Of a stretch of 64,000 nucleotides of DNA, positions 1 through 64,000 are shown one piece after another. The stretch comes from Deltaproteobacteria bacterium. GTDB taxonomy: Bacteria > Myxococcota_A > UBA9160 > UBA4427. Under the pieces are notes generated by a model. It searched no databases. It was not told where the DNA came from and saw nothing but the letters and a program-made list of their open reading frames with translations. Location of the stretch: positions 62,001 to 126,000 of the forward strand of contig JAJDAN010000089.1 in assembly GCA_029261855.1 (NCBI GenBank). Reading direction: 5' to 3'. A program made the translations under genes and the position numbers. The number at the start of each line of letters is the position of its first letter. The stretch's first letter is position 1.

Positions 1-653
1 TCATGGTTCTCGAGACCATGTGAGTACTGAACGGTCACCATCAGTATGGTGGAGCTTCCGGTCATTCCCATGTCCAGATAGGTCATGTAGGTCGTCTGGC
101 CGAACATGGGATTGAGCTTCGGATCGTGGCTCTGCGATCGGGACCATTTCGGGTCGACGGCGAAGAGCGGAGCGATCCGCGCCACCAGGTCGGCGGCGAC
201 CGCCTCCCGATTCGCGAAGGGCACATCGAAGTTGAAGGTCACATAGCGCTGGTCCGAGGTCGCACTCGGAATCACGACGACCTGTTCCCAGTAGCGGCCC
301 GCCGCGTCAGGGATGCTGACCGTCACGTGACGAGCGCCGCCCGCGGCCGCCTCTGCGATCCGCAACAGCTCCAACTTGCTCTGTGACTGACTGAGGAAGT
401 CCCCCTTCATCCAGTTCTCGATCATCGTCGTCTGCTCGGCTTCCGAGAAGGGGGCGGCCTGGATCGCAACGAAGTCCTGCGCCTGCGTGGCGAGGACTTC
501 GACGACCGCAGCACGAACCGGGTCGGATCGATCCGCGGCGGCGATGACCTTGTCGACGCCACCGGTGTACGAAGACATACAAGCCGAGAATGCGAAGACG
601 ACCAGAAGCAGGACGGATGTTCGATTCCGGCAAAGGCGAGACAATGGATTCAC
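1..653 (-). CDS. Putative lipoprotein of unknown function (C-terminus beyond window)
   Basis: The frame is open from a GTG at 653 to the window edge, so at least 217 residues are present and the C-terminus is missing. A GGAG lies about 11 bases before the GTG. The N-terminus has arginines, a hydrophobic stretch (LLLVVFAFSAC) and a lipobox-like FSAC, which predicts a lipid-modified periplasmic protein. After it come a long helical-looking segment (residues about 35-90) and beta-rich sequence with repeated aromatic residues. I do not recognise the family. It has no ATG near the true start, so ATG-only gene calling would miss it or choose a wrong frame. It runs in the same direction as the next two genes but lies about 100 bases downstream of them. 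Confidence 0.7.
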   Translation of the reverse strand, partial: MNPLSRLCRNRTSVLLLVVFAFSACMSSYTGGVDKVIAAADRSDPVRAAVVEVLATQAQDFVAIQAAPFSEAEQTTMIENWMKGDFLSQSQSKLELLRIAEAAAGGARHVTVSIPDAAGRYWEQVVVIPSATSDQRYVTFNFDVPFANREAVAADLVARIAPLFAVDPKWSRSQSHDPKLNPMFGQTTYMTYLDMGMTGSSTILMVTVQYSHGLENH

Positions 654-755
654 GCGAGAAGTTCTCCAGGTTCAGCAGTGTTGGGTTGCGGAGCAGCACG
701 GGACACTACCGGCTCTGTAGGGCGGGGCCTACCCCCTGCCCTCCCGATTTCGCGG

Positions 756-1775
756 TCAGTTCACCGTCAGCCGACTCGCGCTCCGATTCCTGGCCCAGTC
801 CGAATGCGTGTTCTGAAAATACTCCGGGCGCTCGTCGAGCACGCGAGTCTCGAGCCAGAGCCGCTTGAGGTGGCGCACCGAACCCGCGCGTCGGTCGTCC
901 TGGTAGGCGGTTCGCCCGTGCATGACGTGGTAGTTGTTGATGAACTGCATGTCGCCGGGGACCAGGTTCATCGCGACGTGGTACCGGGGGTCCTCCGCCA
1001 TTTCGACGACCCGCGTCAGCGCGCGCTTCGCATTTTCCGTGAGACGCGGGGCATCTTCGTGCCGCTGGGACGCCAGGGTGTACGGCGGAATGCAGCGCAC
1101 GAAGAGCCGATCGTTGCATTCCGTGAAGATCGGCACCGTGTACCAGCCCTTCCCCCCCTTCGGTTGCTCTCCTCGAAAGTCGAACGGCTGGGGCAGGTAC
1201 AACTCCGCGGCAAGCTCGGGGGCCTCGCGCACGAGTTGATTGTGGATCGACACGGAATTGGCGACAGTCGAGAGACCGCCCTCGATTCCGTTATGGAGAC
1301 ACAGCAACCCGACCAGGTCGGAGCCGTCGGTGTGGAATGGCAGTCCGATTCCCCCGAGTTCGTTTCCACGCGCTTCGGGGTCGTCCGGGGCGCGCCCCTG
1401 ATCCGTCACGTCGCCGAGCATGTGGCCGTGCTTGTTCTGTGCCCATGGCGTGCCGAGATGCATCCCGATCCCCCAGTAGAGCATCTCCATCTCTGCCTGG
1501 TCGTAACGCGCTCGGTCGATCCCGCGCAGCCGCACGAAGCCCCGGCCATTGATGAGTTCGTCTTCGATGCGGGCGAGACGGGACCTGAGCCCGCCGAGTG
1601 GAAAGTCCTTCTGTTCGACGTCGAGCACATCTGTCGCAACCGAGAGCGCATGGCGCAGCGCTTCGTCGAGTTCTTCGGCCTCACTCTGAGTCAGCACTTC
1701 GGTCCATTGCGATTCGTCCGCAACATCGTCAGCCGTCCACTCGCAGCGGGATTCCAGGATCCGGGGATCGTTCAT
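756..1775 (-). CDS. TauD/TfdA-family Fe(II)/2-oxoglutarate dioxygenase
   Basis: A 339-residue protein of the TauD/TfdA or clavaminate-synthase-like superfamily. These enzymes couple 2-oxoglutarate decarboxylation to substrate hydroxylation at a non-haem iron. The iron site is visible as H148-T-D150 within a PFHTDGSD segment, with a distal H286 in an MHGRTAYQDD segment. A basic stretch follows (R297 to R305) of the type that binds 2-oxoglutarate. The start at 1775 is preceded by AGGAG, and only two bases separate it from the stop of the upstream amidohydrolase, so the two are almost certainly co-transcribed. The pairing suggests that an amide-containing natural compound is hydroxylated and hydrolysed. 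The substrate is not predictable from the sequence. Confidence 0.85.
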   Translation of the reverse strand: MNDPRILESRCEWTADDVADESQWTEVLTQSEAEELDEALRHALSVATDVLDVEQKDFPLGGLRSRLARIEDELINGRGFVRLRGIDRARYDQAEMEMLYWGIGMHLGTPWAQNKHGHMLGDVTDQGRAPDDPEARGNELGGIGLPFHTDGSDLVGLLCLHNGIEGGLSTVANSVSIHNQLVREAPELAAELYLPQPFDFRGEQPKGGKGWYTVPIFTECNDRLFVRCIPPYTLASQRHEDAPRLTENAKRALTRVVEMAEDPRYHVAMNLVPGDMQFINNYHVMHGRTAYQDDRRAGSVRHLKRLWLETRVLDERPEYFQNTHSDWARNRSASRLTVN

Positions 1776-1777
1776 GA

Positions 1778-3535
1778 TCACTCCTGTGTCCGAAGGGTCG
1801 GTGACGACGTGGCGCCCCGGACGAGACGCCCCGGCAATGCGCCGGTTGCTTCGCCCTCTTCGTAGGTGACGACTCCGGAGACGATGGTGTAGCTGTAGCC
1901 GTCGGCTCCCTGCATGAGCCGACCACCGCCCGCCGGGAGGTCGCGCACCATCTCCGGCTCGTGCAGCCGCAAGGCGTCGTAGTCGAAGACGATGATGTCC
2001 GCCTTGTAGCCCGGCGCGAGCAGGCCGCGGTCGCAAAGCCCGACTGCACGCGCCGTATCCTGGGTATGCCACTTGACCACGGTCTCGAGCGGCAGCCGCT
2101 CGCCGCGCTGACGATCGCGAGCCCAATGGGTGACCATGTGCGTCGTGAAGCTCGCGTCGCAGATGGAGCCGAGGTGCGCGCCGCCATCGCCAAGCCCCAG
2201 GACCGTGTGCTCGTCTTTCATCATTTCGAGTGAGGGATCGAGCGACCCCTGGGCGTAGTTCATGAACGGGAAGTAGAGGAAGTTGCGGCCACCGTTCTCG
2301 AGCAGACGGTCGTAGGCGAAGCCGGCAGCATCGACACCGGCGCGTTCGGCCTGAGCTCCAACACTCTGACTGGGATCCTGCTCGTAGTCCGGCGGATCTC
2401 CCAGGACGAAGGTCTTTCCAAACTGCAGCAGCGCCTTGGCTCCCGGCGAAACACGCCCCTGCGCCACGTCATCCAGGATGGCCTGGCGCAGTTCCGGCTG
2501 ACGCAATGCTTCGATCTTCTCTTCGAATGGCAGCTTTCGGACCTTCTGGAATGCAGCCGTGCCAATGAAGGGGTTGAGCGTCGTCTCGAAGCTCAGCATC
2601 AGTCCGACGGGCCGCCCCGCAACCTGCGCTGTCAGCGGAAGCCCTTGATCGTTGGCATGGCGGAGCCACGCGAGGAGGCCACGCCAGGCATCGGGGCTCG
2701 CGTCGGACTGCGCAAGCGAGATGGACAGCGGACGCCCAGACGTGCGCGCCAGGTTTTCGAGCAGAGCCAGCTCGGTTTCTCGCTCTTTGAAGTCGCTCAC
2801 GAACTGAAGCACGCCGCGCTTGGTATCGCCGAGGGCGCCGGCAATCCCCAGCAGCTCGTCTTCGGCCGCCGTGAGCGACGGCGTCGGCTTGCCGTCACTG
2901 GTGCGGTGGTTGAGGGTTCGCGATGAAGAAAAACCGATGGCTCCGGCGAGCATGGCCTCCCGTGTGATCTCGGCCATCTTCGCGATGTCGTCGGGGGTCG
3001 CCGCTTCCAGATTCGCGCCTCTCTCCCCCATCACATATACGCGGAGGGGGCCGTGGGGAAGCTGTACGGCGAGATCGATGTCGTGGGGCTTCGCCTCGAT
3101 GGCATCGAGGAACTCGGGAAAGGATTCCCAGTTCCAGGAAAGTCCTTCGGTGAGCACGACGCCCGGAATGTCTTCCACGCCTTCCATGAGTCGGACGAGC
3201 ATTTCGCGGTCGTCCGGGCGGCACGGCGCGAAGCCCACACCGCAATTGCCCGTCACGACAGTGGTCACCCCATGCCAGCTCGACGGCGTGAGACGCTCGT
3301 CCCACGTGGCCTGGCCGTCGTAATGGGTGTGTACATCGACAAAGCCCGGCGCGACGATCAGACCGCGAGCGTCGATTTCCTTCACGCCCTGGCCGGGGAC
3401 CTCGCCGACGCAAGCGATTCGCCCATCCCGAACCGCGACGTCGGCTCGCATGGCCGGGCCACCGCTGCCATCGATGACCGATCCGCCCCGGATGACCAGA
3501 TCCCACGCTTCCGCTCGGTTGCCCGTCGCCGGCAT
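1778..3535 (-). CDS. N-acyl-D-amino-acid deacylase-like amidohydrolase
   Basis: A 585-residue cytosolic metal-dependent hydrolase of the amidohydrolase superfamily, D-aminoacylase / dihydroorotase-like type. The N-terminal beta sandwich (about residues 10-60, DLVIRGGSVIDGSG) leads into the metal motif VDVHTHYDGQ at about residue 67. The C-terminal part has LGLGDGGAHLGSICD (the catalytic Asp region) and the returning sandwich with KADIIVFD. This layout is usual for N-acyl-D-Glu/D-Asp deacylases, which have about 480-580 residues. It is the first gene of a two-gene operon with the dioxygenase and is divergent from the TetR gene at 3588 across 52 bases, so TetR control is likely. D-amino-acid specificity is not proven; relatives act on other cyclic or acyl amides. 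Confidence 0.83.
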   Translation of the reverse strand: MPATGNRAEAWDLVIRGGSVIDGSGGPAMRADVAVRDGRIACVGEVPGQGVKEIDARGLIVAPGFVDVHTHYDGQATWDERLTPSSWHGVTTVVTGNCGVGFAPCRPDDREMLVRLMEGVEDIPGVVLTEGLSWNWESFPEFLDAIEAKPHDIDLAVQLPHGPLRVYVMGERGANLEAATPDDIAKMAEITREAMLAGAIGFSSSRTLNHRTSDGKPTPSLTAAEDELLGIAGALGDTKRGVLQFVSDFKERETELALLENLARTSGRPLSISLAQSDASPDAWRGLLAWLRHANDQGLPLTAQVAGRPVGLMLSFETTLNPFIGTAAFQKVRKLPFEEKIEALRQPELRQAILDDVAQGRVSPGAKALLQFGKTFVLGDPPDYEQDPSQSVGAQAERAGVDAAGFAYDRLLENGGRNFLYFPFMNYAQGSLDPSLEMMKDEHTVLGLGDGGAHLGSICDASFTTHMVTHWARDRQRGERLPLETVVKWHTQDTARAVGLCDRGLLAPGYKADIIVFDYDALRLHEPEMVRDLPAGGGRLMQGADGYSYTIVSGVVTYEEGEATGALPGRLVRGATSSPTLRTQE

Positions 3536-3570
3536 GTCGCTCCTCCTCGCCCTTGAGGCCGGCCAACATA

Positions 3571-3594
3571 CTTGCTAACCATCACGCATGCAAG
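3571..3594. promoter_or_regulatory. Inverted repeat between divergent amidohydrolase and TetR genes
   Basis: CTTGC at 3571-3575 and GCAAG at 3590-3594 form a 5-base inverted repeat with a 14-base spacer, overlapping the TetR start. Its place in the 52-base divergent gap makes it a candidate operator for the TetR gene. The arms are short and could occur by chance. Confidence 0.3.
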
Positions 3595-4322
3595 AGGATA
3601 TGACTGCAACAAAAGGAGTTCCCGGGGGGCGACGGCGCGCTGAGCCACGGCTCAGCCAACACGAGCGAACTGCCCGAACCCGCCGGCGCCTGCTCGAAGC
3701 CACCCTCGAGTTGGTCGCCGATCGCGGCTACGACCGCACCAGTCTGGCAGCCATCGGCGAGCGCGCCGGCTACAGCCGTGGCGTCGTCAATCATTGCTTC
3801 GGATCGAAGGCAGCCCTGCTCGCCGAACTGGTGACGTTCATGTTCGAGCGCTGGGACCACACGAAGCTTCGACCAGCGCTCGAAGATCGAGTCGGCGTAG
3901 AGGCACTCGTCGCCACCGTGAACGCGGTTCGTCGCCAGGCCCAGGAGAATCCGGTCGAGCTGCGCGCCTTCTATGCCCTTCTGTTCGAAGGCCTGGGCCC
4001 GATTCCGGAACTCCGACCGCGCATCGTCGAGTTTCATCGCCTACTTCGTTCCGAGACTGCGCGCTTGATCGCGCTCGGAATCGAGGCGGGCAACGTCCGA
4101 ACAGCAATCGATGCCAAGGCTCAAGCGGGACTCTTCGTCGGTGCGTTTCGCGGTGTCATGTATCAGTGGTTGCTCGACCCGGACGACGTCGACCTCGATT
4201 CTCTGCTCGATGAGCAGATCCGCATGATCGAATCGGCACTAAGTCCGAGTGCAGGTCCGAGTGCAGGTCCGAGTGCAGGTCCAAGTGCAGGTCCAAGTGC
4301 AAGCCCAAGCGCGACGCGCTGA
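3588..4322 (+). CDS. TetR-family regulator with Ser/Pro/Ala/Gly repeat tail
   Basis: A 244-residue TetR/AcrR-type repressor. The helix-turn-helix occupies about residues 28-75 (ARTRRRLLEATLELVADRG, then LAAIGERAGYSRGVVNHCFG, the classic recognition helix). The ligand-binding and dimer domain follows to about residue 215. The last 26 or so residues are an unusual run of six (S/G)PSA tetrapeptides encoded by a 12-base tandem repeat. I use ATG 3588; ATG 3600 is an alternative with AGAGG close in front. It is divergent from the amidohydrolase/dioxygenase operon, which it probably controls. It ends 19 bases before the sulfatase start, so it may be cotranscribed with that gene. Confidence 0.85.
   Translation: MQEDMTATKGVPGGRRRAEPRLSQHERTARTRRRLLEATLELVADRGYDRTSLAAIGERAGYSRGVVNHCFGSKAALLAELVTFMFERWDHTKLRPALEDRVGVEALVATVNAVRRQAQENPVELRAFYALLFEGLGPIPELRPRIVEFHRLLRSETARLIALGIEAGNVRTAIDAKAQAGLFVGAFRGVMYQWLLDPDDVDLDSLLDEQIRMIESALSPSAGPSAGPSAGPSAGPSASPSATR
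4242..4313 (+). repeat. 12-bp tandem repeat, six units, inside the TetR gene
   Basis: Consecutive 12-base units start at 4242, 4254, 4266, 4278, 4290 and 4302. Units 2 and 3 are identical (GGTCCGAGTGCA), units 4 and 5 differ from them by one G-to-A change, and the last is degenerate. The reading frame gives (S/G)PSA six times. Such a repeat can change copy number by slippage without shifting frame, altering only the length of the regulator's tail. Confidence 0.95.
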
Positions 4323-4341
4323 CCCGGAGACCTCGCAACTG

Positions 4342-6084
4342 ATGCTCTTGCGCGCTTTGTTCATCTTGGGCCTCTTGATCCTGCCCTCTCGCGCCCTCGC
4401 GACGCAGCCGAACGTGGTCTTGATCCTGGCGGACGACATCGGCTTCAGTGACTTCGGCGCCTACGGGAGCGAAGTCTCGACGCCCAATATCGACGCCCTC
4501 GCGGACCGCGGTGTGATCTTCTCGAATGCTCACACGTCACCCATGTGTGCATCGTCGCGGGCGATGCTGATGACCGGCGAGTCGAGTCACCGCGCCGGAG
4601 TCGGCAACCTGCCCGAGTTCACGCCCCCGGATTGGACCGACCACCCGAGCTACCTCGGCCACCTCGCCCCCGACGTCACCACCATTGCCGAACGCCTGAA
4701 ACCCATCGGTTACGACACCTACATGACCGGCAAGTGGCACCTCGGCCACGCGCCCGGGACGCTCCCGAGTGACCGGGGCTTCGACCGCACCTTCATTCTG
4801 GACGCGACCGGCGCCGACAACTGGGAGCACCGGTCCTACCTGCCCTTCCAAGAAGCGCCGTGGTTCGAGGACGGCGAGCCGACCCAACTCCCTGACGACT
4901 TCTACTCGTCGGAGCACCTCGTCGACAAGATGATCGAGTACGTCGGCGAGCGTGACGACACGATGGCGCCGTTCTTCGCCTATCTGGCATTTCAGGCCGT
5001 CCACATCCCGGTGCAAGCACCCCGCGAGTTCACGCAGAAGTACCTGGAGACCTACAAGGGGGGTTGGCACGAGCTTCGCGAGCGACGCCGCGCGGCCACG
5101 GTCGAGAAGGGTTTGATTCCGGCTGGTGCTCCCATCCGACCGATTCCAGAAAAATTCAGGAAATGGGATGAACTCAGTCCCGATGAGCGCGCCATGCTGT
5201 CGAGGAGCATGGCCGTCTACGCCGGCATGATCGAGGCCATGGATTTCAACATTGGCCGCTTGATCGAACACTTGAAACGAATCGGCCAATACGAGAACAC
5301 TGTCTTCATCGTCACGTCCGACAACGGCGCCGAAGGTTCCGACCCCATGGCGCTCGCAACGATGCGACTGTGGATGCCGACAAGCGGCTACAGCCGCGAC
5401 CTGGAAACCCTGGGCGAACGCGGGAGCTATTCATACATCGGCCCCGAGTTCGCCAACGCGGCCTCTTCACCGGGTGCATGGTTCAAGTTCAACTCGACGG
5501 AAGGTGGAATCCGGGTTCCACTCGTCATGGCGGGTCCGGGCGTGAACGAACGCCGAGTCGAACAGGGCATGACTTATGTCACCGACATCGCTGCGACGAT
5601 CTACGACTTCGCCAACTCGGCACCCCTGGCACCGGACGAGATGGCGGGACGCAGCCTTCGGCCGGTGCTCGAAGGCGAGACGCGCAGCGTCTACGGCGAA
5701 AGCGACGTGATCGGGCAGGAGGCAGCCGGCCACGCGGCCCTGTTCCAAGGCGACTACAAGATCACGCGGGTCAACCCGCCTCAAGGGGATCGCCAATGGC
5801 GTCTGTACGACCTGGCAAGAGACCCCGGCGAGACGCGTGACCTGGCAGCAGAACAACCCGAACGCTTCCAGACGATGATCGCCGCGTACAAGGCCTGGGT
5901 CGAGGCCAACCATGTCATCGAAGTGCCCGACGACTACACCCACGTCAATCAGATGGTCTCGAACTTCTTCGCGTATCAGAGAAGGGAGCACCCGTGGATC
6001 CTGGCAGCGCTAGGGGTGTCGGCGCTCGGGATCCTTGGGGGGGTCCTGGCCGGGCTCCGGTCACTCGCGCGACGGATGACCTGA
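4342..6084 (+). CDS. Exported sulfatase (arylsulfatase-like)
   Basis: A 580-residue type I sulfatase that hydrolyses sulfate esters, probably in the periplasm. The start at 4342 is chosen because GGAG lies 12 bases upstream and a signal peptide begins at once (LLRALFILGLLILPSRALA). The metal-binding pair D31-D32 (LILADDIG) and the catalytic signature C69-A-S-S-R73 are present; Cys69 would be converted to formylglycine. Typical signatures have Pro or Ala two residues after Cys, here Ser71. GKWHLGH and SDNGAEGS, the further active-site segments, are intact. The C-terminus carries a hydrophobic helix ending in RSLARRMT, suggesting membrane anchoring. No formylglycine-generating enzyme is encoded nearby. 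Confidence 0.9.
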   Translation: MLLRALFILGLLILPSRALATQPNVVLILADDIGFSDFGAYGSEVSTPNIDALADRGVIFSNAHTSPMCASSRAMLMTGESSHRAGVGNLPEFTPPDWTDHPSYLGHLAPDVTTIAERLKPIGYDTYMTGKWHLGHAPGTLPSDRGFDRTFILDATGADNWEHRSYLPFQEAPWFEDGEPTQLPDDFYSSEHLVDKMIEYVGERDDTMAPFFAYLAFQAVHIPVQAPREFTQKYLETYKGGWHELRERRRAATVEKGLIPAGAPIRPIPEKFRKWDELSPDERAMLSRSMAVYAGMIEAMDFNIGRLIEHLKRIGQYENTVFIVTSDNGAEGSDPMALATMRLWMPTSGYSRDLETLGERGSYSYIGPEFANAASSPGAWFKFNSTEGGIRVPLVMAGPGVNERRVEQGMTYVTDIAATIYDFANSAPLAPDEMAGRSLRPVLEGETRSVYGESDVIGQEAAGHAALFQGDYKITRVNPPQGDRQWRLYDLARDPGETRDLAAEQPERFQTMIAAYKAWVEANHVIEVPDDYTHVNQMVSNFFAYQRREHPWILAALGVSALGILGGVLAGLRSLARRMT

Positions 6085-6173
6085 CCGAGCTTGGAGTCGC
6101 GCCACCACTTGGATGAGAATGCGACGCGGTGAACCCGTCCCGGCGTACCGTTGATCGGGGCTAGGCTGTTGCG

Positions 6174-6701
6174 GTGACCCAGCGAACCCGGCGGATGCGA
6201 GCCTGGTGGTTCCCGGCGGCGCTCTGCGTCGTGATCCTCGCGAACGGGTTGCTCGCGTTCCGCTACGTCCGTGAGCTGGGTCCGATGGCGACCTACCGGA
6301 TCACGGCCAGGTCCGACGACTCGCTGGCGGCAGCGGTCCCCGCGCGGCCGGCCGCGTTCGGCACGATGATCCGCCAGCTGCTGGCCATCCAGTCCTCTCT
6401 GGGCGGCGCCGTGTTGATGGTCCCGACGGACCTCTCCCTGAACGCGACGAGCCTGCAGCTCTTCGCCCGGCTCGAGATCCAGCAGGAGCGCCGGGCGCCG
6501 ATCGACCCAGGCGTCGCCGACGAGCTGGAGGCCGAGTCGGACCCGGCGCATCTGCTTCTGGCGGGACGCAGGCTCTACGTCGCGCGAGATCTCCGGCCGC
6601 CGTGGACCGCCCCGCTCCACCTGATCGAGGCCCATGGATCGCCGCGGTTGTTCGTCGTGTCGGGGGCCCGGCTCGACCGGCTCGGCGGTTCGGTTCGATG
6701 A
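6174..6701 (+). CDS. Single-span membrane protein of unknown function
   Basis: A 175-residue protein starting at GTG 6174. One transmembrane helix is visible near the N-terminus (WWFPAALCVVILANGLLAF) after a basic leader, followed by a mostly soluble domain that would lie outside the cytoplasm. No family is recognised. Its stop overlaps the ATG of the next gene as ATGA, so the two are translationally coupled, and it probably forms a complex with the polytopic product of that gene. Confidence 0.65.
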   Translation: MTQRTRRMRAWWFPAALCVVILANGLLAFRYVRELGPMATYRITARSDDSLAAAVPARPAAFGTMIRQLLAIQSSLGGAVLMVPTDLSLNATSLQLFARLEIQQERRAPIDPGVADELEAESDPAHLLLAGRRLYVARDLRPPWTAPLHLIEAHGSPRLFVVSGARLDRLGGSVR

Positions 6702-8146
6702 CCGAGGCCGTGCTCCACGCGCTGCTGTTCGGCCTGGGGCTGACCTACACCTTGCCCGCCTCCCGGGAAACGGGCCTGCCTTTTGCGGTCGCTGCCGCGT
6801 ACCCGGTAGGCCTGCTGCTGTGGGTCGTCGCGATGCTCGCGTCCCTGGTCGCGCCGGTCTCGCTCTTCCCCGCCGCGCTCACTGTCGGTCTCGCGCTGCT
6901 GGCCGGCGTCGGGCTCGCGCGCACGCTCTCGACCCTGAGGCAGACCCGGGGCGGCGCGCTCGGCCGCCTCGCTGCGGGTTGCGCGGGCTTCCTGCTGGCC
7001 GCGATCTTGTTTAGCGAGCTGAACCTCGCTGTCCTGACCGTCGACTCGTTCACCTACATCGGAGCCGGCCGCAGCCTGGCGACCTTCGCCGACCCGAGCG
7101 CGCTGGCGGGTGTGCTGACCAACGTCGGCGTGTTCCAGGTCCTCGTGCAGAGCGCATCGATCCCGATCGGCGTTCCGTACCTGCACGCGGCATCCCCCTT
7201 GCTCGCCGTGTCGGGAATCGCCTGCTTCGTGGTGCTGGGGCGGCGAGGCCGGCTCGCTCTCGGCGACGCGCCGGACCCGGGAAGAGGGCCCTGGCGAGAG
7301 ACGGCGATCGTAGTCCTCGCCGCCGTGGCGATGGCGTCGCCCTACTTCATGGTCGCCCAGGCCCTCTACGTGCACACCAACTACGCCGCCGCGATCTATC
7401 TGCTGCTGGCGTGTGCGACGTTCTGGCTTGCGGAGGTGGAAGACCGGGACGCCTGGCTGCCGTTCGCCTTCGCGTTCCTGGTGGCGTTCTCCCTGCAACG
7501 GCTCGAGCTTCCCGTCTATGGCGCCCTGTTCGCCGCCATCGCCTGCGCCGAGACCTCGCGTCAGAGCCGTTGGCTCAGGTGGGGGCCGTGGCTCTTCGCT
7601 CTCGTGATCGTTCCCTGGTACGCCTACCTGTCGACACTCTCGTCCGAGGAGACACGCCTACTCGCTTGGGACCGCGCCCTGTTCGTGATGACCGGCGTCG
7701 CGGCTCTTCCCGTGGTCGCGCATCTCGTTCGCAGCGGGGTCGCCCGGCACCTGCGTCCCTGGCTTGCCCCTTGCGCGGTCGGGCTTCCCCTCGCCGCCGT
7801 GGTCGCCAGCGTCGCGTTCGTTCCCGAACGCATGGAGAAGACGTTCAGTGGCCTCGTCTCCCACTTCATCCATCCGGCCTGGGGCGTCACGTGGCTCGCG
7901 ATCCTGCTGTTGGGCATTGCGACCCTGCGCGCCCGGCCGATTCCGCTGGGACGTCTCTTCAGCCACGGCGGCGCCGCTTCACTGTGCCTGATCGCGTTGA
8001 CGGGTGCGGCCCGGGCCGGCGGCTACCACGGCGGCCTGACGGATTCGGGCAACCGCATGCTCACGCACCTCGTCCCCGTGGCCTTCTTCTTCTTCGCGGT
8101 GTCGCTCGGCCGTGCGCGCGCCGGGCACGAACCCTCGTCGCGCTGA
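6698..8146 (+). CDS. Polytopic membrane protein of unknown function
   Basis: A 482-residue protein with roughly 10-12 hydrophobic segments spread over its full length. The layout, with an aromatic- and Asp-rich loop after the third segment (LTVDSFTYIGAGRSLA), resembles GT-C-type integral membrane glycosyltransferases, where an Asp in the first outer loop is catalytic. No diagnostic motif is certain, so this is only a suggestion. The start is the ATG overlapping the stop of the preceding gene. No lipid-carrier or polysaccharide genes lie beside it. It ends 56 bases before the end of the convergent AraC gene. Confidence 0.7.
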   Translation: MTEAVLHALLFGLGLTYTLPASRETGLPFAVAAAYPVGLLLWVVAMLASLVAPVSLFPAALTVGLALLAGVGLARTLSTLRQTRGGALGRLAAGCAGFLLAAILFSELNLAVLTVDSFTYIGAGRSLATFADPSALAGVLTNVGVFQVLVQSASIPIGVPYLHAASPLLAVSGIACFVVLGRRGRLALGDAPDPGRGPWRETAIVVLAAVAMASPYFMVAQALYVHTNYAAAIYLLLACATFWLAEVEDRDAWLPFAFAFLVAFSLQRLELPVYGALFAAIACAETSRQSRWLRWGPWLFALVIVPWYAYLSTLSSEETRLLAWDRALFVMTGVAALPVVAHLVRSGVARHLRPWLAPCAVGLPLAAVVASVAFVPERMEKTFSGLVSHFIHPAWGVTWLAILLLGIATLRARPIPLGRLFSHGGAASLCLIALTGAARAGGYHGGLTDSGNRMLTHLVPVAFFFFAVSLGRARAGHEPSSR

Positions 8147-8202
8147 GTTGCTCGAACCCTGACCTGCGCCTGCTCACTGCTCGTCGAAGCCCAGGATGCG
8201 CT

Positions 8203-8991
8203 TCAAGGTCGTACAGCCCCGCGGAAGTACCGCGCCGGGGTGGTTCCCATTGCTCGGCGAAACATCGCGATGAACGCGCTCGGCGTCTCGAAGCCGACGT
8301 CGAGGGCGGCAGTCGTCACGGAACTGCCTGACGCCAGGACTTCGAGGGCACGCAGGAGCCGAGCTTGCTGCTGCCATCGCCCGAACGTCATGCCCACTTC
8401 GCTCGACCACAGCCGCTCGAGGGTGCGCTCGCTCGTTCCCGCGACCTTCGCCCATGCTCCAACCGATCTCCGGCGCGACGGGTTCTCGCGAAACGCGGAG
8501 GCGACCTTGCTGGCCCGGGGGTCCTGCGGCATCGGAAGGTGCAGCGGCGCGGTGGGCGCCGCCTCGAGTTCGTCGAGCAGGACCCCCACCAGCCGCGCCT
8601 CGGGGCTCGACTCCGCCCACGTTCGGGGAAACTCGAAGAAGCGCGCAATGCAGGCTCGAAGCAGCGCAGAGACCTGAACCACGCAGCAACGCGTGCTCGA
8701 GAGAGGAGCCTCCGACGAGCGAACGTAGAGGGTCCGCATTCTCACCTCGCCGGTCATGCGAATGCTGTGGGTGACGCGCGCCGGGACCCAAACGGCACGC
8801 TCCGGCGGCACCACCCAGGCACCATCGTCCGTCTCGACGGTCATCACCCCCTCGGTCGCATAGATGAGCTGAGCAGAGTCGTGCCGGTGCGGGATGATGA
8901 AGGAGCCGTGCTCCTGCTCCTCCGCGCGCCCCAGAACGGCCGCCGGCAGCTCGATCTGGACCATCGGAGACGATTGACGGTTTTCGGACAT
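8203..8991 (-). CDS. AraC-family transcriptional regulator
   Basis: A 262-residue regulator. The N-terminal half is a cupin-like effector domain (IPHRHDSAQLIYATEGVM, then WVVPPERAVWVPA), as in the AraC subgroup that senses small molecules through a metal-free cupin. The C-terminal 100 residues contain the double helix-turn-helix (VGAWAKVAGTSERTLERLW and VTTAALDVGFETPSAFIAMFRRAMGTTPARY). It is divergent from the SDR/MOSC pair at 9072, so control of that pair is plausible. The effector is unknown. Confidence 0.88.
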   Translation of the reverse strand: MSENRQSSPMVQIELPAAVLGRAEEQEHGSFIIPHRHDSAQLIYATEGVMTVETDDGAWVVPPERAVWVPARVTHSIRMTGEVRMRTLYVRSSEAPLSSTRCCVVQVSALLRACIARFFEFPRTWAESSPEARLVGVLLDELEAAPTAPLHLPMPQDPRASKVASAFRENPSRRRSVGAWAKVAGTSERTLERLWSSEVGMTFGRWQQQARLLRALEVLASGSSVTTAALDVGFETPSAFIAMFRRAMGTTPARYFRGAVRP

Positions 8992-9071
8992 TTGTTGTCA
9001 GTATACGCCCAGACAACCCGATCTGGAGCGTCGATATTCCTGGCCACGGCGGAAGGAAGGAGCGTCATCCC

Positions 9072-9728
9072 ATGAAAGATCTCAGCGGCGTATGCGCCCT
9101 GGTCAGCGGCGGCGCGAGTGCGGTGGGCTCGGAGGTCATCCGCGAGCTCGTCCAGCGTGGAGCGTCGGTGCTCGCAGTCGACTCGACCGAAGAGCGAATC
9201 GAGCAAGCCATCGCGAAGCTCGGCCTCGCAAACCCCGACGAGATCTTCACCCACGCGCTCGAGGGCGGAGATGTGGCGTCCTGGTGGGATCTCGGGAACC
9301 TGATTGCCGCGTACTTTCACACGCTCAATCTGTTCGTCCACGTCGCCGAGCCAACGCCTTCGGTTCCCGCGCGGACGCTCGGGCTGGAAGCCCTTCGCGA
9401 AGCGGAGAAGACGAGCTTCGACTCGTTTCGGACGGCCGTCGCTCGTCTCGAGAAGTACCTGGTCGCGGCTTCGGAAGAGGATGAGATCGGCGCGAGTGTC
9501 GTCGCAGTCCAGCCATCCGCTGGAGACCGCTCGCAGGATGAGGCCCCGGGTTCCATCTGCCATGCGATGTCGCTCGCTCTGGCCGAAGCACTCACGAGGG
9601 AATACGCCGAGGCTGATCTGAACATCCGTGTTCACGCAGTCAGGCCGCACGAGACGGACGCAACGGAAGCTGCGGTGGCCATCGCAGATGTCGTCGGGCC
9701 GCAGCCCGCCACAGCAAAGAGGAGATGA
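9072..9728 (+). CDS. Short-chain dehydrogenase-like protein lacking the catalytic Tyr/Lys
   Basis: A 218-residue protein with the SDR nucleotide-binding start (ALVSGGASAVGSEVIRELVQRG, residues 9-30) and an Asp after the second strand (LAVD), which favours NAD. Where active SDRs carry YxxxK it has SICHAMSLALAEALTREYA, with neither Tyr nor Lys in register. It is also shorter than the usual 250 residues. It is therefore probably non-catalytic, perhaps a subunit or nucleotide-sensing partner. A start RBS is provided by GGAAGGAAGGAG just upstream. It is followed within a few bases by the MOSC gene and divergent from the AraC regulator. Confidence 0.7.
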   Translation: MKDLSGVCALVSGGASAVGSEVIRELVQRGASVLAVDSTEERIEQAIAKLGLANPDEIFTHALEGGDVASWWDLGNLIAAYFHTLNLFVHVAEPTPSVPARTLGLEALREAEKTSFDSFRTAVARLEKYLVAASEEDEIGASVVAVQPSAGDRSQDEAPGSICHAMSLALAEALTREYAEADLNIRVHAVRPHETDATEAAVAIADVVGPQPATAKRR

Positions 9729-9733
9729 ACGAG

Positions 9734-10588
9734 ATGACCCGAGAAGCCATCGTTCGCGAGCTTTCCATGTTCCCCGTGAAGGGATGTCAGGGCACCCGCC
9801 TGGACGAGGCGATGATCACGAAAGAGGGTTTCGCCGACGATCGCCTCTTCTCGATGCTGGAACCCGATGGTGTGCCCCTCGACCAGATCAAGGCTCCCCA
9901 GTTGGGTGGACTCGGCGTCGAGTGGGAGGCCGACGAGGCTCGCCTCACGTTCGTGCATCCAGAACGCGGGCGCTTCGAACACATCCGCCGGGAGTCGGGA
10001 GCCTCTGTTCAGGGGAACTACATCCTCGACAAGTTCGAAGCCGTGGACCAGGGCGACGAGGTGGCGGGATGGTTGACGGAGGTGGTGGGGCGCGACGTGC
10101 GCCTGGTGACCACAGCTCGACCCTGGAAGGTCAATCTCCCGCTCCCGGACTTCGTGAGAATCCACGAAACGGAGAAGTCGCGCTTCTACCCGGCGTCCCC
10201 GATTTCCGTGAGCAACGTGGCTTCGCTGGACGCGCTCAATGCTCGCCTCGCGGCACCGATCCCGATGGATCGGTTCCGCATGAACATCGTCGTGGACGGC
10301 CTGGACGCCTGGGAGGAAGAGCGGATCGATACGATCGGGTCTCCTTCGATGGAACTCGAAGGCCTGACCGCGGCGGAGCGATGCATCATCGTCACCACCG
10401 ACCAGGAGACCGGCGAGCGCAAGAAGTCGGACGTCCTGCGAGAGCTCAGCAAGTTCCATCGCAAGCCGAAGGGCAAGCGGTTCGGAAGTGGCCTGGCGTT
10501 CGGAAGCTATCTCGCGGTTGGACGCGAGGGCCTGGTGAAGGTCGGCGACCGCCTCACCGTCGAGCTGAAGCCTGCGATCGACGGATAG
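9734..10588 (+). CDS. MOSC-domain protein
   Basis: A 284-residue protein with the MOSC N-terminal beta-barrel (RELSMFPVKGCQG, as in the YPVKS start of this family) and a C-terminal MOSC domain (residues about 130-280). MOSC proteins relate to the sulfur-carrier domain of molybdenum cofactor sulfurase and to YiiM/mARC enzymes, which bind Moco and reduce N-hydroxylated compounds. The expected conserved Cys of Moco-binding members is possibly the one in AAERCIIVTTD. I start at ATG 9734, nine bases after GGAG; ATG 9725, which overlaps the previous stop, has the GGAG directly against it. It probably forms an operon with the SDR-like gene. Confidence 0.78.
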   Translation: MTREAIVRELSMFPVKGCQGTRLDEAMITKEGFADDRLFSMLEPDGVPLDQIKAPQLGGLGVEWEADEARLTFVHPERGRFEHIRRESGASVQGNYILDKFEAVDQGDEVAGWLTEVVGRDVRLVTTARPWKVNLPLPDFVRIHETEKSRFYPASPISVSNVASLDALNARLAAPIPMDRFRMNIVVDGLDAWEEERIDTIGSPSMELEGLTAAERCIIVTTDQETGERKKSDVLRELSKFHRKPKGKRFGSGLAFGSYLAVGREGLVKVGDRLTVELKPAIDG

Positions 10589-10609
10589 GATGCCAGCCGC
10601 CGCAGAGGA

Positions 10610-11248
10610 TCAGTACTGAATCACCGGTGCCTTGTGGAGCCAGCTGTCGTCTTCGAGCATCCGGATCATCTCGTTCGCACAATCGCCGGCGGTGATCTGC
10701 GAGAAGCCGCTGTAGCGATGGAAGCCGACCCGGTACCCGCCGCGCCGGGCGCCCTTGCGCATCTGGAGCGGCCGGATTCCGACCCAGTCGACGTCGCGGC
10801 TCTCCTCGAGCAGTGCGATCTGGTGGAGCTTGTCGCGGTGCCGCAGCGCCATGAAGTAGCGGCTGAAGAAGAGGACGAACTTCGAACCGAGGCTGACGAC
10901 GTCCTCGTCGCCGACCGTGTTGCCGCCGCCGCACCAGACGAGGCGGCGAATCCCGAGCTTGCGCATCGCGGCGAGGATGTGACGGGTGACGTCGGTGCAG
11001 AGATCCTCGGGCGAACGCGCGTCGATGCCGATCGCGAAGAGGATCCCCTCGGTGTCAGCGGAGACGGCTCGTGCCACCGCCGCTTCGTCGAGGCCATCCC
11101 CCTCGACGACCGTGATCTGCGCGCGCAGCTCGGCGGGCAGCTTGTCGGGTGTGCGGACGAGCACCGTCACTTCGTGACCCGACTCGAGGCACTGCGCGAG
11201 GCATTCGCGACCCAGTAGACCCGTTGCACCGAAGATCGTGATCTTCAT
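10610..11248 (-). CDS. NAD(P)-binding NmrA/atypical-SDR-like protein
   Basis: A 212-residue protein with an N-terminal Rossmann motif (KITIFGATGLLGRECLAQCLE, residues 2-22: GATGLLG) and LVRTPDKL after strand 2, typical of NAD(P)H-binding domain proteins of the NmrA/BVR-B type. It lacks the classical YxxxK active site. Members act as reductases or redox sensors. The ATG overlaps the upstream stop as ATGA, so it is translationally coupled to the 11245-11892 gene. The pair is divergent from the P450 gene. Confidence 0.82.
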   Translation of the reverse strand: MKITIFGATGLLGRECLAQCLESGHEVTVLVRTPDKLPAELRAQITVVEGDGLDEAAVARAVSADTEGILFAIGIDARSPEDLCTDVTRHILAAMRKLGIRRLVWCGGGNTVGDEDVVSLGSKFVLFFSRYFMALRHRDKLHQIALLEESRDVDWVGIRPLQMRKGARRGGYRVGFHRYSGFSQITAGDCANEMIRMLEDDSWLHKAPVIQY

Positions 11249-11892
11249 TTCTCCGAGTCCGTCACGCGCGTGAAGCTGTTGATGTAGTCGATGCGCAGAG
11301 CCTCGTTGTCCATCCAGTCCTTGACCGCCTGCTTGCCCCCGCGCTCGCGGATGCGCGCCATGGTCAGCGGCGCCATGCGCTGGAATGCAGTCTCTGCATC
11401 GGGTTCGTCGATCTCGTAGAGATGGAGGAAGCGCGGATCGCCCTCTCCCTTCTTCTCGTAGGGGGTGATCATCGCCATTCCCGGAACGACCGCCGCTGCG
11501 ATCTCGCGGATGTGGAGCAGGTCCGCCCAATCCCGCAGCGCCTGCCGTCGCTCGGGGGTCGAGGGGCTGACGAGCACGATCTCGAGCCCCAGGGTCGGTC
11601 CGGCCCCCACGATGCCCTGGGCCGGGCGCGGTACGCGCTCGTAGTGATGGCCCCAGATTTCTGCCGGGCAGGTCGGCGCCTCGAAGTCGGCGTCCACCTC
11701 GTAGACCGCGAGAGTCTCGAATTCAGGGATCGTCCTCGGGTAATCGTCCCGACCCGGCTTCTGATTGCGCCAGAGCGTGGTCACCCCGACTCCGGGCAAG
11801 GCGCACACGACCGCGCGTCGCCGCGCCGCGTAGGGTTCGGACGCTGCGTTCGTCATCTCGAGATAGAGCCCCGTGCTCGTGCGGTCTTCCAT
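11245..11892 (-). CDS. Conserved hypothetical protein (possible dimeric alpha/beta-barrel type)
   Basis: A 215-residue soluble protein. Two halves each carry a strand-helix pattern with conserved Glu/Asp (TLAVYEVDADFEAP, then FLHLYEIDEPDAETAFQRM), which is reminiscent of EthD-like or other dimeric alpha/beta-barrel proteins associated with catabolic genes; this is inference only. No catalytic motif was recognised. It is the first gene of a two-gene minus-strand operon whose promoter lies in the divergent gap with the P450 gene and probably shares its palindromic operator. Confidence 0.65.
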   Translation of the reverse strand: MEDRTSTGLYLEMTNAASEPYAARRRAVVCALPGVGVTTLWRNQKPGRDDYPRTIPEFETLAVYEVDADFEAPTCPAEIWGHHYERVPRPAQGIVGAGPTLGLEIVLVSPSTPERRQALRDWADLLHIREIAAAVVPGMAMITPYEKKGEGDPRFLHLYEIDEPDAETAFQRMAPLTMARIRERGGKQAVKDWMDNEALRIDYINSFTRVTDSEK

Positions 11893-11948
11893 TGCGCGTC
11901 TTCAGAAGCTCCTTTCGAATGCCGGGCGAGAACGTAGCGAGTCGTATA

Positions 11949-11962
11949 AACAAGCGCTTGAT
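11949..11962. promoter_or_regulatory. Palindromic operator, KstR2-like, in divergent promoter
   Basis: AACAAGCGCTTGAT has a perfect 10-base palindromic core (CAAGCGCTTG, 11951-11960). It fits the published form of the mycobacterial KstR2 operator (AnCAAGnnCTTGnT). It sits midway between the divergent starts at 11892 and 12022. On the plus strand it overlaps a possible -35 (TTGATT, 11958-11963) that is 17 bases from TACAGT (11981-11986), consistent with repression. The TetR encoded at 14071 is the likely ligand-responsive partner. Confidence 0.6.
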
Positions 11963-12021
11963 TGAACCGCGAGATTCTCATACAGTCGGACGCCGCAGAT
12001 TCCAGACGGGAGCAGCACCCA

Positions 12022-13230
12022 ATGGGTGATTCGAGCGTGGACCTGATCGATCAATCCATCTGGGAACGCGGCGTTCCCTACGAAGCCTTCGAGCACCTGC
12101 GCCGGACGGACCCTGTCCACTGGCACGAGGAGCCGGACGGTCCGGGATTCTGGGCCCTCACCCTCCACGAGGACATCCGGAACGTCTCCAAGGACCCGAA
12201 GCGCTTCTCGAGCTACGCGGCGGGCGTCTCGCGGCTCGACGTGACGGACCCGGGCCGGCTGGAGGCGTATCGCATGATCGTGATCGCCCAGGACCCGCCA
12301 GAACATCGCCTGACGCGGGGCCTCGTCAGCACGATCTTCACTCCGCGGGCGATCTCCGCGCTGGAATCGCCGATCCGCTCGATCGCCCGAGAGACCCTCG
12401 ACCAGGCCCTGGAGAAGCGCGAGATCGATTTCGTGGCCGACTATGCGTCGCCGGTCCCGATGCACACCATCAGCGAAATGATGGGCGTTCCCGAAGACAA
12501 GCGGGACCGGCTCTTCGAGCTGAGCGGCGGTCTGATCGACGACCAGGATCCCGAAGTCGTCGCGAGCCCCGAATTTCGATCGAATGCGCAGATCGAAGTG
12601 TTCACGACCGCGCAGCAACTCGCGACGCGCGAGCGCGAGACTCCTGGCAACAACCTCACGCAGACCCTCCTCGCCGCCGAGCTGGAAGGTCGCCAGCTCA
12701 CCGAGATGGAATTCAATACCTTCTTCATGTTCCTGATCATCGCCGGCAACGAAACGACGAGAACGGCGATGAGCGGCGGCCTGGCGACCCTGCTCGAGCA
12801 TCCGGATCAGTTCGAGGCCCTCCGCAACGACCCGTCGCTGATCCCGAGCGCAATCGAAGAAATGCTGCGCTTCTGGCCGCCGATCCACCACTTTCGACGC
12901 ACCGCCATGTGCGACGTGGAGATGCGGGGCAAGACGATCCGCGAAGGCGACAAGGTTCTCGTGTGGTATCCGTCGGCGAACAGGGACGAGTCCGTGTTCG
13001 AGGATCCGAACACCTTCGACATCCGCCGCGACCCGAACAACCACCTGAGCTTCGGTTATGGTGAGCACTTCTGCCTGGGTGCAAGTCTCGCGAGACTCGA
13101 GCTCCGCGTGATGTTCGAGGAGCTGCTCGCGAGCACGACGGAGATCGTTCAGCTGGCCCCCGCGCGTCGGTTGCGCTCGAATCTCATCAACGGCATCAAG
13201 GAGATGCGGGTCGAACTACGCCCCGCATGA
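12022..13230 (+). CDS. Cytochrome P450 monooxygenase
   Basis: A 402-residue class I-type soluble bacterial P450. The I-helix oxygen-activation motif is A241-G-N-E-T-T246, ExxR is in SAIEEMLRFW, and the haem-binding loop FGYGEHFCLGASLARLE supplies C351 as the thiolate ligand. The length is normal (about 400). ATG 12022 is selected because GGGAG lies nine bases upstream and the sequence then begins as usual for the family. It needs ferredoxin and a reductase, which are not encoded nearby. Sequence style resembles CYP families that attack steroids, terpenoids or fatty acids, but the substrate cannot be read. It is followed by a crotonase, a TetR regulator and a CoA-transferase in the same direction. 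Confidence 0.95.
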   Translation: MGDSSVDLIDQSIWERGVPYEAFEHLRRTDPVHWHEEPDGPGFWALTLHEDIRNVSKDPKRFSSYAAGVSRLDVTDPGRLEAYRMIVIAQDPPEHRLTRGLVSTIFTPRAISALESPIRSIARETLDQALEKREIDFVADYASPVPMHTISEMMGVPEDKRDRLFELSGGLIDDQDPEVVASPEFRSNAQIEVFTTAQQLATRERETPGNNLTQTLLAAELEGRQLTEMEFNTFFMFLIIAGNETTRTAMSGGLATLLEHPDQFEALRNDPSLIPSAIEEMLRFWPPIHHFRRTAMCDVEMRGKTIREGDKVLVWYPSANRDESVFEDPNTFDIRRDPNNHLSFGYGEHFCLGASLARLELRVMFEELLASTTEIVQLAPARRLRSNLINGIKEMRVELRPA

Positions 13231-13250
13231 AGGTGCCATGAGTTGCGAAA

Positions 13251-14069
13251 ATGAGTAAACCCCCGATGTCTCTCGTCCGAATCGAGAAGCCCAACCCCCG
13301 CACCAGTGTGATCACCCTCGACCGTCCCGAGCGGATGAACTCGATGGCCTTCGAGCTGATGGTTCCGCTGCACGAGGCCTTCGACCAGGTCGCTGCGGAC
13401 AACGAGACGACCTGCGTCATCCTGACCGGCACCGGGCGTGGCTTCTGTTCCGGCGCGGACACCCAGCACTCGGAACCGCCGCCGAACATCGCTGGGCTCA
13501 CGCTCACGCGCATCGCGACGCGAGCGATGACGATCCTCGCCGATCTGGTGCCGGCCATGCAGCGGATGCCCCAGCCCGTCATCTGCGCGATCAACGGCGC
13601 CGCGATCGGAGGCGGGCTCTGCCTCACTCTCGGTGCCGACATTCGCATCGCGAGCGAGTCGGCCTACTTCCGAGCCGCCGGCATCAACAACGGGCTCACG
13701 GCCACGGAGCTCGGGCTGAGCTTCCTGCTCCCGCGCGCCATCGGCTCGTCGCGTGCGTTCGAGATCATGCTCTCGGGACGCGACGTCAGTGCGACCGAAG
13801 CCGCCGAGATCGGGCTCGTCTCGAAAGTCGTTCCCGACGCCGACCTCCTGTCCGAGGCGCTCGCGATGGCAGATCAGATCAACGGTTGGAGCGCCCAGGG
13901 CGTCGCGCTCACGAAGCGAATGATGTGGGCCGGGCTCGAAACCGCCAGCCTCCGCGCGGCGATCGAGCTGGAGAGCCACACCCAGCTCTTCGTGCGCATG
14001 ACGACGAAGAACTTCGAAGAGGCGGTGCGGGCTCGCAAGGAAAAGCGTCCCGCCCGGTTCGAGGACTGA
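13251..14069 (+). CDS. Enoyl-CoA hydratase/isomerase (crotonase) family protein
   Basis: A 272-residue crotonase-fold protein. The CoA-oxyanion features are present (GRGFCSGADTQ near residue 65 and INGAAIGGGLCLTLGAD near 114-130). The two Glu residues that activate water in true hydratases appear to be replaced by Cys124 and Gly144 by eye, so it is more likely an isomerase, hydrolase or decarboxylase-like member than a hydratase. It starts 20 bases after the P450 stop and ends one base before the TetR start, so it is within an operon. A role in CoA-ester breakdown is supported by the CoA-transferase downstream. Confidence 0.85.
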   Translation: MSKPPMSLVRIEKPNPRTSVITLDRPERMNSMAFELMVPLHEAFDQVAADNETTCVILTGTGRGFCSGADTQHSEPPPNIAGLTLTRIATRAMTILADLVPAMQRMPQPVICAINGAAIGGGLCLTLGADIRIASESAYFRAAGINNGLTATELGLSFLLPRAIGSSRAFEIMLSGRDVSATEAAEIGLVSKVVPDADLLSEALAMADQINGWSAQGVALTKRMMWAGLETASLRAAIELESHTQLFVRMTTKNFEEAVRARKEKRPARFED

Positions 14070-14070
14070 G

Positions 14071-14780
14071 ATGCAGGTCGGGCCGCAACCGGAGGAGGCG
14101 TCACTCACGCCGCGCGCCATCGAGACGCGCAAGCGGATCCTCGACGCAGCCGAGGTCGTGTTCGCCAAGCAGGGCTTCGATGCGGCCACGACGCGCGAGA
14201 TCGCCGCGCTCTCCAAGACCAACGTCGCCACACCCTACAGCTACTTCGCGGGCAAAGAGGCGCTCTATCTGGCCGTGATCGAGCGCGCGATCGCGCCGCT
14301 GATCGAGTTGATGGACCAGTTCGCACGCGAGAGCGACAAGCCGGGCGCGGCGGCCGGTGCAATCCGCGCTGTGCTCTCGCACCTGGCCAGCCACGAGGGC
14401 ACCACGCGGCTCGTGTACCGAGAGGTCGTCGCCAATGGCCCGCTCGCCGAGCGGCTGACGACGACGCTGTTCGAGCCGCTGACCGAACGGGTTCGCGCGG
14501 AGCTCCAGGCTGCAGGGCGTGTCGAGCCCGATCTCGAGCCGTTCGTCGCGGCGCTGTTCATCCATCTCTCCTTCAGCCATGTCGCCCTGGCACCCCTGCT
14601 TTCCAGGGTCTTCGGCGTCGACATGCTTTCACCCGAGAATCTCGAGCGACAGGTCCGGGTGATCCGGGCCGCGGGCGGCTTCGACACCGACCGCTTGGAG
14701 CGTGCGCGGCAGAAAGCCGCGCACCCGCAGCAAGCCGGAACTCCGGTTTCGGCCGGCCAGGAAGGAGACGCGCAGGATGA
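14071..14780 (+). CDS. TetR-family regulator (3' end uncertain; frame lacks a nearby stop)
   Basis: The first 210 or so residues form a normal TetR protein: the helix-turn-helix (TRKRILDAAEVVFAKQGFDAATTREIAALSKTNVATPYSYF is the span, residues 16-56), then a helical ligand domain to about 14700. The frame then has no stop until 16062, where it overlaps the whole CoA-transferase gene in another phase with arginine-rich shadow sequence. A TGA in a neighbouring frame at 14778-14780 overlaps the CoA-transferase ATG, the junction expected in a compact operon. I end the feature there on the assumption of a small frameshift near 14650-14770. It is the best candidate to bind the palindrome at 11949. 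Confidence 0.65.
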
Positions 14781-15964
14781 GCGGCCCGATGAATGGTGTG
14801 AAGATCGTCGACCTCTCCATCGCGCTCGCCGGCCCCTGGGCCGTGACGATGCTCGCAGATCAAGGCGCGTCGGTGATCAAGGTCGAGCCGCCGGGCCTCG
14901 GCGACGTCGGACGCTGGATCGGCGTGCGAGTGGGCGCCATGTCCGCGATGGCGGCCATGGTGAATCGCGGCAAGCGTTCGATCGCCGTGGACCTCGCCGG
15001 CGACGAGGGGCGAGACGTCGTGAAGCAGCTCGTGGCGGAAGCCGACGTCTTCGTCCAGAACTTCCGTCCGGGCGTCATCGAAAGGCTCGGGCTCTCGTAC
15101 GACGAGCTGTCCCGCATTCGACCCGACCTGGTCTACTGCTCGATCAGCGGCTTCGGTCCGGAGGGGCCCTACGCGCACAAGAGTGCCTACGACCCGGTCG
15201 TGCAGGCGTACGGAGGCCTCGCCTACGCCCAGGCCGGCGGCCAGGATCTCGAGCCACAGCTCATCCGACATACCGCGGCGGACAAGATCACCGCGCTCAC
15301 CGCATCCCAGGCGATCTCGGCGGCGCTCTTCGCCAGAGAGCGAGGACAGGGCGGACAGCACTTGACCCTGTCGATGCTCGAGTCCGTCGTGAACTTCGTG
15401 TGGGTGGACGCGGCGGGCAACGAGGTGCTGCTCGAATCCGATGGCTCGTCCCCCTCGAGCTTCGCGCGCGACCAGAAGCTCTGGCCGACGAAGGACGGGC
15501 ACGTCATCGCGGCGCCCGTGTCGGACGCGGACGTCGCGGGCATCTGCCGAGGCGTGGGAGTCGACGGTTACGATGCGCCGGATGTGGCGACGATCCTGGC
15601 CCGCCGCAACAACCCCGATGCCTTCCGGGATCTCCTTCGGCGTGTCATGGACGCGGTCAGCCAGCTGACGACCGAGGAAGCGATCGCCGGCATGGAGGCC
15701 GAGCAGGCTCCATGCGGGGCAGTCTTGTCGCCGGCCCAGCTCAGCGACGATCCGCATGCGCGCGCGGTCGGAATTCTCGAGGACTCGGTGCATCCCCTTG
15801 CCGGCCGCATGCGACAGCCGAGGCCGGCGGCTCGCTTCGCAAAGACCCCTTCGAAGACCGGCGCTCCCGCGCCCGGCCTTGGCCAGCACACGGACGAGAT
15901 CCTGGCGGAGGCCGGCCTCGGCCACCGCATCGCCGAGCTCAGGGCTGCAAGCGTCGTGTTCTGA
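14777..15964 (+). CDS. CoA-transferase family III (CaiB/BaiF-like)
   Basis: A 395-residue enzyme that moves CoA between organic acids through an aspartyl-CoA thioester. Family III features are clear: the start VKIVDLSIALAGPWAV, LADQGASVIKVEPP, FVQNFRPGVIERLGL, and the catalytic Asp in HKSAYDPVVQAYGG (D139). ATG 14777 is preceded by AAGGAG at a good distance. It closes the P450-crotonase-TetR operon and would activate a carboxylic acid made by the upstream oxidation steps, or recover CoA. The acid is unknown. Confidence 0.9.
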   Translation: MSGPMNGVKIVDLSIALAGPWAVTMLADQGASVIKVEPPGLGDVGRWIGVRVGAMSAMAAMVNRGKRSIAVDLAGDEGRDVVKQLVAEADVFVQNFRPGVIERLGLSYDELSRIRPDLVYCSISGFGPEGPYAHKSAYDPVVQAYGGLAYAQAGGQDLEPQLIRHTAADKITALTASQAISAALFARERGQGGQHLTLSMLESVVNFVWVDAAGNEVLLESDGSSPSSFARDQKLWPTKDGHVIAAPVSDADVAGICRGVGVDGYDAPDVATILARRNNPDAFRDLLRRVMDAVSQLTTEEAIAGMEAEQAPCGAVLSPAQLSDDPHARAVGILEDSVHPLAGRMRQPRPAARFAKTPSKTGAPAPGLGQHTDEILAEAGLGHRIAELRAASVVF

Positions 15965-16017
15965 CGGCCGTCAAGCAGGGTCACCGCGATGGGCAGGGAC
16001 AGGGACTGGTTCTGCCA

Positions 16018-16713
16018 CTACCAGACGTGGTCGTTCCCTTCCCAGGTCTTGAAGCACGGTGAATCGTCGAGCGTCAAGGCGTCGATCACGGGGATCAGGC
16101 CCGCGGCGCTGGCTTCGGGGGTGATCTCCGCGCCGGGCCCGCCCATGTCGGTCTTCACGAAGCCCGGGTGCACCAGCGCGACCGCGATGCCGTCGCGCTT
16201 CAGCTCCGGTGCGGCGAGGCGCATCACCTTGTTGACGGCTCCCTTCGAGGAGCAGTACGCGAACATCACGGGCATGTCGAACCCGATCGCGCCCATCTGA
16301 CTCGTGACCGTTACGGCGCGCGCGTTCGTGCCCTTCGCCAGATTCGGGCGAAAGGCCTGGAGGACGCGCAGGGGCGCCATCGTGTTGACCGCGAAGGTCT
16401 CGGCCCAGCCGTCGTAGTCCATGTCGGCGAGTCCCTGGTGTTGGAAGCCGGGACCGGCCATGCCGGCGTTGCTGATCAAGATGTCGATCGCGCGGTCGCC
16501 GACGGCCTTGGCCAGGGCGGCCACCGAAGCGCCGTCGCTCACGTGCACCTCGTGCACCTCGACTTCGCCGCTTTCCGCGGCGATCGCCTGCAGGTCGCTC
16601 GCCTCGCCCGGAGCGCGGCAACAGGCGATGACGTGACGTCCGGACGCGGCGAAGCCACGTACGAGCTCGAGCCCGATTCCCTTGTTGGCGCCCGTGATCA
16701 GGACCGTTTCCAC
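16018..16713 (-). CDS. Short-chain dehydrogenase/reductase
   Basis: A 231-residue classical SDR. The cofactor motif is TGANKGIG (residues 7-14), NAG is at 82-84, and the catalytic set N110, S138, Y153 and K157 (YCSSK) is complete, so it should be an active NAD(P)-dependent oxidoreductase. It starts at GTG 16713, which is preceded by GAGGAGAAA; longer in-frame sequence upstream is a shadow of the dioxygenase. It lies 35 bases after the dioxygenase and in the same direction, separated by a triplicated 12-base repeat. Confidence 0.88.
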   Translation of the reverse strand: METVLITGANKGIGLELVRGFAASGRHVIACCRAPGEASDLQAIAAESGEVEVHEVHVSDGASVAALAKAVGDRAIDILISNAGMAGPGFQHQGLADMDYDGWAETFAVNTMAPLRVLQAFRPNLAKGTNARAVTVTSQMGAIGFDMPVMFAYCSSKGAVNKVMRLAAPELKRDGIAVALVHPGFVKTDMGGPGAEITPEASAAGLIPVIDALTLDDSPCFKTWEGNDHVW

Positions 16714-16724
16714 TCGATTTCTCC

Positions 16725-16760
16725 TCAGCCTTCCTGTCAGCCCTCCTGTCAGCCTTCTTG
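16725..16760 (-). repeat. Triplicated 12-bp unit carrying the dioxygenase stop codon
   Basis: Read on the minus strand, three 12-base units follow each other: CAAGAAGGCTGA, CAGGAGGGCTGA and CAGGAAGGCTGA. Each encodes Gln-Glu-Gly-stop in the frame of the dioxygenase gene. The unit also contains an AGGAGG-like ribosome-binding sequence just ahead of the SDR start. Coordinates cover the three units and are approximate by a few bases. Confidence 0.85.
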
Positions 16761-17636
16761 TAGGAAGTCCTTCAGGGGTTTGTCGCGCCAGCTCGACGCG
16801 CGGAAGCCGGTGCCAAAGGGCTCGTATCGCGGCTTCGCCGCCGCCTCGGGCCGGTCGTCCATGACCGTGACGCGCTGGATGACCCGCTCGCCCTCGAAGT
16901 CGTTGAGGACGTGGTGCTGGGTACAGCGGTTGTCCCACATCGCGATCGTGCCCTCGGTCCAGTGGTAGCGGACCGTGAAGCGGTTGCTCGTCGCGTGACG
17001 CGTGAGGAAGGGAAGCAGCCCCTCGCTCTCGCCGTGGCTCAGCTCGACGATGCGACGCGTGAAGTGCTCGTTGACGAAGAGCGACTTGCGACCCGTCACG
17101 GGATGGACACGCACGACCGGATGGATCGCCTTGCGCTCGGGCGTGTAATGGGGGCTCGCGTCGTGCAAGGCCGAGAGACCCTCGCACAGGTCCTTCATCG
17201 GCTGCGAGAGCTCGTCGTAGGCCTTGTACATGTTGGCCCACAGTGTGTCCCCGCCGAACGGCGGACACTTCTTCATATGGAGGATCGCGAAGATCGAGGG
17301 GGAGGCCTGGCAGGTGAGATCGCTGTGCCATTCGTCGGCGATGGCTCCCGACCCGCCCTCGGCCCGAAGCTCGAAGAACTCGGGGCGCTCGGCGTCGAGG
17401 GCGAGATTCGGATGCCCCTCGAGCCTGCCGAAGAGACGCCCGAAGGCGATGTGTTCGTCCGGCGTCAGGTGCTGGTCGGGAAAGAAGAGGACGAGGTGCT
17501 GGGTGATGAGCTCGAGGATCGCCTCGGCCCCCTCGGCGCCCGCCTTCCTGAGGTCGAGCCCCCGGATCTCGGCTCCGAGCGAGCCCGTGAGACGGACGAC
17601 GTCTAGCGACTGAGGACTGGAAGCTGCAGTGGCCAT
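16749..17636 (-). CDS. TauD/TfdA-family 2-oxoglutarate dioxygenase
   Basis: A 295-residue protein close in length and layout to taurine or alkylsulfatase-type dioxygenases. The metal and cosubstrate residues are visible: H104-S-D106 in DEWHSDLT, H241 in WDNRCTQHHVLNDF, and R255 in RVIQRVTV. ATG 17636 has AAGGAG about 12 bases upstream; a longer frame upstream is not coding-like. Members remove sulfite from sulfonates or sulfates, or open ether and aryl-oxy bonds. It is followed by the SDR gene, suggesting hydroxylation then oxidation of the product. Confidence 0.9.
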   Translation of the reverse strand: MATAASSPQSLDVVRLTGSLGAEIRGLDLRKAGAEGAEAILELITQHLVLFFPDQHLTPDEHIAFGRLFGRLEGHPNLALDAERPEFFELRAEGGSGAIADEWHSDLTCQASPSIFAILHMKKCPPFGGDTLWANMYKAYDELSQPMKDLCEGLSALHDASPHYTPERKAIHPVVRVHPVTGRKSLFVNEHFTRRIVELSHGESEGLLPFLTRHATSNRFTVRYHWTEGTIAMWDNRCTQHHVLNDFEGERVIQRVTVMDDRPEAAAKPRYEPFGTGFRASSWRDKPLKDFLQEG

Positions 17637-17758
17637 GGAAGCGACTCCTTGGGGGTGCGAGCAGCAGAATACCCCGTCTGGCGACCCGCGATCACCGGGG
17701 CAGCTCACTCGTCCCCGGGCTCGCGTGATGTAGTCTTCGCTGGCCGAGAGGAAGCCGC

Positions 17759-18718
17759 TTGGACTTCGCACCGCCCATCGCGATCGACTCGCTGCTCGAG
17801 GACCCGGACGCCGTCCGGGACCTGCTCGAGCGACACGCGCCGTACGCTCCGGTTCAGCGATACCTGAGGAGCCCCGCAGAGTTCCGCAACGCCAGCGGGT
17901 CAGCGGCGCAACACCAGGTGATTGCCCCCAACTTCCGGGGCGACTGGGCGTTCGAGGGGCGGGTCGCGCCGGGCGCGGAGCTGTTCCTCGAACACGGGAA
18001 GCTCGCGGATGCGGCCGCCCGGCTCTTCGGAAGCTCGCTCGTTCGGCCCTTCGCCGTGTTCAGCAACATCACCTGGCAGCTTCCGTTCGCCCAGGGCGGC
18101 GGACACACGGACGTCCCGGCGTTCCGAGGCGTCGACCGCAGGGACCATCCCACGTGGCTCCTGACCACGATGGGGCACTCGCGGTTGTTCGAGGAGGAGC
18201 GAATCCGCATCGCGACCGCCGTCGCCTGGTTCTACGAGGGCCCGGACGGCGGCTTCGAGTACTGGGCGGACGGGCCCGATGCGCCGCCCACTGTCCACGA
18301 AGGGCAGATCTCGAACACGGCGATCGTGGGCGACAACGACTTCATGTACCACCGCGTCCGACCCGTGGGCCGACTCGACGACGGCTTCCCGTCGGGCTTG
18401 AGCCTGGAGAGCCGGCTCGAACACGCCGGCGGCGACGCCTGGCGGATCGTCGACGGCGACCGCACCGTCGCGACCCCCGAATTCCAGTCGCTGCGCGTGA
18501 GCGTCTCGTGGAAGGCCTACGTCTTCCGCGACGAAGAAGAGCGGGACCGGGTCGACGCGGGCGCGGACGCCCTCGACGTCGACGACGTCTGGGATCGCTT
18601 CTATGCGGACCTCGAGGCGCGCGGAATTCCGTTCGATCGTCCGCCCGTCCCCCTCGACGACGAAGCCTTCATCGACCTGCTCTCGCGCACCTACAAGAGG
18701 GACCCGAGCGTCCAGTAG
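17759..18718 (+). CDS. Hypothetical protein, possible Fe(II)-dependent oxygenase
   Basis: A 319-residue soluble protein starting at TTG 17759 (GAGAGGAAG just upstream), divergent from the TauD-like gene. I do not recognise a named family. A possible iron site is H116-T-D118 (QGGGHTDVPAF) and H198 with R199/R201 (DFMYHRVRPVG), matching the HxD...H...R spacing of cupin-fold 2-oxoglutarate oxygenases; predicted secondary structure is beta-rich in between. This is inference from residue pattern and from its place next to another dioxygenase. Confidence 0.6.
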   Translation: MDFAPPIAIDSLLEDPDAVRDLLERHAPYAPVQRYLRSPAEFRNASGSAAQHQVIAPNFRGDWAFEGRVAPGAELFLEHGKLADAAARLFGSSLVRPFAVFSNITWQLPFAQGGGHTDVPAFRGVDRRDHPTWLLTTMGHSRLFEEERIRIATAVAWFYEGPDGGFEYWADGPDAPPTVHEGQISNTAIVGDNDFMYHRVRPVGRLDDGFPSGLSLESRLEHAGGDAWRIVDGDRTVATPEFQSLRVSVSWKAYVFRDEEERDRVDAGADALDVDDVWDRFYADLEARGIPFDRPPVPLDDEAFIDLLSRTYKRDPSVQ

Positions 18719-18747
18719 TGCGGGCGGGACGCGCCGCGCCTGCCAGG

Positions 18748-20388
18748 CTACAGACCGCCGATCTGGACGATGCGATTGACCTGTGAGTAGGAGGGGCCCG
18801 GATTCACCGGCATCGGGGCGGTACCCTGGCCCGTCACGATATTGACGCCGTTCCCCGTGATGGAGCGCGACGCATTGACTCCGTTCAGGACTCGCATTCC
18901 GTTCTGCGCACCCTCGACGACCAGAACGACGTCATAGCGCTCCTCGTCGATCGTGGACTCCTCCAGGACGATGATGTTCGCCTCGGCATCGCGGACTTCG
19001 ACGGCAGCACGCTGGCTGTGGGTCTCGCTTCGAGCATGGCCCGAGCCATGCGACTCCACGTTGGAGCTGCTCTCCGTCATGGTCTGCTCACGGGTCGTGG
19101 TCTCGGCCGTGCTTTCGATCAGGTTACAGGTCGTGCTTTCTGGCGGATAGCAGTAGACCTCTGGTGCTGCGTCGTTGCCGAGTTCGTCGTTGCCGAAGGA
19201 GCCCGCCAGGCCCTGGAAGGGATCCAGCTCCGCACTGACGGAGAGGTCGAAGACCGGAAGGCTCTCGCCCAACACGCGCCCGAAGTTGATGTTGGTACCG
19301 GGAATCCCGATGGCTTCCAGATCGCCGACCGACGCCTCGAGAATGCGCCTCAGATCGATCTCCGTATGTAGCGTCAATCCGCCCGGGGTCGTCTCGATCA
19401 CGCCACTGCCATACGCCGCAAAGCTCACCGCCCCGAGTTCGTCCACCGGATTCTCGATGTCCACAAGCGTCACGGGGCCGAGAGAGATCGACCTACCACC
19501 TTGGCTGGCGACGTCTTGGCCGACCAGATACACCTTGATCGCCGGGAAGGTCAGTGTCGCCGACTTCAGCTCGATTCCCTTCTCATCGCTCCAGACGATG
19601 TCTCCCAACGCCAGCGTCGGGCTTTCGAGTACCACGCGGGCTAGCTCCGTCTGGCCCACCTCCAGAAAAGTGATCTCGATGTCGGGGAACGGAGGTGGAT
19701 CCTGCACCTCGAATACCAGATCACCGATCGTGCGCGCGGGCACCGTGGCCTGGAACTCGGCACCGCGAACAGAGATCGCGCCCGAGCGATCGATCACGCT
19801 GCTCTCGGTGTATCTCTGGCTCAGGCGGTATTCCGATCCGGTGTCACTGAAGCTTCGGGTCGATCTTCCATCGGCGACCGAATAGCGTCCCAGCTCGGAC
19901 CGATGCGCTGCGGCCTGCTCGATCCGGTTGGACTGGCTGACCTCCGCTCCCTGTTCGGCCCCCACGCCGTCGCCGGATGCGATGGAGAGGACATTGGCGC
20001 CGCTCGCCGAAGCGCCGAGGGCGGTATTGACGACGTTCGCGGCTCGAAGCTCCTGCTGCGCCCCATCCGCCAACACGACCTCGTTGCCGAACTCCGAGAC
20101 GACCTCGGACCCGCCGACGACGATGCCCGTGCCACCCGCGACGTCTTCGTCGCGCTCGCTGTGCGAGACGTGGGCACTCGGCTGATCGGACTCGTGCTGG
20201 AGCCCCAACCCTGCCGGCGGGGCGGCCGTAATCTCATCCAGCGATGGGTTGCTCAGCTCAACCGGAGCCGCGTCTGCAGAGAGGCCCGTCACGGACAGGC
20301 ACACCGCGAGATGCAGTCGCCAGGCAGACCGGGAGACTCGTGCGTACCTGGGTGACACGGGCGAGAACTGAACGAGCCGCTTCGTCAT
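18748..20388 (-). CDS. Fap-like functional amyloid subunit (large, two end repeats)
   Basis: A 546-residue exported protein with a signal peptide ending near ADA (residue 40). Next comes the motif LSNPSLDEITAA (45-56), shared with the two neighbouring repeat proteins. Two imperfect repeats of about 50 residues flank a beta-rich core: 109-158 (AQQELRAANVVN, GANVLSIASGDG, SQSNRIEQ) and 493-546 (AQNGMRVLNGVN, NGVNIVTGQG, SQVNRIVQ). The NGVN-x(4)-G...Q-x-N pattern matches the amyloid repeat of Pseudomonas FapB/FapC. Between them lies a 330-residue beta-rich domain not found in FapC. It is downstream of a second such gene and opposite a C39 peptidase and a FapF-like barrel. Function as a surface fibre subunit is inference. 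Confidence 0.72.
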   Translation of the reverse strand: MTKRLVQFSPVSPRYARVSRSAWRLHLAVCLSVTGLSADAAPVELSNPSLDEITAAPPAGLGLQHESDQPSAHVSHSERDEDVAGGTGIVVGGSEVVSEFGNEVVLADGAQQELRAANVVNTALGASASGANVLSIASGDGVGAEQGAEVSQSNRIEQAAAHRSELGRYSVADGRSTRSFSDTGSEYRLSQRYTESSVIDRSGAISVRGAEFQATVPARTIGDLVFEVQDPPPFPDIEITFLEVGQTELARVVLESPTLALGDIVWSDEKGIELKSATLTFPAIKVYLVGQDVASQGGRSISLGPVTLVDIENPVDELGAVSFAAYGSGVIETTPGGLTLHTEIDLRRILEASVGDLEAIGIPGTNINFGRVLGESLPVFDLSVSAELDPFQGLAGSFGNDELGNDAAPEVYCYPPESTTCNLIESTAETTTREQTMTESSSNVESHGSGHARSETHSQRAAVEVRDAEANIIVLEESTIDEERYDVVLVVEGAQNGMRVLNGVNASRSITGNGVNIVTGQGTAPMPVNPGPSYSQVNRIVQIGGL

Positions 20389-20414
20389 CGGTGTGCGTAC
20401 CGGGCCGAGGGACA

Positions 20415-20454
20415 CGGGAGCATGTCTTTCGTGTCGGCGGCAGACATGCTCCCG
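20415..20454. terminator. Strong stem-loop between the two amyloid-like genes
   Basis: A perfect 13-base stem (CGGGAGCATGTCT at 20415-20427 with AGACATGCTCCCG at 20442-20454) has a 14-base loop. There is no T-run, so it is more likely an attenuator or RNA-stabilising element than a simple terminator. It lies in the 76-base gap between two minus-strand genes, where it could set their relative expression. Confidence 0.6.
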
Positions 20455-20464
20455 GTCACTGCAA

Positions 20465-21658
20465 TCAGCGACTGTGCGTGATGGTGTTGACCTGCGACAG
20501 CGACTGAATCCCTCCGCCAGCCGCCACCGAGATGTTGACACCGTTCGCCACGGCGCTCCCAGCAGAGTTGACGGCGTTCATGGCCCGCAGTCCTGCCTGC
20601 GCACCACCCGAGAGATTCACCAGATAGCTGGAGTCGATGTCGATGGAGGAATCGTCGACGACGATGTACTCCGCCTGCGCGTCCTCGAGCTCGAAGGGCG
20701 CCTGCATCGATTTCGAGGCGGCATTGTTCCATGTCTCCGCCGAGCTCGACGTCTCATCGAGGGTATAGAGCGTCGATGTGTCGGTGAGGTCCTCGGTCTT
20801 GTTCGTGTTGGCGCCGTCGATGCTGCAGTCGCCGTTGAAGGCCAGGCAACCCATGGCCACGACTGCGACCGTCAGGGACGGAAGCTGCAGCTCGACGAGC
20901 AGCGGATCGACGTCGACCGTGATCTGACCGGCCTGCAAGGAGACGTCGAAGGATCCGTTGACGACCGCACCGATCTTGTCGCCGCCGCCGCCCGCGGGAT
21001 AGTTGAAGTCCACTTCGCCATCGAAGATCGTATTGTCGTCTCTCGTGCTCGTGGGATCGTTGATCGTTGCAGCCAGATGCAACGTCGGCGAGTCGGCAGA
21101 GACGACCGAGCCGATCGTCGTCACCTCGTCCACGACCAATGACGACTGGATGTCGGTTACCTGGTCATAGATCGCATTCGATGCGGAGCTGTCTCTGGAG
21201 CCCGACTCCGAGTGATCGCTGTAGGTATTCGCGCCACGACCGTACTCCGGCAACGAAGACAAGCGACGTTGATCCTGGGACACCGCATTGATCTGCTCGA
21301 TGTCGTAGGGGCCTCCACCGCTTCCGAGCCCGTCGGGCACCACGATCTCGCCGTCGACCATCGCCTGCGAACTGAAGACGTTGACGCCGTTCGCCACGGT
21401 GCTCTCGCTGCTGTTGACGATGTTCAGCGCCCTGACCTCCGATTGGGCCGCATCGACGATGACCTCACCCTTGGACACCATCTGGGCGCTCGAACCGTTG
21501 CCCACGATGGCACCACCATTCGGCGGTGGATTGCTGTTGGATCCCGCTGTGATCGAGTCGAGCTGGTCGGGGCCCAATTCTTGTGGCGCGGCGATCGCCG
21601 TGGTGACGAGGAGCATCGACGAGGCGGTCAGCGCTATCGCATACACAGTCCGGTTCAT
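20465..21658 (-). CDS. Fap-like functional amyloid subunit (two end repeats)
   Basis: A 397-residue exported protein. The signal peptide (to about AIAA, residue 24) is followed by ELGPDQLDSITAG (27-39). Repeat 1 is at about 70-124 (AQSEVRALNIVN, ANGVNVFSSQ, IEQINAV) and repeat 2 at 352-397 (AQAGLRAMNAVN, ANGVNISVAAGGG, LSQVNTI). The core is Ser/Asp/Thr-rich and acidic. The repeats match those of the neighbouring 18748-20388 product and the FapB/FapC-type NGVN...QxN pattern. ATG 21658 is chosen because GGGGG lies six bases upstream; ATG 21664 is possible. It is first in a two-gene unit divergent from the small repeat protein, C39 peptidase and barrel genes. Confidence 0.72.
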   Translation of the reverse strand: MNRTVYAIALTASSMLLVTTAIAAPQELGPDQLDSITAGSNSNPPPNGGAIVGNGSSAQMVSKGEVIVDAAQSEVRALNIVNSSESTVANGVNVFSSQAMVDGEIVVPDGLGSGGGPYDIEQINAVSQDQRRLSSLPEYGRGANTYSDHSESGSRDSSASNAIYDQVTDIQSSLVVDEVTTIGSVVSADSPTLHLAATINDPTSTRDDNTIFDGEVDFNYPAGGGGDKIGAVVNGSFDVSLQAGQITVDVDPLLVELQLPSLTVAVVAMGCLAFNGDCSIDGANTNKTEDLTDTSTLYTLDETSSSAETWNNAASKSMQAPFELEDAQAEYIVVDDSSIDIDSSYLVNLSGGAQAGLRAMNAVNSAGSAVANGVNISVAAGGGIQSLSQVNTITHSR

Positions 21659-21839
21659 GGTCATCCCCCGGGAGATCGAGGTTGGCTTCGGACATTCAGC
21701 CTACGCAGCGAGAACCGACTCGGTCAAGCAGATTCGAAGGGGAGCCGACTCCCCCACGGGACCTGGGAGGCGCCAGGCTCTCGCTCATGACGGATCTGGT
21801 CGGGGGCCACGCGAAGGCCGTAGCGCCGCGCCCGGCATT

Positions 21840-21878
21840 CTATTCGCGGGTCATCATCAACTTCGTTGCTTCGAATAG
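21840..21878. promoter_or_regulatory. Inverted repeat in the divergent amyloid promoter region
   Basis: CTATTCG (21840-21846) and CGAATAG (21872-21878) are 7-base inverted arms 25 bases apart, 30 bases before the plus-strand start. They may bind a regulator of the amyloid locus. Evidence is positional only. Confidence 0.3.
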
Positions 21879-21907
21879 CGTGCAATGCGCGTAGACTGGA
21901 TCGCGTG

Positions 21908-22402
21908 ATGGGCCGCAGCACAAGAAGCTCCCTCGGACGCCCTGGCGGGATCGCCCTCCTGTCGACCTGCGTCCTGGTGATCGCCGGCGCCGTTCACGCC
22001 GACGACCGGGATCCCTTGACGACGACCGCCGAAGCAAGGCCAATCGCGAAGGTCGAGCTGAGCGACGCCCAGCTCGATCACGTCACGGCGGGCGCCTCCA
22101 CGGCGGAAGCGAATGAGGACATCGTCACCTTCGCGGCGACGAAGGCGACGGCGTCGGGCAAGACCGTGACCGCCGAGGGATCCTTCCAGGTGCTGAACGG
22201 GATCAACCCGGAGGCGATCGGCAACCTGATCCTCAGCGACGGCGCGCAAGGACAGCTGCGCTCGCTCATCAACATCAATGCGGTCAACTCCGAGGTCAAC
22301 GTCCTCCTGAATCTCAACATCACCATCGATTCGGCGGTCGGCACGCTGAATCAGCTCAATCTCAACGGGGTCGTGCCCGGCGTCCCGACGACGCGACCCT
22401 AG
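21908..22402 (+). CDS. Small Fap-like repeat protein
   Basis: A 164-residue exported protein with a signal peptide ending near VHA (residue 31). It carries ELSDAQLDHVTAG (50-62), the clearest copy of the motif shared with the two large repeat proteins, and one repeat at about 111-153 (GAQGQLRSLININAVNSEV, LNLNITIDSAVG, LNQLNLN). In known Fap systems the nucleator FapB and the accessory FapE are similarly small. It starts a plus-strand operon with the C39 peptidase (12 bases later) and the barrel protein. No obvious RBS precedes ATG 21908; GTG 21905 is an alternative. Confidence 0.7.
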   Translation: MGRSTRSSLGRPGGIALLSTCVLVIAGAVHADDRDPLTTTAEARPIAKVELSDAQLDHVTAGASTAEANEDIVTFAATKATASGKTVTAEGSFQVLNGINPEAIGNLILSDGAQGQLRSLININAVNSEVNVLLNLNITIDSAVGTLNQLNLNGVVPGVPTTRP

Positions 22403-22414
22403 CCGAGCGGGCCA

Positions 22415-23131
22415 ATGCGAGGGCCGCAGACCGCCATCCGCATTGCCTTGGCTCTCGGCGTCGCGTTGGCATTGGCCGCGCCTGGGGCCGCGGGCGACTA
22501 CTCGGTCGTCGCGAACGGGCAGCGGATCCGCACTCGCGTGAAGTCGCTTCTCGAGATCCGGGACCAGAACCTGGTGCGTCAGGGCTGGGACATCAGCTGT
22601 GGGGCCGCGGCACTCAGCACCGTCCTCACCTACGACTTCCGAGAGCCCTACACAGAAGCGACCATCGCTCTCAGCATCCTCGCGAACACCGACCCCGCCA
22701 AGGTCCGCGCTCGCGGAGGCTTCTCGCTGCTGGACCTGAAGCGTTTCGCCGAGGCCGTCGGGTACTCGGCACGGGGATACGGAGGACTCAGCCTGGGCGA
22801 TCTTGCGAACAGCAGTGTGCCCATCATCTTGCCGGTACGGGTCAAGGACTTCGACCACTTCGTCGTCTATCGCGGCCGCTACGCGGGCCGCGTGCTGGTC
22901 GGAGATCCCGCCTTCGGCAACCTGACGCTTTCCGAGAGGCGATTCGCAGAAATCTGGTCGAGCGGGATCGGCTTCTTCGTAGCACCGCCCGACGCTGAGA
23001 TCTGGGGAGGAGAACCCCTGGCACCGGAGACGATGAACCTGACGGTTCCCGATCTCAACTACGTCGAACGTCTGCTCCGCGAGGGAGGCATCACGCCGAC
23101 GACTCGGCGACCCCAGCCCACGGGAATGTGA
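22415..23131 (+). CDS. Exported C39-family peptidase, FapD-like
   Basis: A 238-residue papain-like cysteine peptidase. The signal peptide (IALALGVALALAAPGAAG) places it outside the cytoplasm. Catalytic residues are all visible: Q56 (oxyanion hole) and C62 in VRQGWDISCGAAAL, H148 in FDHFVVYRG, and D164 in LVGDPAFG. There is no ABC transporter domain, unlike bacteriocin exporters, so it matches stand-alone FapD of Pseudomonas. Placement between a repeat protein and a FapF-like barrel supports a role in maturation of the fibre subunits, whose shared LDxITAG motif is a candidate cleavage site. It overlaps the next gene by four bases. Confidence 0.88.
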   Translation: MRGPQTAIRIALALGVALALAAPGAAGDYSVVANGQRIRTRVKSLLEIRDQNLVRQGWDISCGAAALSTVLTYDFREPYTEATIALSILANTDPAKVRARGGFSLLDLKRFAEAVGYSARGYGGLSLGDLANSSVPIILPVRVKDFDHFVVYRGRYAGRVLVGDPAFGNLTLSERRFAEIWSSGIGFFVAPPDAEIWGGEPLAPETMNLTVPDLNYVERLLREGGITPTTRRPQPTGM

Positions 23132-24303
23132 ACGTGAGGCGGACTGCGAACTGGCATTGGCTGCTTCTCGCGCTCGTCCTGGTGGCCACGTTGCCATCGT
23201 CTCGAGCCGAAGGCGACACCGAGGACACGGCCGAGCTGCAGCGACAGATCGAGCTCCGCGATCGGCAGATCGAAGGCCTCTCGGAACGTCTCGAAGAGCT
23301 GGAGACGCGCGTCGAGCAGATCGAGGAGCCCTCGGGCGGGGACGAGGCGCCCGAGGTCCCGACCGCAAGCGAGGAGCCGTCGCATCCGGAGGCCGCAGGC
23401 GAAGACCTGGCGCCCGCTGACGCCAGGGAGAACGAGCGCCTGATCGCCAGTGCCTTCGAGCAGACCTTGATCGAGCGGGGCGGCCTGCTGCTGCCGTGGC
23501 GCAGCTACAGCATCCAGGCCGGCTTGACCTACGTCCACAGCTCCGCAGAGAACATCATCATCGACGGCTTCACGATCTTCCCGGTTCTGGTCGTCGGCGA
23601 CATCGTGTCGGAGAAAGTCGATCGAAACCTGGAGCTGCTCACCCTGACTGGGCGAGTCGGGCTGCCCTGGGACTCGCAGCTCGAGCTCAGGGTGCCCTAT
23701 GGCTTCCTCCGCTACCGGAGCGCCTCGGCCGACGGCGAAGAAATCGACCGCACGGACGCGGGTATCGGCGACGTGGAGCTCGCCCTCAGTCACCAGCTCT
23801 ATCGCAGCGACGGGACGTGGCCCGACCTGCTCGCGAGCTTCGCGTGGAAATTCGATACCGGCCAGAACCCCTTCAAGGCCGAAGACAGCGAGATTTTTGT
23901 CGGCACCGGGTACCAGTCAGCCAATCTCAGCCTGACCGGCGTCAAGGTGGTCGATCCGGTCGTGTACTTCGCCGGCGGAAGCTACACCTACAATCTCAGC
24001 ACCCACGAGCGAGTCGGGAAGTTCGAGCCGAGCTACAGCGCCGGTTTCAACGTCGGCATGGCGATCGCGCTGAACCTGAACACCTCGCTCAGCCTCGCCT
24101 ACGACCAACAGTTCACCGGAAAGAGCAAGCTGGACGGAGACGAGATCCCTGGCTCGTACAGTACCGTCGGAGTCGTCTCGTTCGGCAGCACGTTCTCCTT
24201 CCGGGACTACCTCAGCCTGGACTTCACCGTCGGTGTGGGCGTGACCTCCGATTCCCCCGACGTGCTGGTCACGATCAACCTGCCCTTCCGGGGCCGATTC
24301 TGA
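23128..24303 (+). CDS. FapF-like outer-membrane secretion barrel
   Basis: A 391-residue protein from GTG 23128, overlapping the peptidase stop. It has a signal peptide (residues 1-27), a heptad-rich coiled coil (about 35-67: AELQRQIELRDRQIEGLSER begins it), a Pro/Glu-rich linker (68-105), and a long C-terminal region of alternating beta strands ending in LPFRGRF with terminal Phe, the outer-membrane barrel signature. FapF of Pseudomonas has the same order: N-terminal trimeric coiled coil, linker, barrel. It would export the repeat proteins. Some database families label such barrels as phenol-degradation transporters; gene context favours fibre export. Confidence 0.82.
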   Translation: MNVRRTANWHWLLLALVLVATLPSSRAEGDTEDTAELQRQIELRDRQIEGLSERLEELETRVEQIEEPSGGDEAPEVPTASEEPSHPEAAGEDLAPADARENERLIASAFEQTLIERGGLLLPWRSYSIQAGLTYVHSSAENIIIDGFTIFPVLVVGDIVSEKVDRNLELLTLTGRVGLPWDSQLELRVPYGFLRYRSASADGEEIDRTDAGIGDVELALSHQLYRSDGTWPDLLASFAWKFDTGQNPFKAEDSEIFVGTGYQSANLSLTGVKVVDPVVYFAGGSYTYNLSTHERVGKFEPSYSAGFNVGMAIALNLNTSLSLAYDQQFTGKSKLDGDEIPGSYSTVGVVSFGSTFSFRDYLSLDFTVGVGVTSDSPDVLVTINLPFRGRF

Positions 24304-24394
24304 ATCGCCGCGGCCTCGGGCGCCGTCGACGCGCAGCCCGCAGGCCCACCGACCGGCCCAACCTCGTGATGGGTGCGAACAGCCAGGAGTGGCC

Positions 24395-25513
24395 GTGCGC
24401 CATACTTGTCCCATGACGAACCCCCGGGTCGAACGAGGCTCTCTCTTCGCGGCGGCACTCTGTCTCGCCGGCCTGACCCTCGCGGCGACTGTGGCGCGGG
24501 CGGAGCCCGACCCGATCGGCCAGTCCTTGTCGCAGGGCATGGCGCACTTCGTGTCCGGGCTCGACGCCGACCAGCGCGACGAGGCGCTCTACGACTTCGA
24601 CGACGATGAGCGCTTCGATCTACGGCTCGCACCGCTTTGGCTCGAAGGCCTTCGGATCGACCAGATGAGCGAGGCCCAATGGACCGAGCTCGACGCTCTG
24701 CTGGGTGAAGTGCTCAGCCCCGTGGGCCTCGACAAGATGAACACCATCCGCAGCCTGGAACGCGAAGTCGCCGAACTCGAGGGCGGGTTCTTCGGTTTCG
24801 TGATGAGTCGCATGCGCGACGCCCGGCGCTATTTCCTGGTGGTGTTCGGGGAGCCTTCGGTCGACGAACCCTGGGGCATGCGCTTCGACGGCCATCATCT
24901 GTCCCTCAACTGGACGTCGGTTCCGGGCGCTCCGCTCTCGGCAACACCGCTCTTCTTCGGCGCACAGCCTCGCGTCGTACCGGAAGGACTCGAGCGCGCC
25001 GGGCTGCGGGTGCTCGCCGGCGAAGAGGAACTCGCGATCGCCTTCTTGAACGGCCTCTCCGAGGACGAGCGGCGCGCGGCCCAACTCCCCTGGGACGAGG
25101 GCAGCTCGATCCGACGACCCATGTCGATCTCGGGCGACGTCGATCTCGTTGTCCCTGCAGCGACAGGCCTCGATCGATCGGTTCTCGACCCGGCTTCGCG
25201 TGCCCGCCTCGACGCGCTCGTCGACGTCCACCTTTCGAACTTCGCTCCCGCGATCGCCGCCCGCTATCGCGCCCAGCTGCTCGAGTCGCCGGAGCCCCTG
25301 ACGATCGTCTACGCCGCCGTGGGCGATTCCACGACCGAGCCGCTCGCCTCCGGACGAGCGCTCTACTACCGGATCCAGGGCGGGGGATTCCTCATCGAGT
25401 TCGACGACACGGCCGAAGCCGCAGACCACATCCACGTCGTGTTGCGAGATCCCGCAAGTGACTTCGGGCGCGACGTACTCGTCGAGCACCTCCGGAAGCA
25501 ACACAGCCGCTGA
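24395..25513 (+). CDS. DUF3500 family exported protein
   Basis: A 372-residue protein of the DUF3500 family, recognised from WGMRFDGHHLSLNW and from the preceding segment RYFLVVFGEPSVDEP. A signal peptide (LFAAALCLAGLTLAATVARA) predicts export. Biochemical function is unknown for the family. GTG 24395 is preferred since AGGAG lies five bases before it; ATG 24413 is the obvious alternative and also leaves a full signal peptide. It follows the barrel gene by 91 bases in the same direction; whether it belongs to the amyloid unit is unclear. Confidence 0.82.
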   Translation: MRHTCPMTNPRVERGSLFAAALCLAGLTLAATVARAEPDPIGQSLSQGMAHFVSGLDADQRDEALYDFDDDERFDLRLAPLWLEGLRIDQMSEAQWTELDALLGEVLSPVGLDKMNTIRSLEREVAELEGGFFGFVMSRMRDARRYFLVVFGEPSVDEPWGMRFDGHHLSLNWTSVPGAPLSATPLFFGAQPRVVPEGLERAGLRVLAGEEELAIAFLNGLSEDERRAAQLPWDEGSSIRRPMSISGDVDLVVPAATGLDRSVLDPASRARLDALVDVHLSNFAPAIAARYRAQLLESPEPLTIVYAAVGDSTTEPLASGRALYYRIQGGGFLIEFDDTAEAADHIHVVLRDPASDFGRDVLVEHLRKQHSR

Positions 25514-25673
25514 ACCGCGCCCGATCCAGCCCGTGAGCGGACTCGAGGGGGTGCGAGGTCTTCGACGACGAGCGGAACCCTGCGCCCGGGTTGGAGTTCT
25601 CCCGGGCAAGCCCCTCAAGCGCGGCTCCGGCAGCACCGACGAAGAGGACGGACCTGCCTTCGGAGACCCCGCC

Positions 25674-26051
25674 ATGGACGACCCTGGAACCCGACGCATC
25701 GAGAAGGACCGCATCGACGGCGCCCGCTTCCTCGCTGAGAACTGCGTGACCCTGGTCGTCGTCGAGGGCCCGGCAGCGGGCACGGAAGTCGTCGTCGACC
25801 GCGGCGAGATGGTGATCGGGCGCAACGCCGGGGCCGACCTCAGCCTGCCCGACGACGCCCTGTCCGGCGTCCACGCCACCATCGAACTGGGCCTCGCCGG
25901 CATGCGCATTCGCGACCTCGGCAGCACCAACGGCACCTTCGTCAACGGCAGCCAGGTTCAGGCGACGGATCTCAAGAACGGCGACCGCATCACGCTCGGA
26001 GAACACACCCTGCAGTACCAGCAGGCGGAGCGGACCGCTTCGGACGTTTAG
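25674..26051 (+). CDS. FHA-domain protein
   Basis: A 125-residue protein consisting mainly of a forkhead-associated domain, which binds phosphothreonine. The conserved sites are in order: GEMVIGRNAGADLSLPDD, SGVHATIEL, and IRDLGSTNGTFVNG. There is a short acidic/basic N-terminal tail with a Thr. ATG 25674 has GGAG eight bases upstream. No kinase or phosphatase gene is near, so its partner lies elsewhere. Confidence 0.9.
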   Translation: MDDPGTRRIEKDRIDGARFLAENCVTLVVVEGPAAGTEVVVDRGEMVIGRNAGADLSLPDDALSGVHATIELGLAGMRIRDLGSTNGTFVNGSQVQATDLKNGDRITLGEHTLQYQQAERTASDV

Positions 26052-26224
26052 CCGGGGGTCGCCGCGCGGCGCAGCCAGCCCTGGTACGCCCGGGGCGGGA
26101 AGAACGCGAGCGCCACCGCGGCAGCCGCGAGGGACGCCCCGCTCGCGACCCCAGACGAGCCTGTCTTGACCGCGGGTTGCCACCATGAGAAGCTGAGCGT
26201 GGCCTCGGACGGGAGGGAGACCAG

Positions 26225-26818
26225 ATGGGCCTGACCGGGGCGGAGCCCCGCCGGAAGTGGCTCGGCCGACTCGGCGTCATCGCTGGCCTGCTCTTCGCCG
26301 CATTCGCGGTTGGCACCTTCCTCCTCTTGCGAGCGGACGGACCGGTGTTCGTGTTTGCCGGGGGCCCCTTGCGTTCGGGAGAGCTCGTCGACTTTTCGAC
26401 CGTCGACTGGGCTCCCCTCGACACGCTGCACGAGCTCGAGCTCGAAATCGTGGGCGCCGAAAGCTCGCGCACCTTGTGGTTCAGTGTCTACGACAGCGTG
26501 CCCTATGTCGCCTGCGATCTCGACTGCATCGGAGGACGGCTCACGCGCTGGCCCCAACAGATCGAGCGCGACAACCGCGTGGTCATCCGCATCGACGGGA
26601 GACGCGTCGAGGGCCAGCTCGTCCACGTGCCGCACGGGTCGACCGAGTACGGGGACGCGCGAGCGGTTCGCGAGCAGAAGTACTCGGGCAGCGGAGGAGG
26701 TCGCGCCGCCGCCGAGACCGCCGCGCACGGCACCGTCGTCGAGGTGGGCGAGGCGCTCACCGGGCGAGCGGGGCGCGAGGAGCCCGGAGATCGACTGTAC
26801 CGAGTGGATCCGCGCTGA
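26225..26818 (+). CDS. Membrane-anchored protein, split-barrel-like, unknown function
   Basis: A 197-residue protein with an N-terminal transmembrane anchor (LGVIAGLLFAAFAVGTFLLL) and an outer domain. Segments FAGGPLRSGELV, ELELEI, PYVACDL and RVVIRIDGRRVEGQLVHV parallel those of the 50094-50540 lipoprotein, so the two appear to be paralogues. The strand order resembles FMN-binding split barrels, but no binding motif is certain. The start is supported by GGAGGGAGA upstream. Its 3' end meets the convergent DUF3604 gene within five bases. Confidence 0.65.
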   Translation: MGLTGAEPRRKWLGRLGVIAGLLFAAFAVGTFLLLRADGPVFVFAGGPLRSGELVDFSTVDWAPLDTLHELELEIVGAESSRTLWFSVYDSVPYVACDLDCIGGRLTRWPQQIERDNRVVIRIDGRRVEGQLVHVPHGSTEYGDARAVREQKYSGSGGGRAAAETAAHGTVVEVGEALTGRAGREEPGDRLYRVDPR

Positions 26819-26823
26819 CCTGG

Positions 26824-28734
26824 CTATTCGGTGGACGGCAAGTAGCTGATCGCCGAGGTCACCGCGCGCTCCTGGATCGAGGTCGGCGCGGGCGCTTCGA
26901 TGGCCAGGTCTCGGGCGTCGTAGGTGCTCCAGCGGGGCGTCGGGATCTCGAGCACGCGCGCGTAGTAGCGTGATGGCCGATCGGGGTTCCATTCCAGGTC
27001 GCGCCACACGGTCCGAAGCTCCGTCGCACCGATGGAGTTCACATAGCTCGCACTGGCGACATCCACCGTGGTCCCGACTGGCGGAACCCGGCCCGTCGTC
27101 GGATCCGGGACGCGGCCGTCCGATGCCGCGACGTCGAAGATCTTCTCGAAGCTCTCGCCGCTCTCGTCGACCCAGAGCTTCACGATCTGGATCCGATCCA
27201 GGTTCGCACCGCGCGGATCCTTGAGCGCCCAGACCGCGATCGTCGGGACGCCTCCGGGGCCAGGCGAAAGAATCGATCCCATGGGCACGCCCTGCGCGTA
27301 CGCGCGACGAATCCCGCCCTCTTCCTCGAACAGCGTGTCGGGGTAGTCCCATCCGGCAAAGAAGCGGACGCGGATGCGCGTCCCCGAGGTCGCGTAGGTC
27401 TCCCGACGTCGCAGGGCTTCGAACAGAGACTCGCGCGTGTTCTCTTCGGCCCAGACCGCGGCGAGGCCGCCCGAACCCCATTCGGAAACCCCGGTCTGCC
27501 CAGGCGGAATCAGGGTCGCCGCGCCCAGGCGGATGCCCGCAGTGCCGTCGAGCAGTGGCAGCTTCCCGTGAAAGCGATCTTCCTCGACGGGCGCGCTGGC
27601 ACCGTGACCGTCGCTGCTCCCGATCACGCCGAAGTCGAATGGATCGAAGCCCTGCTCCTGGCGATACGCGAGGCCCCGGCGGAGCGCTTCGCGCGCATAG
27701 CTTCCCGTCGCCTGCCCCTTCCGGCGATCGAACGAGAGCAGGCTCTCCTTGATCTCGAAACTCGCGAACTCGTCCTCACTGGAAAGCACGGGGTGCGTCT
27801 CCGACTGTCCCTTCACCTGGAAGATCTCCTGCAGCGGCTCCCATCGGTTCCGGCGCGCCGCGTAGTCGGCGGTCAGCGGGTCGCCGGCCTGGGTGACGTC
27901 CTTGAACATCTCGCCGTCGCTGACGTTCGCGTTGTGAGGAATCGCGAGCGCGTCCGCCCCCTCGCGACCCTGGCGTTCGAGCGCTCGCCAGAGATCTTCC
28001 GGGTCCTTCGAGTCGTCTGCGCTGTAGGGCAGGTCCGGGGCGACGCTCCCCCGATAGATGACGTTGCGATGCAGATTCCCGGCATCGCCCATTCCACCAA
28101 CCCCGGACCATTCGTAGCCGATGAAGGCGGTGAACACGCCGGGGTCGTTCGCCCGCTCGGCCGCGTCGACGATGCGCCGCCAGGCTTCGCGCATGATCGC
28201 GGGGTCGCCGACGTCGCCCTGCCCCGGGATGAAGAACTCGCGCATCGTCGACAGGAACAACCAGCTGGCCGAGAAGCGATTCCGGTCGAGCAGCGTGCTC
28301 CGAAGCGCGCCCCCGGAAAGCGGCAGGTCCGGATCCATCGCCTCGAACATCCCGAGATACTCGGCGTGATCGGTCACCGCCGCAAAGTCGAGGGGCTCGG
28401 ACAAGCGGATCTCGTAACCTGCACCGTGTGAGATCGTACCGCCCTTCGCGTACGTGTAGGCGTCCTCGGGGCCCGCGCGAACGCCGAAGAGGTAGGCGTC
28501 CAGGGAAAGCGAGCTGTGGATGTGCAGGTCGCCAAAGAAGACGGATCGCTCACGCGAGCGCGGGACCGCGGCCCTGGCCGGAGGCGGCGCCGCGGTCGAC
28601 GGGTCGAATTCCGGAAAGAGGGTTGGGTCTTCCGGGGCGCGGAGGAACGCTACCGCTCCGATTGCGACCGCCAGCACCAGCAGCAGCGCCAGCAGCAAGG
28701 GCTTCGGCACCCCAAGCATCGTGCCCCAGCGCAT
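26824..28734 (-). CDS. DUF3604 family protein (PHP-like metal-binding)
   Basis: A 636-residue protein with an N-terminal membrane anchor (LLLALLLVLAVAIGAVAFL) and the DUF3604 core. FFGDLHIHSSLSLDAYLF carries the DxHxH metal site typical of PHP-type phosphoesterases, and AAVTDHAEYLG and IGSSDGHGASAPVEEDRF give further His/Asp ligands. The fold suggests metal-dependent hydrolysis, but no DUF3604 substrate is firmly known to me. ATG 28734 is chosen since GGGAG lies eight bases before it; ATG 28719 and 28752 are alternatives. The C-terminal half has the family's ERVRFFAGWDYPD-like region (here IRVRFFAGWDYPD). Confidence 0.85.
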   Translation of the reverse strand: MRWGTMLGVPKPLLLALLLVLAVAIGAVAFLRAPEDPTLFPEFDPSTAAPPPARAAVPRSRERSVFFGDLHIHSSLSLDAYLFGVRAGPEDAYTYAKGGTISHGAGYEIRLSEPLDFAAVTDHAEYLGMFEAMDPDLPLSGGALRSTLLDRNRFSASWLFLSTMREFFIPGQGDVGDPAIMREAWRRIVDAAERANDPGVFTAFIGYEWSGVGGMGDAGNLHRNVIYRGSVAPDLPYSADDSKDPEDLWRALERQGREGADALAIPHNANVSDGEMFKDVTQAGDPLTADYAARRNRWEPLQEIFQVKGQSETHPVLSSEDEFASFEIKESLLSFDRRKGQATGSYAREALRRGLAYRQEQGFDPFDFGVIGSSDGHGASAPVEEDRFHGKLPLLDGTAGIRLGAATLIPPGQTGVSEWGSGGLAAVWAEENTRESLFEALRRRETYATSGTRIRVRFFAGWDYPDTLFEEEGGIRRAYAQGVPMGSILSPGPGGVPTIAVWALKDPRGANLDRIQIVKLWVDESGESFEKIFDVAASDGRVPDPTTGRVPPVGTTVDVASASYVNSIGATELRTVWRDLEWNPDRPSRYYARVLEIPTPRWSTYDARDLAIEAPAPTSIQERAVTSAISYLPSTE

Positions 28735-28969
28735 CCAAGTACTCCCGCCCATCCGATGCGTCCAGTGAAGGGAATAGAGCATAGTCGCCGTTGCAGGTCC
28801 AACCCTGCGCCGCGGCCACGGGACCTCGCGGACCGGCGGTCAGAAAGGGCGGGCCAGGAACGCTGCGCGGGTTCAGGTTGGTCGAGCGCTGCGACCTGCA
28901 CAGCGGCGCCTCAAGGATTTGCAGGGCTGGTCGATGAATGTCGGAGAACCATCGGGAGGTTAGGCGCTC

Positions 28970-29527
28970 ATGTCCGAAGCCAGGGCAAAGGGAATCAACT
29001 TCGTGGGCATGGTGAAGTTCCTCCGCACCCAGCGGGAGGCGGCACTGGAACTCCTCCCCGAGTCGCTCCGACACTATCTCGACGATCAGATCAGCGTCGC
29101 GAGCTGGTACCCCGAAGAGGACATGATCGGCCTCGTCCGGGTACTGGCGAAGCTGATGCCCCCGGGCCAGGAAGAGCCCCTCGTCCTGATCGGCAGGATC
29201 AATGCCCGTCAGCACATCGAGGGAGTCTACAACCATCTGTTCGAGAGCCCGGACCTCCTGACCTTGCCGCTCCGAGCCGTTGCGCTCTGGAAGTCCATGC
29301 ACGATTCGGGCGACTTCAAGATCGTGCTCGACGCCGGCGAGGCGACCGTCGAGCTATCGGACTACGGCCACCCGTCTCGCGAGATGTGCGTGATGGTTCG
29401 CCCCTATCTGGAAGAATTCTTCCGGGCCTCGGGAATCGAGAAAGTGGACGTCGAAAAGCAGGCCTGCTGTCTCGACGGCGCCTCGACGTGCCGCTACCAG
29501 GTGCGCTGGGAGCCCGCGGGCGGCTGA
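28970..29527 (+). CDS. DUF2378-like (Myxococcus-type) protein
   Basis: A 185-residue soluble protein resembling the TIGR02265/DUF2378 group known mostly from Myxococcota. Recognisable segments are NFVGMVKFLRTQREAA, LPESLRHYLDDQISVASWYP, and the C-terminal EKQACCLDGASTCRYQVRW, whose Cys pattern is like the 4-vinyl-reductase-type domain. Family function is unknown. It is divergent from the DUF3604 gene across 235 bases with no other gene in between. Confidence 0.72.
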   Translation: MSEARAKGINFVGMVKFLRTQREAALELLPESLRHYLDDQISVASWYPEEDMIGLVRVLAKLMPPGQEEPLVLIGRINARQHIEGVYNHLFESPDLLTLPLRAVALWKSMHDSGDFKIVLDAGEATVELSDYGHPSREMCVMVRPYLEEFFRASGIEKVDVEKQACCLDGASTCRYQVRWEPAGG

Positions 29528-29652
29528 GCGCCGGCCCTGCGGGCGATCGCCAGGCGCGTCGACGGCGAGGAGCCGATTGACCTGACCCCCGGCTTCGTCG
29601 TAGGCTGGGAGCGTCGGCGGGTCGCCGGCACGCCCCCGCGAAGGAGCTCCCG

Positions 29653-31272
29653 ATGCGATTCACCCTGCCCCGGTCTTTCCGCCCTGCACGCATGCGGCGC
29701 GCTGGAATCCTCGTCCTCGCCCTGATCTCAGTGGCGTTGATCGGCAACCAATGCCCCGTCCTCGACAAGGGTCGCATCGGTCCCCTCGAAGCCGGCGTGT
29801 GCGCGGTGGACATCACGCCCATCAGCTCGAGCCTGGTCGACGAGTACGAGGCCGCGTTCGGCGGTACCGCCGTCGTCAATCACACCGACCCGGTCTACAT
29901 GGCGGGCTTCGGAAACAACCGCCTGGCGACGGGCTACAACGACCGGCTCTGGGCGCGGGGCGTCGTGGTGGACGGAAAGGACGGGCGGGTCGCCATCGTC
30001 TCCGTCGACCTGGTCGGATACTTCAACAGCGAGGTCCAGACGATCCGTTCGCTGATCGACCCGAGCGCCGAGATCGACTATCTCGCGGTTTCGAGCACGC
30101 ACCAGCACGAGGGTCCCGACACCCTCGGCATCTGGGGGCCCGACGCCACCACCTCGGGCATCGACTACGGCTACATCGACTTCGTCAACCAGTCCGTCGC
30201 CGATTGCGTGAACGACGCCGCGGCGAACATGGAGCGGGCGCGGATCCGGTTCGAGACGACCGACGGCGAAGGCCTCTCGCTCGGCCTCGACCCCGAGGAC
30301 GACGGGTTCGGCGTGGCCGACAGCCGCGTGCTGGTGGACGACGATCTGCTCGCGCCGGAAACCGACGGGCGCATCATCGACCCCCGCCTTTCGATCATGC
30401 AGATCACGCGGCATCACCCGCCGAAGCAGATCCTGGCAACGCTCGTCAACTTCGCGAGCCACCCCGAGGCCCTCGGTAGCAACAACACGCTGATCACTTC
30501 GGACTTCCCCCACTACGCACGAGAGCGCATCGAGGCGAGCGGCGGAGGCACCGCCATCTGGGTCAGCGGCGCGGTCGGCGTCCTGCAGGGCCCCTTGCGC
30601 CTGGACGTCGAGGACCCCGACACGGGCATGCCGGCGCCGCGACGCACCTTCCGCTGGGCGGAGGTCCACGGTCAGCAGCTCGGAGATCGCGTCCTGAGCG
30701 CGCTCCCCAAGAAGCCCGGACGTCCGTACGGAAACGTGGAAATCGCGACGCCCGAGCGCGTGTTCGTGCCCCTCGCGAATCCCTACTTCCGCTTCTTCAT
30801 CGGCATCGGCGTGCTGCCCTCCGGACTGTTCACCGACGGCACTCCCGACGACAGCGTCGGCTTCCCGTTCCCGCCGCCCTTCGACCCGATCCCCCAGGCA
30901 CTCGGAGAGGACCTGGGCACGGAGGTCGGCGCGTTCAAGATCAACGAGGCGAGCTTCGCCGTGGTGCCGAGCGAGCTCGACCCGCAGATCGGCGAGCTCT
31001 ATCGCGAGCGCATGTTGGGCGCCGAGCACACCTTCATCATCGGGCTCGGCAATGACGAGATCGGCTATCAGCTGCCGGCGGAGAAGTGGGACAACTCGTG
31101 CCATGCCTGCGCACCGTTCGTGCTGGCCGGCGTGCCCGAGTTCTGCCCGCTGTATCCGAACATCGACTGCGACACGATCTTCCAGAACAACGTCGGGCAG
31201 GACGTGGACCCGTCGATCTCCGGCGCCCTGGAGCCGCTGATCGACGATCTGCACGCACCTCCGGCACCGTAA
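29653..31272 (+). CDS. Neutral ceramidase-like exported hydrolase
   Basis: A 539-residue protein, lipoprotein or Sec-exported (LVLALISVALIGNQC, Cys about residue 36). It resembles the N-terminal domain of neutral/alkaline non-lysosomal ceramidases: EAGVCAVDITP at the start, YNDRLWARGVVVDG, a STHQHEGPD segment in place of the usual THTHSGPG zinc motif, and NFASHPEALGSNN. It lacks the C-terminal domain of true ceramidases (usually about 650 residues). It may hydrolyse another amide or ester. AAGGAG precedes ATG 29653. The next gene begins 29 bases later. Confidence 0.78.
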   Translation: MRFTLPRSFRPARMRRAGILVLALISVALIGNQCPVLDKGRIGPLEAGVCAVDITPISSSLVDEYEAAFGGTAVVNHTDPVYMAGFGNNRLATGYNDRLWARGVVVDGKDGRVAIVSVDLVGYFNSEVQTIRSLIDPSAEIDYLAVSSTHQHEGPDTLGIWGPDATTSGIDYGYIDFVNQSVADCVNDAAANMERARIRFETTDGEGLSLGLDPEDDGFGVADSRVLVDDDLLAPETDGRIIDPRLSIMQITRHHPPKQILATLVNFASHPEALGSNNTLITSDFPHYARERIEASGGGTAIWVSGAVGVLQGPLRLDVEDPDTGMPAPRRTFRWAEVHGQQLGDRVLSALPKKPGRPYGNVEIATPERVFVPLANPYFRFFIGIGVLPSGLFTDGTPDDSVGFPFPPPFDPIPQALGEDLGTEVGAFKINEASFAVVPSELDPQIGELYRERMLGAEHTFIIGLGNDEIGYQLPAEKWDNSCHACAPFVLAGVPEFCPLYPNIDCDTIFQNNVGQDVDPSISGALEPLIDDLHAPPAP

Positions 31273-31301
31273 CCGGCGGCATCGCGATCGACCTTCTTCC
31301 C

Positions 31302-32396
31302 GTGCGGCGCGCGACAGCCGTCGGTGCGACGTGGATCGCGCTGTGTACCGCGCTTGCCGCGGGGACGGTCGCAGCGCACATCGTCATGGGCACGAAGAGT
31401 CTGCACCTGCGCGTGGTGGAGGCGGACGTGATCGTGCGCGGGCGTGTCGTCGATCCGGCTGCCGTCTTCGTCAGCGTCGACGGTCGCACGCGACGTCAGG
31501 TCATCGAGATCGAGGTTCTCGAAACCCTGAAGGGCAACGCCGGCTCCGAACGCATCCGCTTCGCCCAGGACGGACACGAGGTGGCTCGCTATCGCGGCGA
31601 TCAAGAGGCCCTCTTCTTCCTCGACCCCATCGCGAACAGCCGCGAGCTGAGCGCCCTTGCCGTGCCCGGCGGCCCGACGCATGTGTCGGGCCAGGAGCAC
31701 GACGAAGAGTTCGTCCTGGAAGGTGCAAAGGGCGCCCTGCTCCTGCAGGCCACGCGGGATCTGGCCGCATCGGAAGTCGCGACGGCCCGAAACGAAAGAG
31801 TCCGCTTGATCCAGCGCGCCACGATGGACCTGCTGACATCGGGGGACGCAGACCTCGGCGGCGCGGCCCTGGCCAGCCTCGTGCTGACTCCGGACGCGGC
31901 ACTGGTGACGCGCGAAGATCTCCCGCGACTCGAGGAGGTGCTGATCGACCGGGATCTGTCCGTCGGGTTTCGCGCGGGCCTGATCGCGGAACTCGAACGC
32001 CGGGGCCTCGTCGACGGCCCCGAGCGCTGGCTCGCGTTGCTTCGAAACGCGACACCTGCCCAGAGGCCCACGGCGATCCGGGCGACGGCCGCGCACCCGA
32101 GCGAGCCCATCGTCGCCTTCTGGCTCGCCCTGCTCGCCGACCCCCAAACCGGTACCGGGGTCAAAACCGAGGTCGCCATCGCGCTTGGAGGCTCGAATGA
32201 CCCGCGGGCCGTGGGCGCGCTGGCGACCGCACTCGGGAGCGACGAGCCACGGCTCCGCAACGCGGCCATCCGGGGACTCGGGCGCGTGGGGAGTGCCGAG
32301 GCACGGCAAGCCATCGAGCACGCCGCGCGCACACATCCCGATCCGGCGACGCGCAAGCGCGCTCTCGCGGAGACCCGGACACAGGACAAGCGCTGA
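31302..32396 (+). CDS. Exported HEAT-like repeat protein
   Basis: A 364-residue protein from GTG 31302 with a signal-like N-terminus (TAVGATWIALCTALAAGTVAAH). An N-terminal beta domain (to about residue 130) contains RVVEADVIVRGRV and VLETLKGN, seen in small exported proteins that precede alpha-solenoids. The rest is helical with HEAT/PBS-type repeats, clearest at the end (ALGGSNDPRAVGALATALGS, then LRNAAIRGLGRVGSAEAR). It probably mediates protein contacts. The start is tentative since there is no clear RBS and upstream in-frame sequence is a shadow of the ceramidase-like gene. Confidence 0.68.
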   Translation: MRRATAVGATWIALCTALAAGTVAAHIVMGTKSLHLRVVEADVIVRGRVVDPAAVFVSVDGRTRRQVIEIEVLETLKGNAGSERIRFAQDGHEVARYRGDQEALFFLDPIANSRELSALAVPGGPTHVSGQEHDEEFVLEGAKGALLLQATRDLAASEVATARNERVRLIQRATMDLLTSGDADLGGAALASLVLTPDAALVTREDLPRLEEVLIDRDLSVGFRAGLIAELERRGLVDGPERWLALLRNATPAQRPTAIRATAAHPSEPIVAFWLALLADPQTGTGVKTEVAIALGGSNDPRAVGALATALGSDEPRLRNAAIRGLGRVGSAEARQAIEHAARTHPDPATRKRALAETRTQDKR

Positions 32397-32462
32397 TCCA
32401 GCCGCCCCACCCGAGACGAAGCCCGGGTTGTATCATCCCCGCTCAACCGAAGGGAGGCGACG

Positions 32463-32888
32463 ATGGCGACGCTGCGAGAGGCGAGCTGTGCGTGCGGTCA
32501 GGTGGAGGTGCGGATCGAGGGCGATCCCGTCGTGATGGCCTATTGCCACTGCGAGTCGTGTCGCAGTTGGCTCGGCGCCCCGATCCATGCCGCGAGTCTG
32601 TGGCCCACCCCGAAGGTCACCGTGGCTCGGGGCGAAGAGCTGCTGCGCGTCTACAAACGCAGCGAGGCCAGTCACCGGAACTTCTGTGTCGAATGCGGCG
32701 CGCCGGTGCTGGTCCGTCACCCGGACATCGGTCTGACGGACGTGCCGGCGGGCAACGTCGCGGGCCTCGACTACGCCCCCACCATGCACGTCAACTACGC
32801 GGAGAAGGTGATGTCCATCCGCGACGGGCTGCCGAAGCTCGCCGGGATGCCCGGTGTAGAAGGCGGCGAAGAGGTGCTTCCCGAGTAG
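32463..32888 (+). CDS. GFA-family (glutathione-dependent formaldehyde-activating-like) protein
   Basis: A 141-residue zinc protein of the GFA/CENP-V family. Zinc-binding cysteines are in the expected order: CACGQV, AYCHCESC, and FCVECGAP. Family members include S-(hydroxymethyl)glutathione synthase, but most are of unknown substrate. A second, distinct member lies at 47394. GAAGGGAGG precedes the ATG. Confidence 0.9.
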   Translation: MATLREASCACGQVEVRIEGDPVVMAYCHCESCRSWLGAPIHAASLWPTPKVTVARGEELLRVYKRSEASHRNFCVECGAPVLVRHPDIGLTDVPAGNVAGLDYAPTMHVNYAEKVMSIRDGLPKLAGMPGVEGGEEVLPE

Positions 32889-32976
32889 CGTCTGGGACGC
32901 CTTCGGGGGCGATGTCGAAGGCGCGAGGGGCTAAGGTCGCCGGCGGATCGCGCACCCGGTGCGCGCGGAGAGCGCG

Positions 32977-33759
32977 ATGACTCGGGCCCGCGCGAAGCGG
33001 CCGAGCAAGAGAGACCGGAAGGGCAAGAAGAGCGGGACGAAGAGGCGGTCTTTCCGTCGGTTCGCGAGCCGACTCCTCTGGCGCGGTGCGGCCTGGACGC
33101 TCGCGCTGACCGTGGTCGCGACCGCCGTGCCCCTTGCTGCGTTGCGCTGGATCGCCCCGCCGACGAGCGCCTTCATGCTGCAGAGCCGCTTCGCCGACCC
33201 GGCGACCGGAGATCCGTGTGAACGGATCGCCTACCGCTGGGTTTCCTGGGGTGCGATCTCTCCTCATGTTCCCCGCGCGGTGGTGGTGGCCGAAGACCAG
33301 CGCTTCCTCGAACACCGGGGCTTCGACCTGAATGCAATCGGGAACGCAGTGAGTGAACTCGCCGCCGGCGGGCGCATGCGCGGCGCCAGCACCGTCAGTC
33401 AGCAGGTGGCCAAGAACCTATTCCTGTGGCCGGGTCAGAGCTTCGTGCGCAAGGGGCTCGAGGCCTGGCTGACCGCCTGGATCGAGCTGCTGTGGCCCAA
33501 GCGCCGGATCCTCGAGGTCTACGTCAACGTGGCGCAGTTCGGCCCCTGCGTCTTCGGTGTGGAGGCCGCGAGCCAGCGCTACTTCGGCCGGCGATCCGCA
33601 CACGTGTCCCCGCTGCAGGCGGCGCGTCTCGCCGCTTCGCTCCCCAACCCGGGCCGCATCCGGGTCGACGACCCGGGGCCCTTCGCCGAGTCGCGCGCCG
33701 AGGAGATCCGCGCAGAGATGGAACGGCCCGACGAACCGCACTACCTACGAGGCTTGTAG
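32977..33759 (+). CDS. mtgA: Monofunctional biosynthetic peptidoglycan transglycosylase
   Basis: A 260-residue GT51 enzyme that polymerises lipid II into glycan strands at the inner membrane. It has a very basic cytoplasmic tail, one membrane helix (AWTLALTVVATAVPLAAL) and the GT51 motifs EDQRFLEHRGFD (catalytic Glu), GASTVSQQVAKNLFL, and KRRILEVYVNVAQFG. There is no transpeptidase domain and the length is right for MtgA. ATG 32977 has GGAG six bases upstream; GTG 32959 would add six residues. Confidence 0.92.
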   Translation: MTRARAKRPSKRDRKGKKSGTKRRSFRRFASRLLWRGAAWTLALTVVATAVPLAALRWIAPPTSAFMLQSRFADPATGDPCERIAYRWVSWGAISPHVPRAVVVAEDQRFLEHRGFDLNAIGNAVSELAAGGRMRGASTVSQQVAKNLFLWPGQSFVRKGLEAWLTAWIELLWPKRRILEVYVNVAQFGPCVFGVEAASQRYFGRRSAHVSPLQAARLAASLPNPGRIRVDDPGPFAESRAEEIRAEMERPDEPHYLRGL

Positions 33760-33941
33760 CGAGGGGTCGTCGGTGCACGGCCGTCCACGCCGGCCCATTT
33801 GGGGCGGCTCGCGATGAATGCTACTCACTCGGCCCGTCCTGACGCCCCGCTCCAACGCGCCTCGGGACCACCCCACGACATAGCGTTCCCGGCAAGGATC
33901 TTGGACACGGCGCCGCAGCCGACCGCCGGACGAAGGACCCC

Positions 33942-35654
33942 ATGAAGCATCTCCAGCCCGGCCAGCCCATTCTCACGGTCAGCCACCTCAAGCGGAAGTT
34001 CGGGGACCGGGTCGTCCTCGAGGACATCAGCTTCAGCCTGAAGCCCGGCGACCGCGTCGGCGTGCTCGGCGTCAACGGCGCCGGCAAGTCTTCCCTGATG
34101 CGCATCGTCGCCGGCCAGGACCCCGAATTCGAGGGCGTCTGCGTTCCGGCGAAGGGAGCCACCGTCGGCTACGTGCCCCAGGAACCGACCCTGGATCTCG
34201 ACAGCACCGTTCGAGAGAACGTCGAGCAGGCCGTGGCCGAGACCCGCGACTACATCGCACGATATGAAGAGATCCTGCTCCGCTGGGAGGACCCCGAGAT
34301 CCTCGACAGCGAAGAGAAGACGAACGCGTTGCTCGAAGAGCAGGGCGAGGTCCAGGAGATTCTCGAGCATCGGGACGCCATCGATCCGGCGCGCCTCGAC
34401 GCCAAGATCGAGATGGCCATGGCGGCCCTGAGACTTCCGCCGGGTGACAAGCTCACCGCGCATCTGTCGGGAGGCGAGAAGCGCCGCGTCTCCCTGTGTC
34501 GGGAGCTGCTCGCACAACCCGATCTGCTGATTCTCGACGAGCCCACCAATCATCTCGATGCCGACACGATCACCTGGCTCGAGAACTACCTCGCCAACTA
34601 CTCGGGCACCTACATGCTGGTGACCCACGATCGATACTTCCTGGACCGCGTCGCGAACCGGATGATCGAGGTGAATCGCGGCGTCCTGAAGACCTACGAG
34701 GGGAACTACTCGAGCTTCCTCGAGGCGAAGGAAAAGCAGCAGGACGTCCAAGACCGCACCGACGAGAACCTCAAGAAGACCGTCGCGCGCGAACTCGAGT
34801 GGATCCGTTCGACCCCTCAGGCCAGGCGCACCAAGTCGAAGGCGCGGATCGCCGCCTACGACCAGCTCGTCGAGCAGGCATCGAAGATCATCCCGTCACA
34901 GGAAATGGACATGCGGATCCCCTTCGGTCCGCGCCTGGGTAACCGGATCGTCTCACTGCGCGGCGTGAAGAAGGGCTACGACGGACGCACCCTGTTCGAG
35001 GACCTCGACTGGGACATCCCGCCCGGCGCCATCGTCGGCATCACCGGCGCGAACGGCCTGGGCAAGACCACCCTCATCGACCTGATCACGGGCCGCGTTC
35101 AGCCCGACGCAGGAGAGGTCGAGGTCGGAAAGAACACGACCTTCTGCTACGTGGACCAGAACCGGCAGGATCTCGACCCGGAGAAGACCGTGTATGAGGA
35201 AGTCTCCGGAGGCTCGGAGATGATCCAGTACGGCGATCAGGAGCTTTCGGTCCGTCTCTACCTGGCGCGCTTCCTGTTCTCGGGAAGCATCCAGCAGACG
35301 CCCGTCGGAAGGCTTTCCGGCGGCGAGCGCGCCCGGGTCCAGCTGGCCAAGAGCCTCCGCAACCAGTCGAACTTCATCATCCTCGACGAGCCCACCAACG
35401 ATCTCGACCTCACCACCCTGCGCGTGCTCGAAGAAGCGATCACGGCGTTTGCGGGCTGCGCGATCGTGATCACACATGACCGCTACTTCCTCGATCGCGT
35501 CGCCACCCACGTCGTTGGGTTCGAGGGCAAAGGACAGATCGCGTTCTGCACCGGGTCCTGGGAGACCTACGCCGAAGAGAGAGCCGCGAAGGAACGCGAG
35601 GGCGGAGGCGCTTCGAAGGCCTTCAAGCACCGCAAGATCGACCGCGCACACTGA
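33942..35654 (+). CDS. ettA: ABC-F ATPase, EttA-like
   Basis: A 570-residue soluble protein with two ABC domains and no membrane segments. Walker A sites are GVNGAGKSSL and GANGLGKTTL; signature motifs are LSGGEKRRV and LSGGERARV; Walker B sites are LLILDEPTNHLD and FIILDEPTNDLD. The arm insertion and linker (ELEWIRSTPQARRTKSKARI) match the ABC-F group that acts on the ribosome. Length and the SHLSGG/LCRELL context are closest to EttA, the translational throttle, although Uup-like function cannot be excluded. Housekeeping, apparently monocistronic. Confidence 0.9.
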   Translation: MKHLQPGQPILTVSHLKRKFGDRVVLEDISFSLKPGDRVGVLGVNGAGKSSLMRIVAGQDPEFEGVCVPAKGATVGYVPQEPTLDLDSTVRENVEQAVAETRDYIARYEEILLRWEDPEILDSEEKTNALLEEQGEVQEILEHRDAIDPARLDAKIEMAMAALRLPPGDKLTAHLSGGEKRRVSLCRELLAQPDLLILDEPTNHLDADTITWLENYLANYSGTYMLVTHDRYFLDRVANRMIEVNRGVLKTYEGNYSSFLEAKEKQQDVQDRTDENLKKTVARELEWIRSTPQARRTKSKARIAAYDQLVEQASKIIPSQEMDMRIPFGPRLGNRIVSLRGVKKGYDGRTLFEDLDWDIPPGAIVGITGANGLGKTTLIDLITGRVQPDAGEVEVGKNTTFCYVDQNRQDLDPEKTVYEEVSGGSEMIQYGDQELSVRLYLARFLFSGSIQQTPVGRLSGGERARVQLAKSLRNQSNFIILDEPTNDLDLTTLRVLEEAITAFAGCAIVITHDRYFLDRVATHVVGFEGKGQIAFCTGSWETYAEERAAKEREGGGASKAFKHRKIDRAH

Positions 35655-35794
35655 GCGGCGCGGCCGCGTGAGGCCGATCCGGACGCCGCTTCCAGCAGCG
35701 GATCCCACCGATCCCGGGACTCGTCACGGGGGCCCGGTTTGATCTAGACTCCGCGCGCGAACCGGCAGTCCGCCGGCGATCTCCAAGGAAACCC

Positions 35795-38293
35795 ATGAGT
35801 TCGCCGAGCGGATCGACCCGGAGCGCCCCCTCCTTCTACTTCGAGATCCTGCTCGTCGCGCTCGCGGTCATCGTCCTCGAGATCAGCTTCACGCGCGTCT
35901 TCTCGTACAAGCTCTACTACTACTTCACCTATCTCATCATCGGGATCGCCCTGCTCGGCCTCGGATCCGGCGGGGTGCTCCTGGCACTTCGGCCCCGGGG
36001 CCCCGGCGCTCCGACCCACCGAACGATCGCCGCGGCCTGCAGTCTCGCGGGCGTGGCCGTTCCGATCTCCTACCTGACCGTCGCGCTCGTGCAGCTGAAC
36101 ACGTCGCAGCTGACGACCCATCCCATCGAACTCGTAAAGCTCGCCGTCGTGTGTGGCGTGCTGTTCGCCCCGTTCTTCCTGGCGGGCCTCGCCATCACGG
36201 CGATTCTGGCGGCCGGGACCGAGCGGATCTCCAGGCTGTACGCCGCGGACCTGTTCGGCGCCGCCGCCGGTTGCGGCCTCGTGGTGTGGCTGATCTCCAA
36301 TGTGGGTCCGCCCGGGGCCATTCTGCTGACCGGTCTCGTGCTGGCGCTGGCAGGTGTCCGACTCGCCATTCGCGACCTCCGCATCGCGCTGGTCCCGACG
36401 GCGCTGGCCGTCGTGGTGGCGCTGACCTTCCTGCTGCAACCGCAGCTGGTGCCGGACCCCGTGCCGGACATCGCGAAACGGATGGCGCCGCAGAAGCTCG
36501 AAGCGGGGGATGCCGAGCTGCTCGTGTCGGAGTGGAGCCCCGTGTTCCGGGTCGACGTCCTCGCGCACGCGGAGGATTCCGAGATCCTGCCCGGCGTCCA
36601 CCTGCTGATCCACGACGGAACCATCGGGTCGACCGTCACCCGCTACGACGGTGACCCGGCCAGCACGGCTTTCTTCGACACCGAAGCCCTCGCAGTTCCC
36701 TTCAGCCTGCTGCGCCCAGACCCCTCGGTCTTGATCATCGGTGCCGCCGGCGGACGCGAGGTGCTCGCGTCCCTGCACTTCGGCGCGCGCGAGGTGACCG
36801 GCGTCGAGCTGAATCCGACGACGGTCGACCTCATGACCAACCGCTTCGCGGAATTGAGCGGCGGCATCATGGCCGACCCTCGGGTGACCCTGGTCAACGC
36901 GGAGGGGCGCAGCTTCGTCGAGCGGCTCGATCGCAAGTACGACCTCATCTGGCAGGTCGCGCCCGACAGCTATGCCGCCATGAACGCCTCGACCTCCGCC
37001 GCGTTCGTGCTTTCGGAAAGCTACCTCTACACCGCGGAGATGATCCAGGAAACCTTCGAGCACTTGAGCGAGGACGGCATCCTGTGTGCCGAGTTCGCAG
37101 ACATCGACTTCCTCAATCGCCCGAAGCGTTCCGTTCGCTATCTCATGACCGCTCGGGCCGCGCTCGCCGAGCTGGGGATCGACGACTTCGAGAAGCACGT
37201 CATGGTCGCGACGACACCCGGCTTCTTCTTTCCGCCGACGATCATCCTGCTGAAGCGCACGCCGTTCACACAGGCCGACATCGCAGCGTTCGTGCGCAAG
37301 CTCGAGGAGATCGATCGCCACAAGGCGGGGCCGGACGCAGACCCGGCGCGCCGCGAGCCGGACTACTGGCGTCGGGGCGTCGTCTGGCATGCGGCCGGCG
37401 GGCCGACGGATGTTGCGGGCAAGCACCCGGTCAACCAGGTCATCGGGCTGGGGGATGCGGAGCTCGCCAGCTGGCAGGACGGCTTCGCCTACGAGGTGTC
37501 ACCGGTCACCGACAACGCTCCCTTCTTCTGGCACTTCGTGCGCTTCCGCGACGCATTGACGGGGTCCTGGGGAGAGGATCTCCCCGTGCGGGACTGGGAG
37601 GAAGCAACGGGAGAACGAGTGCTCCTCGTCGTCCTGCCCTTCGCGGCCCTGTTTGCCGCGAGCGTATTGCTGATCCCGGCGTTCGCCTCACGCCGGCTCT
37701 GGAACGACCTGCCTCACAAGGCGAGCGTCACGGTGTACTTCCTCGCCCTCGGCCTCGGGTTCATGTTCTTCGAGGTGAGCCTGATCCAACGTCTGACCCT
37801 CTTCCTCGGCTATCCGACCTACTCCGTCACGGTGACCCTGTTCGCCGTCCTGATCTCGACGGGCCTGGGTTCGTACCTCAGCGGCCGCTGGAGCCACGAT
37901 TGGCGGCGTTCCCTGCAGCTGCTCTTCGTCGCGCTCATCCCCCTGATGCTCTGGTGCCAGTTCGGCCTGGGCCCCGCAATGCAGGCGCTGTCCGGGCTCG
38001 AGTTGACGGGCCGGATCCTCGCCTCGGTCATGTTCGTGGCGCCGCTCGGGCTCTGCCTCGGTGCGTTCATGCCGATCGGCCTGTCGATGGTCGCCGCGGC
38101 CTCACCCCATCCGCGCGAGTACGTCGCATGGGCCTGGGCGGTGAATGGCTTCGGGTCCGTGGTGGGATCGATCCTGGCCGCGATGCTGGCGATGTCCTTC
38201 GGCTTCCAGATGTTGTTCCTGCTGGCCGTTCTCGTCTACGGGGCGGGCGTGTTGGGACTGACACGCGGCTTCGCGCGGGAGAGCACCGCCTGA
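35795..38293 (+). CDS. Membrane-fused spermidine-synthase-like protein
   Basis: An 832-residue protein with three parts. First, about six membrane helices (residues 10-225). Then a soluble Rossmann domain of the spermidine synthase/methyltransferase type at about 305-560 (LIIGAAGGREVLASLHFGA and VTGVELN, the nucleotide-binding loop and acidic residue). Last, about seven membrane helices (610-825). Such membrane aminopropyltransferase-like proteins are widespread in environmental bacteria with no proven reaction; a canonical Asp pair for polyamine binding was not identified. The RBS is weak. It is flanked by the ABC-F gene and a convergent MFS gene. Confidence 0.82.
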   Translation: MSSPSGSTRSAPSFYFEILLVALAVIVLEISFTRVFSYKLYYYFTYLIIGIALLGLGSGGVLLALRPRGPGAPTHRTIAAACSLAGVAVPISYLTVALVQLNTSQLTTHPIELVKLAVVCGVLFAPFFLAGLAITAILAAGTERISRLYAADLFGAAAGCGLVVWLISNVGPPGAILLTGLVLALAGVRLAIRDLRIALVPTALAVVVALTFLLQPQLVPDPVPDIAKRMAPQKLEAGDAELLVSEWSPVFRVDVLAHAEDSEILPGVHLLIHDGTIGSTVTRYDGDPASTAFFDTEALAVPFSLLRPDPSVLIIGAAGGREVLASLHFGAREVTGVELNPTTVDLMTNRFAELSGGIMADPRVTLVNAEGRSFVERLDRKYDLIWQVAPDSYAAMNASTSAAFVLSESYLYTAEMIQETFEHLSEDGILCAEFADIDFLNRPKRSVRYLMTARAALAELGIDDFEKHVMVATTPGFFFPPTIILLKRTPFTQADIAAFVRKLEEIDRHKAGPDADPARREPDYWRRGVVWHAAGGPTDVAGKHPVNQVIGLGDAELASWQDGFAYEVSPVTDNAPFFWHFVRFRDALTGSWGEDLPVRDWEEATGERVLLVVLPFAALFAASVLLIPAFASRRLWNDLPHKASVTVYFLALGLGFMFFEVSLIQRLTLFLGYPTYSVTVTLFAVLISTGLGSYLSGRWSHDWRRSLQLLFVALIPLMLWCQFGLGPAMQALSGLELTGRILASVMFVAPLGLCLGAFMPIGLSMVAAASPHPREYVAWAWAVNGFGSVVGSILAAMLAMSFGFQMLFLLAVLVYGAGVLGLTRGFARESTA

Positions 38294-38318
38294 ACCCGTC
38301 CCGTCGCGGACGCGCTGG

Positions 38319-39581
38319 CTACGACTCCGCCCCTTCCATGTCTCGGTCGAGGGTTCGGGACACGAGCAGATAGCACGCGCCGGCGAGCAGCAAGCACACG
38401 GTCTGCACCCAGACCAGCGACTGACGGATGCCCGCGTCACCGTATTCGGCCTGGAACGAGTCGTTCATCAAGCCGACGACCCAGGGACCCACGCCTCCTC
38501 CGAGAATGCTCACGACGAAGAGATGGATGGCGACAGCCGTGGCCCGCATGCGCGGCCGAGCAAGGCCCTGGTTCATCGCGTAGAGCGGACCGATGTACAT
38601 GCCCGTCAGGAAGGTCATCGGAACGAAGTAGATCAGCGCCAGGGTGGAGCTGTCGCTCATCACGAACCCGATGGCGAATGGCAGCGAGGCGAGCGCCGCG
38701 AAGGCGGTCGTCCGCGCGTACCAGGCGCGGTTCACGCGACTGAGACGATCGGAGACCATGCCGCCGGTGATCGTCCCCGCGGCGCCCGAGAGCCCTGTCG
38801 CGAGGCCCAGTGACAGCCCGACCTCCGACAGGGACATGCCGTGCACGCGCATCAGGAAGGTCGGCGCCCAGTGCGCAACACAGTAGGCGGCCGCCGCATG
38901 AAAGGACGCCGCGGCGAGCAGGATCACGTAGGCCGGCTTCGCGAACAGGTACGACATGACCTCGCCGAACGGATGGGACGCGACGGTCGTGGTGCGCACC
39001 GGCTCATCGACGGTGAGATAGACGAGCACGGCCAGCAGCAGGCCGGGGAGACCGACGACCACGAAGGTCATGCGCCAGCCCAGAAGCTCGCCGAGCCAAC
39101 CGGCTGCGATGTAGCCAAACATGATCCCCACGTAGACCCCCATGGCGTAGACGGCCAGGGCGGTTGCACGCTTCTGGGGCGGGAAGTAGTCGGAGATCAT
39201 CGAGTGGGCGGTCGGGGTCCCGGCGGCTTCTCCGATGCCGACGCCCATGCGCGCGACCAGCAGGACCCCGAAATGGCGCGCAAGGCCCGATGCGGCCGTC
39301 AGGGCGCTCCAGACCATGAGCCCCAGGGTCAGGATCAGGCGACGCTCTCCTCGGTCCGCCCAGCGCGCGAGCGGAACGCCGACGACCGAGTGGACGATCA
39401 TGAAGGCGAAGCCCGTCAGCGCACCCATCCACGCATCCGAAACCTGGAACTCGGCCTTGATGGGGAGAAGCAGAACGGAGACGAGTTGACGATCGACGAA
39501 GTTGAAGACCGAAACCAGGAACAACACGGCCAGGACGTAGTTCGGGTAGCTGCGTCCTCGCACGACACCTTTCCCGCTCAT
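38319..39581 (-). CDS. MFS transporter (spinster-like)
   Basis: A 420-residue inner-membrane permease with 12 predicted helices. The N-terminal NFVDRQLVSVLLLPI (helix 1 with NxxDR) and RWADRGERRLIL (loop 2-3 signature) fit the major facilitator superfamily subgroup that includes spinster-like and hexuronate/aromatic-acid transporters. It probably imports an organic anion, but no substrate is assigned. It lies 25 bases from the end of the convergent gene at 38293 and is not in an operon with catabolic genes. Confidence 0.88.
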   Translation of the reverse strand: MSGKGVVRGRSYPNYVLAVLFLVSVFNFVDRQLVSVLLLPIKAEFQVSDAWMGALTGFAFMIVHSVVGVPLARWADRGERRLILTLGLMVWSALTAASGLARHFGVLLVARMGVGIGEAAGTPTAHSMISDYFPPQKRATALAVYAMGVYVGIMFGYIAAGWLGELLGWRMTFVVVGLPGLLLAVLVYLTVDEPVRTTTVASHPFGEVMSYLFAKPAYVILLAAASFHAAAAYCVAHWAPTFLMRVHGMSLSEVGLSLGLATGLSGAAGTITGGMVSDRLSRVNRAWYARTTAFAALASLPFAIGFVMSDSSTLALIYFVPMTFLTGMYIGPLYAMNQGLARPRMRATAVAIHLFVVSILGGGVGPWVVGLMNDSFQAEYGDAGIRQSLVWVQTVCLLLAGACYLLVSRTLDRDMEGAES

Positions 39582-39686
39582 CCCACCTCCGCACAGCGTC
39601 GCGCCGCGGGGGCACAGCGTACTACGCCTCTTCGTCCCGAGAAGCCCAGGAGACCCCGAACGCGCAGAACCGGCAGCAGTGGGAAT

Positions 39687-41459
39687 TCAGCGCAAGGGTG
39701 GCGCCCTACCCCCGCTCGATGCCTTCACTGGCGCCGGCATGGCGGGCGGGCGCAGCCAGGCGGCGTCCGCTGCGACGCCGCCGTCGAGGGTTCGCAGGAA
39801 GGCGACCAGGGCCTTCGCATCGCCGTCGTCGATCTCGAGGGGTGTGATCTCGAACGGGCGGGGGCTGGCCGGCGGATTCCGGTAATGCTCGACGACCTCT
39901 TCCAGGGTCGCGAAGCGGCCGTCGTGCAGGTAGGGCGCGGTGCTCGGCAGACCGCGCAGAGTGGGCGTCTTGAACTTGCCGCTCTCGGCTTCGGCATGGC
40001 TCTTGTCGAGGAAGCGCAGCTCCGTGCAGTCGCGGGGGGCCGCGTCGCTGTAGGGGCCGAGGCAGTTGAAGGGGTCGATGAGCACCGATTGAAGACCGAG
40101 GAAGCGTCCGAAGTCCGGAAGCGGTCCATCGCCCTCCGCGGTCCCGACGTCGTGAAAGACGTGGTTGGTGAGCAGGGGGCCATTGTGGCAGCGCAGGCAC
40201 AACGTGCGCTCGATGTCGAGGAAGAGGCGCAAGCCCCGGATCTCCTCCTTGCTGAGTCCGGCATCCGGATCGGCGGGGAAGGCCGTGCGCAACCCGTCGA
40301 CCCAGCGATCGAAGCGCGACGGGGCCGGCACCAGGAGCCGTTCGTAGGCGGCGAGCGCCTTGCCGACGTTCGCGAACGCGACGTCGACGGTCTTGCGGTC
40401 CGCGGGCGACATCCGGTACCAGGCGTCCTGCTCGCTTCGCGTACCGAAGGGGCCGGCCGCTTCTGGGAAGCGGTCTCGCGGGTGCACGTCGCGTAGGGGG
40501 ACCTCACCGAAGGCCCGCTCGTAGAGCGCCGCCAGGCCGGGTTCGCCCGCCACGCGACGCACCACCGCCACGCGCGTGCTGCCCATTTCAGCGGCGGTCT
40601 CGAGGGGTGCCAACGCCTGGGACCACAGGCTGTCCCGGCGTCCGTCCCAGAACTGCCAAGCGGAGTGGCCGCTGGCCACGACCGTGGGTGCGTTGCGAGT
40701 CGTGCCGGCGAGGCCGCGTGACGTCGGGAGGCCGTCGGTGAAGAATCGCTCGGGCACGTGGCAGGTCGCGCAGGAAACGCTGCCATCCCGCGAGAGCCCG
40801 GGATCGAAGAAGAGGTGGTGCCCCAACTCCGCTGCGGCCGGGTCGTCGGCAACACGGTTGGACGGGCTCGCAGGCGTTCGCGGAAGGGACCGGAGAGTGA
40901 GCGATTCGAGCAGCGTGATCTGCGACGGAGTCCAGCTGCCGGGCTCGACCTCGAGCGGCAAGCGTACGGGATCGCCCCCGTTGGGGCCGAGCACCGTGAT
41001 CTGCAGCACCCAGGCCCCCGGCATGTGGAACTTGACGCCTTCGACGAGGAACTCGCCGCCGCCGAGGTTCTGGGTGACACGCGGACGCGTCACGAAGCCG
41101 TGTCCGTGGGCCGGCATACCGCCGTCGAAGAGCAGGCCCGTCGGGACCTCCGACGCGGCCCCGGCCAGCTCGATCCCCACCACCCAGTCGTGCATCTGGT
41201 GCAGCCCGACCGGCGACGCCGCCGGGCGGGCGTGGATGCGGTAGTTGCCGCTGTCCGAGAGGCCCTCGAGGACGAGCGGCCGCGACTCGCGTCCGGATCT
41301 GTCGGCCTGGGCGTCCGGCTCGGGTCCGGCGGGACCCGGGTCACAGCCCGCCGCGAGGGCCACAAAGACGAGACCGGTGAGGATCACGCGACGACGCGCA
41401 GCCCGCGCTGCGCGCCGGCTGCGTATTCGTGAGGACGTCGGGAAGATGCTGCGGGGCAT
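39687..41459 (-). CDS. Di-haem cytochrome c peroxidase / MauG-like protein with extra N-terminal domain
   Basis: A 590-residue exported haem protein. A lipoprotein-type signal (LTGLVFVALAAGC) is followed by a roughly 100-residue beta domain (MHDWVVGIEL, GGMPAHGHGF, FHMPGAWVLQITV) like YtkA/FixH domains that handle copper. The peroxidase part has two haem-binding motifs, C230-A-T-C-H234 and C421-L-R-C-H425, with the usual FFDPGLSRDGSVSC and KTPTLRGLPSTAPYLHDGR. Length is greater than the 330-480 usual for the family because of the added domain. It is divergent from the copper-radical-oxidase/cytochrome fusion gene, which suggests linked redox roles. Confidence 0.88.
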   Translation of the reverse strand: MPRSIFPTSSRIRSRRAARAARRRVILTGLVFVALAAGCDPGPAGPEPDAQADRSGRESRPLVLEGLSDSGNYRIHARPAASPVGLHQMHDWVVGIELAGAASEVPTGLLFDGGMPAHGHGFVTRPRVTQNLGGGEFLVEGVKFHMPGAWVLQITVLGPNGGDPVRLPLEVEPGSWTPSQITLLESLTLRSLPRTPASPSNRVADDPAAAELGHHLFFDPGLSRDGSVSCATCHVPERFFTDGLPTSRGLAGTTRNAPTVVASGHSAWQFWDGRRDSLWSQALAPLETAAEMGSTRVAVVRRVAGEPGLAALYERAFGEVPLRDVHPRDRFPEAAGPFGTRSEQDAWYRMSPADRKTVDVAFANVGKALAAYERLLVPAPSRFDRWVDGLRTAFPADPDAGLSKEEIRGLRLFLDIERTLCLRCHNGPLLTNHVFHDVGTAEGDGPLPDFGRFLGLQSVLIDPFNCLGPYSDAAPRDCTELRFLDKSHAEAESGKFKTPTLRGLPSTAPYLHDGRFATLEEVVEHYRNPPASPRPFEITPLEIDDGDAKALVAFLRTLDGGVAADAAWLRPPAMPAPVKASSGGRAPPLR

Positions 41460-41654
41460 GTCAGGAAGCTCGTCGGACGCCGGACCCGGCAGGTGGAGTG
41501 GGGATCCCGGCGGCGAGCATCATACCGACCCCTGCCGGTGGGGCGACGGCTCACGAAGCGCTTCGATCCGGCACGACTTTGTGGCCCAAACGCTGACTCG
41601 TTGCGCGTAGAATGGCCACGTACACGGACGACGCTGCTGCTGGAGTGCCCCCCT

Positions 41655-44600
41655 TTGCACCGCACGCCTCTTCATCGCCTCCCTCTCTTCCGCCTACCCC
41701 GCCCCCCCTGGCGCGCGCGCTTCGGGTGCCTCGCCCTGGCGCTCTTCTTGCTGCAGCTCGGTTGGGCGCCGCAGGCTTCCGCGGACTTCGACTTCGAGGT
41801 GTACGACGGCAGCTTCGACTTCCTGCCGGACTTCGGGGGGCTGACGCCCATCGCGACGGGGACGTCCACGGCCATCAGTCTCTCCGTGACCACCGAGGTC
41901 GAGACCTTCGCGCTCGTGTTCACGATCCAGATCGATGTGCCCACCACTGGCGACTACGAGTTCTATACGAACTCCGACGATGGCTCGATCCTCTATGTCG
42001 ACGGCAACATCGTCGTCGACAACGACGGTTTGCATGCACCCGTGTCGGTCGCCAGCCTCACGACCCTCACCGCCGGCTTGCACACCCTGCGCGTCGAGTT
42101 CTTCGAAAAGGGGGGCGGCCAGGTCCTCGACGTCGGCTACCGAACGGGCAACCCGAGCTTCGAGCCCATTCCCGCAGATGGCCAGCTCGCCTACTACAGC
42201 TCGAACGAGTCCATCTTCGGGAGCTGGGGGCCCGTGATCCAGTGGCCCCACATCGCGATCTCGATGGCCAGCCTGCCCGACGGCCGGGTGCTCGCGTGGT
42301 CCTCTACCGAGACCAACGCCTTCCCGAGCGGCCCCACCTTCACCCACGCGTCGGTCTTCGATCCCATCGCCGAGACCTTCGTCAATGCCGACAGCAACTT
42401 CCATGACATGTTCTGCGCGGGGGTCGCGACCCTCGAGGACGGCACCATCCTCGCCTCCGGCGGCAACCCCAGCGACCGCCGCACCTCGAGCTTCGACCCG
42501 ACGACCCTGGCCTGGTCGCCCCGCGCCGACATGATCGACCGGCGCTGGTACGCGACGAGCGTGACCCTGCCCGACAACCGGGTGTTCGCGAGCTTCGGCA
42601 AGGACGCGGGCAACCGGTCCGAGGTCTATGACCCGGCAACGAACACCTGGACCGCGACCCCCAACGCCAACATGCAGACGCTCGTGGACGAGCAGAACGC
42701 CATCCAGGCGGCTTTCAATCCGACCGGCGCGCTCAACCACGAATGGTGGTCGCATCTGACCGTCGCTCCCCAGGGCGACCTGATGATGGCGGGCCCGACA
42801 CAGACCTGGCATCGCTTCGACCCCATCGGCGGCGCACCGAACGTCGTGCTCGGCCAGCCGATCGGCGACACCGCGCGGATGTACGGCAACGCGGTGAACT
42901 ACGACGCCGGCAAGATGCTTCTGATCGGCGGGGCGGACCGCCGCATCGACCCGCCGACTAGCGTCGGCCACGTCTACCGGATCGACTTGAACGGCCCGTC
43001 CCCGGTGCTGACCACCGGGGCACCCATGAACTTCCCCCGCGCGCTCAGCAATTCGGTGATGCTCCCGAACGGCAAGGTGCTCGTCGTCGGCGGGAACACC
43101 GTCGCGAAGATCTTCAGTGACGAGGGCTCGGTGCTACCCGGGGAAATCTACGACCCGGCGCTGGACACCTGGACGGTCGTCGACAGCATCACGATTCCGC
43201 GCAACTACCACTCCACCGCGATCCTTCTCCAGGACGGTCGTGTTCTCTCTGCGGGGGGTGGGGCCTGCGGCGGCTGCAACGAGAATCACCTGGACGGTCA
43301 GATCTTCTCGCCCCCGTACCTGTTCGAGTCCGACGACACGCCCGCGATCCGCCCCACCCTGTCCGTCCCGCCGGGCACCAGCGTCTACGCCGGCGACGAC
43401 CTCGTCGTGACGGCGAGCCCGGGCACGACTTCCTTCTCCATCGTCCGGCTGTCCGGCACGACCCACCACCTGAACACCGACCAGCGCTTCCTTCCGCTTT
43501 CGTCCATCGACAATGGGGACGGCAGCTTCACCGTCAGCTTCCCCGCGAACCCCAACATCCTGATCATCGGCAACTACTGGCTGTTCGCCCTCGACGGCGA
43601 CGGGACGCCCTCGGTCGCCGAACTCGTCCAGGTGACGCGCGAGTTCGTAGCCGCAGCCGAGCCCGAGGGCGGCGTCTACGTGTCGGACCTCGTGTGGAGC
43701 TCCGAACAGAACGGCTTCGGACCCGCCGAGCGCGATCGCAGCAACGGCGAGGATGGCCCCGGAGACGGCGGCCCGATCACCCTGGACGGCCAGGTCTACG
43801 CCAAGGGCATCGGCGTCCACGCCTATTCCGAGATCGACGTACCGCTCGACGGGCTCTACGACCGATTCTTCTCCCGCATCGGTCTCGACGACGAGCGCGA
43901 CGGGCAGTGCGGAGACGTCAGCTTCGAGGTCGACATCGACTCCGTCAACGTCTACGCGAGCGGCAGCTTCGTGGACACGACACCGACCGAGATCGTCGAC
44001 CTCGACGTCTCCGGCGCGCAGCTACTCACCCTGAAGGTCTTCGACAACGGCGCCACTTGCGGCGACCACGGCGACTGGGCGGACGCCCGCCTGGTCCCGA
44101 CGGTCTTCCCCGGCTACCGCTACTACCGCCTCCGCACGACCAAGGTCCGCGACGACCTGCTCGCGGACTCGGTCCAGCTGGCCGAGCTCTCGCTCTTCCA
44201 GGGAGCGAGCCGCATCCACTCCTTCGGCGCCACGAACCCCGGCGGCAACAACTCGAGCAACGAGTCGGCCGGTCGCGCGGATGACGCCGCCACGAACACC
44301 AAGTGGCGCGACCTCAACGTCCAGCCCCTCGTCTACGACATGGGCGCGAACGTGGAGATCGACTTCTACACGATCACCACGGCGAACGGAAACGACGAAC
44401 GAGACCCCGTCCGGTGGTTCTTCGAGGGAAGCGAGGACGGGCTGAACTGGGTGATCCTCGACGACCAGACAGGAGGAGACTTCCCGACCCCGCTCGCGCG
44501 CCAGACCGAGATCGCCCAGATCGCCCTGAACGACCTGACCCCGGTAACGGCCCTGCCTGCGGCACCGCGACACTCGACCACCTTGATCGTCGAGGACAGC

Positions 44601-47366
44601 AGCCTCGCGGACCGCATCTGGAACGTGAACCCCGACAACGACACGGTATCCGTCGTCGACGATGCGGGCAGTCTGCTCGCGGAGATCCCCGTCGGCGACC
44701 AGCCGTGGTCCCTCGCCCGGCAGCCCGGCGCCAATCGCGTCTTCGTCACCAACAAGGGCTCGTCGACGGTCACGGTGATCGACACCGCCCTGCTCAGCGT
44801 CGATCACAGCTTCCCGCTGGCCCGCGGTGCCCAGCCCCACGGCATCGTCTTCAGCAGCGACGGCGTCCACTACTTCGTCGTCCTCGAAGCGCTCGCCACC
44901 CTCGAGAAACGCCTCGCGGCCGATCACAGCCTCGTCGGCAGCCTGCCGCTCACCGGCAAGCCGCGGCACCTCTCGATTCGCTACGACGACTCTCGGCTCT
45001 TCGTCAGCAACTTCGTGACACCGCCCGTCCCCGACGAGCACACGCTCACCCCCGACGTCGGCAACGGAGCCGCTCAGGTCTTCGCCATCGACCCCGCCGC
45101 ACTCACCCTGGGCGGGACCATCGGCCTGCCCCACGACGGTCGCACCCAGTCCGAAGTCCAGGGCCCCGGGCTGCCCAACTATCTCGGGGCGGCGGTCGTC
45201 AGCTTCGACGATCAGTCCGCCTACGTGCCCACCAAGAAGGACAACATCCAGTCCGGGCTGCTGCGCGGCGTCCCGGGCATGACCTTCGAATCGACGGTCC
45301 GCGCGAACACCTCCCGCATCGATCTCGCGACCGAGCTCGAAGACCCGCTCTTCCGCGTGGACCACGACAACTCGAGCGTCGCCACCGACGCGGCCCTGAG
45401 CGGCGACGATCGATATCTCTTCGTCACCCTGGAAACGAGCCGCGAGCTCGCCATCTACGACACCCAGAATGGCTTCCAGCTGATGCGCCTGCCCACGGGC
45501 CGCGCCCCCCGCAGCGTGGCGCTGTCGAGCGACGGCAGCCGCGCCTACGTGCACAACTTCCTCGACCGCAGCATCTCGCGCTTCGATCTGACGCAGATGC
45601 TCCAGACGAACCTGCCCGCGACGAACCTGTTGCCTCCGGTCGGTGTGGTCACCGCCGAGACGCTCTCTCCGACGGTCCTGCTCGGCAAGCAGCACTTCTA
45701 CGACGCCGCAGACGATCGCCTGGCCCTCGACAACTACATCAGCTGCGCGTCCTGCCACCGAAACGGCGACAGCGACGGCCGGGTGTGGGATCTCAGCCAG
45801 TTCGGCGAAGGCGTACGCAAGACGATTTCGCTGCAGGGCAAGGGGAGCGGCCACGGGCTGCTGCACTGGACGGGAAACTTCGACGAGGTGCAGGACTTCG
45901 ACAAGCAGGTGCGACTGCTCAACTGGGGAAACGGGTTCCTCACGCCGTCCGAGTACGCCGCGACCGCCGATCCGTTGGGCGCCCCGAAGGCGGGACTCAA
46001 CGCCGACCTGGACGCCCTCGCCGCCTACGTCACGTCGCTCACGCAAGCCCCGGAGAGCCCGGTTCGTCCGAGCGCCGTGGCGCTGAGCGCCAGCGCGCAG
46101 GCGGGCCAGATCTCCTTTGCGGCGGAGGGCTGCCTGGGCTGCCACGCGCCCACGCAGCTGACCGACTCGCCCCTCGGCCTGCGGCACGACATCGGCACCA
46201 TCGACACGGCCAGCGGCCGGCGCCTGGACGGCCCGTTGGACGGCTTCGACTCGCCGGGGCTCCTGAGTGTCTGGGCGAGCCCGCCCTACCTCCATGACGG
46301 CGAGGCGCAGACCCTGGAAGCCGCCATCACCGCCCACGACGTCTTCGCGGGCCTGCCGGCGCCCACGGTGACCGAGCTCGCGAACTTCCTGCGCGAGGCC
46401 GAAGCCGGCGATCTCACCGGCTTCGACGACGACGACGGCGACGGAACGACGAACGTCCTCGACTCCGCGCCCGCGGACCCCTGCCTCCCGACGGTCTTCG
46501 TCGCAGTCTGCACCCAGGACAGCGACGGCGACGGCGCCAGCGACTTCAGCGAAGGCGAGCTCAGCGACAGCGACGGCGACGGAACCCCCGACTACCTCGA
46601 GTCGGCGATCGCGGACGCCGACCTCGACGGACTCCCGGACGAGTTCGACCCGGCCAACGGGGACGCCTGCGTGCCCGCCGTCTTCGTCGCCGCTTGTACC
46701 CAGGACAGCGACGGCGACGGCGCGACCGACTTCACGGAAGGCCAGTTCACGGACAGCGACGGCGACGGAACCCCCGACTACCTCGAGTCGTCGGTTGCCG
46801 ACGCGGACGCCGACGGAACCCCGGACCAGAGCGACCCGGCGGACAGCGACGCCTGTGCGCCGGAAGTCTTCGTCGCCGCTTGCACCCAGGACAGCGACGG
46901 CGACGGCGCCACGGACTTCACCGAAGGCGAGCTCACCGACAGCGACGGTGACGGCACCCCCGACTATCTCGAGTCATCGGTCGCGGATGCCGACGCCGAT
47001 GGGACAACGGACCAGAGCGACGCCTTCGATTCCGAGCCCTGCGCACCCGAGACCTTCGTCGCAGCCTGCAGCCAGGACAGCGACGGCGACGGCGCCAGCG
47101 ACTTTGCCGAAGGAGAGTTCACCGACAGCGATGGCGACGGCACGCCCGACTATCTGGAGTCTTCGATTGCGGACGCGGACGCCGACGGCACTCCGGACCA
47201 GGACGATCCCTGGGACGTGAACGCCTGCGTGCCCGACCCGAACGCGTGCCCGAGGGTGCCGGCCAGCGGGCTCTTCGCCCAACTGCTGCTCGCGCTCATG
47301 CTCGTCGCCACCGGCGTCGGCGTGCATCGCAATCGCGCACGGCTTTCCGGTCCCAGCCGCCGGTAG
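41655..47366 (+). CDS. Giant secreted fusion: copper radical oxidase, NPCBM, propeller, di-haem cytochrome c, TSP3 repeats, sorting tail
   Basis: About 1903 residues from TTG 41655, which has GGAG nine bases upstream; the start is tentative. Order: signal peptide; PA14-like domain (about 40-160); galactose/glyoxal-oxidase-like propeller with C-terminal DUF1929-like domain (about 190-655); NPCBM-type domain (665-815); F5/8-type region (815-960); YVTN-like propeller (970-1330); cytochrome c region with CASCH (C1364-H1368) and CLGCH (C1493-H1497); four TSP3-like acidic repeats; hydrophobic sorting tail with basic end. The copper-radical residues are present: C254, Y299 (RRWY), Y518-H519 (NYHS) and H604 (THHL). 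An oxidase joined to haems on one chain is unusual. Cell-surface location is inferred from the tail. Confidence 0.87.
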   Translation: MHRTPLHRLPLFRLPRPPWRARFGCLALALFLLQLGWAPQASADFDFEVYDGSFDFLPDFGGLTPIATGTSTAISLSVTTEVETFALVFTIQIDVPTTGDYEFYTNSDDGSILYVDGNIVVDNDGLHAPVSVASLTTLTAGLHTLRVEFFEKGGGQVLDVGYRTGNPSFEPIPADGQLAYYSSNESIFGSWGPVIQWPHIAISMASLPDGRVLAWSSTETNAFPSGPTFTHASVFDPIAETFVNADSNFHDMFCAGVATLEDGTILASGGNPSDRRTSSFDPTTLAWSPRADMIDRRWYATSVTLPDNRVFASFGKDAGNRSEVYDPATNTWTATPNANMQTLVDEQNAIQAAFNPTGALNHEWWSHLTVAPQGDLMMAGPTQTWHRFDPIGGAPNVVLGQPIGDTARMYGNAVNYDAGKMLLIGGADRRIDPPTSVGHVYRIDLNGPSPVLTTGAPMNFPRALSNSVMLPNGKVLVVGGNTVAKIFSDEGSVLPGEIYDPALDTWTVVDSITIPRNYHSTAILLQDGRVLSAGGGACGGCNENHLDGQIFSPPYLFESDDTPAIRPTLSVPPGTSVYAGDDLVVTASPGTTSFSIVRLSGTTHHLNTDQRFLPLSSIDNGDGSFTVSFPANPNILIIGNYWLFALDGDGTPSVAELVQVTREFVAAAEPEGGVYVSDLVWSSEQNGFGPAERDRSNGEDGPGDGGPITLDGQVYAKGIGVHAYSEIDVPLDGLYDRFFSRIGLDDERDGQCGDVSFEVDIDSVNVYASGSFVDTTPTEIVDLDVSGAQLLTLKVFDNGATCGDHGDWADARLVPTVFPGYRYYRLRTTKVRDDLLADSVQLAELSLFQGASRIHSFGATNPGGNNSSNESAGRADDAATNTKWRDLNVQPLVYDMGANVEIDFYTITTANGNDERDPVRWFFEGSEDGLNWVILDDQTGGDFPTPLARQTEIAQIALNDLTPVTALPAAPRHSTTLIVEDSSLADRIWNVNPDNDTVSVVDDAGSLLAEIPVGDQPWSLARQPGANRVFVTNKGSSTVTVIDTALLSVDHSFPLARGAQPHGIVFSSDGVHYFVVLEALATLEKRLAADHSLVGSLPLTGKPRHLSIRYDDSRLFVSNFVTPPVPDEHTLTPDVGNGAAQVFAIDPAALTLGGTIGLPHDGRTQSEVQGPGLPNYLGAAVVSFDDQSAYVPTKKDNIQSGLLRGVPGMTFESTVRANTSRIDLATELEDPLFRVDHDNSSVATDAALSGDDRYLFVTLETSRELAIYDTQNGFQLMRLPTGRAPRSVALSSDGSRAYVHNFLDRSISRFDLTQMLQTNLPATNLLPPVGVVTAETLSPTVLLGKQHFYDAADDRLALDNYISCASCHRNGDSDGRVWDLSQFGEGVRKTISLQGKGSGHGLLHWTGNFDEVQDFDKQVRLLNWGNGFLTPSEYAATADPLGAPKAGLNADLDALAAYVTSLTQAPESPVRPSAVALSASAQAGQISFAAEGCLGCHAPTQLTDSPLGLRHDIGTIDTASGRRLDGPLDGFDSPGLLSVWASPPYLHDGEAQTLEAAITAHDVFAGLPAPTVTELANFLREAEAGDLTGFDDDDGDGTTNVLDSAPADPCLPTVFVAVCTQDSDGDGASDFSEGELSDSDGDGTPDYLESAIADADLDGLPDEFDPANGDACVPAVFVAACTQDSDGDGATDFTEGQFTDSDGDGTPDYLESSVADADADGTPDQSDPADSDACAPEVFVAACTQDSDGDGATDFTEGELTDSDGDGTPDYLESSVADADADGTTDQSDAFDSEPCAPETFVAACSQDSDGDGASDFAEGEFTDSDGDGTPDYLESSIADADADGTPDQDDPWDVNACVPDPNACPRVPASGLFAQLLLALMLVATGVGVHRNRARLSGPSRR
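46515..47215 (+). repeat. 186-bp tandem repeat encoding TSP3-like calcium-binding units
   Basis: Four units start with CAGGACAGCGACGGCGACGG at 46515, 46701, 46887 and (close variant) 47073, an exact 186-base period. The last unit is shorter at its end. Each 62-residue unit has DSDGDGASDF and DSDGDGTPDYLES, Asp-rich loops of the thrombospondin type 3 kind, which bind calcium. Confidence 0.92.
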
Positions 47367-47386
47367 AACCCGAACCAGCCGGCGGC
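47356..47386. terminator. Bidirectional stem-loop between convergent genes
   Basis: GCCGCCGG (47356-47363) pairs with CCGGCGGC (47379-47386) across a 15-base loop. It lies exactly between the end of the giant fusion gene (47366) and the end of the GFA gene (47394). A T-run is absent, so it is a candidate only. Confidence 0.5.
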
Positions 47387-47393
47387 AAGCGAC

Positions 47394-47819
47394 TCAGCCT
47401 GGATTCGTCGCGTGCTCGGCGAGGCCATCGGGCATCGCCACCCAGGGCTGCGCGGTGTCGCACCAGAAGACCGCCTGGGGCTCCATCCAGCTCGCGTCGT
47501 CGAGGGATCCCGACTTCACGAACCTGACGCCCGGCATCACCGCCACCTCGCTGTAGAGCTGAGCGCCGCAGTCGGGACAGAAGAAGCGCGTCACGCTTCC
47601 CCCGCTGGTGCCCTGGACCGTGAACCCCTTCGCCTCTCCCTGATCCGCGCGGAAGCTCGCATCGGGCACGAAGCAGAAGGTCGCGAAGGCGCTCCCCGTG
47701 GCTCGCTGGCAGTCCCTGCAGTGGCAATGCGCCTGTCCGGCGATTCCGCCGCGATCGATCGCGTAGCGCACCTTTCCGCACAGGCAGCCGCCCTGTTCCC
47801 AGCTCTTCGATCCGCTCAT
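47394..47819 (-). CDS. GFA-family zinc protein
   Basis: A 141-residue protein with GFA cysteines CLCGKV, HCHCRDCQR and FFCPDCGAQ in order. It is a second GFA member (the other is at 32463), with a different C-terminal part (FWCDTAQPWV) that places it in the aldehyde-handling-like subgroup of unknown substrate. It is divergent from the GMC oxidoreductase across 104 bases. A possible role is detoxifying an aldehyde product of oxidation, which is inference from location. Confidence 0.9.
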   Translation of the reverse strand: MSGSKSWEQGGCLCGKVRYAIDRGGIAGQAHCHCRDCQRATGSAFATFCFVPDASFRADQGEAKGFTVQGTSGGSVTRFFCPDCGAQLYSEVAVMPGVRFVKSGSLDDASWMEPQAVFWCDTAQPWVAMPDGLAEHATNPG

Positions 47820-47923
47820 CTCCGCCTCCTCGTCAGAACTTCGCGATTCTCGAACCAGAGATGCGAATTCGCCGACAGTTCGGATAGATTAGCGACTCCG
47901 ACAATCACCCCTGAGCTCGAGAC

Positions 47924-49528
47924 GTGGCCGAACAAGCTGTCGACGTAGTGATCATTGGAGCGGGTGCATCCGGAGCGGCCTTCGCCTGGAGCCTCGCCGA
48001 GACGCGCATGCGGATCGTGTGTCTCGAGCAGGGCGGCTGGATGAAGCCCACCGACTATCCGACCAACTCCGCGGACTGGGAGGTGCGAGGCGCCGGCGAG
48101 TTCGCGACCAGCCCCAACACCCGGGGGCGCCCGGCCGACTATCCCATCAACGACGACGATTCGCCGATCAAGATCGCGAACTTCAACGCAGTGGGCGGCA
48201 GCACCATCCTGTACGCCGCGCACTTCCCGCGCTTCAAGCCGTCTGACTTCCGTGTGAGGACGCTGGACGGCGTCGCCGACGACTGGCCCATCGACTACCA
48301 GACCCTCGAGCCCTACTGGGCGGAGAACGACGTGATGATGGGCGTGTCCGGGCTCGCCGGAGATCCCGCGTATCCGCCCAAGGAAGTGCCCCTGCCCCCG
48401 GTGCCCCTCGGCAAGCTCGGCGAGACGATCGCCGGAGGCTTCAACGAGCTCGGCTGGCACTGGTGGCCTTCCGACAGCGCGATCGCGACCCGCGAGTACA
48501 AGGGGCGTGCACCGTGCATCAATCTCGGGCCCTGTATCACCGGCTGCTCCCAGGGCGCGAAGGCGAGCACCGACCTGACCTACTGGCCCGAGGCCGAACG
48601 ACGCGGCGTCGAAGTGCGCCCGCACTGCCGGGTGCGCGAGATCACCGTCGATGCCAACGGCATGGCGGACGGCGTCATCTACTACGACGCGGAGGGGGTG
48701 GAACAGCGACTGCGCGCGGAGATCGTCGTGATCGCGGCCAACGGCGTCGGGACACCGCGCCTGTTGCTCAACTCCGCGTCGAATCAGTTCCCGGACGGCC
48801 TGGCCAATCGCAGCGGCCTGGTCGGTCGCAACCTCATGTTCCACCCCTACGCCATGGTTCTCGGTCTCTTCGACGAGCCCCTGCTCGGCTACCAGGGCCC
48901 CACCGGTTGTGGACTCTGGAGCCACGAGTTCTACGAGACCGATCCCGGACGGGACTGCGTGCGCGGCTACTCGTTCGAGCTCGTGCGCGGCTTCGGCCCT
49001 TTGACCTCGGCGCTCTGGAGCCTGAGCAAGGGCGAGCTCTCCTGGGGCGATGGCCACCACGAAGCGATGGCGGGCATCGTCGATCACATCGGGGGCATGA
49101 TGGCCATCTGCGAAGACCTGCCCGAGGCCCACAACACCGTCACCCTCGACCCCGACCTGGTGGACGGAAACGGGATCCCGGCGCCGCGCATCTCGTACCG
49201 TCTCAGCGAGAACAGTCGGAAGCTGCTCGACCACGGCACGGCGCGGGCGACCGACGTGCTGAAGGCGGCCGGTGCGCGGCGCGTCGTCTCCGACGCGCCC
49301 CTCGCGATGGCGGGCTGGCACCTGATGGGGACCGCCCGGATGGGGCGCGACCCCGAGCACTCCGTCGTGAACGAGTGGGGGCGCAGCCACGACGTCCCGA
49401 ACCTGTTCATCATCGACGGCAGCGTCTTCGTCACCTCGGGTGCCGTCAATCCGTGCAACACCATCCAGGCTCTCGCGCTGTATGTCGCCGACCAGATCAA
49501 GAAGAACATCGATCACCTCTTCGACTAG
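47924..49528 (+). CDS. GMC-family FAD oxidoreductase
   Basis: A 534-residue flavoprotein from GTG 47924. The FAD-binding site is VVIIGAGASGAAFAW (residues 9-23), the second ribose site is E in CLEQGGW, and GMC motif FNAVGGSTILYAAH follows. The C-terminal active-site region has WHLMGTARMG and NLFIIDGSVFVTSGAVNPCNT, with His and Asn in place. It also has an Fe-S-free Cys cluster (NLGPCITGCSQGAK) typical of gluconate dehydrogenase-like large subunits. The next gene is a subunit-3-like protein 15 bases later, so they probably form a membrane-associated dehydrogenase. Substrate (sugar or alcohol) unknown. Confidence 0.92.
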   Translation: MAEQAVDVVIIGAGASGAAFAWSLAETRMRIVCLEQGGWMKPTDYPTNSADWEVRGAGEFATSPNTRGRPADYPINDDDSPIKIANFNAVGGSTILYAAHFPRFKPSDFRVRTLDGVADDWPIDYQTLEPYWAENDVMMGVSGLAGDPAYPPKEVPLPPVPLGKLGETIAGGFNELGWHWWPSDSAIATREYKGRAPCINLGPCITGCSQGAKASTDLTYWPEAERRGVEVRPHCRVREITVDANGMADGVIYYDAEGVEQRLRAEIVVIAANGVGTPRLLLNSASNQFPDGLANRSGLVGRNLMFHPYAMVLGLFDEPLLGYQGPTGCGLWSHEFYETDPGRDCVRGYSFELVRGFGPLTSALWSLSKGELSWGDGHHEAMAGIVDHIGGMMAICEDLPEAHNTVTLDPDLVDGNGIPAPRISYRLSENSRKLLDHGTARATDVLKAAGARRVVSDAPLAMAGWHLMGTARMGRDPEHSVVNEWGRSHDVPNLFIIDGSVFVTSGAVNPCNTIQALALYVADQIKKNIDHLFD

Positions 49529-49543
49529 CCGGAGTAAAACGCG

Positions 49544-49999
49544 GTGACTGACCAGAACCCGGGATCTCCCGAGCAGCAGCGCGCCCTCGCGTGCGTACTC
49601 GACGAGATCATCCCGCCGAATCCGGATGGGCGCCTACCCGGCGCGGGCGCAATCGGTCTGGGGGATACCCTGGCGGCACGGCCCGAGCTGTGGCCGCTGA
49701 TCGAAGCCGGCATCCAGGCGATCGATGCCATCGCGCAACAGCGCGGAGCGACCACCTTCGCCGAGCTTCCCCGGGCCGATCGTCGCGGAGTGCTCGACGA
49801 GTCCGTCGCAACGGCGCCGGTCTTCCTGCCGACCCTGATCGCCCAGACCTTCGTCGGCTACTACCAGGACGCGGCGGTGCGCGAAGCCCTGGGGCTAGAC
49901 GCCGGCGCCCCGTTCCCCAAGGGCTACGCGGTCGCGCCCACGGACTTCAGCATCCTGGACCCGGTTCGCCGCCGGGGGGCCTTCTTTCGCGAGCCCTGA
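49544..49999 (+). CDS. Gluconate 2-dehydrogenase subunit 3-like protein
   Basis: A 151-residue protein from GTG 49544, similar to the small subunit of membrane GMC dehydrogenases. It has LACVLDEIIPPNPDGRLPGAGA near the start, then helical sequence to FVGYYQDAAVREALGL. The usual Tat signal is missing here, so export may depend on the large subunit or be absent. It is the last gene in the operon and is followed by the 50094 lipoprotein gene. Confidence 0.82.
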   Translation: MTDQNPGSPEQQRALACVLDEIIPPNPDGRLPGAGAIGLGDTLAARPELWPLIEAGIQAIDAIAQQRGATTFAELPRADRRGVLDESVATAPVFLPTLIAQTFVGYYQDAAVREALGLDAGAPFPKGYAVAPTDFSILDPVRRRGAFFREP

Positions 50000-50093
50000 T
50001 CCCCGAGCCCGGCTCGAAGGGCGACTAGCGGGTAACGTGGGGCGACGTCGGCGCATTGCCGCCTTGTCGCATCGCATGTCGACCGGAGGTCCC

Positions 50094-50540
50094 ATGACCG
50101 CGAAACCCCGTCTGATCGCTCTTTCCCTCGGCGTGCTGCTCGTCGCCTGCGGCGGCCCGTTCGTGCTGCTGCCCGGCGGCTCACTCGAAGGCAAGACCGA
50201 GCCCGCCCCGCAGAGCTGGTCCTTCACGGACGCCATCGACACGGTCCAGCTGGAGACGAACCCCGCCGATCCCTATTCGGTGAACATCTGGGTGGTCGCC
50301 CTGAGCGACGCCCTCTACGTGCACGCGGGAGACAACCGGGCCGCCTGGGTCGAGCACATGGAGTCCGACCCCGACGTCCGACTCCGGGCCGACGGCACGA
50401 TCTACGACCTTGCCGGGGCACGGGTCGAAAGCCAGGGAGAATTCGACCACTTCAGCGACGCATACGAGAAGAAGTACGGCCGGCGCCCGGGCAACGAGAA
50501 CGTCGCCGAGGCGTACCTGTTCCGGCTCACCCCGCGCTAG
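50094..50540 (+). CDS. Small lipoprotein, paralogue of the 26225 protein
   Basis: A 148-residue lipoprotein (signal LIALSLGVLLVACGG, lipobox VAC). ATG 50094 is preceded by CGGAGG. The mature part has LPGGSLEGK, SWSFTDAIDTVQLET, PYSVNIWVVAL, DALYVHAGD and PDVRLRADGTIYDLAGARV, an order shared with the 26225-26818 protein. The pattern looks like a one-domain beta barrel, perhaps of the split-barrel type. Function unknown. Confidence 0.72.
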   Translation: MTAKPRLIALSLGVLLVACGGPFVLLPGGSLEGKTEPAPQSWSFTDAIDTVQLETNPADPYSVNIWVVALSDALYVHAGDNRAAWVEHMESDPDVRLRADGTIYDLAGARVESQGEFDHFSDAYEKKYGRRPGNENVAEAYLFRLTPR

Positions 50541-50559
50541 CGGCCGGCTGCAGGCACGA

Positions 50560-51243
50560 CTACTCGCCTGGCAGCCGGGCGTCGAGCCCGCAGGTCCTGC
50601 CGTTCCCGTGCATGAGTTCCCGCCCGCGGATGAATTCGACTTCGAGCTCGGTGCCTTCGGAGTAGACCTGATTGAGCACCCACACGTCAGACCGCGTATA
50701 GACCGGTGTCTTGCCGATCCGCACGATCCGATCCCCGCGCTCGAGACGGGCGTCTCTGGCCAGGCCCTTCTCACCCACCTCGCACACGCGGATTCCGGCC
50801 GGAGTCTCCTCGTAGGACATGCCCATCGCCGATAGCGAGCAGCCGTTGTAGTGACGGTGAACGACCTGTCCCGTCTCGAGATACAGGATCATGTCACGGA
50901 AGCCGTGCAGCCAGCCGAGCCCGAACGAGTTGGAAAAGATGTCGGCGTCCTCGCCCTCGCCGAAACCGAAGCGCGTGACGGTGACGCTGCTTCCGATCTC
51001 TTTCGACTCGAAGGTGACCGTGAACTCCGCCTTGTTCGGCGTCTGATCCCTGTATTGGACCCACCGGAGCTTCTTGAGCGGGACGGCTTCCAGGACTTCC
51101 AGCTTCGGCATGCCTTCGTCGAGCGCCCTGTCCTCTGGCGCCGAGAAGAGCACCTTCAGCTCTTCGCCGCTGGTCATCGCCTCCCACACACGGTCGACCG
51201 GGACGGCGATCTCGAAGGTCTTCTCCCACTTCTTCTCGCTCAT
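50560..51243 (-). CDS. SRPBCC (AHSA1-like) protein with C-terminal PDZ-like domain
   Basis: A 227-residue cytosolic protein. The N-terminal 150 residues fit the START/SRPBCC hydrophobic-ligand fold (KTFEIAVPVDRVWEAMTSGEEL, GWLHGFRDMILYLETG). The last 65 residues look like a PDZ domain (AGIRVCEVGEKGLARDARLERGD, IGKTPVYTRSDV). Such fusions are uncommon. It overlaps the ArsR gene by four bases and is under the same promoter; ArsR-SRPBCC pairs are common in stress and ligand-sensing modules. Confidence 0.82.
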   Translation of the reverse strand: MSEKKWEKTFEIAVPVDRVWEAMTSGEELKVLFSAPEDRALDEGMPKLEVLEAVPLKKLRWVQYRDQTPNKAEFTVTFESKEIGSSVTVTRFGFGEGEDADIFSNSFGLGWLHGFRDMILYLETGQVVHRHYNGCSLSAMGMSYEETPAGIRVCEVGEKGLARDARLERGDRIVRIGKTPVYTRSDVWVLNQVYSEGTELEVEFIRGRELMHGNGRTCGLDARLPGE

Positions 51244-51830
51244 TGATTGCTCCCTTCGGTTTGGGGATGGGCGGCGAACACGCAGCGGTAGCCGTCGCCC
51301 TGCTGGCTTCCGTACTTCTCGAGGAGCCTCGTCGTGGACTCCAGGTATTCGCGCATGAAGGCGGCGCGGTCGGCCGGGGTCGCGAACGTGGCGTCGACGC
51401 TCACCGCCGCGCTCGCGATCTGCTCGCCGTCGAATGCTGCCCGGTCGAGCAGCTCGGCGGCGTCCTGCTGAAGGCGCTCGCCCAGGGCGACGAGGGTCTC
51501 GAGGGAGTGCTGCGAGCGGAGTGCTTCGAGACGGCGCGAGCCCTGCCAGGCTACCTCGGGCGCGACCACGAACGAGCGTGCGATCGACTGATACAGGGAT
51601 TCGACGAAGTTCCCGTTCCGCCGGGTCGCCACCTTCTCGACGAGGCCGGCCTCTTCGAGGGCCTTGAGGTGGTAGTTGATTCGCTGCCGGGGCTGGCCGA
51701 TTCGCCGGGCCACCGCAGCAGAGGACGCCGGCTCGCGCAGGACCTCGAGCATCTCTACCCGCGTGGGGTGACACAGCGCCTGGAGGCCTTCGGGAGTGCG
51801 GATCGAGACGACCCGGGCTTGCTCTGCCAT
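51240..51830 (-). CDS. ArsR-type winged-helix regulator
   Basis: A 196-residue transcription factor. The DNA-binding domain (residues 10-75) is typical for ArsR: LQALCHPTRVEMLEVLREP, then VARRIGQPRQRINYHLKALEEAGLVE. The C-terminal 115 residues are helical and may bind a ligand or contribute to dimerisation. There is no metal-binding Cys motif. It is first in the operon with the SRPBCC gene, directly behind a near-perfect palindrome that probably serves for self-repression. Confidence 0.9.
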   Translation of the reverse strand: MAEQARVVSIRTPEGLQALCHPTRVEMLEVLREPASSAAVARRIGQPRQRINYHLKALEEAGLVEKVATRRNGNFVESLYQSIARSFVVAPEVAWQGSRRLEALRSQHSLETLVALGERLQQDAAELLDRAAFDGEQIASAAVSVDATFATPADRAAFMREYLESTTRLLEKYGSQQGDGYRCVFAAHPQTEGSNQ

Positions 51831-51838
51831 AGAAAATT

Positions 51839-51858
51839 ATTCCTGTCTAGATAGGAAT
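51839..51858. promoter_or_regulatory. ArsR operator palindrome
   Basis: ATTCCTGTCTAGATAGGAAT is an almost perfect 20-base dyad (one mismatched pair), nine bases ahead of the ArsR start. It is flanked by matching outer arms AGAAA (51831-51835) and TTTCT (51862-51866). Its AT-rich content stands out from the GC-rich surroundings. Binding by the adjacent ArsR is inferred. Confidence 0.75.
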
Positions 51859-51920
51859 CACTTTCTAGCGCGAGATGCGGGACGCGTCAATTCAGCCCCC
51901 GGCCCGATGGCCGGATGCCG

Positions 51921-53063
51921 CTAACAGGTTGTCCTGGAACGCGTTTTCCGGCGGATCCATGCGAGTGCGACCAGGGCCCCCCCGGCGAGCAGGCTGGCGC
52001 CGGGCTCGGGGACCTCGAGTGGGTCGAGGTCGAGAAGCTCGCTGGTGGCGCCGATCGCGATCGTTCGCTCGTAGCTGCCCGCGAGATCACCGCCGCTGAA
52101 TGTCACGTCGTAGCTGCCGGGCGCCAGGATCGGGATCGCGTAGCCGCCGCTCGCGCCGGTCACCGCGAAGAAAGACCCGCTCGAAGGAGTGACCGTCACG
52201 TCGCCCAGGCCTTCGCCCGGGTCGTAGGCCCCGTCCTCGTCCAGGTCTTCCCAGACGGTGCCGACCAGGAAACGGTTGTAGTGGTCGGCAACCGGCGGGT
52301 ACGCGTAGAGATAGACGGCCGATGTCACGAGAGGGCCGACTTCCGTGCCGGGGTTGCCTTCGGGCACCATCGCGATTCCGACGTTCGAATAGTCGCCCAT
52401 GATGGCCGCGCGGTGTCCCCGCCCGGGCTGCATGCCGGTGCCGTCTCCCGGTCCCCAGTCGATGTTGAAGGCCGCGTGGGCGTTGAGCGCTGAATCGGCA
52501 AACGAGAAGACGCTCGCGCGACCCCCATCGTGCACGAACCCCGAAGCATCGACCCGGTCGAACTGGCCCTCGTGGTCCTGCTCGTCGCGGTCGATGAGGT
52601 CGAGGGAGTGGGCCAGCGACGCCTCGTAGAGGCGGCGATCGAAGGCGGCAGGCGGGGCGGGCGCGATGGCGGCGAACTCGGCCTGGAGTAGGTCGAGATC
52701 CACGCCATAGCCGGATCGTCCACCTGCGACGTCCGGGTGCGAGGAAGTCGCCAGCCAGACACCTTCGGCGACCGGGTCCTGGCGCGCCTCGTTCATGAAC
52801 CACAAGAGCAGCTGCTCGTTCGCGTCCGGATGCAGACCGTCCGCTGTCTTGTGCAGCGCCCATTCCGTGAGGGCTGCGCCAGCTCCAGTGCCGCCGGCCG
52901 CTGCCCGTGCCGGGTCGCGCGCCCGCGACGACTCGATGGTGGGAGGGTCGGGTGCGGGAAAGTGAGCCGCGTCACCTTCGGTACCGAAGTCGATCGTCTG
53001 CGAGTTCGCGGGGGCGGAGAGCGCGAATACGAGCACGAGGAAGCCCAGGCTTCGAACGGCCAT
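51921..53063 (-). CDS. CAP-domain protein with PEP-CTERM tail
   Basis: A 380-residue exported protein. The signal peptide (LGFLVLVFALSAPANS) precedes a CAP/SCP-like domain at about 80-260 (LLLWFMNEARQDPVAEG, HSLDLIDRDEQDHEGQ, GRGHRAAIMGDYSNVGIAM). A carboxypeptidase-regulatory/SdrD-like beta domain follows (GTVWEDLDEDGAYDPGEGLG). The end, VPEPGASLLAGGALVALAW and RRK, is a PEP-CTERM sorting signal recognised by exosortase. No exosortase gene is in the window. Probably sorted to the outer envelope or released. Divergent from no gene directly; upstream is the 53156 gene in the same direction. Confidence 0.88.
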   Translation of the reverse strand: MAVRSLGFLVLVFALSAPANSQTIDFGTEGDAAHFPAPDPPTIESSRARDPARAAAGGTGAGAALTEWALHKTADGLHPDANEQLLLWFMNEARQDPVAEGVWLATSSHPDVAGGRSGYGVDLDLLQAEFAAIAPAPPAAFDRRLYEASLAHSLDLIDRDEQDHEGQFDRVDASGFVHDGGRASVFSFADSALNAHAAFNIDWGPGDGTGMQPGRGHRAAIMGDYSNVGIAMVPEGNPGTEVGPLVTSAVYLYAYPPVADHYNRFLVGTVWEDLDEDGAYDPGEGLGDVTVTPSSGSFFAVTGASGGYAIPILAPGSYDVTFSGGDLAGSYERTIAIGATSELLDLDPLEVPEPGASLLAGGALVALAWIRRKTRSRTTC

Positions 53064-53155
53064 GCAGGTGCTTCGGCGTCGAGCGCGCGCTTCTTGACTG
53101 AATGTGGCGAAAAGAAGCGGAGAGGCAGTCGCAGCGCGCTACGCAGCCGCGATTG

Positions 53156-53644
53156 CTAGTCGGCCAGACGCGAAACGAGTGCTTCGAGGCGCTCGGCGCT
53201 CTCGATTTCCAGGGCCGCCAGGGCGTCGAGCTCGGCGTTGTGCGTCGCGGGGAGATCGTCTCGGCGGAGGCCCAGCCAGGCCCGGCACCCCTGGCGTTCC
53301 GCTGCGGCCTGGATGGCCATCTGCTGCTTCACGCTCAGCCCCTCGAAGAGGCCGAAGTAGGTCTCGCGCGCACCCGGCAGGGCTTCCTCGATGGCGGCAA
53401 GGTCTTCCGGCACCGCCGGAAAGAGCGAATCCGCGCGGGTCGCGATCTGTTCTTCGCTCGCCGCACAGGTGAGGAGGGTATCCGCATGCTCCGGAAGAGC
53501 CGCAGCCCAGGCGCGGTAGCGATCGGCAGCGCCCCGCTCGAGGCGCGCGAGAAATCGAGGGACCGACGCCGGCGGGATCCGCGCGATGTAGCGGCCGAGC
53601 AGCTCTCCGAGGTTGGCTTCGTCGATCGAGGCGGAAACAGTCAT
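53156..53644 (-). CDS. Hypothetical helical protein
   Basis: A 162-residue, Ala/Glu/Leu-rich, predominantly helical soluble protein (VPRFLARLERGAADRYRAW, LFEGLSVKQQMAIQAAAERQG). No signal peptide or known domain is recognised. ATG 53644 is used; no clear RBS. It lies between the CAP protein and the divergent SnoaL-like gene. Confidence 0.6.
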   Translation of the reverse strand: MTVSASIDEANLGELLGRYIARIPPASVPRFLARLERGAADRYRAWAAALPEHADTLLTCAASEEQIATRADSLFPAVPEDLAAIEEALPGARETYFGLFEGLSVKQQMAIQAAAERQGCRAWLGLRRDDLPATHNAELDALAALEIESAERLEALVSRLAD

Positions 53645-53773
53645 GCGAAAGAGACTAACCAATCGGCAGGGAGGCGCTCTCCCGTCGACGGCGGCATCCT
53701 ATACGGCGCAAACCGGATGAGGCCGACGCAGCTTCTCCCGGTCAAAGTGAAGAGCGGCCCCAAGGGAGAAGAA

Positions 53774-54175
53774 ATGGGAAGTCGGGAAGACGACAACAAA
53801 CAGCTCGCGCAGGACATGCTCGATGCACTCAGCCGTGCGGACGTCGCCTGGGTGAAGGAGCACTACGCGGACGACTTCCGGATCTGGGTCGGAGGCTCGC
53901 TGCCCTTCAGCGGCGAGAACGACAAGGCCGGCGCAGTCGCCGCCATGCCCATGGTTCTGGACCTGTTCCCCGAAGGCCTCACCTTCACCGCGCACTCGAT
54001 GATCGCCGGGGGCGATCGGGTTGCGATCGAGGCCACGAGTTCCGGCAAGACCTTCCGCGGCGAGCAGTACTCCCAGGAGTACTGCTTCCTCATGCGAGCG
54101 CGCGACGGCAAGATCGTCGAGTGGAAGGAGTACATGGACACGGAGCACGCGCGCCAGGTGCTCGTCGGCGAATAG
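53774..54175 (+). CDS. SnoaL-like / ketosteroid-isomerase-related protein
   Basis: A 133-residue protein with an NTF2-like cone fold signature: MLDALSRADVAWVKEHYADDFRIWV, then DRVAIEATSSGKTF and DGKIVEWKEYMDT. Such proteins (SnoaL, limonene epoxide hydrolase, KSI) bind small hydrophobic substrates; catalytic residues vary, so the reaction is open. ATG 53774 has AGGGAGAAG upstream. Longer in-frame upstream sequence is a shadow of the gene on the other strand. Confidence 0.85.
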   Translation: MGSREDDNKQLAQDMLDALSRADVAWVKEHYADDFRIWVGGSLPFSGENDKAGAVAAMPMVLDLFPEGLTFTAHSMIAGGDRVAIEATSSGKTFRGEQYSQEYCFLMRARDGKIVEWKEYMDTEHARQVLVGE

Positions 54176-54195
54176 CGGGTCGTCGGTGGCTCGGG

Positions 54196-55212
54196 CTACC
54201 GGTCCCCTGCCCGGTCGAGGGCACGGATGCGCAGCAGCTCGGGTCCCTCGAAGAGATCCGCGCGCAACTCTTCCACGGCGTCCGCTTCATCGGCCTCACT
54301 CGCGTAGGCGCCCTCTTCGAGGCGCCGCCGTTCGTCGCGGTAGTGCTGAACGCGCGCATCCCATTCCGCGCGTCGCTCGTCGAGCTTCGCGAGACGCACG
54401 GCGGCGTCAGCGCCAAACGCCTGCTCCCGCCAGGAGTGGACCTCGCCTTGTCCCGCTCCCGCTTCGCGCAGCTCCGTCTCATGCTGCAGGGTCCGTCTCG
54501 CGACGGTCGCGCGCGCACGCCGTTCGCGTTCGGCTTCGGGCAGCTGCGCTTCGAGAGCATCGAGACGCGCGTCGCGCTCTTCGCCGCTGAGGTCCGGGTC
54601 CAGGGCCGCCTCCCGCCAGGCGATGGCTTCTCGCAGACGTGCCTCTTCTTCACCGAAGAGCTGCTCCGCTACGTCCGGCCCGAAGGCGCCACGTCGGGCT
54701 TCCCGCAACCACTGCAGCCGGCGCTCGAGTGAGAAGCCCTCTAGCCCCTGGCTTTCCACCAGGTCGCGTACCGCATCCCGATACCCGAGGTACTGCCGCA
54801 GAAAGGCCAGCGCCTCATCCGGCGGGTCGACGCGTGCGCGGATCTCGCGTTCGATCGTGGCCACGATCTCGCTCTCGGGGACCTCACCCAAGGCCGACAG
54901 GTAGTAGTCGAAGAAGTCGATCGCGTCGGAGGTCGGGACGAAGGCGCCGGTCTCGTCGACGACCAGGGCGCCGTCGACTGCGGTGCCCGCCAGCGAAGAG
55001 CTCTCGACCCAGGCGCGCGCGTCGACCGGAGACGGTGGCGATGCGGGGGCGCGGATCAACCCGGGAGAGCTCGCGCCGCCCGCGGGCGGCATGGAGCCGA
55101 CCGCGGGCGGCGCGTCCTCGGGTTCCTGCGATCCTGCGACGTAGACCGCGCGACCTGCCAGGACGAGCAGAACCACTCCCCCCAGCACGGCCCACGATCG
55201 CCCACGTCCCAA
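54196..55212 (-). CDS. lifO: Lipase-specific foldase (LifO/Lif-like)
   Basis: A 338-residue membrane-anchored steric chaperone for the adjacent lipase. One N-terminal helix (SWAVLGGVVLLVLAGRAVYV) is followed by a Pro/Ala linker and helical mini-domains. The motif SLAGTAVDGALVVDETGAF and DFFDYYLSALGEVPE match the foldase signature, but the Arg usually found three residues before FDY is Ile here. The C-terminal half is a long charged helix, as in Burkholderia Lif. TTG 55212 is the start, three bases after the lipase stop, so the pair is one operon. Length is near the usual 340. Confidence 0.86.
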   Translation of the reverse strand: MGRGRSWAVLGGVVLLVLAGRAVYVAGSQEPEDAPPAVGSMPPAGGASSPGLIRAPASPPSPVDARAWVESSSLAGTAVDGALVVDETGAFVPTSDAIDFFDYYLSALGEVPESEIVATIEREIRARVDPPDEALAFLRQYLGYRDAVRDLVESQGLEGFSLERRLQWLREARRGAFGPDVAEQLFGEEEARLREAIAWREAALDPDLSGEERDARLDALEAQLPEAERERRARATVARRTLQHETELREAGAGQGEVHSWREQAFGADAAVRLAKLDERRAEWDARVQHYRDERRRLEEGAYASEADEADAVEELRADLFEGPELLRIRALDRAGDR

Positions 55213-55215
55213 CGG

Positions 55216-56518
<1,303 letters not shown>

Positions 56519-56866
56519 ATGCGATACGGACTCCTCGCCCTGGGCATCGCGGTTTGCATCGGGCTGTATCAGGGCTGCTTCACGAGCGCCTACGACGCGG
56601 TCACCACCGCGGCGCTATCCGACGACGCGCGTCTGGCCATGGATCTCCGCTGCGCCGGCAGGGGTCGAGGCACGAACCAGAGTGGCCGCGCGGTTGCGGA
56701 GTGCCGGGCCATGCTGAAGAAGCTGTACCTATCCGGTTCGCTCGACCCGGACAAGACCCTGCGGACCTGGTGCGAGTCGGTCAAGAACGCCCGTTGGGGT
56801 GGCAGTCGCCCTCCCCCGCCCCCCGTTTGCGTGGAACGGTACGGTGGCTGGCATGCGAGCTCGTGA
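56519..56866 (+). CDS. Small putative lipoprotein
   Basis: A 115-residue protein with a short hydrophobic start (LLALGIAVCIGLYQGC); the lipobox is imperfect (YQGC). The mature part is basic and has four more Cys. RBS GGGAGG is clear. No family is recognised. It ends 20 bases before the convergent STAS-like gene. Confidence 0.65.
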   Translation: MRYGLLALGIAVCIGLYQGCFTSAYDAVTTAALSDDARLAMDLRCAGRGRGTNQSGRAVAECRAMLKKLYLSGSLDPDKTLRTWCESVKNARWGGSRPPPPPVCVERYGGWHASS

Positions 56867-56886
56867 ACGCTCGGGCGACAACCGGA

Positions 56887-57276
56887 TCAATCCGCGGTCT
56901 CGTCCGACTCGCCCGCCAGCCAGGCGCGGGCCTCGTCGATGTCGTGGAAGATCCGCACGCTGACGGGCTGGTCATCCATCCACGACTGGTACATGCGGGC
57001 GATCCCGAACGTGACCTTGCGGGCGACGACGATCGCCGAGCGCGCATGGTCTACCGCCCCGATGAACTCGCGTCGATACGCGAGCGCCCTCAGCTCGCGC
57101 GTCGCGATCGAGTCTTCGACGCTGCGCGCGTCGTACAAGCGCGGCGCGTCGGGCTGGTAGTCCTCGCTCGCATACATGGTGCCGATCGCTGCAGCGACCT
57201 GCTCGGCGTCGAGCGATCCGCTGAGCTCGAGGGTCCAGATTCCCGTAGCGCGGTCGTGGGTCACGACAGCCGGCAT
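56887..57276 (-). CDS. SpoIIAA-like / STAS-related protein
   Basis: A 129-residue protein beginning VVTHDRATGIWTLELSGSLDAEQVAAAI and continuing with RLYDARSVEDSI and FHDIDEARAWL at the end. This strand-helix order is that of SpoIIAA-like (STAS superfamily) proteins of unknown role in environmental bacteria. The canonical phosphorylated Ser of true anti-anti-sigma factors is not evident. No kinase partner is nearby. Confidence 0.72.
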   Translation of the reverse strand: MPAVVTHDRATGIWTLELSGSLDAEQVAAAIGTMYASEDYQPDAPRLYDARSVEDSIATRELRALAYRREFIGAVDHARSAIVVARKVTFGIARMYQSWMDDQPVSVRIFHDIDEARAWLAGESDETAD

Positions 57277-57364
57277 GCACACGATCGTAGCGCCGGGGTC
57301 ATCGACTCCGCACGTGCGGGTCACGGTCGGATGCTGCACCCTTCGCGTCCTGGAGGACACACCA

Positions 57365-58192
57365 ATGCGACAGATCGCCTGGGTCGTCGGGCTCGCGAGC
57401 CTGATCGCCGCGCCCGCATCCGCCCAGGTGGTGCTCGACCAGTGGGGCACCTACGCGACGATCGTCCACTCCGATTGCGCCGACTTCTGCGACATCGACA
57501 CGGACCTGGACTGGTTCTTCGGGCTGACGTTCGGGCCCACGAATGGTGCGGCGGAAGCGGACCTGACCGACGCAAGCCTCGCGAACGCTCGCGGCGACGC
57601 GTTCGCCGAGGCGTCCGTGCAGGCAATCCTGGCCCCCGTCGTACGCGTGGATGCGAACGCCCTCCCGGGCGGCTGGATGGACGGAACCGGCACCGCCGTC
57701 CAGGGCTACACCTACGTGGGGGTCGCGGCGGACACGATCGACATCGCCGTCCAGCTCACGGGGACCATCGGCAACCCCGACGCCGACCCCGCCACCGGGC
57801 TGGCCGCCCAGGTCTCCTACGTGGGCGACGCGAACGTCGCGGCGTTCGTCTTCGAGAACGCCGTCATCGGCCTCGTCACACCCGACGGCTCCGTGCAGCT
57901 CGAGACGACCGCGCACGGCCCGGTGCTGGAAAGCGACGTGTTGCAGATCCCCGTATCGCCGGGCGACCAGTTCTACCTGGTGGCCAGCTCCGGGGCGACC
58001 GCCGGCGGCGCCAACGCCTCCGCCGAATCTCTCGGCACACTGACGATCACCATCGACCCGGCCGACGCCGCCAACCTCGAACCCGCGAACGCCCCGGCCC
58101 AGCTGCCCGCCCTGGGCACGAGCTCCGCAGCGATCCTGGCGGGACTGCTCGGGCTCGCCGGGGTCCTCCGCCAACGCGCGCTGCGGCACTGA
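57365..58192 (+). CDS. Exported protein with PEP-CTERM-like tail
   Basis: A 275-residue protein. Signal peptide ends at ASAQ (residue 21), then a beta-rich, Cys-poor domain of about 210 residues with no known name. The C-terminus, LPALGTSSAAILAGLLGLAGVLRQRALRH, is 29 residues with the hydrophobic helix and basic end of a sorting tail, but PEP is replaced by a LPALG form. Exosortase variants can use such motifs; this is inference. Reads divergently from the STAS-like gene. Confidence 0.75.
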   Translation: MRQIAWVVGLASLIAAPASAQVVLDQWGTYATIVHSDCADFCDIDTDLDWFFGLTFGPTNGAAEADLTDASLANARGDAFAEASVQAILAPVVRVDANALPGGWMDGTGTAVQGYTYVGVAADTIDIAVQLTGTIGNPDADPATGLAAQVSYVGDANVAAFVFENAVIGLVTPDGSVQLETTAHGPVLESDVLQIPVSPGDQFYLVASSGATAGGANASAESLGTLTITIDPADAANLEPANAPAQLPALGTSSAAILAGLLGLAGVLRQRALRH

Positions 58193-58235
58193 GAGGCGCG
58201 TCGGGCACCGGACCCGACTGTCACGATCCCGGCTG

Positions 58236-58724
58236 TCACAGTCGCGACGCCGGACACCGGACGGGCATCTCGGCCTCTGCGATTGCTTCGTCGAGCCATG
58301 CGCTCGGCAGAGCGTCGAGTGGCGGACTGCTCGTCGAGGGGGACGCCGCGCTCCAGCCCGGGAGGAATGCTCGCGCCTCCTCGTCTCCGGCGCGGCCCGC
58401 GCGACGCAGGGCAACCAGCGCCGACACATAGGCGGCCCGCTCCGAGGGGGCCGGACCGCTGTGGGAAAAGAGCGACCCGAACAGCGTCCGGCCATAGAGA
58501 GACTGGGCGTCGCGAGACCCCTGCTCGGCCGCGCCCCGCAGCTCCGCCATCGCCGCATCGAAGCCGTCGACCCGGTAGTGCTCGCCGTCGCGACTCTCGT
58601 CGAGAAGCGCGCGGCCTCGCTCGAGGCCCGCGGCGGCCTGCTCGGCGCAGCGACCGTCGGACGTACCCTCGCCGCACGCGAAGAGCAGGATCGAGATGGC
58701 GGCAAACGAGACGCGCGAGACCAT
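58236..58724 (-). CDS. Lipoprotein with Sel1-like repeat
   Basis: A 162-residue lipoprotein (signal FAAISILLFAC, lipobox LFAC). The mature domain has one or two TPR/Sel1-like helices (FDAAMAELRGAAEQGSRDAQSLYG). GGGAGCAG precedes ATG 58724. Function unknown. Confidence 0.72.
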   Translation of the reverse strand: MVSRVSFAAISILLFACGEGTSDGRCAEQAAAGLERGRALLDESRDGEHYRVDGFDAAMAELRGAAEQGSRDAQSLYGRTLFGSLFSHSGPAPSERAAYVSALVALRRAGRAGDEEARAFLPGWSAASPSTSSPPLDALPSAWLDEAIAEAEMPVRCPASRL

Positions 58725-58748
58725 CGGGCTGCTCCCATACAGAGCCTC

Positions 58749-59567
58749 TCAGAGCCGAAAGACCCTTCGAGCCGTGTCGCCCAGAAACTGGGTTGCTTCC
58801 TCGTCCGACAGGCCGAGGCGGTCGATGTCCCGGAGGCACCTGGCGTGCGGGATCATCGGCCAGTTCGTCCCGAACATCACGCGCCCGGCGCCAGCCCCCC
58901 GCAGGTAGGTGATGAACGCGTCCGGAAGACGCGCCAGCGTATAGGCCGACGTGTCGACGTACAGGTTCGGGTACTTGAAGGTCAGCGACGTCAGCTCGTC
59001 GATCCAGGGAAACCCGACGTGTCCTCCGACGACCACGAGATCCGGGAAGTCGAGTAGAACGTCCTCGAGGTACGGAATCAGCCGCCCCGGTTCGGAACGG
59101 CGCAGAGGACCCGTGTGACCGATCTGCGTGCAGAGTGGCACGCCGGCCTCCACGCACGCGACGTACAAGGGGTAATAGAGTCGGTGGTTGGGTGGCTCGT
59201 CCCAGAGCCAGGGCACGACACGAACCCCGACGAACGCCTCGTCCTGAGTCCACTTCCGAATCTGCCGGACGGCTTCCACCGGCTTTCGCAGGTCGACACT
59301 GGCGAGCCCCCGAAACCGCGCTGGGGCCTCGGCGATCTGGGCTGCCACTTCCTCGTTGGTGATGAGCGGGCCTTCCGGACCGTACCAGGCGGACAGGAAC
59401 GTGATGTCCACGTCCGCGGCGTCCATCGACTCGAGGGTCGACGCGACGCTGGGCACGATCTGTTCGTGCTCGCGGCCCGTCCATCGCAACAGCGTCTGCA
59501 TCCACGGGGCGGCCGCCATCCGCGGCGTCGTCACCTGGCCCCACACGTCGATGGCTCCAGCGGTCAA
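58749..59567 (-). CDS. Amidohydrolase family 2 (ACMSD-like) protein
   Basis: A 272-residue TIM-barrel protein of the amidohydrolase-2 group (decarboxylases and lactonases such as ACMSD). The TTG start at 59567 overlaps the upstream stop. The usual HxH after strand 1 is replaced by AIDVWGQ, as in a sub-group that begins IDVWxQ. Later ligands are CTQIGHTG and GGHVGFPW, with FGTNWPM near the end giving the Asp/Asn region. It is the second gene of the operon with the alcohol dehydrogenase, under likely LysR control. Confidence 0.83.
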   Translation of the reverse strand: MTAGAIDVWGQVTTPRMAAAPWMQTLLRWTGREHEQIVPSVASTLESMDAADVDITFLSAWYGPEGPLITNEEVAAQIAEAPARFRGLASVDLRKPVEAVRQIRKWTQDEAFVGVRVVPWLWDEPPNHRLYYPLYVACVEAGVPLCTQIGHTGPLRRSEPGRLIPYLEDVLLDFPDLVVVGGHVGFPWIDELTSLTFKYPNLYVDTSAYTLARLPDAFITYLRGAGAGRVMFGTNWPMIPHARCLRDIDRLGLSDEEATQFLGDTARRVFRL

Positions 59568-60583
59568 CGGGCGACCACGAGCTTGATCGCGGGCTCGAGG
59601 AACGCGTCCGGCGCCTCCTCCCAGGAAACGGTTCGGGTCGTGACGTCCTGGGGCTGCAAGCGTCCGGCCTCGATGAGCGCGAGCACCTCCGGGAGCAACG
59701 CGCACGCGTGACAACGCCCGATGAAGAAGCGGATGCCGAGCGTATACATGCGACCGAGGGGCAACGGCATGGTGGGGCCCGGATAGAAGCCCAGGCTCTG
59801 GCAGATGCCTTCGGGCTGGGTGGAACGCAGGGAGTACTGCAGACCTTCGGGCGATAGACCGGCGTCGACCACGATCGGGTAGCGCCCCGCCGCCTTTTCG
59901 AGGTCAGTCTCGATCGGGTTGCAACCCAGACGCTTCGCGAGATCCAGGCTCGCGGCGTCGCGACTGGCGAAGTCCACCCGCGCCGCGCCAAGAGCCAGTG
60001 CGGCCTGTGCGGCGTAGAGCGGGATGCTCGGCGCGCCGTGGTGGACCACCAGGACCTCGCTTCCCGGCCGTTCTTCGAGGTGGGGCGCCACGGCGCGATA
60101 GCCGTCGAGCACGTTGTCCGAGACGCTGGCCAACGCGTTCGTCTGCAGCGCGTCGGGCACCGGGCGCAGCATGGCCTCCGCGAAGGGCACCCGGATCCGG
60201 TCCGACAGCATGCCGCCGTACTCGACGCCCGAGAGCGGCTGCATGCCGTAGTCGGACAGCGTGGGCATGCGATCGCAGTTGGCCGAATGTCCGGCGGCGC
60301 ACGACGCACAGGTGCCGCAACTCACCTGGAACGACACGACCACCCGCTGCCCGACCTCGAGACCGCGTACCGCGTCGCCGAGCGCCTCGATCTCGCCAAC
60401 GCACTCGTGACCCAGTGCGAAGGGCTGGGCAGCGCCGAACAAGCCGCTCGTGAGAAAGGTGTCGATGTCGCAGCGGGCCACCGCGAGGGGACGCACCAGC
60501 GCCTCGATGTCGGATTCGAGCCTGGGACTCGGAACGTCGCGCCATTCGATGTGACCCGGGCTCGTGCACGTCAGCTGTTGCAT
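59564..60583 (-). CDS. Zinc-type alcohol dehydrogenase
   Basis: A 339-residue medium-chain dehydrogenase. It has ARCDIDTF (catalytic Cys), GHECVGEIE (His-Glu ligand pair) and the structural zinc Cys cluster CGTCASCAAGHSANC. The Rossmann region lacks a perfect GxGxxG (VLVVHHGAPSIPLYA), so cofactor binding is atypical. RBS is GAGGAAAC-like. It is first in the operon with the amidohydrolase-2 gene and divergent from a LysR regulator. It would oxidise an alcohol feeding a ring or acid hydrolysis step; substrate unknown. Confidence 0.87.
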   Translation of the reverse strand: MQQLTCTSPGHIEWRDVPSPRLESDIEALVRPLAVARCDIDTFLTSGLFGAAQPFALGHECVGEIEALGDAVRGLEVGQRVVVSFQVSCGTCASCAAGHSANCDRMPTLSDYGMQPLSGVEYGGMLSDRIRVPFAEAMLRPVPDALQTNALASVSDNVLDGYRAVAPHLEERPGSEVLVVHHGAPSIPLYAAQAALALGAARVDFASRDAASLDLAKRLGCNPIETDLEKAAGRYPIVVDAGLSPEGLQYSLRSTQPEGICQSLGFYPGPTMPLPLGRMYTLGIRFFIGRCHACALLPEVLALIEAGRLQPQDVTTRTVSWEEAPDAFLEPAIKLVVAR

Positions 60584-60640
60584 GGGTTTCCTCGCGGGCC
60601 GGGATAGGGGCCAGTGCCTGGTAGTCTGGAGGCGCCTCGG

Positions 60641-60668
60641 CTATCTGTCCAAGCGATATTATTGATAG
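60641..60668. promoter_or_regulatory. Interrupted dyad upstream of the LysR gene
   Basis: CTATC (60641-60645) and GATAG (60664-60668) form an inverted repeat with an 18-base AT-rich interior, in the divergent gap. LysR-type regulators bind similar interrupted dyads near their own promoter. Confidence 0.5.
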
Positions 60669-60676
60669 AGAACATT

Positions 60677-61582
60677 GTGGATCCTGATATCCGGTCGATC
60701 GATCTCAACCTGCTTCCGGTGCTCGACGTCCTGCTCGAGGAGCGCAGCGTCACCCGCACCGCGCGACGCCTGCACCTGACACAGTCCGCCGTCAGCGGGA
60801 TCCTGGCCCGCCTGCGAGTGGCACTCGATGATCCGCTCTTCGTCCGCAGTCAGCACGGCATCCTGCCGACGCCGCGCGCCGAAGCGATGAGCGCGCCGCT
60901 CAAGGCCTGGCTGACGGAGACTCAGTCCCTCGTCGTCGCGGGACCGTTCGAGCCGTCGACCTGGGAGGGATCCGTTGCGCTCGCCGCCACGGACTACACC
61001 CAGCACGTGCTGCTCGAGACCCTCCTGACCCGCCTCCGGGACGAAGCCCCGAAGCTCCGCATCGCCGTGCACCCGCTGGCCTTCGACCAGGTCGGCGAAC
61101 TTCTGTCCCGTGGATCCCTCGATCTCGCCATCTCGGCCGTCGGCTACGTACCGGCGGAACTCGAGTCCCTCCCGCTCATGCAGGAACGCTACGTGTTGGC
61201 GATGTGCGCATCGCACCCGCTGGCGCGCAAGCGCCGCATCAGCCTCGACGACTTCTGCCGCTATGACCACGTAGTCGTGTCCCCTTCCGGTGGAGGCTTC
61301 ACCGGCCCCATCGACGAGGCGCTCGCAAAGCGGGGGCGGCGGCGCGAAGTCAGGGTCTCGGTGCCGAGCTTCTCGCTCGTCGGCGACCTGCTCACCGGCA
61401 GCGAGCTGCTCTGCACCACCCCCGAACGCATGGTGCGCGGTCGTCCGGGCCTGCACGTCGGCGCGGGACCCTTCGATCGATCGCCCATCGAGATGGTGGC
61501 CGTCTGGCATCCCCGGGTTTCCGGAGACGCCGGCCATCACTGGCTGCGCGGCGTGCTCGCGGAGACCGCACGCGGGATCTAG
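60677..61582 (+). CDS. LysR-family transcriptional regulator
   Basis: A 301-residue regulator from GTG 60677. The winged helix is in DIRSIDLNLLPVLDVLLEERSVTRTARRLHLTQSAVSGILARL (residues 4-46 approx.; positions of the helix-turn-helix are SVTRTARRLHLTQSAVSG). The remainder is the periplasmic-binding-protein-like effector domain (SVALAATDYTQHVLLE, DLAISAVGYVPAELESLPLM). The sub-type with IDLNLLPV resembles NodD/LinR-type regulators, usually activated by aromatic compounds. It is divergent from the dehydrogenase/amidohydrolase operon. Confidence 0.92.
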   Translation: MDPDIRSIDLNLLPVLDVLLEERSVTRTARRLHLTQSAVSGILARLRVALDDPLFVRSQHGILPTPRAEAMSAPLKAWLTETQSLVVAGPFEPSTWEGSVALAATDYTQHVLLETLLTRLRDEAPKLRIAVHPLAFDQVGELLSRGSLDLAISAVGYVPAELESLPLMQERYVLAMCASHPLARKRRISLDDFCRYDHVVVSPSGGGFTGPIDEALAKRGRRREVRVSVPSFSLVGDLLTGSELLCTTPERMVRGRPGLHVGAGPFDRSPIEMVAVWHPRVSGDAGHHWLRGVLAETARGI

Positions 61583-61617
61583 CTCCAATCCGTGATCGGG
61601 GCTAGGCCGCCCGGGTG

Positions 61618-62187
61618 TCAGCCGGGCGGCACCTGGTCCTCGGGTGGGCCGAACGCGATGAGTCGCAGGGACCGCAGCCATTCCCGAAAGAGGTCCGGCC
61701 GATGCGAGGAGACGAGGAAGCCGCCCATCGCCATCGCGGCAAACAGATTGGCGACGGCGATCTTGCCGTAGCCGATCCATTCCACGAGCCCGGGTGCGAG
61801 CACGGTACCTGCGGCGATCGCGCCGAGCTCGAAGATCGCGAAAATCGTGAACAGCAGGATCGACGGATTCTTCGAATGCAGCTCCGCTTCGTGCACGAGC
61901 AGCGAGATCGCGGCGCCGAGCAGTCCGAACACCGCGAAGTGGACGGCCGTGTAGGCCGTCACCAGAGCCAGATCCACACGCGTGACCTCCGCGGGCGCGA
62001 TGCCCTCGAAGAGCGCCGCAGCCACGACGGTGGGCGTCAGCAGCGGATCGCCGCGCGTGACGTCGACGATCAGGAAGAAGATCGCGACCACCGATCCGCC
62101 GAGACCTGCCGAGAAGAAGGCGTCGTAGAGAATGTCACCGGTGGTGTGACCACTGCTCGAACCGCCCGAAGGCGCCGGTGCCGTCAT
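61618..62187 (-). CDS. Integral membrane protein of unknown function
   Basis: A 189-residue protein with four hydrophobic segments (GGSVVAIFFLIV, LVTAYTAVHFAVFGLLGAA, SILLFTIFAIFELGAIAAGTVL, IAVANLFAAMAMGGFLV). GGAGG is close to ATG 62187. Family not recognised. It follows the EamA gene in the same direction across 175 bases. Confidence 0.72.
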   Translation of the reverse strand: MTAPAPSGGSSSGHTTGDILYDAFFSAGLGGSVVAIFFLIVDVTRGDPLLTPTVVAAALFEGIAPAEVTRVDLALVTAYTAVHFAVFGLLGAAISLLVHEAELHSKNPSILLFTIFAIFELGAIAAGTVLAPGLVEWIGYGKIAVANLFAAMAMGGFLVSSHRPDLFREWLRSLRLIAFGPPEDQVPPG

Positions 62188-62362
62188 GGGGTCCTCCGCG
62201 CCGAAGCCATCCGCTTCGGCTCTGCGCCGGGGACCCAGCAATTGGCGCGGGGACATGCCCCGGCTGTTTGAAGGCGCAAGCATATCCGACTGCCGGGGAA
62301 CCGCGACGCCCCGCCCCGATGGTCGCGAGAAGGCGGAGACTGAGCCGGGTCCCGGAACGCCC

Positions 62363-63331
62363 TCAAGCCTCGTCGCCGCCCGCCTCGTCGCCGCCCTCTG
62401 CGCCGAGCGGTGCCGTCAGGGCGGGGACACGTTCGCGGGTCTCGACCGCGTGCGGAGCACGCACGAAGAGCAACACCCCCACCGCGACCAGCAGGAGGCC
62501 TGCGATCTGCTGCGGGGACGGGACCTCGCCAACGATCACGAACGCGGGCACGAGGGTCAGCACGGGGATCGAAGGCACGACGATGGCAGTCGCACGCGCC
62601 AGGTCGAGCCGGGCGATCGCCTGGTACCAGAGCATCGTTCCGACGTAGGACAGCACGATGCCCTGCACCGCCAGGACCGGGAGCTGCGCTTCGGCGATGC
62701 TGCCCGGCAGCAGCGACCGCCCGGAAAGCAGCGCGTAGCCCAAGGCCGTGAGCGCCAGCAGCAGGCCACCCCAGAAATAGCGAGCGCCCGTGAGCAGCTC
62801 CGGCACCGCGTGCGGCAGTCGCCGCAGCACCAGCAGGTGGGAGAGCTGCCAGGCGAGTGGCGTCGCGAGCAACATGCCGATCCCGAGCGGATCGGCCTCG
62901 GACTCGCCCGTCATCGCGAACGCGATGCCCACCAGCAGCAGCGCCGCCGACCCCACGCGGCGCAAGGTCAAGCGGTGGCCCAGGACCCCCCATGCGAGCA
63001 GCAGGGAGTAGACGGGCTCGATCTGCAGACACAGCACCGCGTCGAGCGCCGAGGTGCGCGCCGTCCCCACGAAGAAGAGCAGGTACGGGACCACGGTGCC
63101 CAGGACGCCGACCCCCGCCAGCAACGGCGCGTCGCGACCCTGGAACAAGCTGCGAAGCTGGCCTCGGGCGACCAGAACACCGGCGGCCGCGAGTCCCCCG
63201 AACAAGGTGGTGACGGCCGCCACGAAGACCGGATCACCCGCCTCGGTGGTGAGCCGTGCAACGGGGCCCACGAAGGCACCGTTCAGCGCGCACAGCGCCG
63301 CAAACACGAGCCCAGCTCGTTCGGGATTCAC
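62363..63331 (-). CDS. EamA/DMT-superfamily transporter
   Basis: A 322-residue permease from GTG 63331 with ten predicted helices in two EamA halves (ALCALNGAFVGPVARLT, LLLAWGVLGHRLTLRRVGSAALLLVGI; and YVGTMLWYQAIARLDLARAT). The family exports metabolites such as amino acids. Substrate is not predictable. The C-terminal tail is acidic with a GGDEAGGDEA repeat. Confidence 0.88.
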   Translation of the reverse strand: MNPERAGLVFAALCALNGAFVGPVARLTTEAGDPVFVAAVTTLFGGLAAAGVLVARGQLRSLFQGRDAPLLAGVGVLGTVVPYLLFFVGTARTSALDAVLCLQIEPVYSLLLAWGVLGHRLTLRRVGSAALLLVGIAFAMTGESEADPLGIGMLLATPLAWQLSHLLVLRRLPHAVPELLTGARYFWGGLLLALTALGYALLSGRSLLPGSIAEAQLPVLAVQGIVLSYVGTMLWYQAIARLDLARATAIVVPSIPVLTLVPAFVIVGEVPSPQQIAGLLLVAVGVLLFVRAPHAVETRERVPALTAPLGAEGGDEAGGDEA

Positions 63332-63418
63332 GGGTCGGGTCCGTCCTCACAGCCAAGCGCGATGCTTGGGATCGGTCCCGTATAGCCTGGGCGGGCGGAG
63401 GCCGGTAGGGTCGGCGCG

Positions 63419-64000
63419 TTATGGGCGAATACGCCGCCGGCCGAGCGCGAGCGCGATGCCCGCGCTGAGCAGCAGGCCCGTGGTCGGCTCGGGAACTACG
63501 CCGCCGACGGTCTCCGAGCTCGCACCCGATACGAGGGATGTCCCCTGCACGTGGAGCGCTGCCATCGCTGCGATCGAGCCCCCCGAAGCGAAGGAGGGTG
63601 CCGCAGCCAGGAAGGCCTCGAGATCGAGGGACAACGAGGTGTCCACCGGCGCGATCCGGAAGCTGGCGGTGGTCAGCTGACCGTTGCCGGGCGGACCGGC
63701 GCCATTGCCGAACGACACGCCGTAGTCGAAGTCGCTTCCGGCACCACCCGCCACGGGCGGCGCCAGCGAGAGTACGTACGCGGTCGTGACTTCGTCGTCC
63801 GAGGTGATCGACAGCTCCGGGATCGCACCGTCGAGGTTGAAATAGAAGCGATGGAGATCGGCGTCCGGGCCGAGCGCGTCGCGTAGCGCGATCTCGAACA
63901 GCAGGCCCGTGCCGTCCTGGACGACTTCGACGTCCGCATAGCTTCCTTGCAGTCCGTCATCGAACTCGACATCGAGCGTGAAGGCGACCGCCTGCGCGGA
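63419..64000 (-). CDS. PEP-CTERM protein (N-terminus beyond window)
   Basis: The frame is open from the right edge of the window to the stop at 63419, so only the start is missing; the first visible residues (SAQAVAFTLDVEF) look like a signal-peptide cleavage site. The mature part is a beta-rich domain of about 150 residues (FYFNLDGAIPELSITSDD, YGVSFGNGAGPPGNGQL). The tail VVPEPTTGLLLSAGIALALG with RRR is a full PEP-CTERM signal. Function unknown; export and outer-envelope sorting are expected from the tail. Confidence 0.87.
   Translation of the reverse strand, partial: SAQAVAFTLDVEFDDGLQGSYADVEVVQDGTGLLFEIALRDALGPDADLHRFYFNLDGAIPELSITSDDEVTTAYVLSLAPPVAGGAGSDFDYGVSFGNGAGPPGNGQLTTASFRIAPVDTSLSLDLEAFLAAAPSFASGGSIAAMAALHVQGTSLVSGASSETVGGVVPEPTTGLLLSAGIALALGRRRIRP

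Follow-up and report, generated by a model that had tools for sequence, protein, structure and literature searches.

A putative leader-dependent FapD/FapF-type export locus with its own cargo in a deltaproteobacterial genome

The Fap system of Pseudomonas, encoded by the fapABCDEF operon, includes a periplasmic C39 peptidase, FapD, whose active-site Cys is needed for secretion (PMC5557850). In the same study, FapE alone was found without N-terminal peptides by mass spectrometry, a FapD cut in FapF was proposed, and the authors stated that canonical C39 sequences are absent from the Fap proteins (PMC5557850). No processing of FapA was seen by the published mass spectrometry. The substrate of FapD has been stated as undetermined (PMC5557850, PMC6173800), while a December 2025 review describes FapD as 'thought to process' the N terminus of FapE (PMC12822426). 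That review, the search of which required FapB/C repeats, finds that Fap operons hardly vary in synteny or in the number of repeats (PMC12822426). Pairs of fapD and fapF have been reported in five further phyla (PMC6173800); as a pair, they were thus already known. The other close systems are the Acinetobacter fil genes (filABC...), which encode a putative pilus, and double-glycine bacteriocin maturation by C39 peptidases of the PCAT1/ComA type.

We analysed a 64,000-nucleotide stretch (the window) of a contig assigned to a Deltaproteobacteria bacterium. As set out in a preliminary description of this DNA, five genes lie at 18748-24303. The minus strand encodes P0001 and P0002, and the plus strand P0003, a C39 peptidase (P0004) and a coiled-coil/barrel protein (P0005). 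Their features are as follows.

18748..20388, minus strand: P0001, large Sec-exported repeat protein (leader, N-terminal repeat, beta-rich core, C-terminal repeat)
18751..19005, minus strand: P0001 C-terminal repeat region, approximate (BLAST/profile similarity to the P0002 C-terminal repeat)
19915..20124, minus strand: P0001 N-terminal repeat region, approximate
20221..20265, minus strand: P0001 C39-type leader, PVELSNPSLDEITAA (sequence, genome pattern match, conserved position)
20465..21664, minus strand: P0002, Sec-exported repeat protein and P0001 paralogue, with the Cys pair C273/C280
20468..20689, minus strand: P0002 C-terminal repeat region, approximate
21263..21496, minus strand: P0002 N-terminal repeat region, approximate
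21542..21586, minus strand: P0002 C39-type leader, PQELGPDQLDSITAG (sequence, genome pattern match, 7/7 homologues)
21665..21907, no strand: divergent intergenic region, 243 bp (placed by its position between the two gene groups)
21908..22402, plus strand: P0003, small Sec-exported protein adjoining the peptidase, with one repeat-like stretch, ININAVNSEVNVLLNLNI...QLN
22049..22093, plus strand: P0003 C39-type leader, KVELSDAQLDHVTAG (sequence, genome pattern match, 9/9 homologues)
22415..23131, plus strand: P0004, Sec-exported C39 cysteine peptidase of the FapD/FilB type
23128..24303, plus strand: P0005, signal peptide, coiled coil (about 23215-23337) and FapF-like outer-membrane barrel (about 23443-24300)

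P0001 ends at the stop at 18748 and most likely starts at the ATG at 20388, not at the GTG at 20541; the better start of P0003 is the ATG at 21908. The P0004 and P0005 genes overlap by four bases. The 243-bp gap is presumed to be a shared regulatory region of both gene groups, and a scan of this gap for a sigma-70-like promoter gave no match. No FapA-like gene was recognised at the locus, in agreement with the preliminary description and in contrast to the Pseudomonas operon.

The encoding of a Sec-exported C39 peptidase and a coiled-coil/barrel pore together with Asn-rich repeat proteins is shared with Fap. P0004 belongs to the C39 family (Pfam PF03412, 1.6e-15), and its four catalytic residues, Q56, C62, H148 and D164, are all present, as first noted from the sequence, and invariant across nine homologues. 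The nearest named models are FapD (7e-30) and FilB (8e-34), and both matches are well below the equivalog cut-offs; the NCBIfam FapD match reaches 104 bits against an equivalog cut-off of 330 bits, and thus denotes homology rather than equivalog-level identity. P0004 is of the FapD/FilB type. It is a stand-alone protein of 238 aa with a signal peptide, unlike the bacteriocin-processing C39 domains, which are fused to ABC transporters, and it accounts for the one PF03412 match in the 7-Mb genome. The proposal that P0005 is built like FapF, which combines a coiled coil with a 12-strand barrel, was upheld, since the barrel matches FapF in NCBIfam (1.8e-31, below the cut-off of 700 and therefore homologous, not equivalog-level) and, by profile comparison over the barrel, the FapF entry in the PDB (8e-40). 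P0005 also matches FilC (1e-15). Given the FapD/FilB matches of P0004 and the PDB match of P0005, the export side of the locus is of the FapD/FapF type.

The three remaining proteins, all with Sec-like signals by inspection, match none of the models of known Fap cargo. P0001 and P0002 are paralogous over their full length (hhalign 99.9%, E=2e-34); in both, a beta-rich core is flanked by an N-terminal and a C-terminal repeat, so that each has two repeats as compared to three in FapB and FapC. The P0001 core bears a conserved Cys pair, C464 and C472. The repeats form Asn ladders with N-x10-N spacing that by eye resemble Fap repeats, and the Asn/Gln content of both proteins is low, at 8-12%. The 'GVN-x4-G' repeat previously ascribed to all three exported proteins fits best in P0002 but poorly in P0003, which has a single related stretch without 'GVN'. 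The FapB, FapC and FapE models gave no match to P0001-P0003 (for FapB and FapC, none at E<=1), and profile-profile comparison by hhalign of the mature cargo with FapB and FapC yielded nothing significant (probability <=5%), while the same set-up aligned FapB to FapC at 98.6%. Thus, the window cargo lacks detectable FapB, FapC or FapE mature domains, and the earlier view of these proteins as divergent Fap subunits was not borne out by any test applied. The families of P0001-P0003 also had no significant hhalign match to FilA (probability <=0.6%), the leader-like stretch of which is weaker; the likeness to fil lies in the peptidase and the barrel. A search of the PDB with the P0002 profile found nothing. 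Mean pLDDT was as low as 32 for the AlphaFold model of P0001 and 36 for that of P0002, so that neither gave a usable structure.

What the three cargo proteins share is a short leader directly after the Sec signal, which was absent from the preliminary description. It has hydrophobic residues at -12, -7 and -4 and small residues at -2 and -1, and ends TA(G/A). This spacing is typical of leaders cut by C39 peptidases, such as the ComA/PCAT substrates, and the leader geometry together with the catalytic residues of P0004 is the point of likeness to bacteriocin maturation. The difference is that the window cargo has a Sec signal before the leader, so a cut would be periplasmic, after inner-membrane transport. 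From alignments, the leader is present in 22 of the 22 cargo proteins of the window and its five-gene relatives; residues -4 to -1 read V-W-A-G in the P0001 of one relative (L022). At -2/-1, where C39 substrates have Gly-Gly or Gly-Ala, the residues are mostly Ala-Gly or Ala-Ala, with Gly-Arg/Lys in the FapE type; several other loci have GG. When searched as a degenerate DNA pattern, the leader had seven matches in the 7-Mb genome against two for a reversed control, and three of the seven are the P0001-P0003 leaders, within 2 kb. In P0003, the leader stretch is covered by a weak match to a CTB-bacteriocin model. A search of the open-access literature found no description of the leader.

The five genes are kept together beyond this genome. 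A genome scan recovered eight relatives with peptidases 51-70% identical to P0004; the hosts of these eight are Marinobacter iranensis, other gammaproteobacterial MAGs, a Pseudomonadota MAG and a MAG labelled Desulfobulbaceae. L106 was added as a ninth. In five loci (L018, L020, L022, L024 and L025), that of Marinobacter among them, the five genes share a strand and run P0002-P0001-P0003-peptidase-barrel; L106 keeps this order, its P0002 being divided between two frames. All six have a P0001 orthologue. L019 and L021 are truncated by contig ends, and L023 lacks P0001. Nothing in the flanks of the relatives' loci beyond the five-gene block is common to the set. The co-occurrence of the five genes in the relatives argues for an association beyond chance, and the block is conserved as the preliminary description, which had made its reading depend on this, proposed to check. 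The opposite-strand position of the two large subunits, on the other hand, is true of the window but not a trait of the system. Because the relatives are all one-strand, the window layout reflects a local rearrangement, for which inversion of the pair is the simplest account, and the idea of an ancestral opposite-strand state was rejected. As compared to fap, the window is divergent rather than a single fap(A)BCDEF operon, with two cargo genes on the opposite strand, and cargo genes of the window type lie upstream of the peptidase.

To see how the leader is distributed beside other FapD-like peptidases, we compared 68 further C39 loci drawn from the host phylum, Gammaproteobacteria and plasmid records. 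A FapF-like barrel is present in 62 of them, and 66 were used. Frames were taken from stop to stop, signals were called by a simple hydrophobicity rule, and 'near' denotes <=2.5 kb and on the peptidase strand. A strict textbook rule for C39 leaders matched 52 of the 444 exported-like frames near a peptidase, as compared to 8 of 1360 elsewhere (odds ratio 22, p=7e-25, a value that overstates independence because the loci are partly related); matches in a shuffled control averaged 3.5 and never exceeded 10. The rule was not blind, as it was written after inspection of several of the loci, and at least 4 of the 52 matches fall inside FapB repeats. At least one match was found in 38 of the 66 loci, and several of the 28 without a match show the motif by eye. 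A matrix built from the window-clade leaders only gave a smaller but consistent signal, scoring >=8 in 32 frames, of which 27 lay close to the peptidase on its own strand, as against 7 for a shuffled control. In the sister loci L107, L108 and L110, the same leader precedes small cargo proteins with unrelated mature sequences, as would be expected for a tag.

An equivalent leader is found on FapE. In six FapE proteins that score above the NCBIfam cut-off and come from Pseudomonas-type operons, the signal is immediately followed by ELKD-x-E-[ML]-A-x-LRG-[RK]-YVMPG, with the leader consensus ELKD(A/S/Q)E(M/L)A(E/Q/D/T)LRG(R/K). The signal and leader of P0003 aligned with FapE by hhalign at 92% (E=6e-7), as compared to 0.12 for a reversed FapE control and 0.36 for the mature part of P0003 alone, and the P0001 and P0002 families aligned with FapE at the leader only, and weakly. 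In the window, by contrast, every cargo protein bears the leader.

We consider it likely, from the sequences, that the block is a leader-cutting export system of the Fap (FapD/FapF) type with a cargo of its own. All five products would reach the periplasm by Sec, and signal peptidase would then expose the short amphipathic leader, ending TA(G/A), at the N terminus of P0001-P0003. The periplasmic P0004 would recognize the hydrophobic residues at -12, -7 and -4 and cut after the leader, which in turn may license the cargo, not yet folded, to leave through the trimeric P0005 barrel, a route proposed because the barrel is homologous to FapF. Outside, by analogy with Fap, P0001 and P0002 might assemble through their terminal Asn-rich beta-repeats and display the variable core, with P0003 as a small minor or initiating subunit. 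The homology of the peptidase and the barrel, the leader, its conservation and its association with the peptidase in genomes are observed, and recognition, cleavage, the order of these steps and any fibre or amyloid formation are what we infer; a new fibre architecture for the lineage, as first suggested, is possible.

Cleavage itself admits another reading, in which the leader is an uncut docking signal for the peptidase or the barrel and the peptidase acts elsewhere, for example on the periplasmic linker of the barrel. Pseudomonas FapA has a similar, leader-like motif and yet is reported to be unprocessed, so that the motif alone is no proof of cleavage, and the proposed FapD cut in FapF would suit such a role. 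The ends of the leaders also speak against cutting, as those of the window are AG or AA rather than GG and those of FapE are GR or GK. However, the spacing and the hydrophobic positions are as in C39 leaders that are cut, positions -2/-1 retain small residues, and cargo proteins otherwise unrelated have only the leader segment in common, which makes pure docking unlikely in our judgement. Still less probable is a genuine fapBCDEF operon that was rearranged and whose subunits diverged beyond recognition. The FapD- and FapF-type partners, the conserved gene block and the match of the P0003 leader region to FapE would all fit such an origin, but the FapB, FapC and FapE models miss all three cargo proteins, the mature parts stay unaligned in a comparison that readily joins FapB to FapC, and the ten peptidases of five-gene loci group together in the peptidase tree (support 99), with true Pseudomonas FapD in a different part.

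The leader-cutting reading is compatible with a different last step, in which the cargo proteins are surface or secreted adhesins that form no amyloid fibres. The lack of FapB/C similarity, the large non-repeat core with its conserved Cys pair, the presence of only two repeats per large protein and the low Asn/Gln content of P0001 and P0002 favor adhesins, whereas the Fap-like Asn ladders and the FapF-type pore, which serves amyloid export in Pseudomonas, point the other way; we regard this outcome as quite possible, while leaning slightly against it. As for the barrel, a weak Pfam match to Phenol_MetA_deg (5e-5) could suggest an unrelated uptake channel (COG4313/Phenol_MetA_deg) that neighbors the other genes by chance. 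This is extremely improbable, given the much stronger FapF match and the coiled coil, and chance neighborhood is refuted by the conservation of the five genes in other genomes.

FapD activity is essential for Fap secretion, and the locus bears on the question of its substrate. Since it pairs a single C39 peptidase with three cargo proteins that carry the same leader, it predicts both the substrate and the cut site of a FapD-type enzyme and makes the question directly testable; the same segment begins mature FapE in Pseudomonas, the organism in which the substrate was reported as undetermined. Whether the C39-type leader marks the cargo of FapD-FapF export in bacteria generally, being trimmed and passed to the pore whatever the mature sequence, with Fap amyloid as one cargo class, seems to us evenly balanced. 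The FapD-FapF export platform looks broader than amyloid. Published surveys of Fap depend on homologues of the FapB/C repeats and would therefore miss FapD-FapF loci that have other cargo, and the survey criteria of PMC12822426 would leave the window locus uncounted.

The block was probably acquired horizontally. Among 379 genomes of the host's own phylum, this type of peptidase is found only in the window genome (401 bits versus <=141 for the others), and the five-gene group stands apart from the own-phylum peptidases in the tree. Foreign contamination of the contig is unlikely, as homologues of the flanking genes occur in the host family (54% and 69%) and the base composition is only slightly below that of the neighbors.

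The cores of P0001 and P0002, the two large Sec-exported repeat proteins of the window, contain a conserved cysteine pair (C464/C472 in P0001 and C273/C280 in P0002), and these are the only cysteines in the mature chains. A disulfide bond between the paired residues is possible in both proteins. Among the relatives of P0003, the small exported cargo protein, one family member weakly matched the model of CsgH, the alphaproteobacterial curli chaperone (E=0.002).

At locus L110 (5684-7483), the FapD-FapF pair of exported C39 peptidase and barrel pore is adjoined by four small secreted proteins in succession, all bearing the C39-type leader. Their mature parts are rich in Ala, Ser, Tyr and Gly (e.g. 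ADAYAWSYGFSHTYAEASTYAYGGYYASAG), and they constitute a different kind of cargo.

In the Pseudomonas-type fap operons, the middle part of the gene at the fapA position carries a leader-like stretch, ELSD-x-D-[IF]-x-G-[IV]-[ST]SG:

L062, 7303-7773: fapA-position gene with the leader-like stretch
L065, 1981-2445: fapA-position gene with the leader-like stretch
L066, 7343-7822: fapA-position gene with the leader-like stretch
L067, 1734-2258: fapA-position gene with the leader-like stretch

Published mass spectrometry is reported to have seen no processing of FapA.

The single genome of Marinobacter iranensis (G082) harbors several FapD-like loci of differing types (C422, C43 and C219): the five-gene block, a Fil-like locus and one with the barrel on the opposite strand. 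Stand-alone C39-family peptidases are present on Campylobacter plasmids (47 Campylobacter records) and on very small (6-kb) E. coli and Acinetobacter plasmids.

The local AT-skew is strong at two places, -0.30 at 6001-8000 and +0.24 at 62001-64000, and these are the extreme values within the window.

Follow-up and report, generated by a model that had tools for sequence, protein, structure and literature searches.

A predicted copper radical oxidase joined to a beta-propeller and a di-haem cytochrome c domain on one polypeptide recurs in several bacterial phyla

Copper radical oxidases (CROs) of family AA5, including galactose oxidase, GlxA and glyoxal oxidase, share a kelch propeller, a GO-like E-set domain and a Cys/Tyr/Tyr/His/His site. 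The known members hand electrons to O2 and work without haem, and they are seen as dependent on O2, able to rest in an inactive state and in need of a peroxidase for full activity. This need is for one-electron activation, and tandems of a CRO with a peroxidase are encoded in fungi (PMC9770985). An AA5-CE3 fusion enzyme is already known (cited in PMC11267884). Secreted sugar-type oxidoreductases with a tethered cytochrome domain are represented by cellobiose dehydrogenase and PQQ pyranose dehydrogenase, which use flavin or PQQ with b-type haem (PMC6472588). In the hydrazine synthase beta-gamma part of anammox bacteria a propeller is followed by a di-haem domain, and in this enzyme's gamma subunit, as in cytochrome c peroxidase (CCP), haem II supplies the electrons for reduction of a small molecule at haem I (PMC12607021). 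A Gln/Pro/Glu triad is described as conserved across bCCP, MauG and BthA (PMC6405878), and the MbnH/MbnP, MopE/SACCP and CorA/CorB pairs are tied to copper, with MopE also tied to kynurenine (PMC3621798).

We analysed a window of 64,000 nucleotides (the whole stretch of DNA under study) in which a predicted CRO, a beta-propeller and a di-haem c domain share one open frame, beside a divergent gene for a second di-haem enzyme. The pairing of a CRO with a haem peroxidase recalls the fungal tandem of peroxidase and copper radical alcohol oxidase (PMC9770985); however, the fungal tandem consists of two separate proteins with a class II peroxidase, whereas here a c-type di-haem domain is predicted in cis and a MauG-type partner in trans. 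The layout likewise recalls cellobiose dehydrogenase and PQQ pyranose dehydrogenase, but with a copper radical site and c-type haem. The longest open frame ran from a GTG at 41493 to 47366 on the + strand (at most 1957 aa), and all residue numbers below count from this GTG. The start is uncertain among three in-frame candidates, GTG 41493, TTG 41601 and TTG 41655; the sequence-only reading of this DNA had used the in-frame TTG at 41655, and its residue numbers equal ours minus 54. The features were as follows.

41493..47366, + strand: whole frame, predicted exported multidomain CRO / propeller / di-haem fusion (same single-ORF fusion in 66 other contigs)
41712..41783, + strand: probable signal peptide (RARFGCLALALFLLQLGWAPQASA/DF), aa 74-97 (sequence reading and the N-termini of L031, L032 and L060)
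41901..42128, + strand: PA14 domain (PF07691, 49.7 bits, cut-off 24)
42210..43640, + strand: AA5-type CRO, kelch propeller plus GO-like E-set, aa 240-716 (profiles, homology and ligand conservation)
Copper/radical residues within it, + strand: C308 (42414), Y353 (42549), Y572 (43206), H573 (43209) and H658 (43464), from sequence and alignment
43674..44093, + strand: NPCBM/NEW2 domain (PF08305, 129.1 bits)
44100..44522, + strand: discoidin-like region (phmmer, aa 917-1003 against the GH92 entry 7nsn, E 5.7e-11; no Pfam match)
44601..45647, + strand: YVTN/YncE-type beta-propeller (fold and profile matches)
45663..46412, + strand: di-haem c domain of the CCP/MauG/hydrazine-synthase-gamma superfamily, aa 1391-1640 (profiles; both CxxCH in 67/67 relatives)
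45744..45758, + strand: haem I site CASCH, aa 1418-1422 (invariant in the fused set)
45786..45788, + strand: Trp1432, candidate inter-haem tryptophan (67/67; role suggested by analogy with MauG Trp93)
45906..45908, + strand: Gln1472, candidate haem-I pocket residue (Gln in 69/69 fused, Asp in 19/24 CRO-free proteins)
46131..46145, + strand: haem II site CLGCH, aa 1547-1551 (invariant in the fused set)
46335..46337, + strand: His1615, probable second axial ligand of haem II (position of the CCP axial Met and MauG Tyr294)
46425..47222, + strand: Asp-rich DxDGDG repeats of Ca-binding type (13 motif copies, aa 1646-1894)
47265..47324, + strand: C-terminal hydrophobic segment and basic tail, a putative sorting or anchoring signal (sequence reading)
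39687..41459, - strand: divergent partner, MauG/MbnH-type di-haem enzyme with CxxCH at 230 and 421 (profiles, alignment)
40998..41129, - strand: YtkA-like region of the partner with a GGMPAHGHG motif (PF13115, 19.1 bits, below the cut-off of 25.9)

The sequence-only reading had described a three-part polypeptide and had proposed a domain search of each segment. This search matched the CRO, propeller and di-haem parts, each backed by homology within one frame, and a chance motif as the source of the observation was ruled out because homology was strong in every part. The PA14 domain, the NPCBM domain, the discoidin-like region, the Asp-rich Ca-type repeats and the C-terminal hydrophobic segment were additions to that description. 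The CRO is accompanied by candidate carbohydrate-binding or adhesion domains.

The CRO part matched galactose oxidase over the full domain (9g8h, E 1.7e-82; 1gof, 3e-71) and the profiles PF09118 (61.8 bits, cut-off 25) and Kelch_6 (38.6 bits, cut-off 25.3), and it showed the AA5 layout of a kelch propeller followed by a GO-like E-set. All five residues of the copper-radical site claimed from the first reading were present, Cys308 in HDMFC, Tyr353 in RRWY, Tyr572-His573 in PRNYH and His658 in TTHHLNTDQR. Cys308 was kept in 62 of 63 fused CRO domains and the other four residues in all 63. The second-sphere Trp290 of galactose oxidase was absent from the window protein, which has FGKDAG where galactose oxidase has GGSWSGG, and from most relatives; it was present in Rhizobacter-type members such as L070. 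Trp290 is not universal across AA5, and its absence therefore bears on substrate and not on AA5 membership. The GlxA model NF052501 scored 148.9 bits against a cut-off of 800. One fused protein, from a Thiotrichaceae MAG (L085, 1393-6390), showed three changes, with the copper-site Cys replaced by Ala, His304 by Arg and the haem-II axial His by Met; this single case would fit a coupled change of the copper and haem sites.

A search through genome contigs yielded 148 relatives; among the best-scoring 80 that were kept, 66 loci carried CRO, propeller and di-haem domain in one ORF and always in that order, a share biased upward because the kept loci were the best-scoring ones. Four further genomes carried the fusion, L113 and L114 from the same taxonomic order and L132 and L133 from the same phylum as the window. 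An assembly error that joined the domains, a possibility raised with the first reading together with a search of other genomes, was ruled out because 66 independent contigs and these four genomes carry the three parts in one ORF. The hosts were Myxococcota, Gammaproteobacteria (including Leucothrix pacifica), Betaproteobacteria/Burkholderiales (Rhizobacter, Ideonella paludis, Parvibium lacunae), Verrucomicrobiota (Prosthecobacter, Brevifollis) and one Phycisphaerae MAG. The predicted fusion is thus a real enzyme architecture that recurs in several phyla, built from domains that are each already known. The linkers between CRO and propeller differed widely in length and content among fused members. 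In the complete genome of Marinobacter salarius R9SW1 (L043, 6671-16503) the CRO and the propeller-dihaem protein were adjacent separate genes; the CRO lay in two overlapping ORFs, possibly through a frameshift, and YtkA-like and MauG-type genes followed the propeller-dihaem gene. A small, conserved lipoprotein-like gene (116-161 aa) directly followed the fusion in Granulosicoccaceae MAGs (L046, L048, L049, L051, L054, L056 and L062).

The evolutionary distances of the CRO and di-haem parts were correlated (r 0.73), and 0 of 2000 Mantel shuffles reached that value. A tree of 93 di-haem domains had a 100/99 branch that separated 69 fused members and four others from 20 CRO-free members; three of the four others (the first ORF of L063, L104 and L109) were cut by a contig end and their class is undecidable, and the fourth, L106, was a complete CRO-free protein that has probably lost its CRO secondarily. 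Since the fused di-haem domains all sit on the same side of this branch, one ancient fusion is the simplest reading, and the tree indicates essentially a single joining of a CRO to a pre-existing propeller-dihaem module. Within the tree the window protein grouped with gammaproteobacterial L031 and L035 (100/97) and its host is a Myxococcota relative, which suggests transfer between phyla.

The module also occurred without a CRO. In a sample of the phylum the di-haem domain was found in 41 of 188 genomes and a strong CRO in only 6; at 18 of 20 inspected loci no CRO was present, and Big_5, PKD or LVIVD parts stood in front where examined. Such CRO-free proteins (L134-L151) form a large family and were frequent in Myxococcota, in about a fifth of sampled genomes. 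The haem-I pocket residues of the fused proteins were invariant in these relatives too, and the module therefore has a function for which no CRO is needed. These results are what would be expected if the propeller-dihaem part worked on its own, as a surface enzyme or a unit for electron transfer, and shared only a secreted scaffold and a substrate zone with the CRO, with other domains taking the place of the CRO in front of an unchanged pocket and no direct redox coupling between the two. We regard this as somewhat unlikely, since the fused clade is ancient and spans phyla, its CRO and haem sites have stayed intact with hardly an exception, and its haem domain has a residue of its own, Gln1472. 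This residue may, however, mark the clade rather than signal coupling between CRO and haem.

The best fold matches of the propeller were the S-layer YVTN protein 1l0q and hydrazine synthase beta 5c2v_B, both at Z 37.1. The VIA-align match list was filled by propellers and so gives no information on the di-haem fold. Family profiles of the di-haem part matched hydrazine synthase gamma (5c2v_C, 1.1e-20) and cytochrome c peroxidases (E 1e-20 to 1e-18). The window's di-haem part scored 24.2 bits with PF03150, just below the cut-off of 25.6, and relatives scored higher (L031 43.3, L059 40.1 and L039 44.2 bits). By sequence comparison the module is nearest to hydrazine-synthase beta/gamma and cytochrome c peroxidase; compared with hydrazine synthase, the window protein has no alpha part and a CRO in front, and NF052342 gave 49.2 bits against a cut-off of 1250. 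An AlphaFold model of propeller plus di-haem domain had pLDDT 83 and pTM 0.88, with parts of the di-haem domain low, while a four-domain model of a compact Ideonella member was poor (pLDDT 63, pTM 0.47).

Both c-haem sites that had been read from the sequence were found, in CCP-like order and with an HDG motif as in bacterial di-haem CCP and MauG, and the two were kept in 67/67 relatives. Besides both CxxCH, the residues Trp1432, His1458, Trp1459, Asp1464, Glu1465, Asp1468 and Gln1472 were invariant in 67 di-haem domains. At the axial position of the C-terminal haem, His occurred in 60 of 66 proteins, where CCP has Met and MauG has Tyr; most of the remaining six had His in a nearby loop or were cut by a contig end, and one (L085) had Met. 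Because His1615 occupies the position of the axial Met or Tyr294, a bis-His haem II like that of hydrazine synthase gammaII is suggested.

Such a haem could serve a CRO that works as a cytochrome-linked dehydrogenase, in which substrate-reduced Cu(I) would pass electrons through the di-haem domain to a c-type cytochrome or a surface acceptor and by-pass O2. The strict co-conservation of the copper site and the haems, the role of gammaII as an electron-exchange haem (PMC12607021) and the flexible cytochrome domains of cellobiose dehydrogenase and pyranose dehydrogenase, secreted sugar oxidoreductases (PMC6472588), are consistent with this model. The linkers, by contrast, are long and dissimilar among members, and the propeller-dihaem module exists without a CRO. 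Galactose-oxidase-type Cu(I) has a potential of about +0.15 V. The potential of hydrazine synthase gammaII is -330 mV (PMC12607021), and if haem II behaves likewise its potential would be low and electron flow from the copper site uphill. We therefore consider the dehydrogenase unlikely: delivery of electrons to haem instead of O2, put forward in the sequence-only reading, is possible and found no support given the variable linkers, the CRO-free modules and the probable low potential of haem II.

In the distal pocket of the in-cis domain the Pro and Glu of the triad (MauG Gln103/Pro107/Glu113) were missing in an alignment read by eye, and Gln1472 is a possible equivalent of the triad Gln if a three-residue shift is allowed. 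A classical in-cis peroxidase is weakened as a candidate by this largely missing triad. The true MauG-type member at the locus was instead the divergent partner, which kept the distal Gln281/Pro285/Glu291 and Tyr526 at the axial position, all invariant or nearly so in 31 partners.

The first reading had pointed to this divergent di-haem enzyme with a possible copper-handling domain, and the association proved to be conserved. Of 49 decidable fused genes, 29 had a homologue of the partner no more than 3 kb away (31 of 51 with two more loci), and the 18 CRO-free propeller-dihaem genes had none nearby (Fisher p 2.5e-6, a guide only since the rows are related). As 20 fused genes with complete flanks had no adjoining partner, it is not obligatory in cis. 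In the window and some Gammaproteobacteria the partner diverged from the fusion gene, in others it lay downstream, and in Verrucomicrobiota it lay upstream with an overlap; because its placement differs among host groups, the linkage has survived rearrangements. An MbnP domain was found in 16 of 31 partners, fused in Verrucomicrobiota and N-terminal in L086, and the window partner showed its weak YtkA-like match at the place of MbnP; in L031 a separate YtkA gene scored 41.7 bits. Like the di-haem enzymes of the MbnH/MbnP, CorB/CorA and SACCP/MopE pairs, the partner is thus MauG-type and carries MbnP (Verrucomicrobiota) or a YtkA-like region (window). It differs from them in adjoining a copper oxidase gene and in scoring below the cut-off of TIGR04039 (133 bits against 362.85; about 250 for Verrucomicrobiota partners), and a methanobactin or methanotroph context was not seen. 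The fusion of partner and MbnP in Verrucomicrobiota points to copper handling, and by analogy we infer that the partner may have a copper-supply or maturation role for the CRO. Next to an unfused CRO in L111 (8431-11949), one ORF of 1173 aa held three MbnP stretches and an MbnH-type di-haem enzyme. A promoter scan at the divergent starts of fusion and partner found nothing.

The Cys-Tyr cross-link of CROs forms by self-processing with Cu and O2, and this speaks against a role of the in-cis di-haem domain in making or restoring the Cys308-Tyr353 cross-link or the tyrosyl radical by a MauG-like oxidation. Precedents for such self-maturation exist in members of the MauG superfamily that modify proteins (PMC6405878), in the kynurenine of MopE-type proteins (PMC3621798) and in the activation of CROs by free peroxidases (PMC9770985). 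The in-cis domain, however, has lost most of the classical triad and has His in place of Tyr294, while the partner gene keeps the MauG features, and we consider in-cis maturation very unlikely.

We favour the reading that the di-haem module serves peroxide-coupled or one-electron redox management of the CRO, with a probability of about 0.4. The CRO would act on a bound glycan or small molecule, oxidising its primary-alcohol or aldehyde groups at the Cu(II)-Tyr radical and converting O2 to H2O2, and the MbnH/MbnP-type or YtkA-type partner would handle or load copper outside the cytoplasm or oxidatively mature its target. The in-cis module would take care of the by-product and of the CRO's one-electron redox state. 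H2O2 would be met at haem I, which would be five-coordinate or have water bound, and the bis-His haem II would exchange electrons with a c-type cytochrome in solution. From haem I, oxidising equivalents could then return a one-electron-reduced "off" copper site to the radical form, much as free-standing peroxidases act on fungal CROs. With these steps, coupling between CRO and haem would be expected to be collisional or through peroxide and not along a fixed wire, and the variable content and length of the linkers fit such flexible coupling.

Peroxide coupling is favoured by the joint retention of the copper-radical residues and both haems over more than 60 fused sequences, by the correlated CRO and haem distances, the well-supported fused branch and the clade-specific Gln1472 near haem I. 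The partner, with its full Gln/Pro/Glu and Tyr, tracks the CRO rather than the propeller-dihaem module, and about half of the partners carry MbnP. Peroxide coupling also agrees with the chemistry of the superfamily, in which a small molecule is reduced at haem I and electrons are exchanged at haem II, with the known dependence of CROs on a peroxidase for one-electron activation, and with the cytochrome c assembly genes carried by the window's own genome. Against it stand the occurrence of the module without a CRO and the 20 partner-free fused genes, and the loss of the triad Pro and Glu makes a classical peroxide reaction at haem I doubtful.

A broader formulation, a self-managing or respiratory CRO, we hold tentatively, with the odds somewhat against it: the di-haem domain would swap single electrons with the Cu-tyrosyl site and the MbnH/MbnP-type partner would load copper, and either substrate electrons would enter a cytochrome chain in place of O2 or peroxide would restore the radical. 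If this is true, the protein would be, to our knowledge, the first copper radical enzyme to carry its own cytochrome partner. The open-licence papers covered contained no description of a CRO/di-haem fusion, an absence that is weak evidence, and NCBIfam held no model covering the combination. The accessible part of a review of cytochrome-carrying oxidoreductases (PMC6472588) treats flavin and PQQ enzymes, with no copper radical enzyme and no use of the term "copper radical".

A widespread fusion of essentially single origin, often beside an MbnH/MbnP-type copper system, suggests a bacterial solution, through gene fusion and linkage, to the redox control or the copper supply of CROs. Two questions thereby become testable: how copper radical enzymes stay active in nature, and what purpose MbnH/MbnP pairs serve outside methanobactin loci. 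The one-chain version is accessible in cultured hosts (Rhizobacter, Ideonella paludis, Parvibium lacunae, Leucothrix pacifica and Brevifollis), and sugar-oxidising bioelectrodes are a possible use.

Beyond the fusion, positions 47397-49996 of the window held a GFA (formaldehyde-activating) gene on the minus strand, a GMC oxidoreductase gene and a gluconate 2-dehydrogenase subunit-3-like gene, a possible aldehyde/alcohol theme at the locus. The end of a minus-strand protein at 51924-53063 matched PEP-CTERM weakly, which hints at exosortase-type sorting in this genome.
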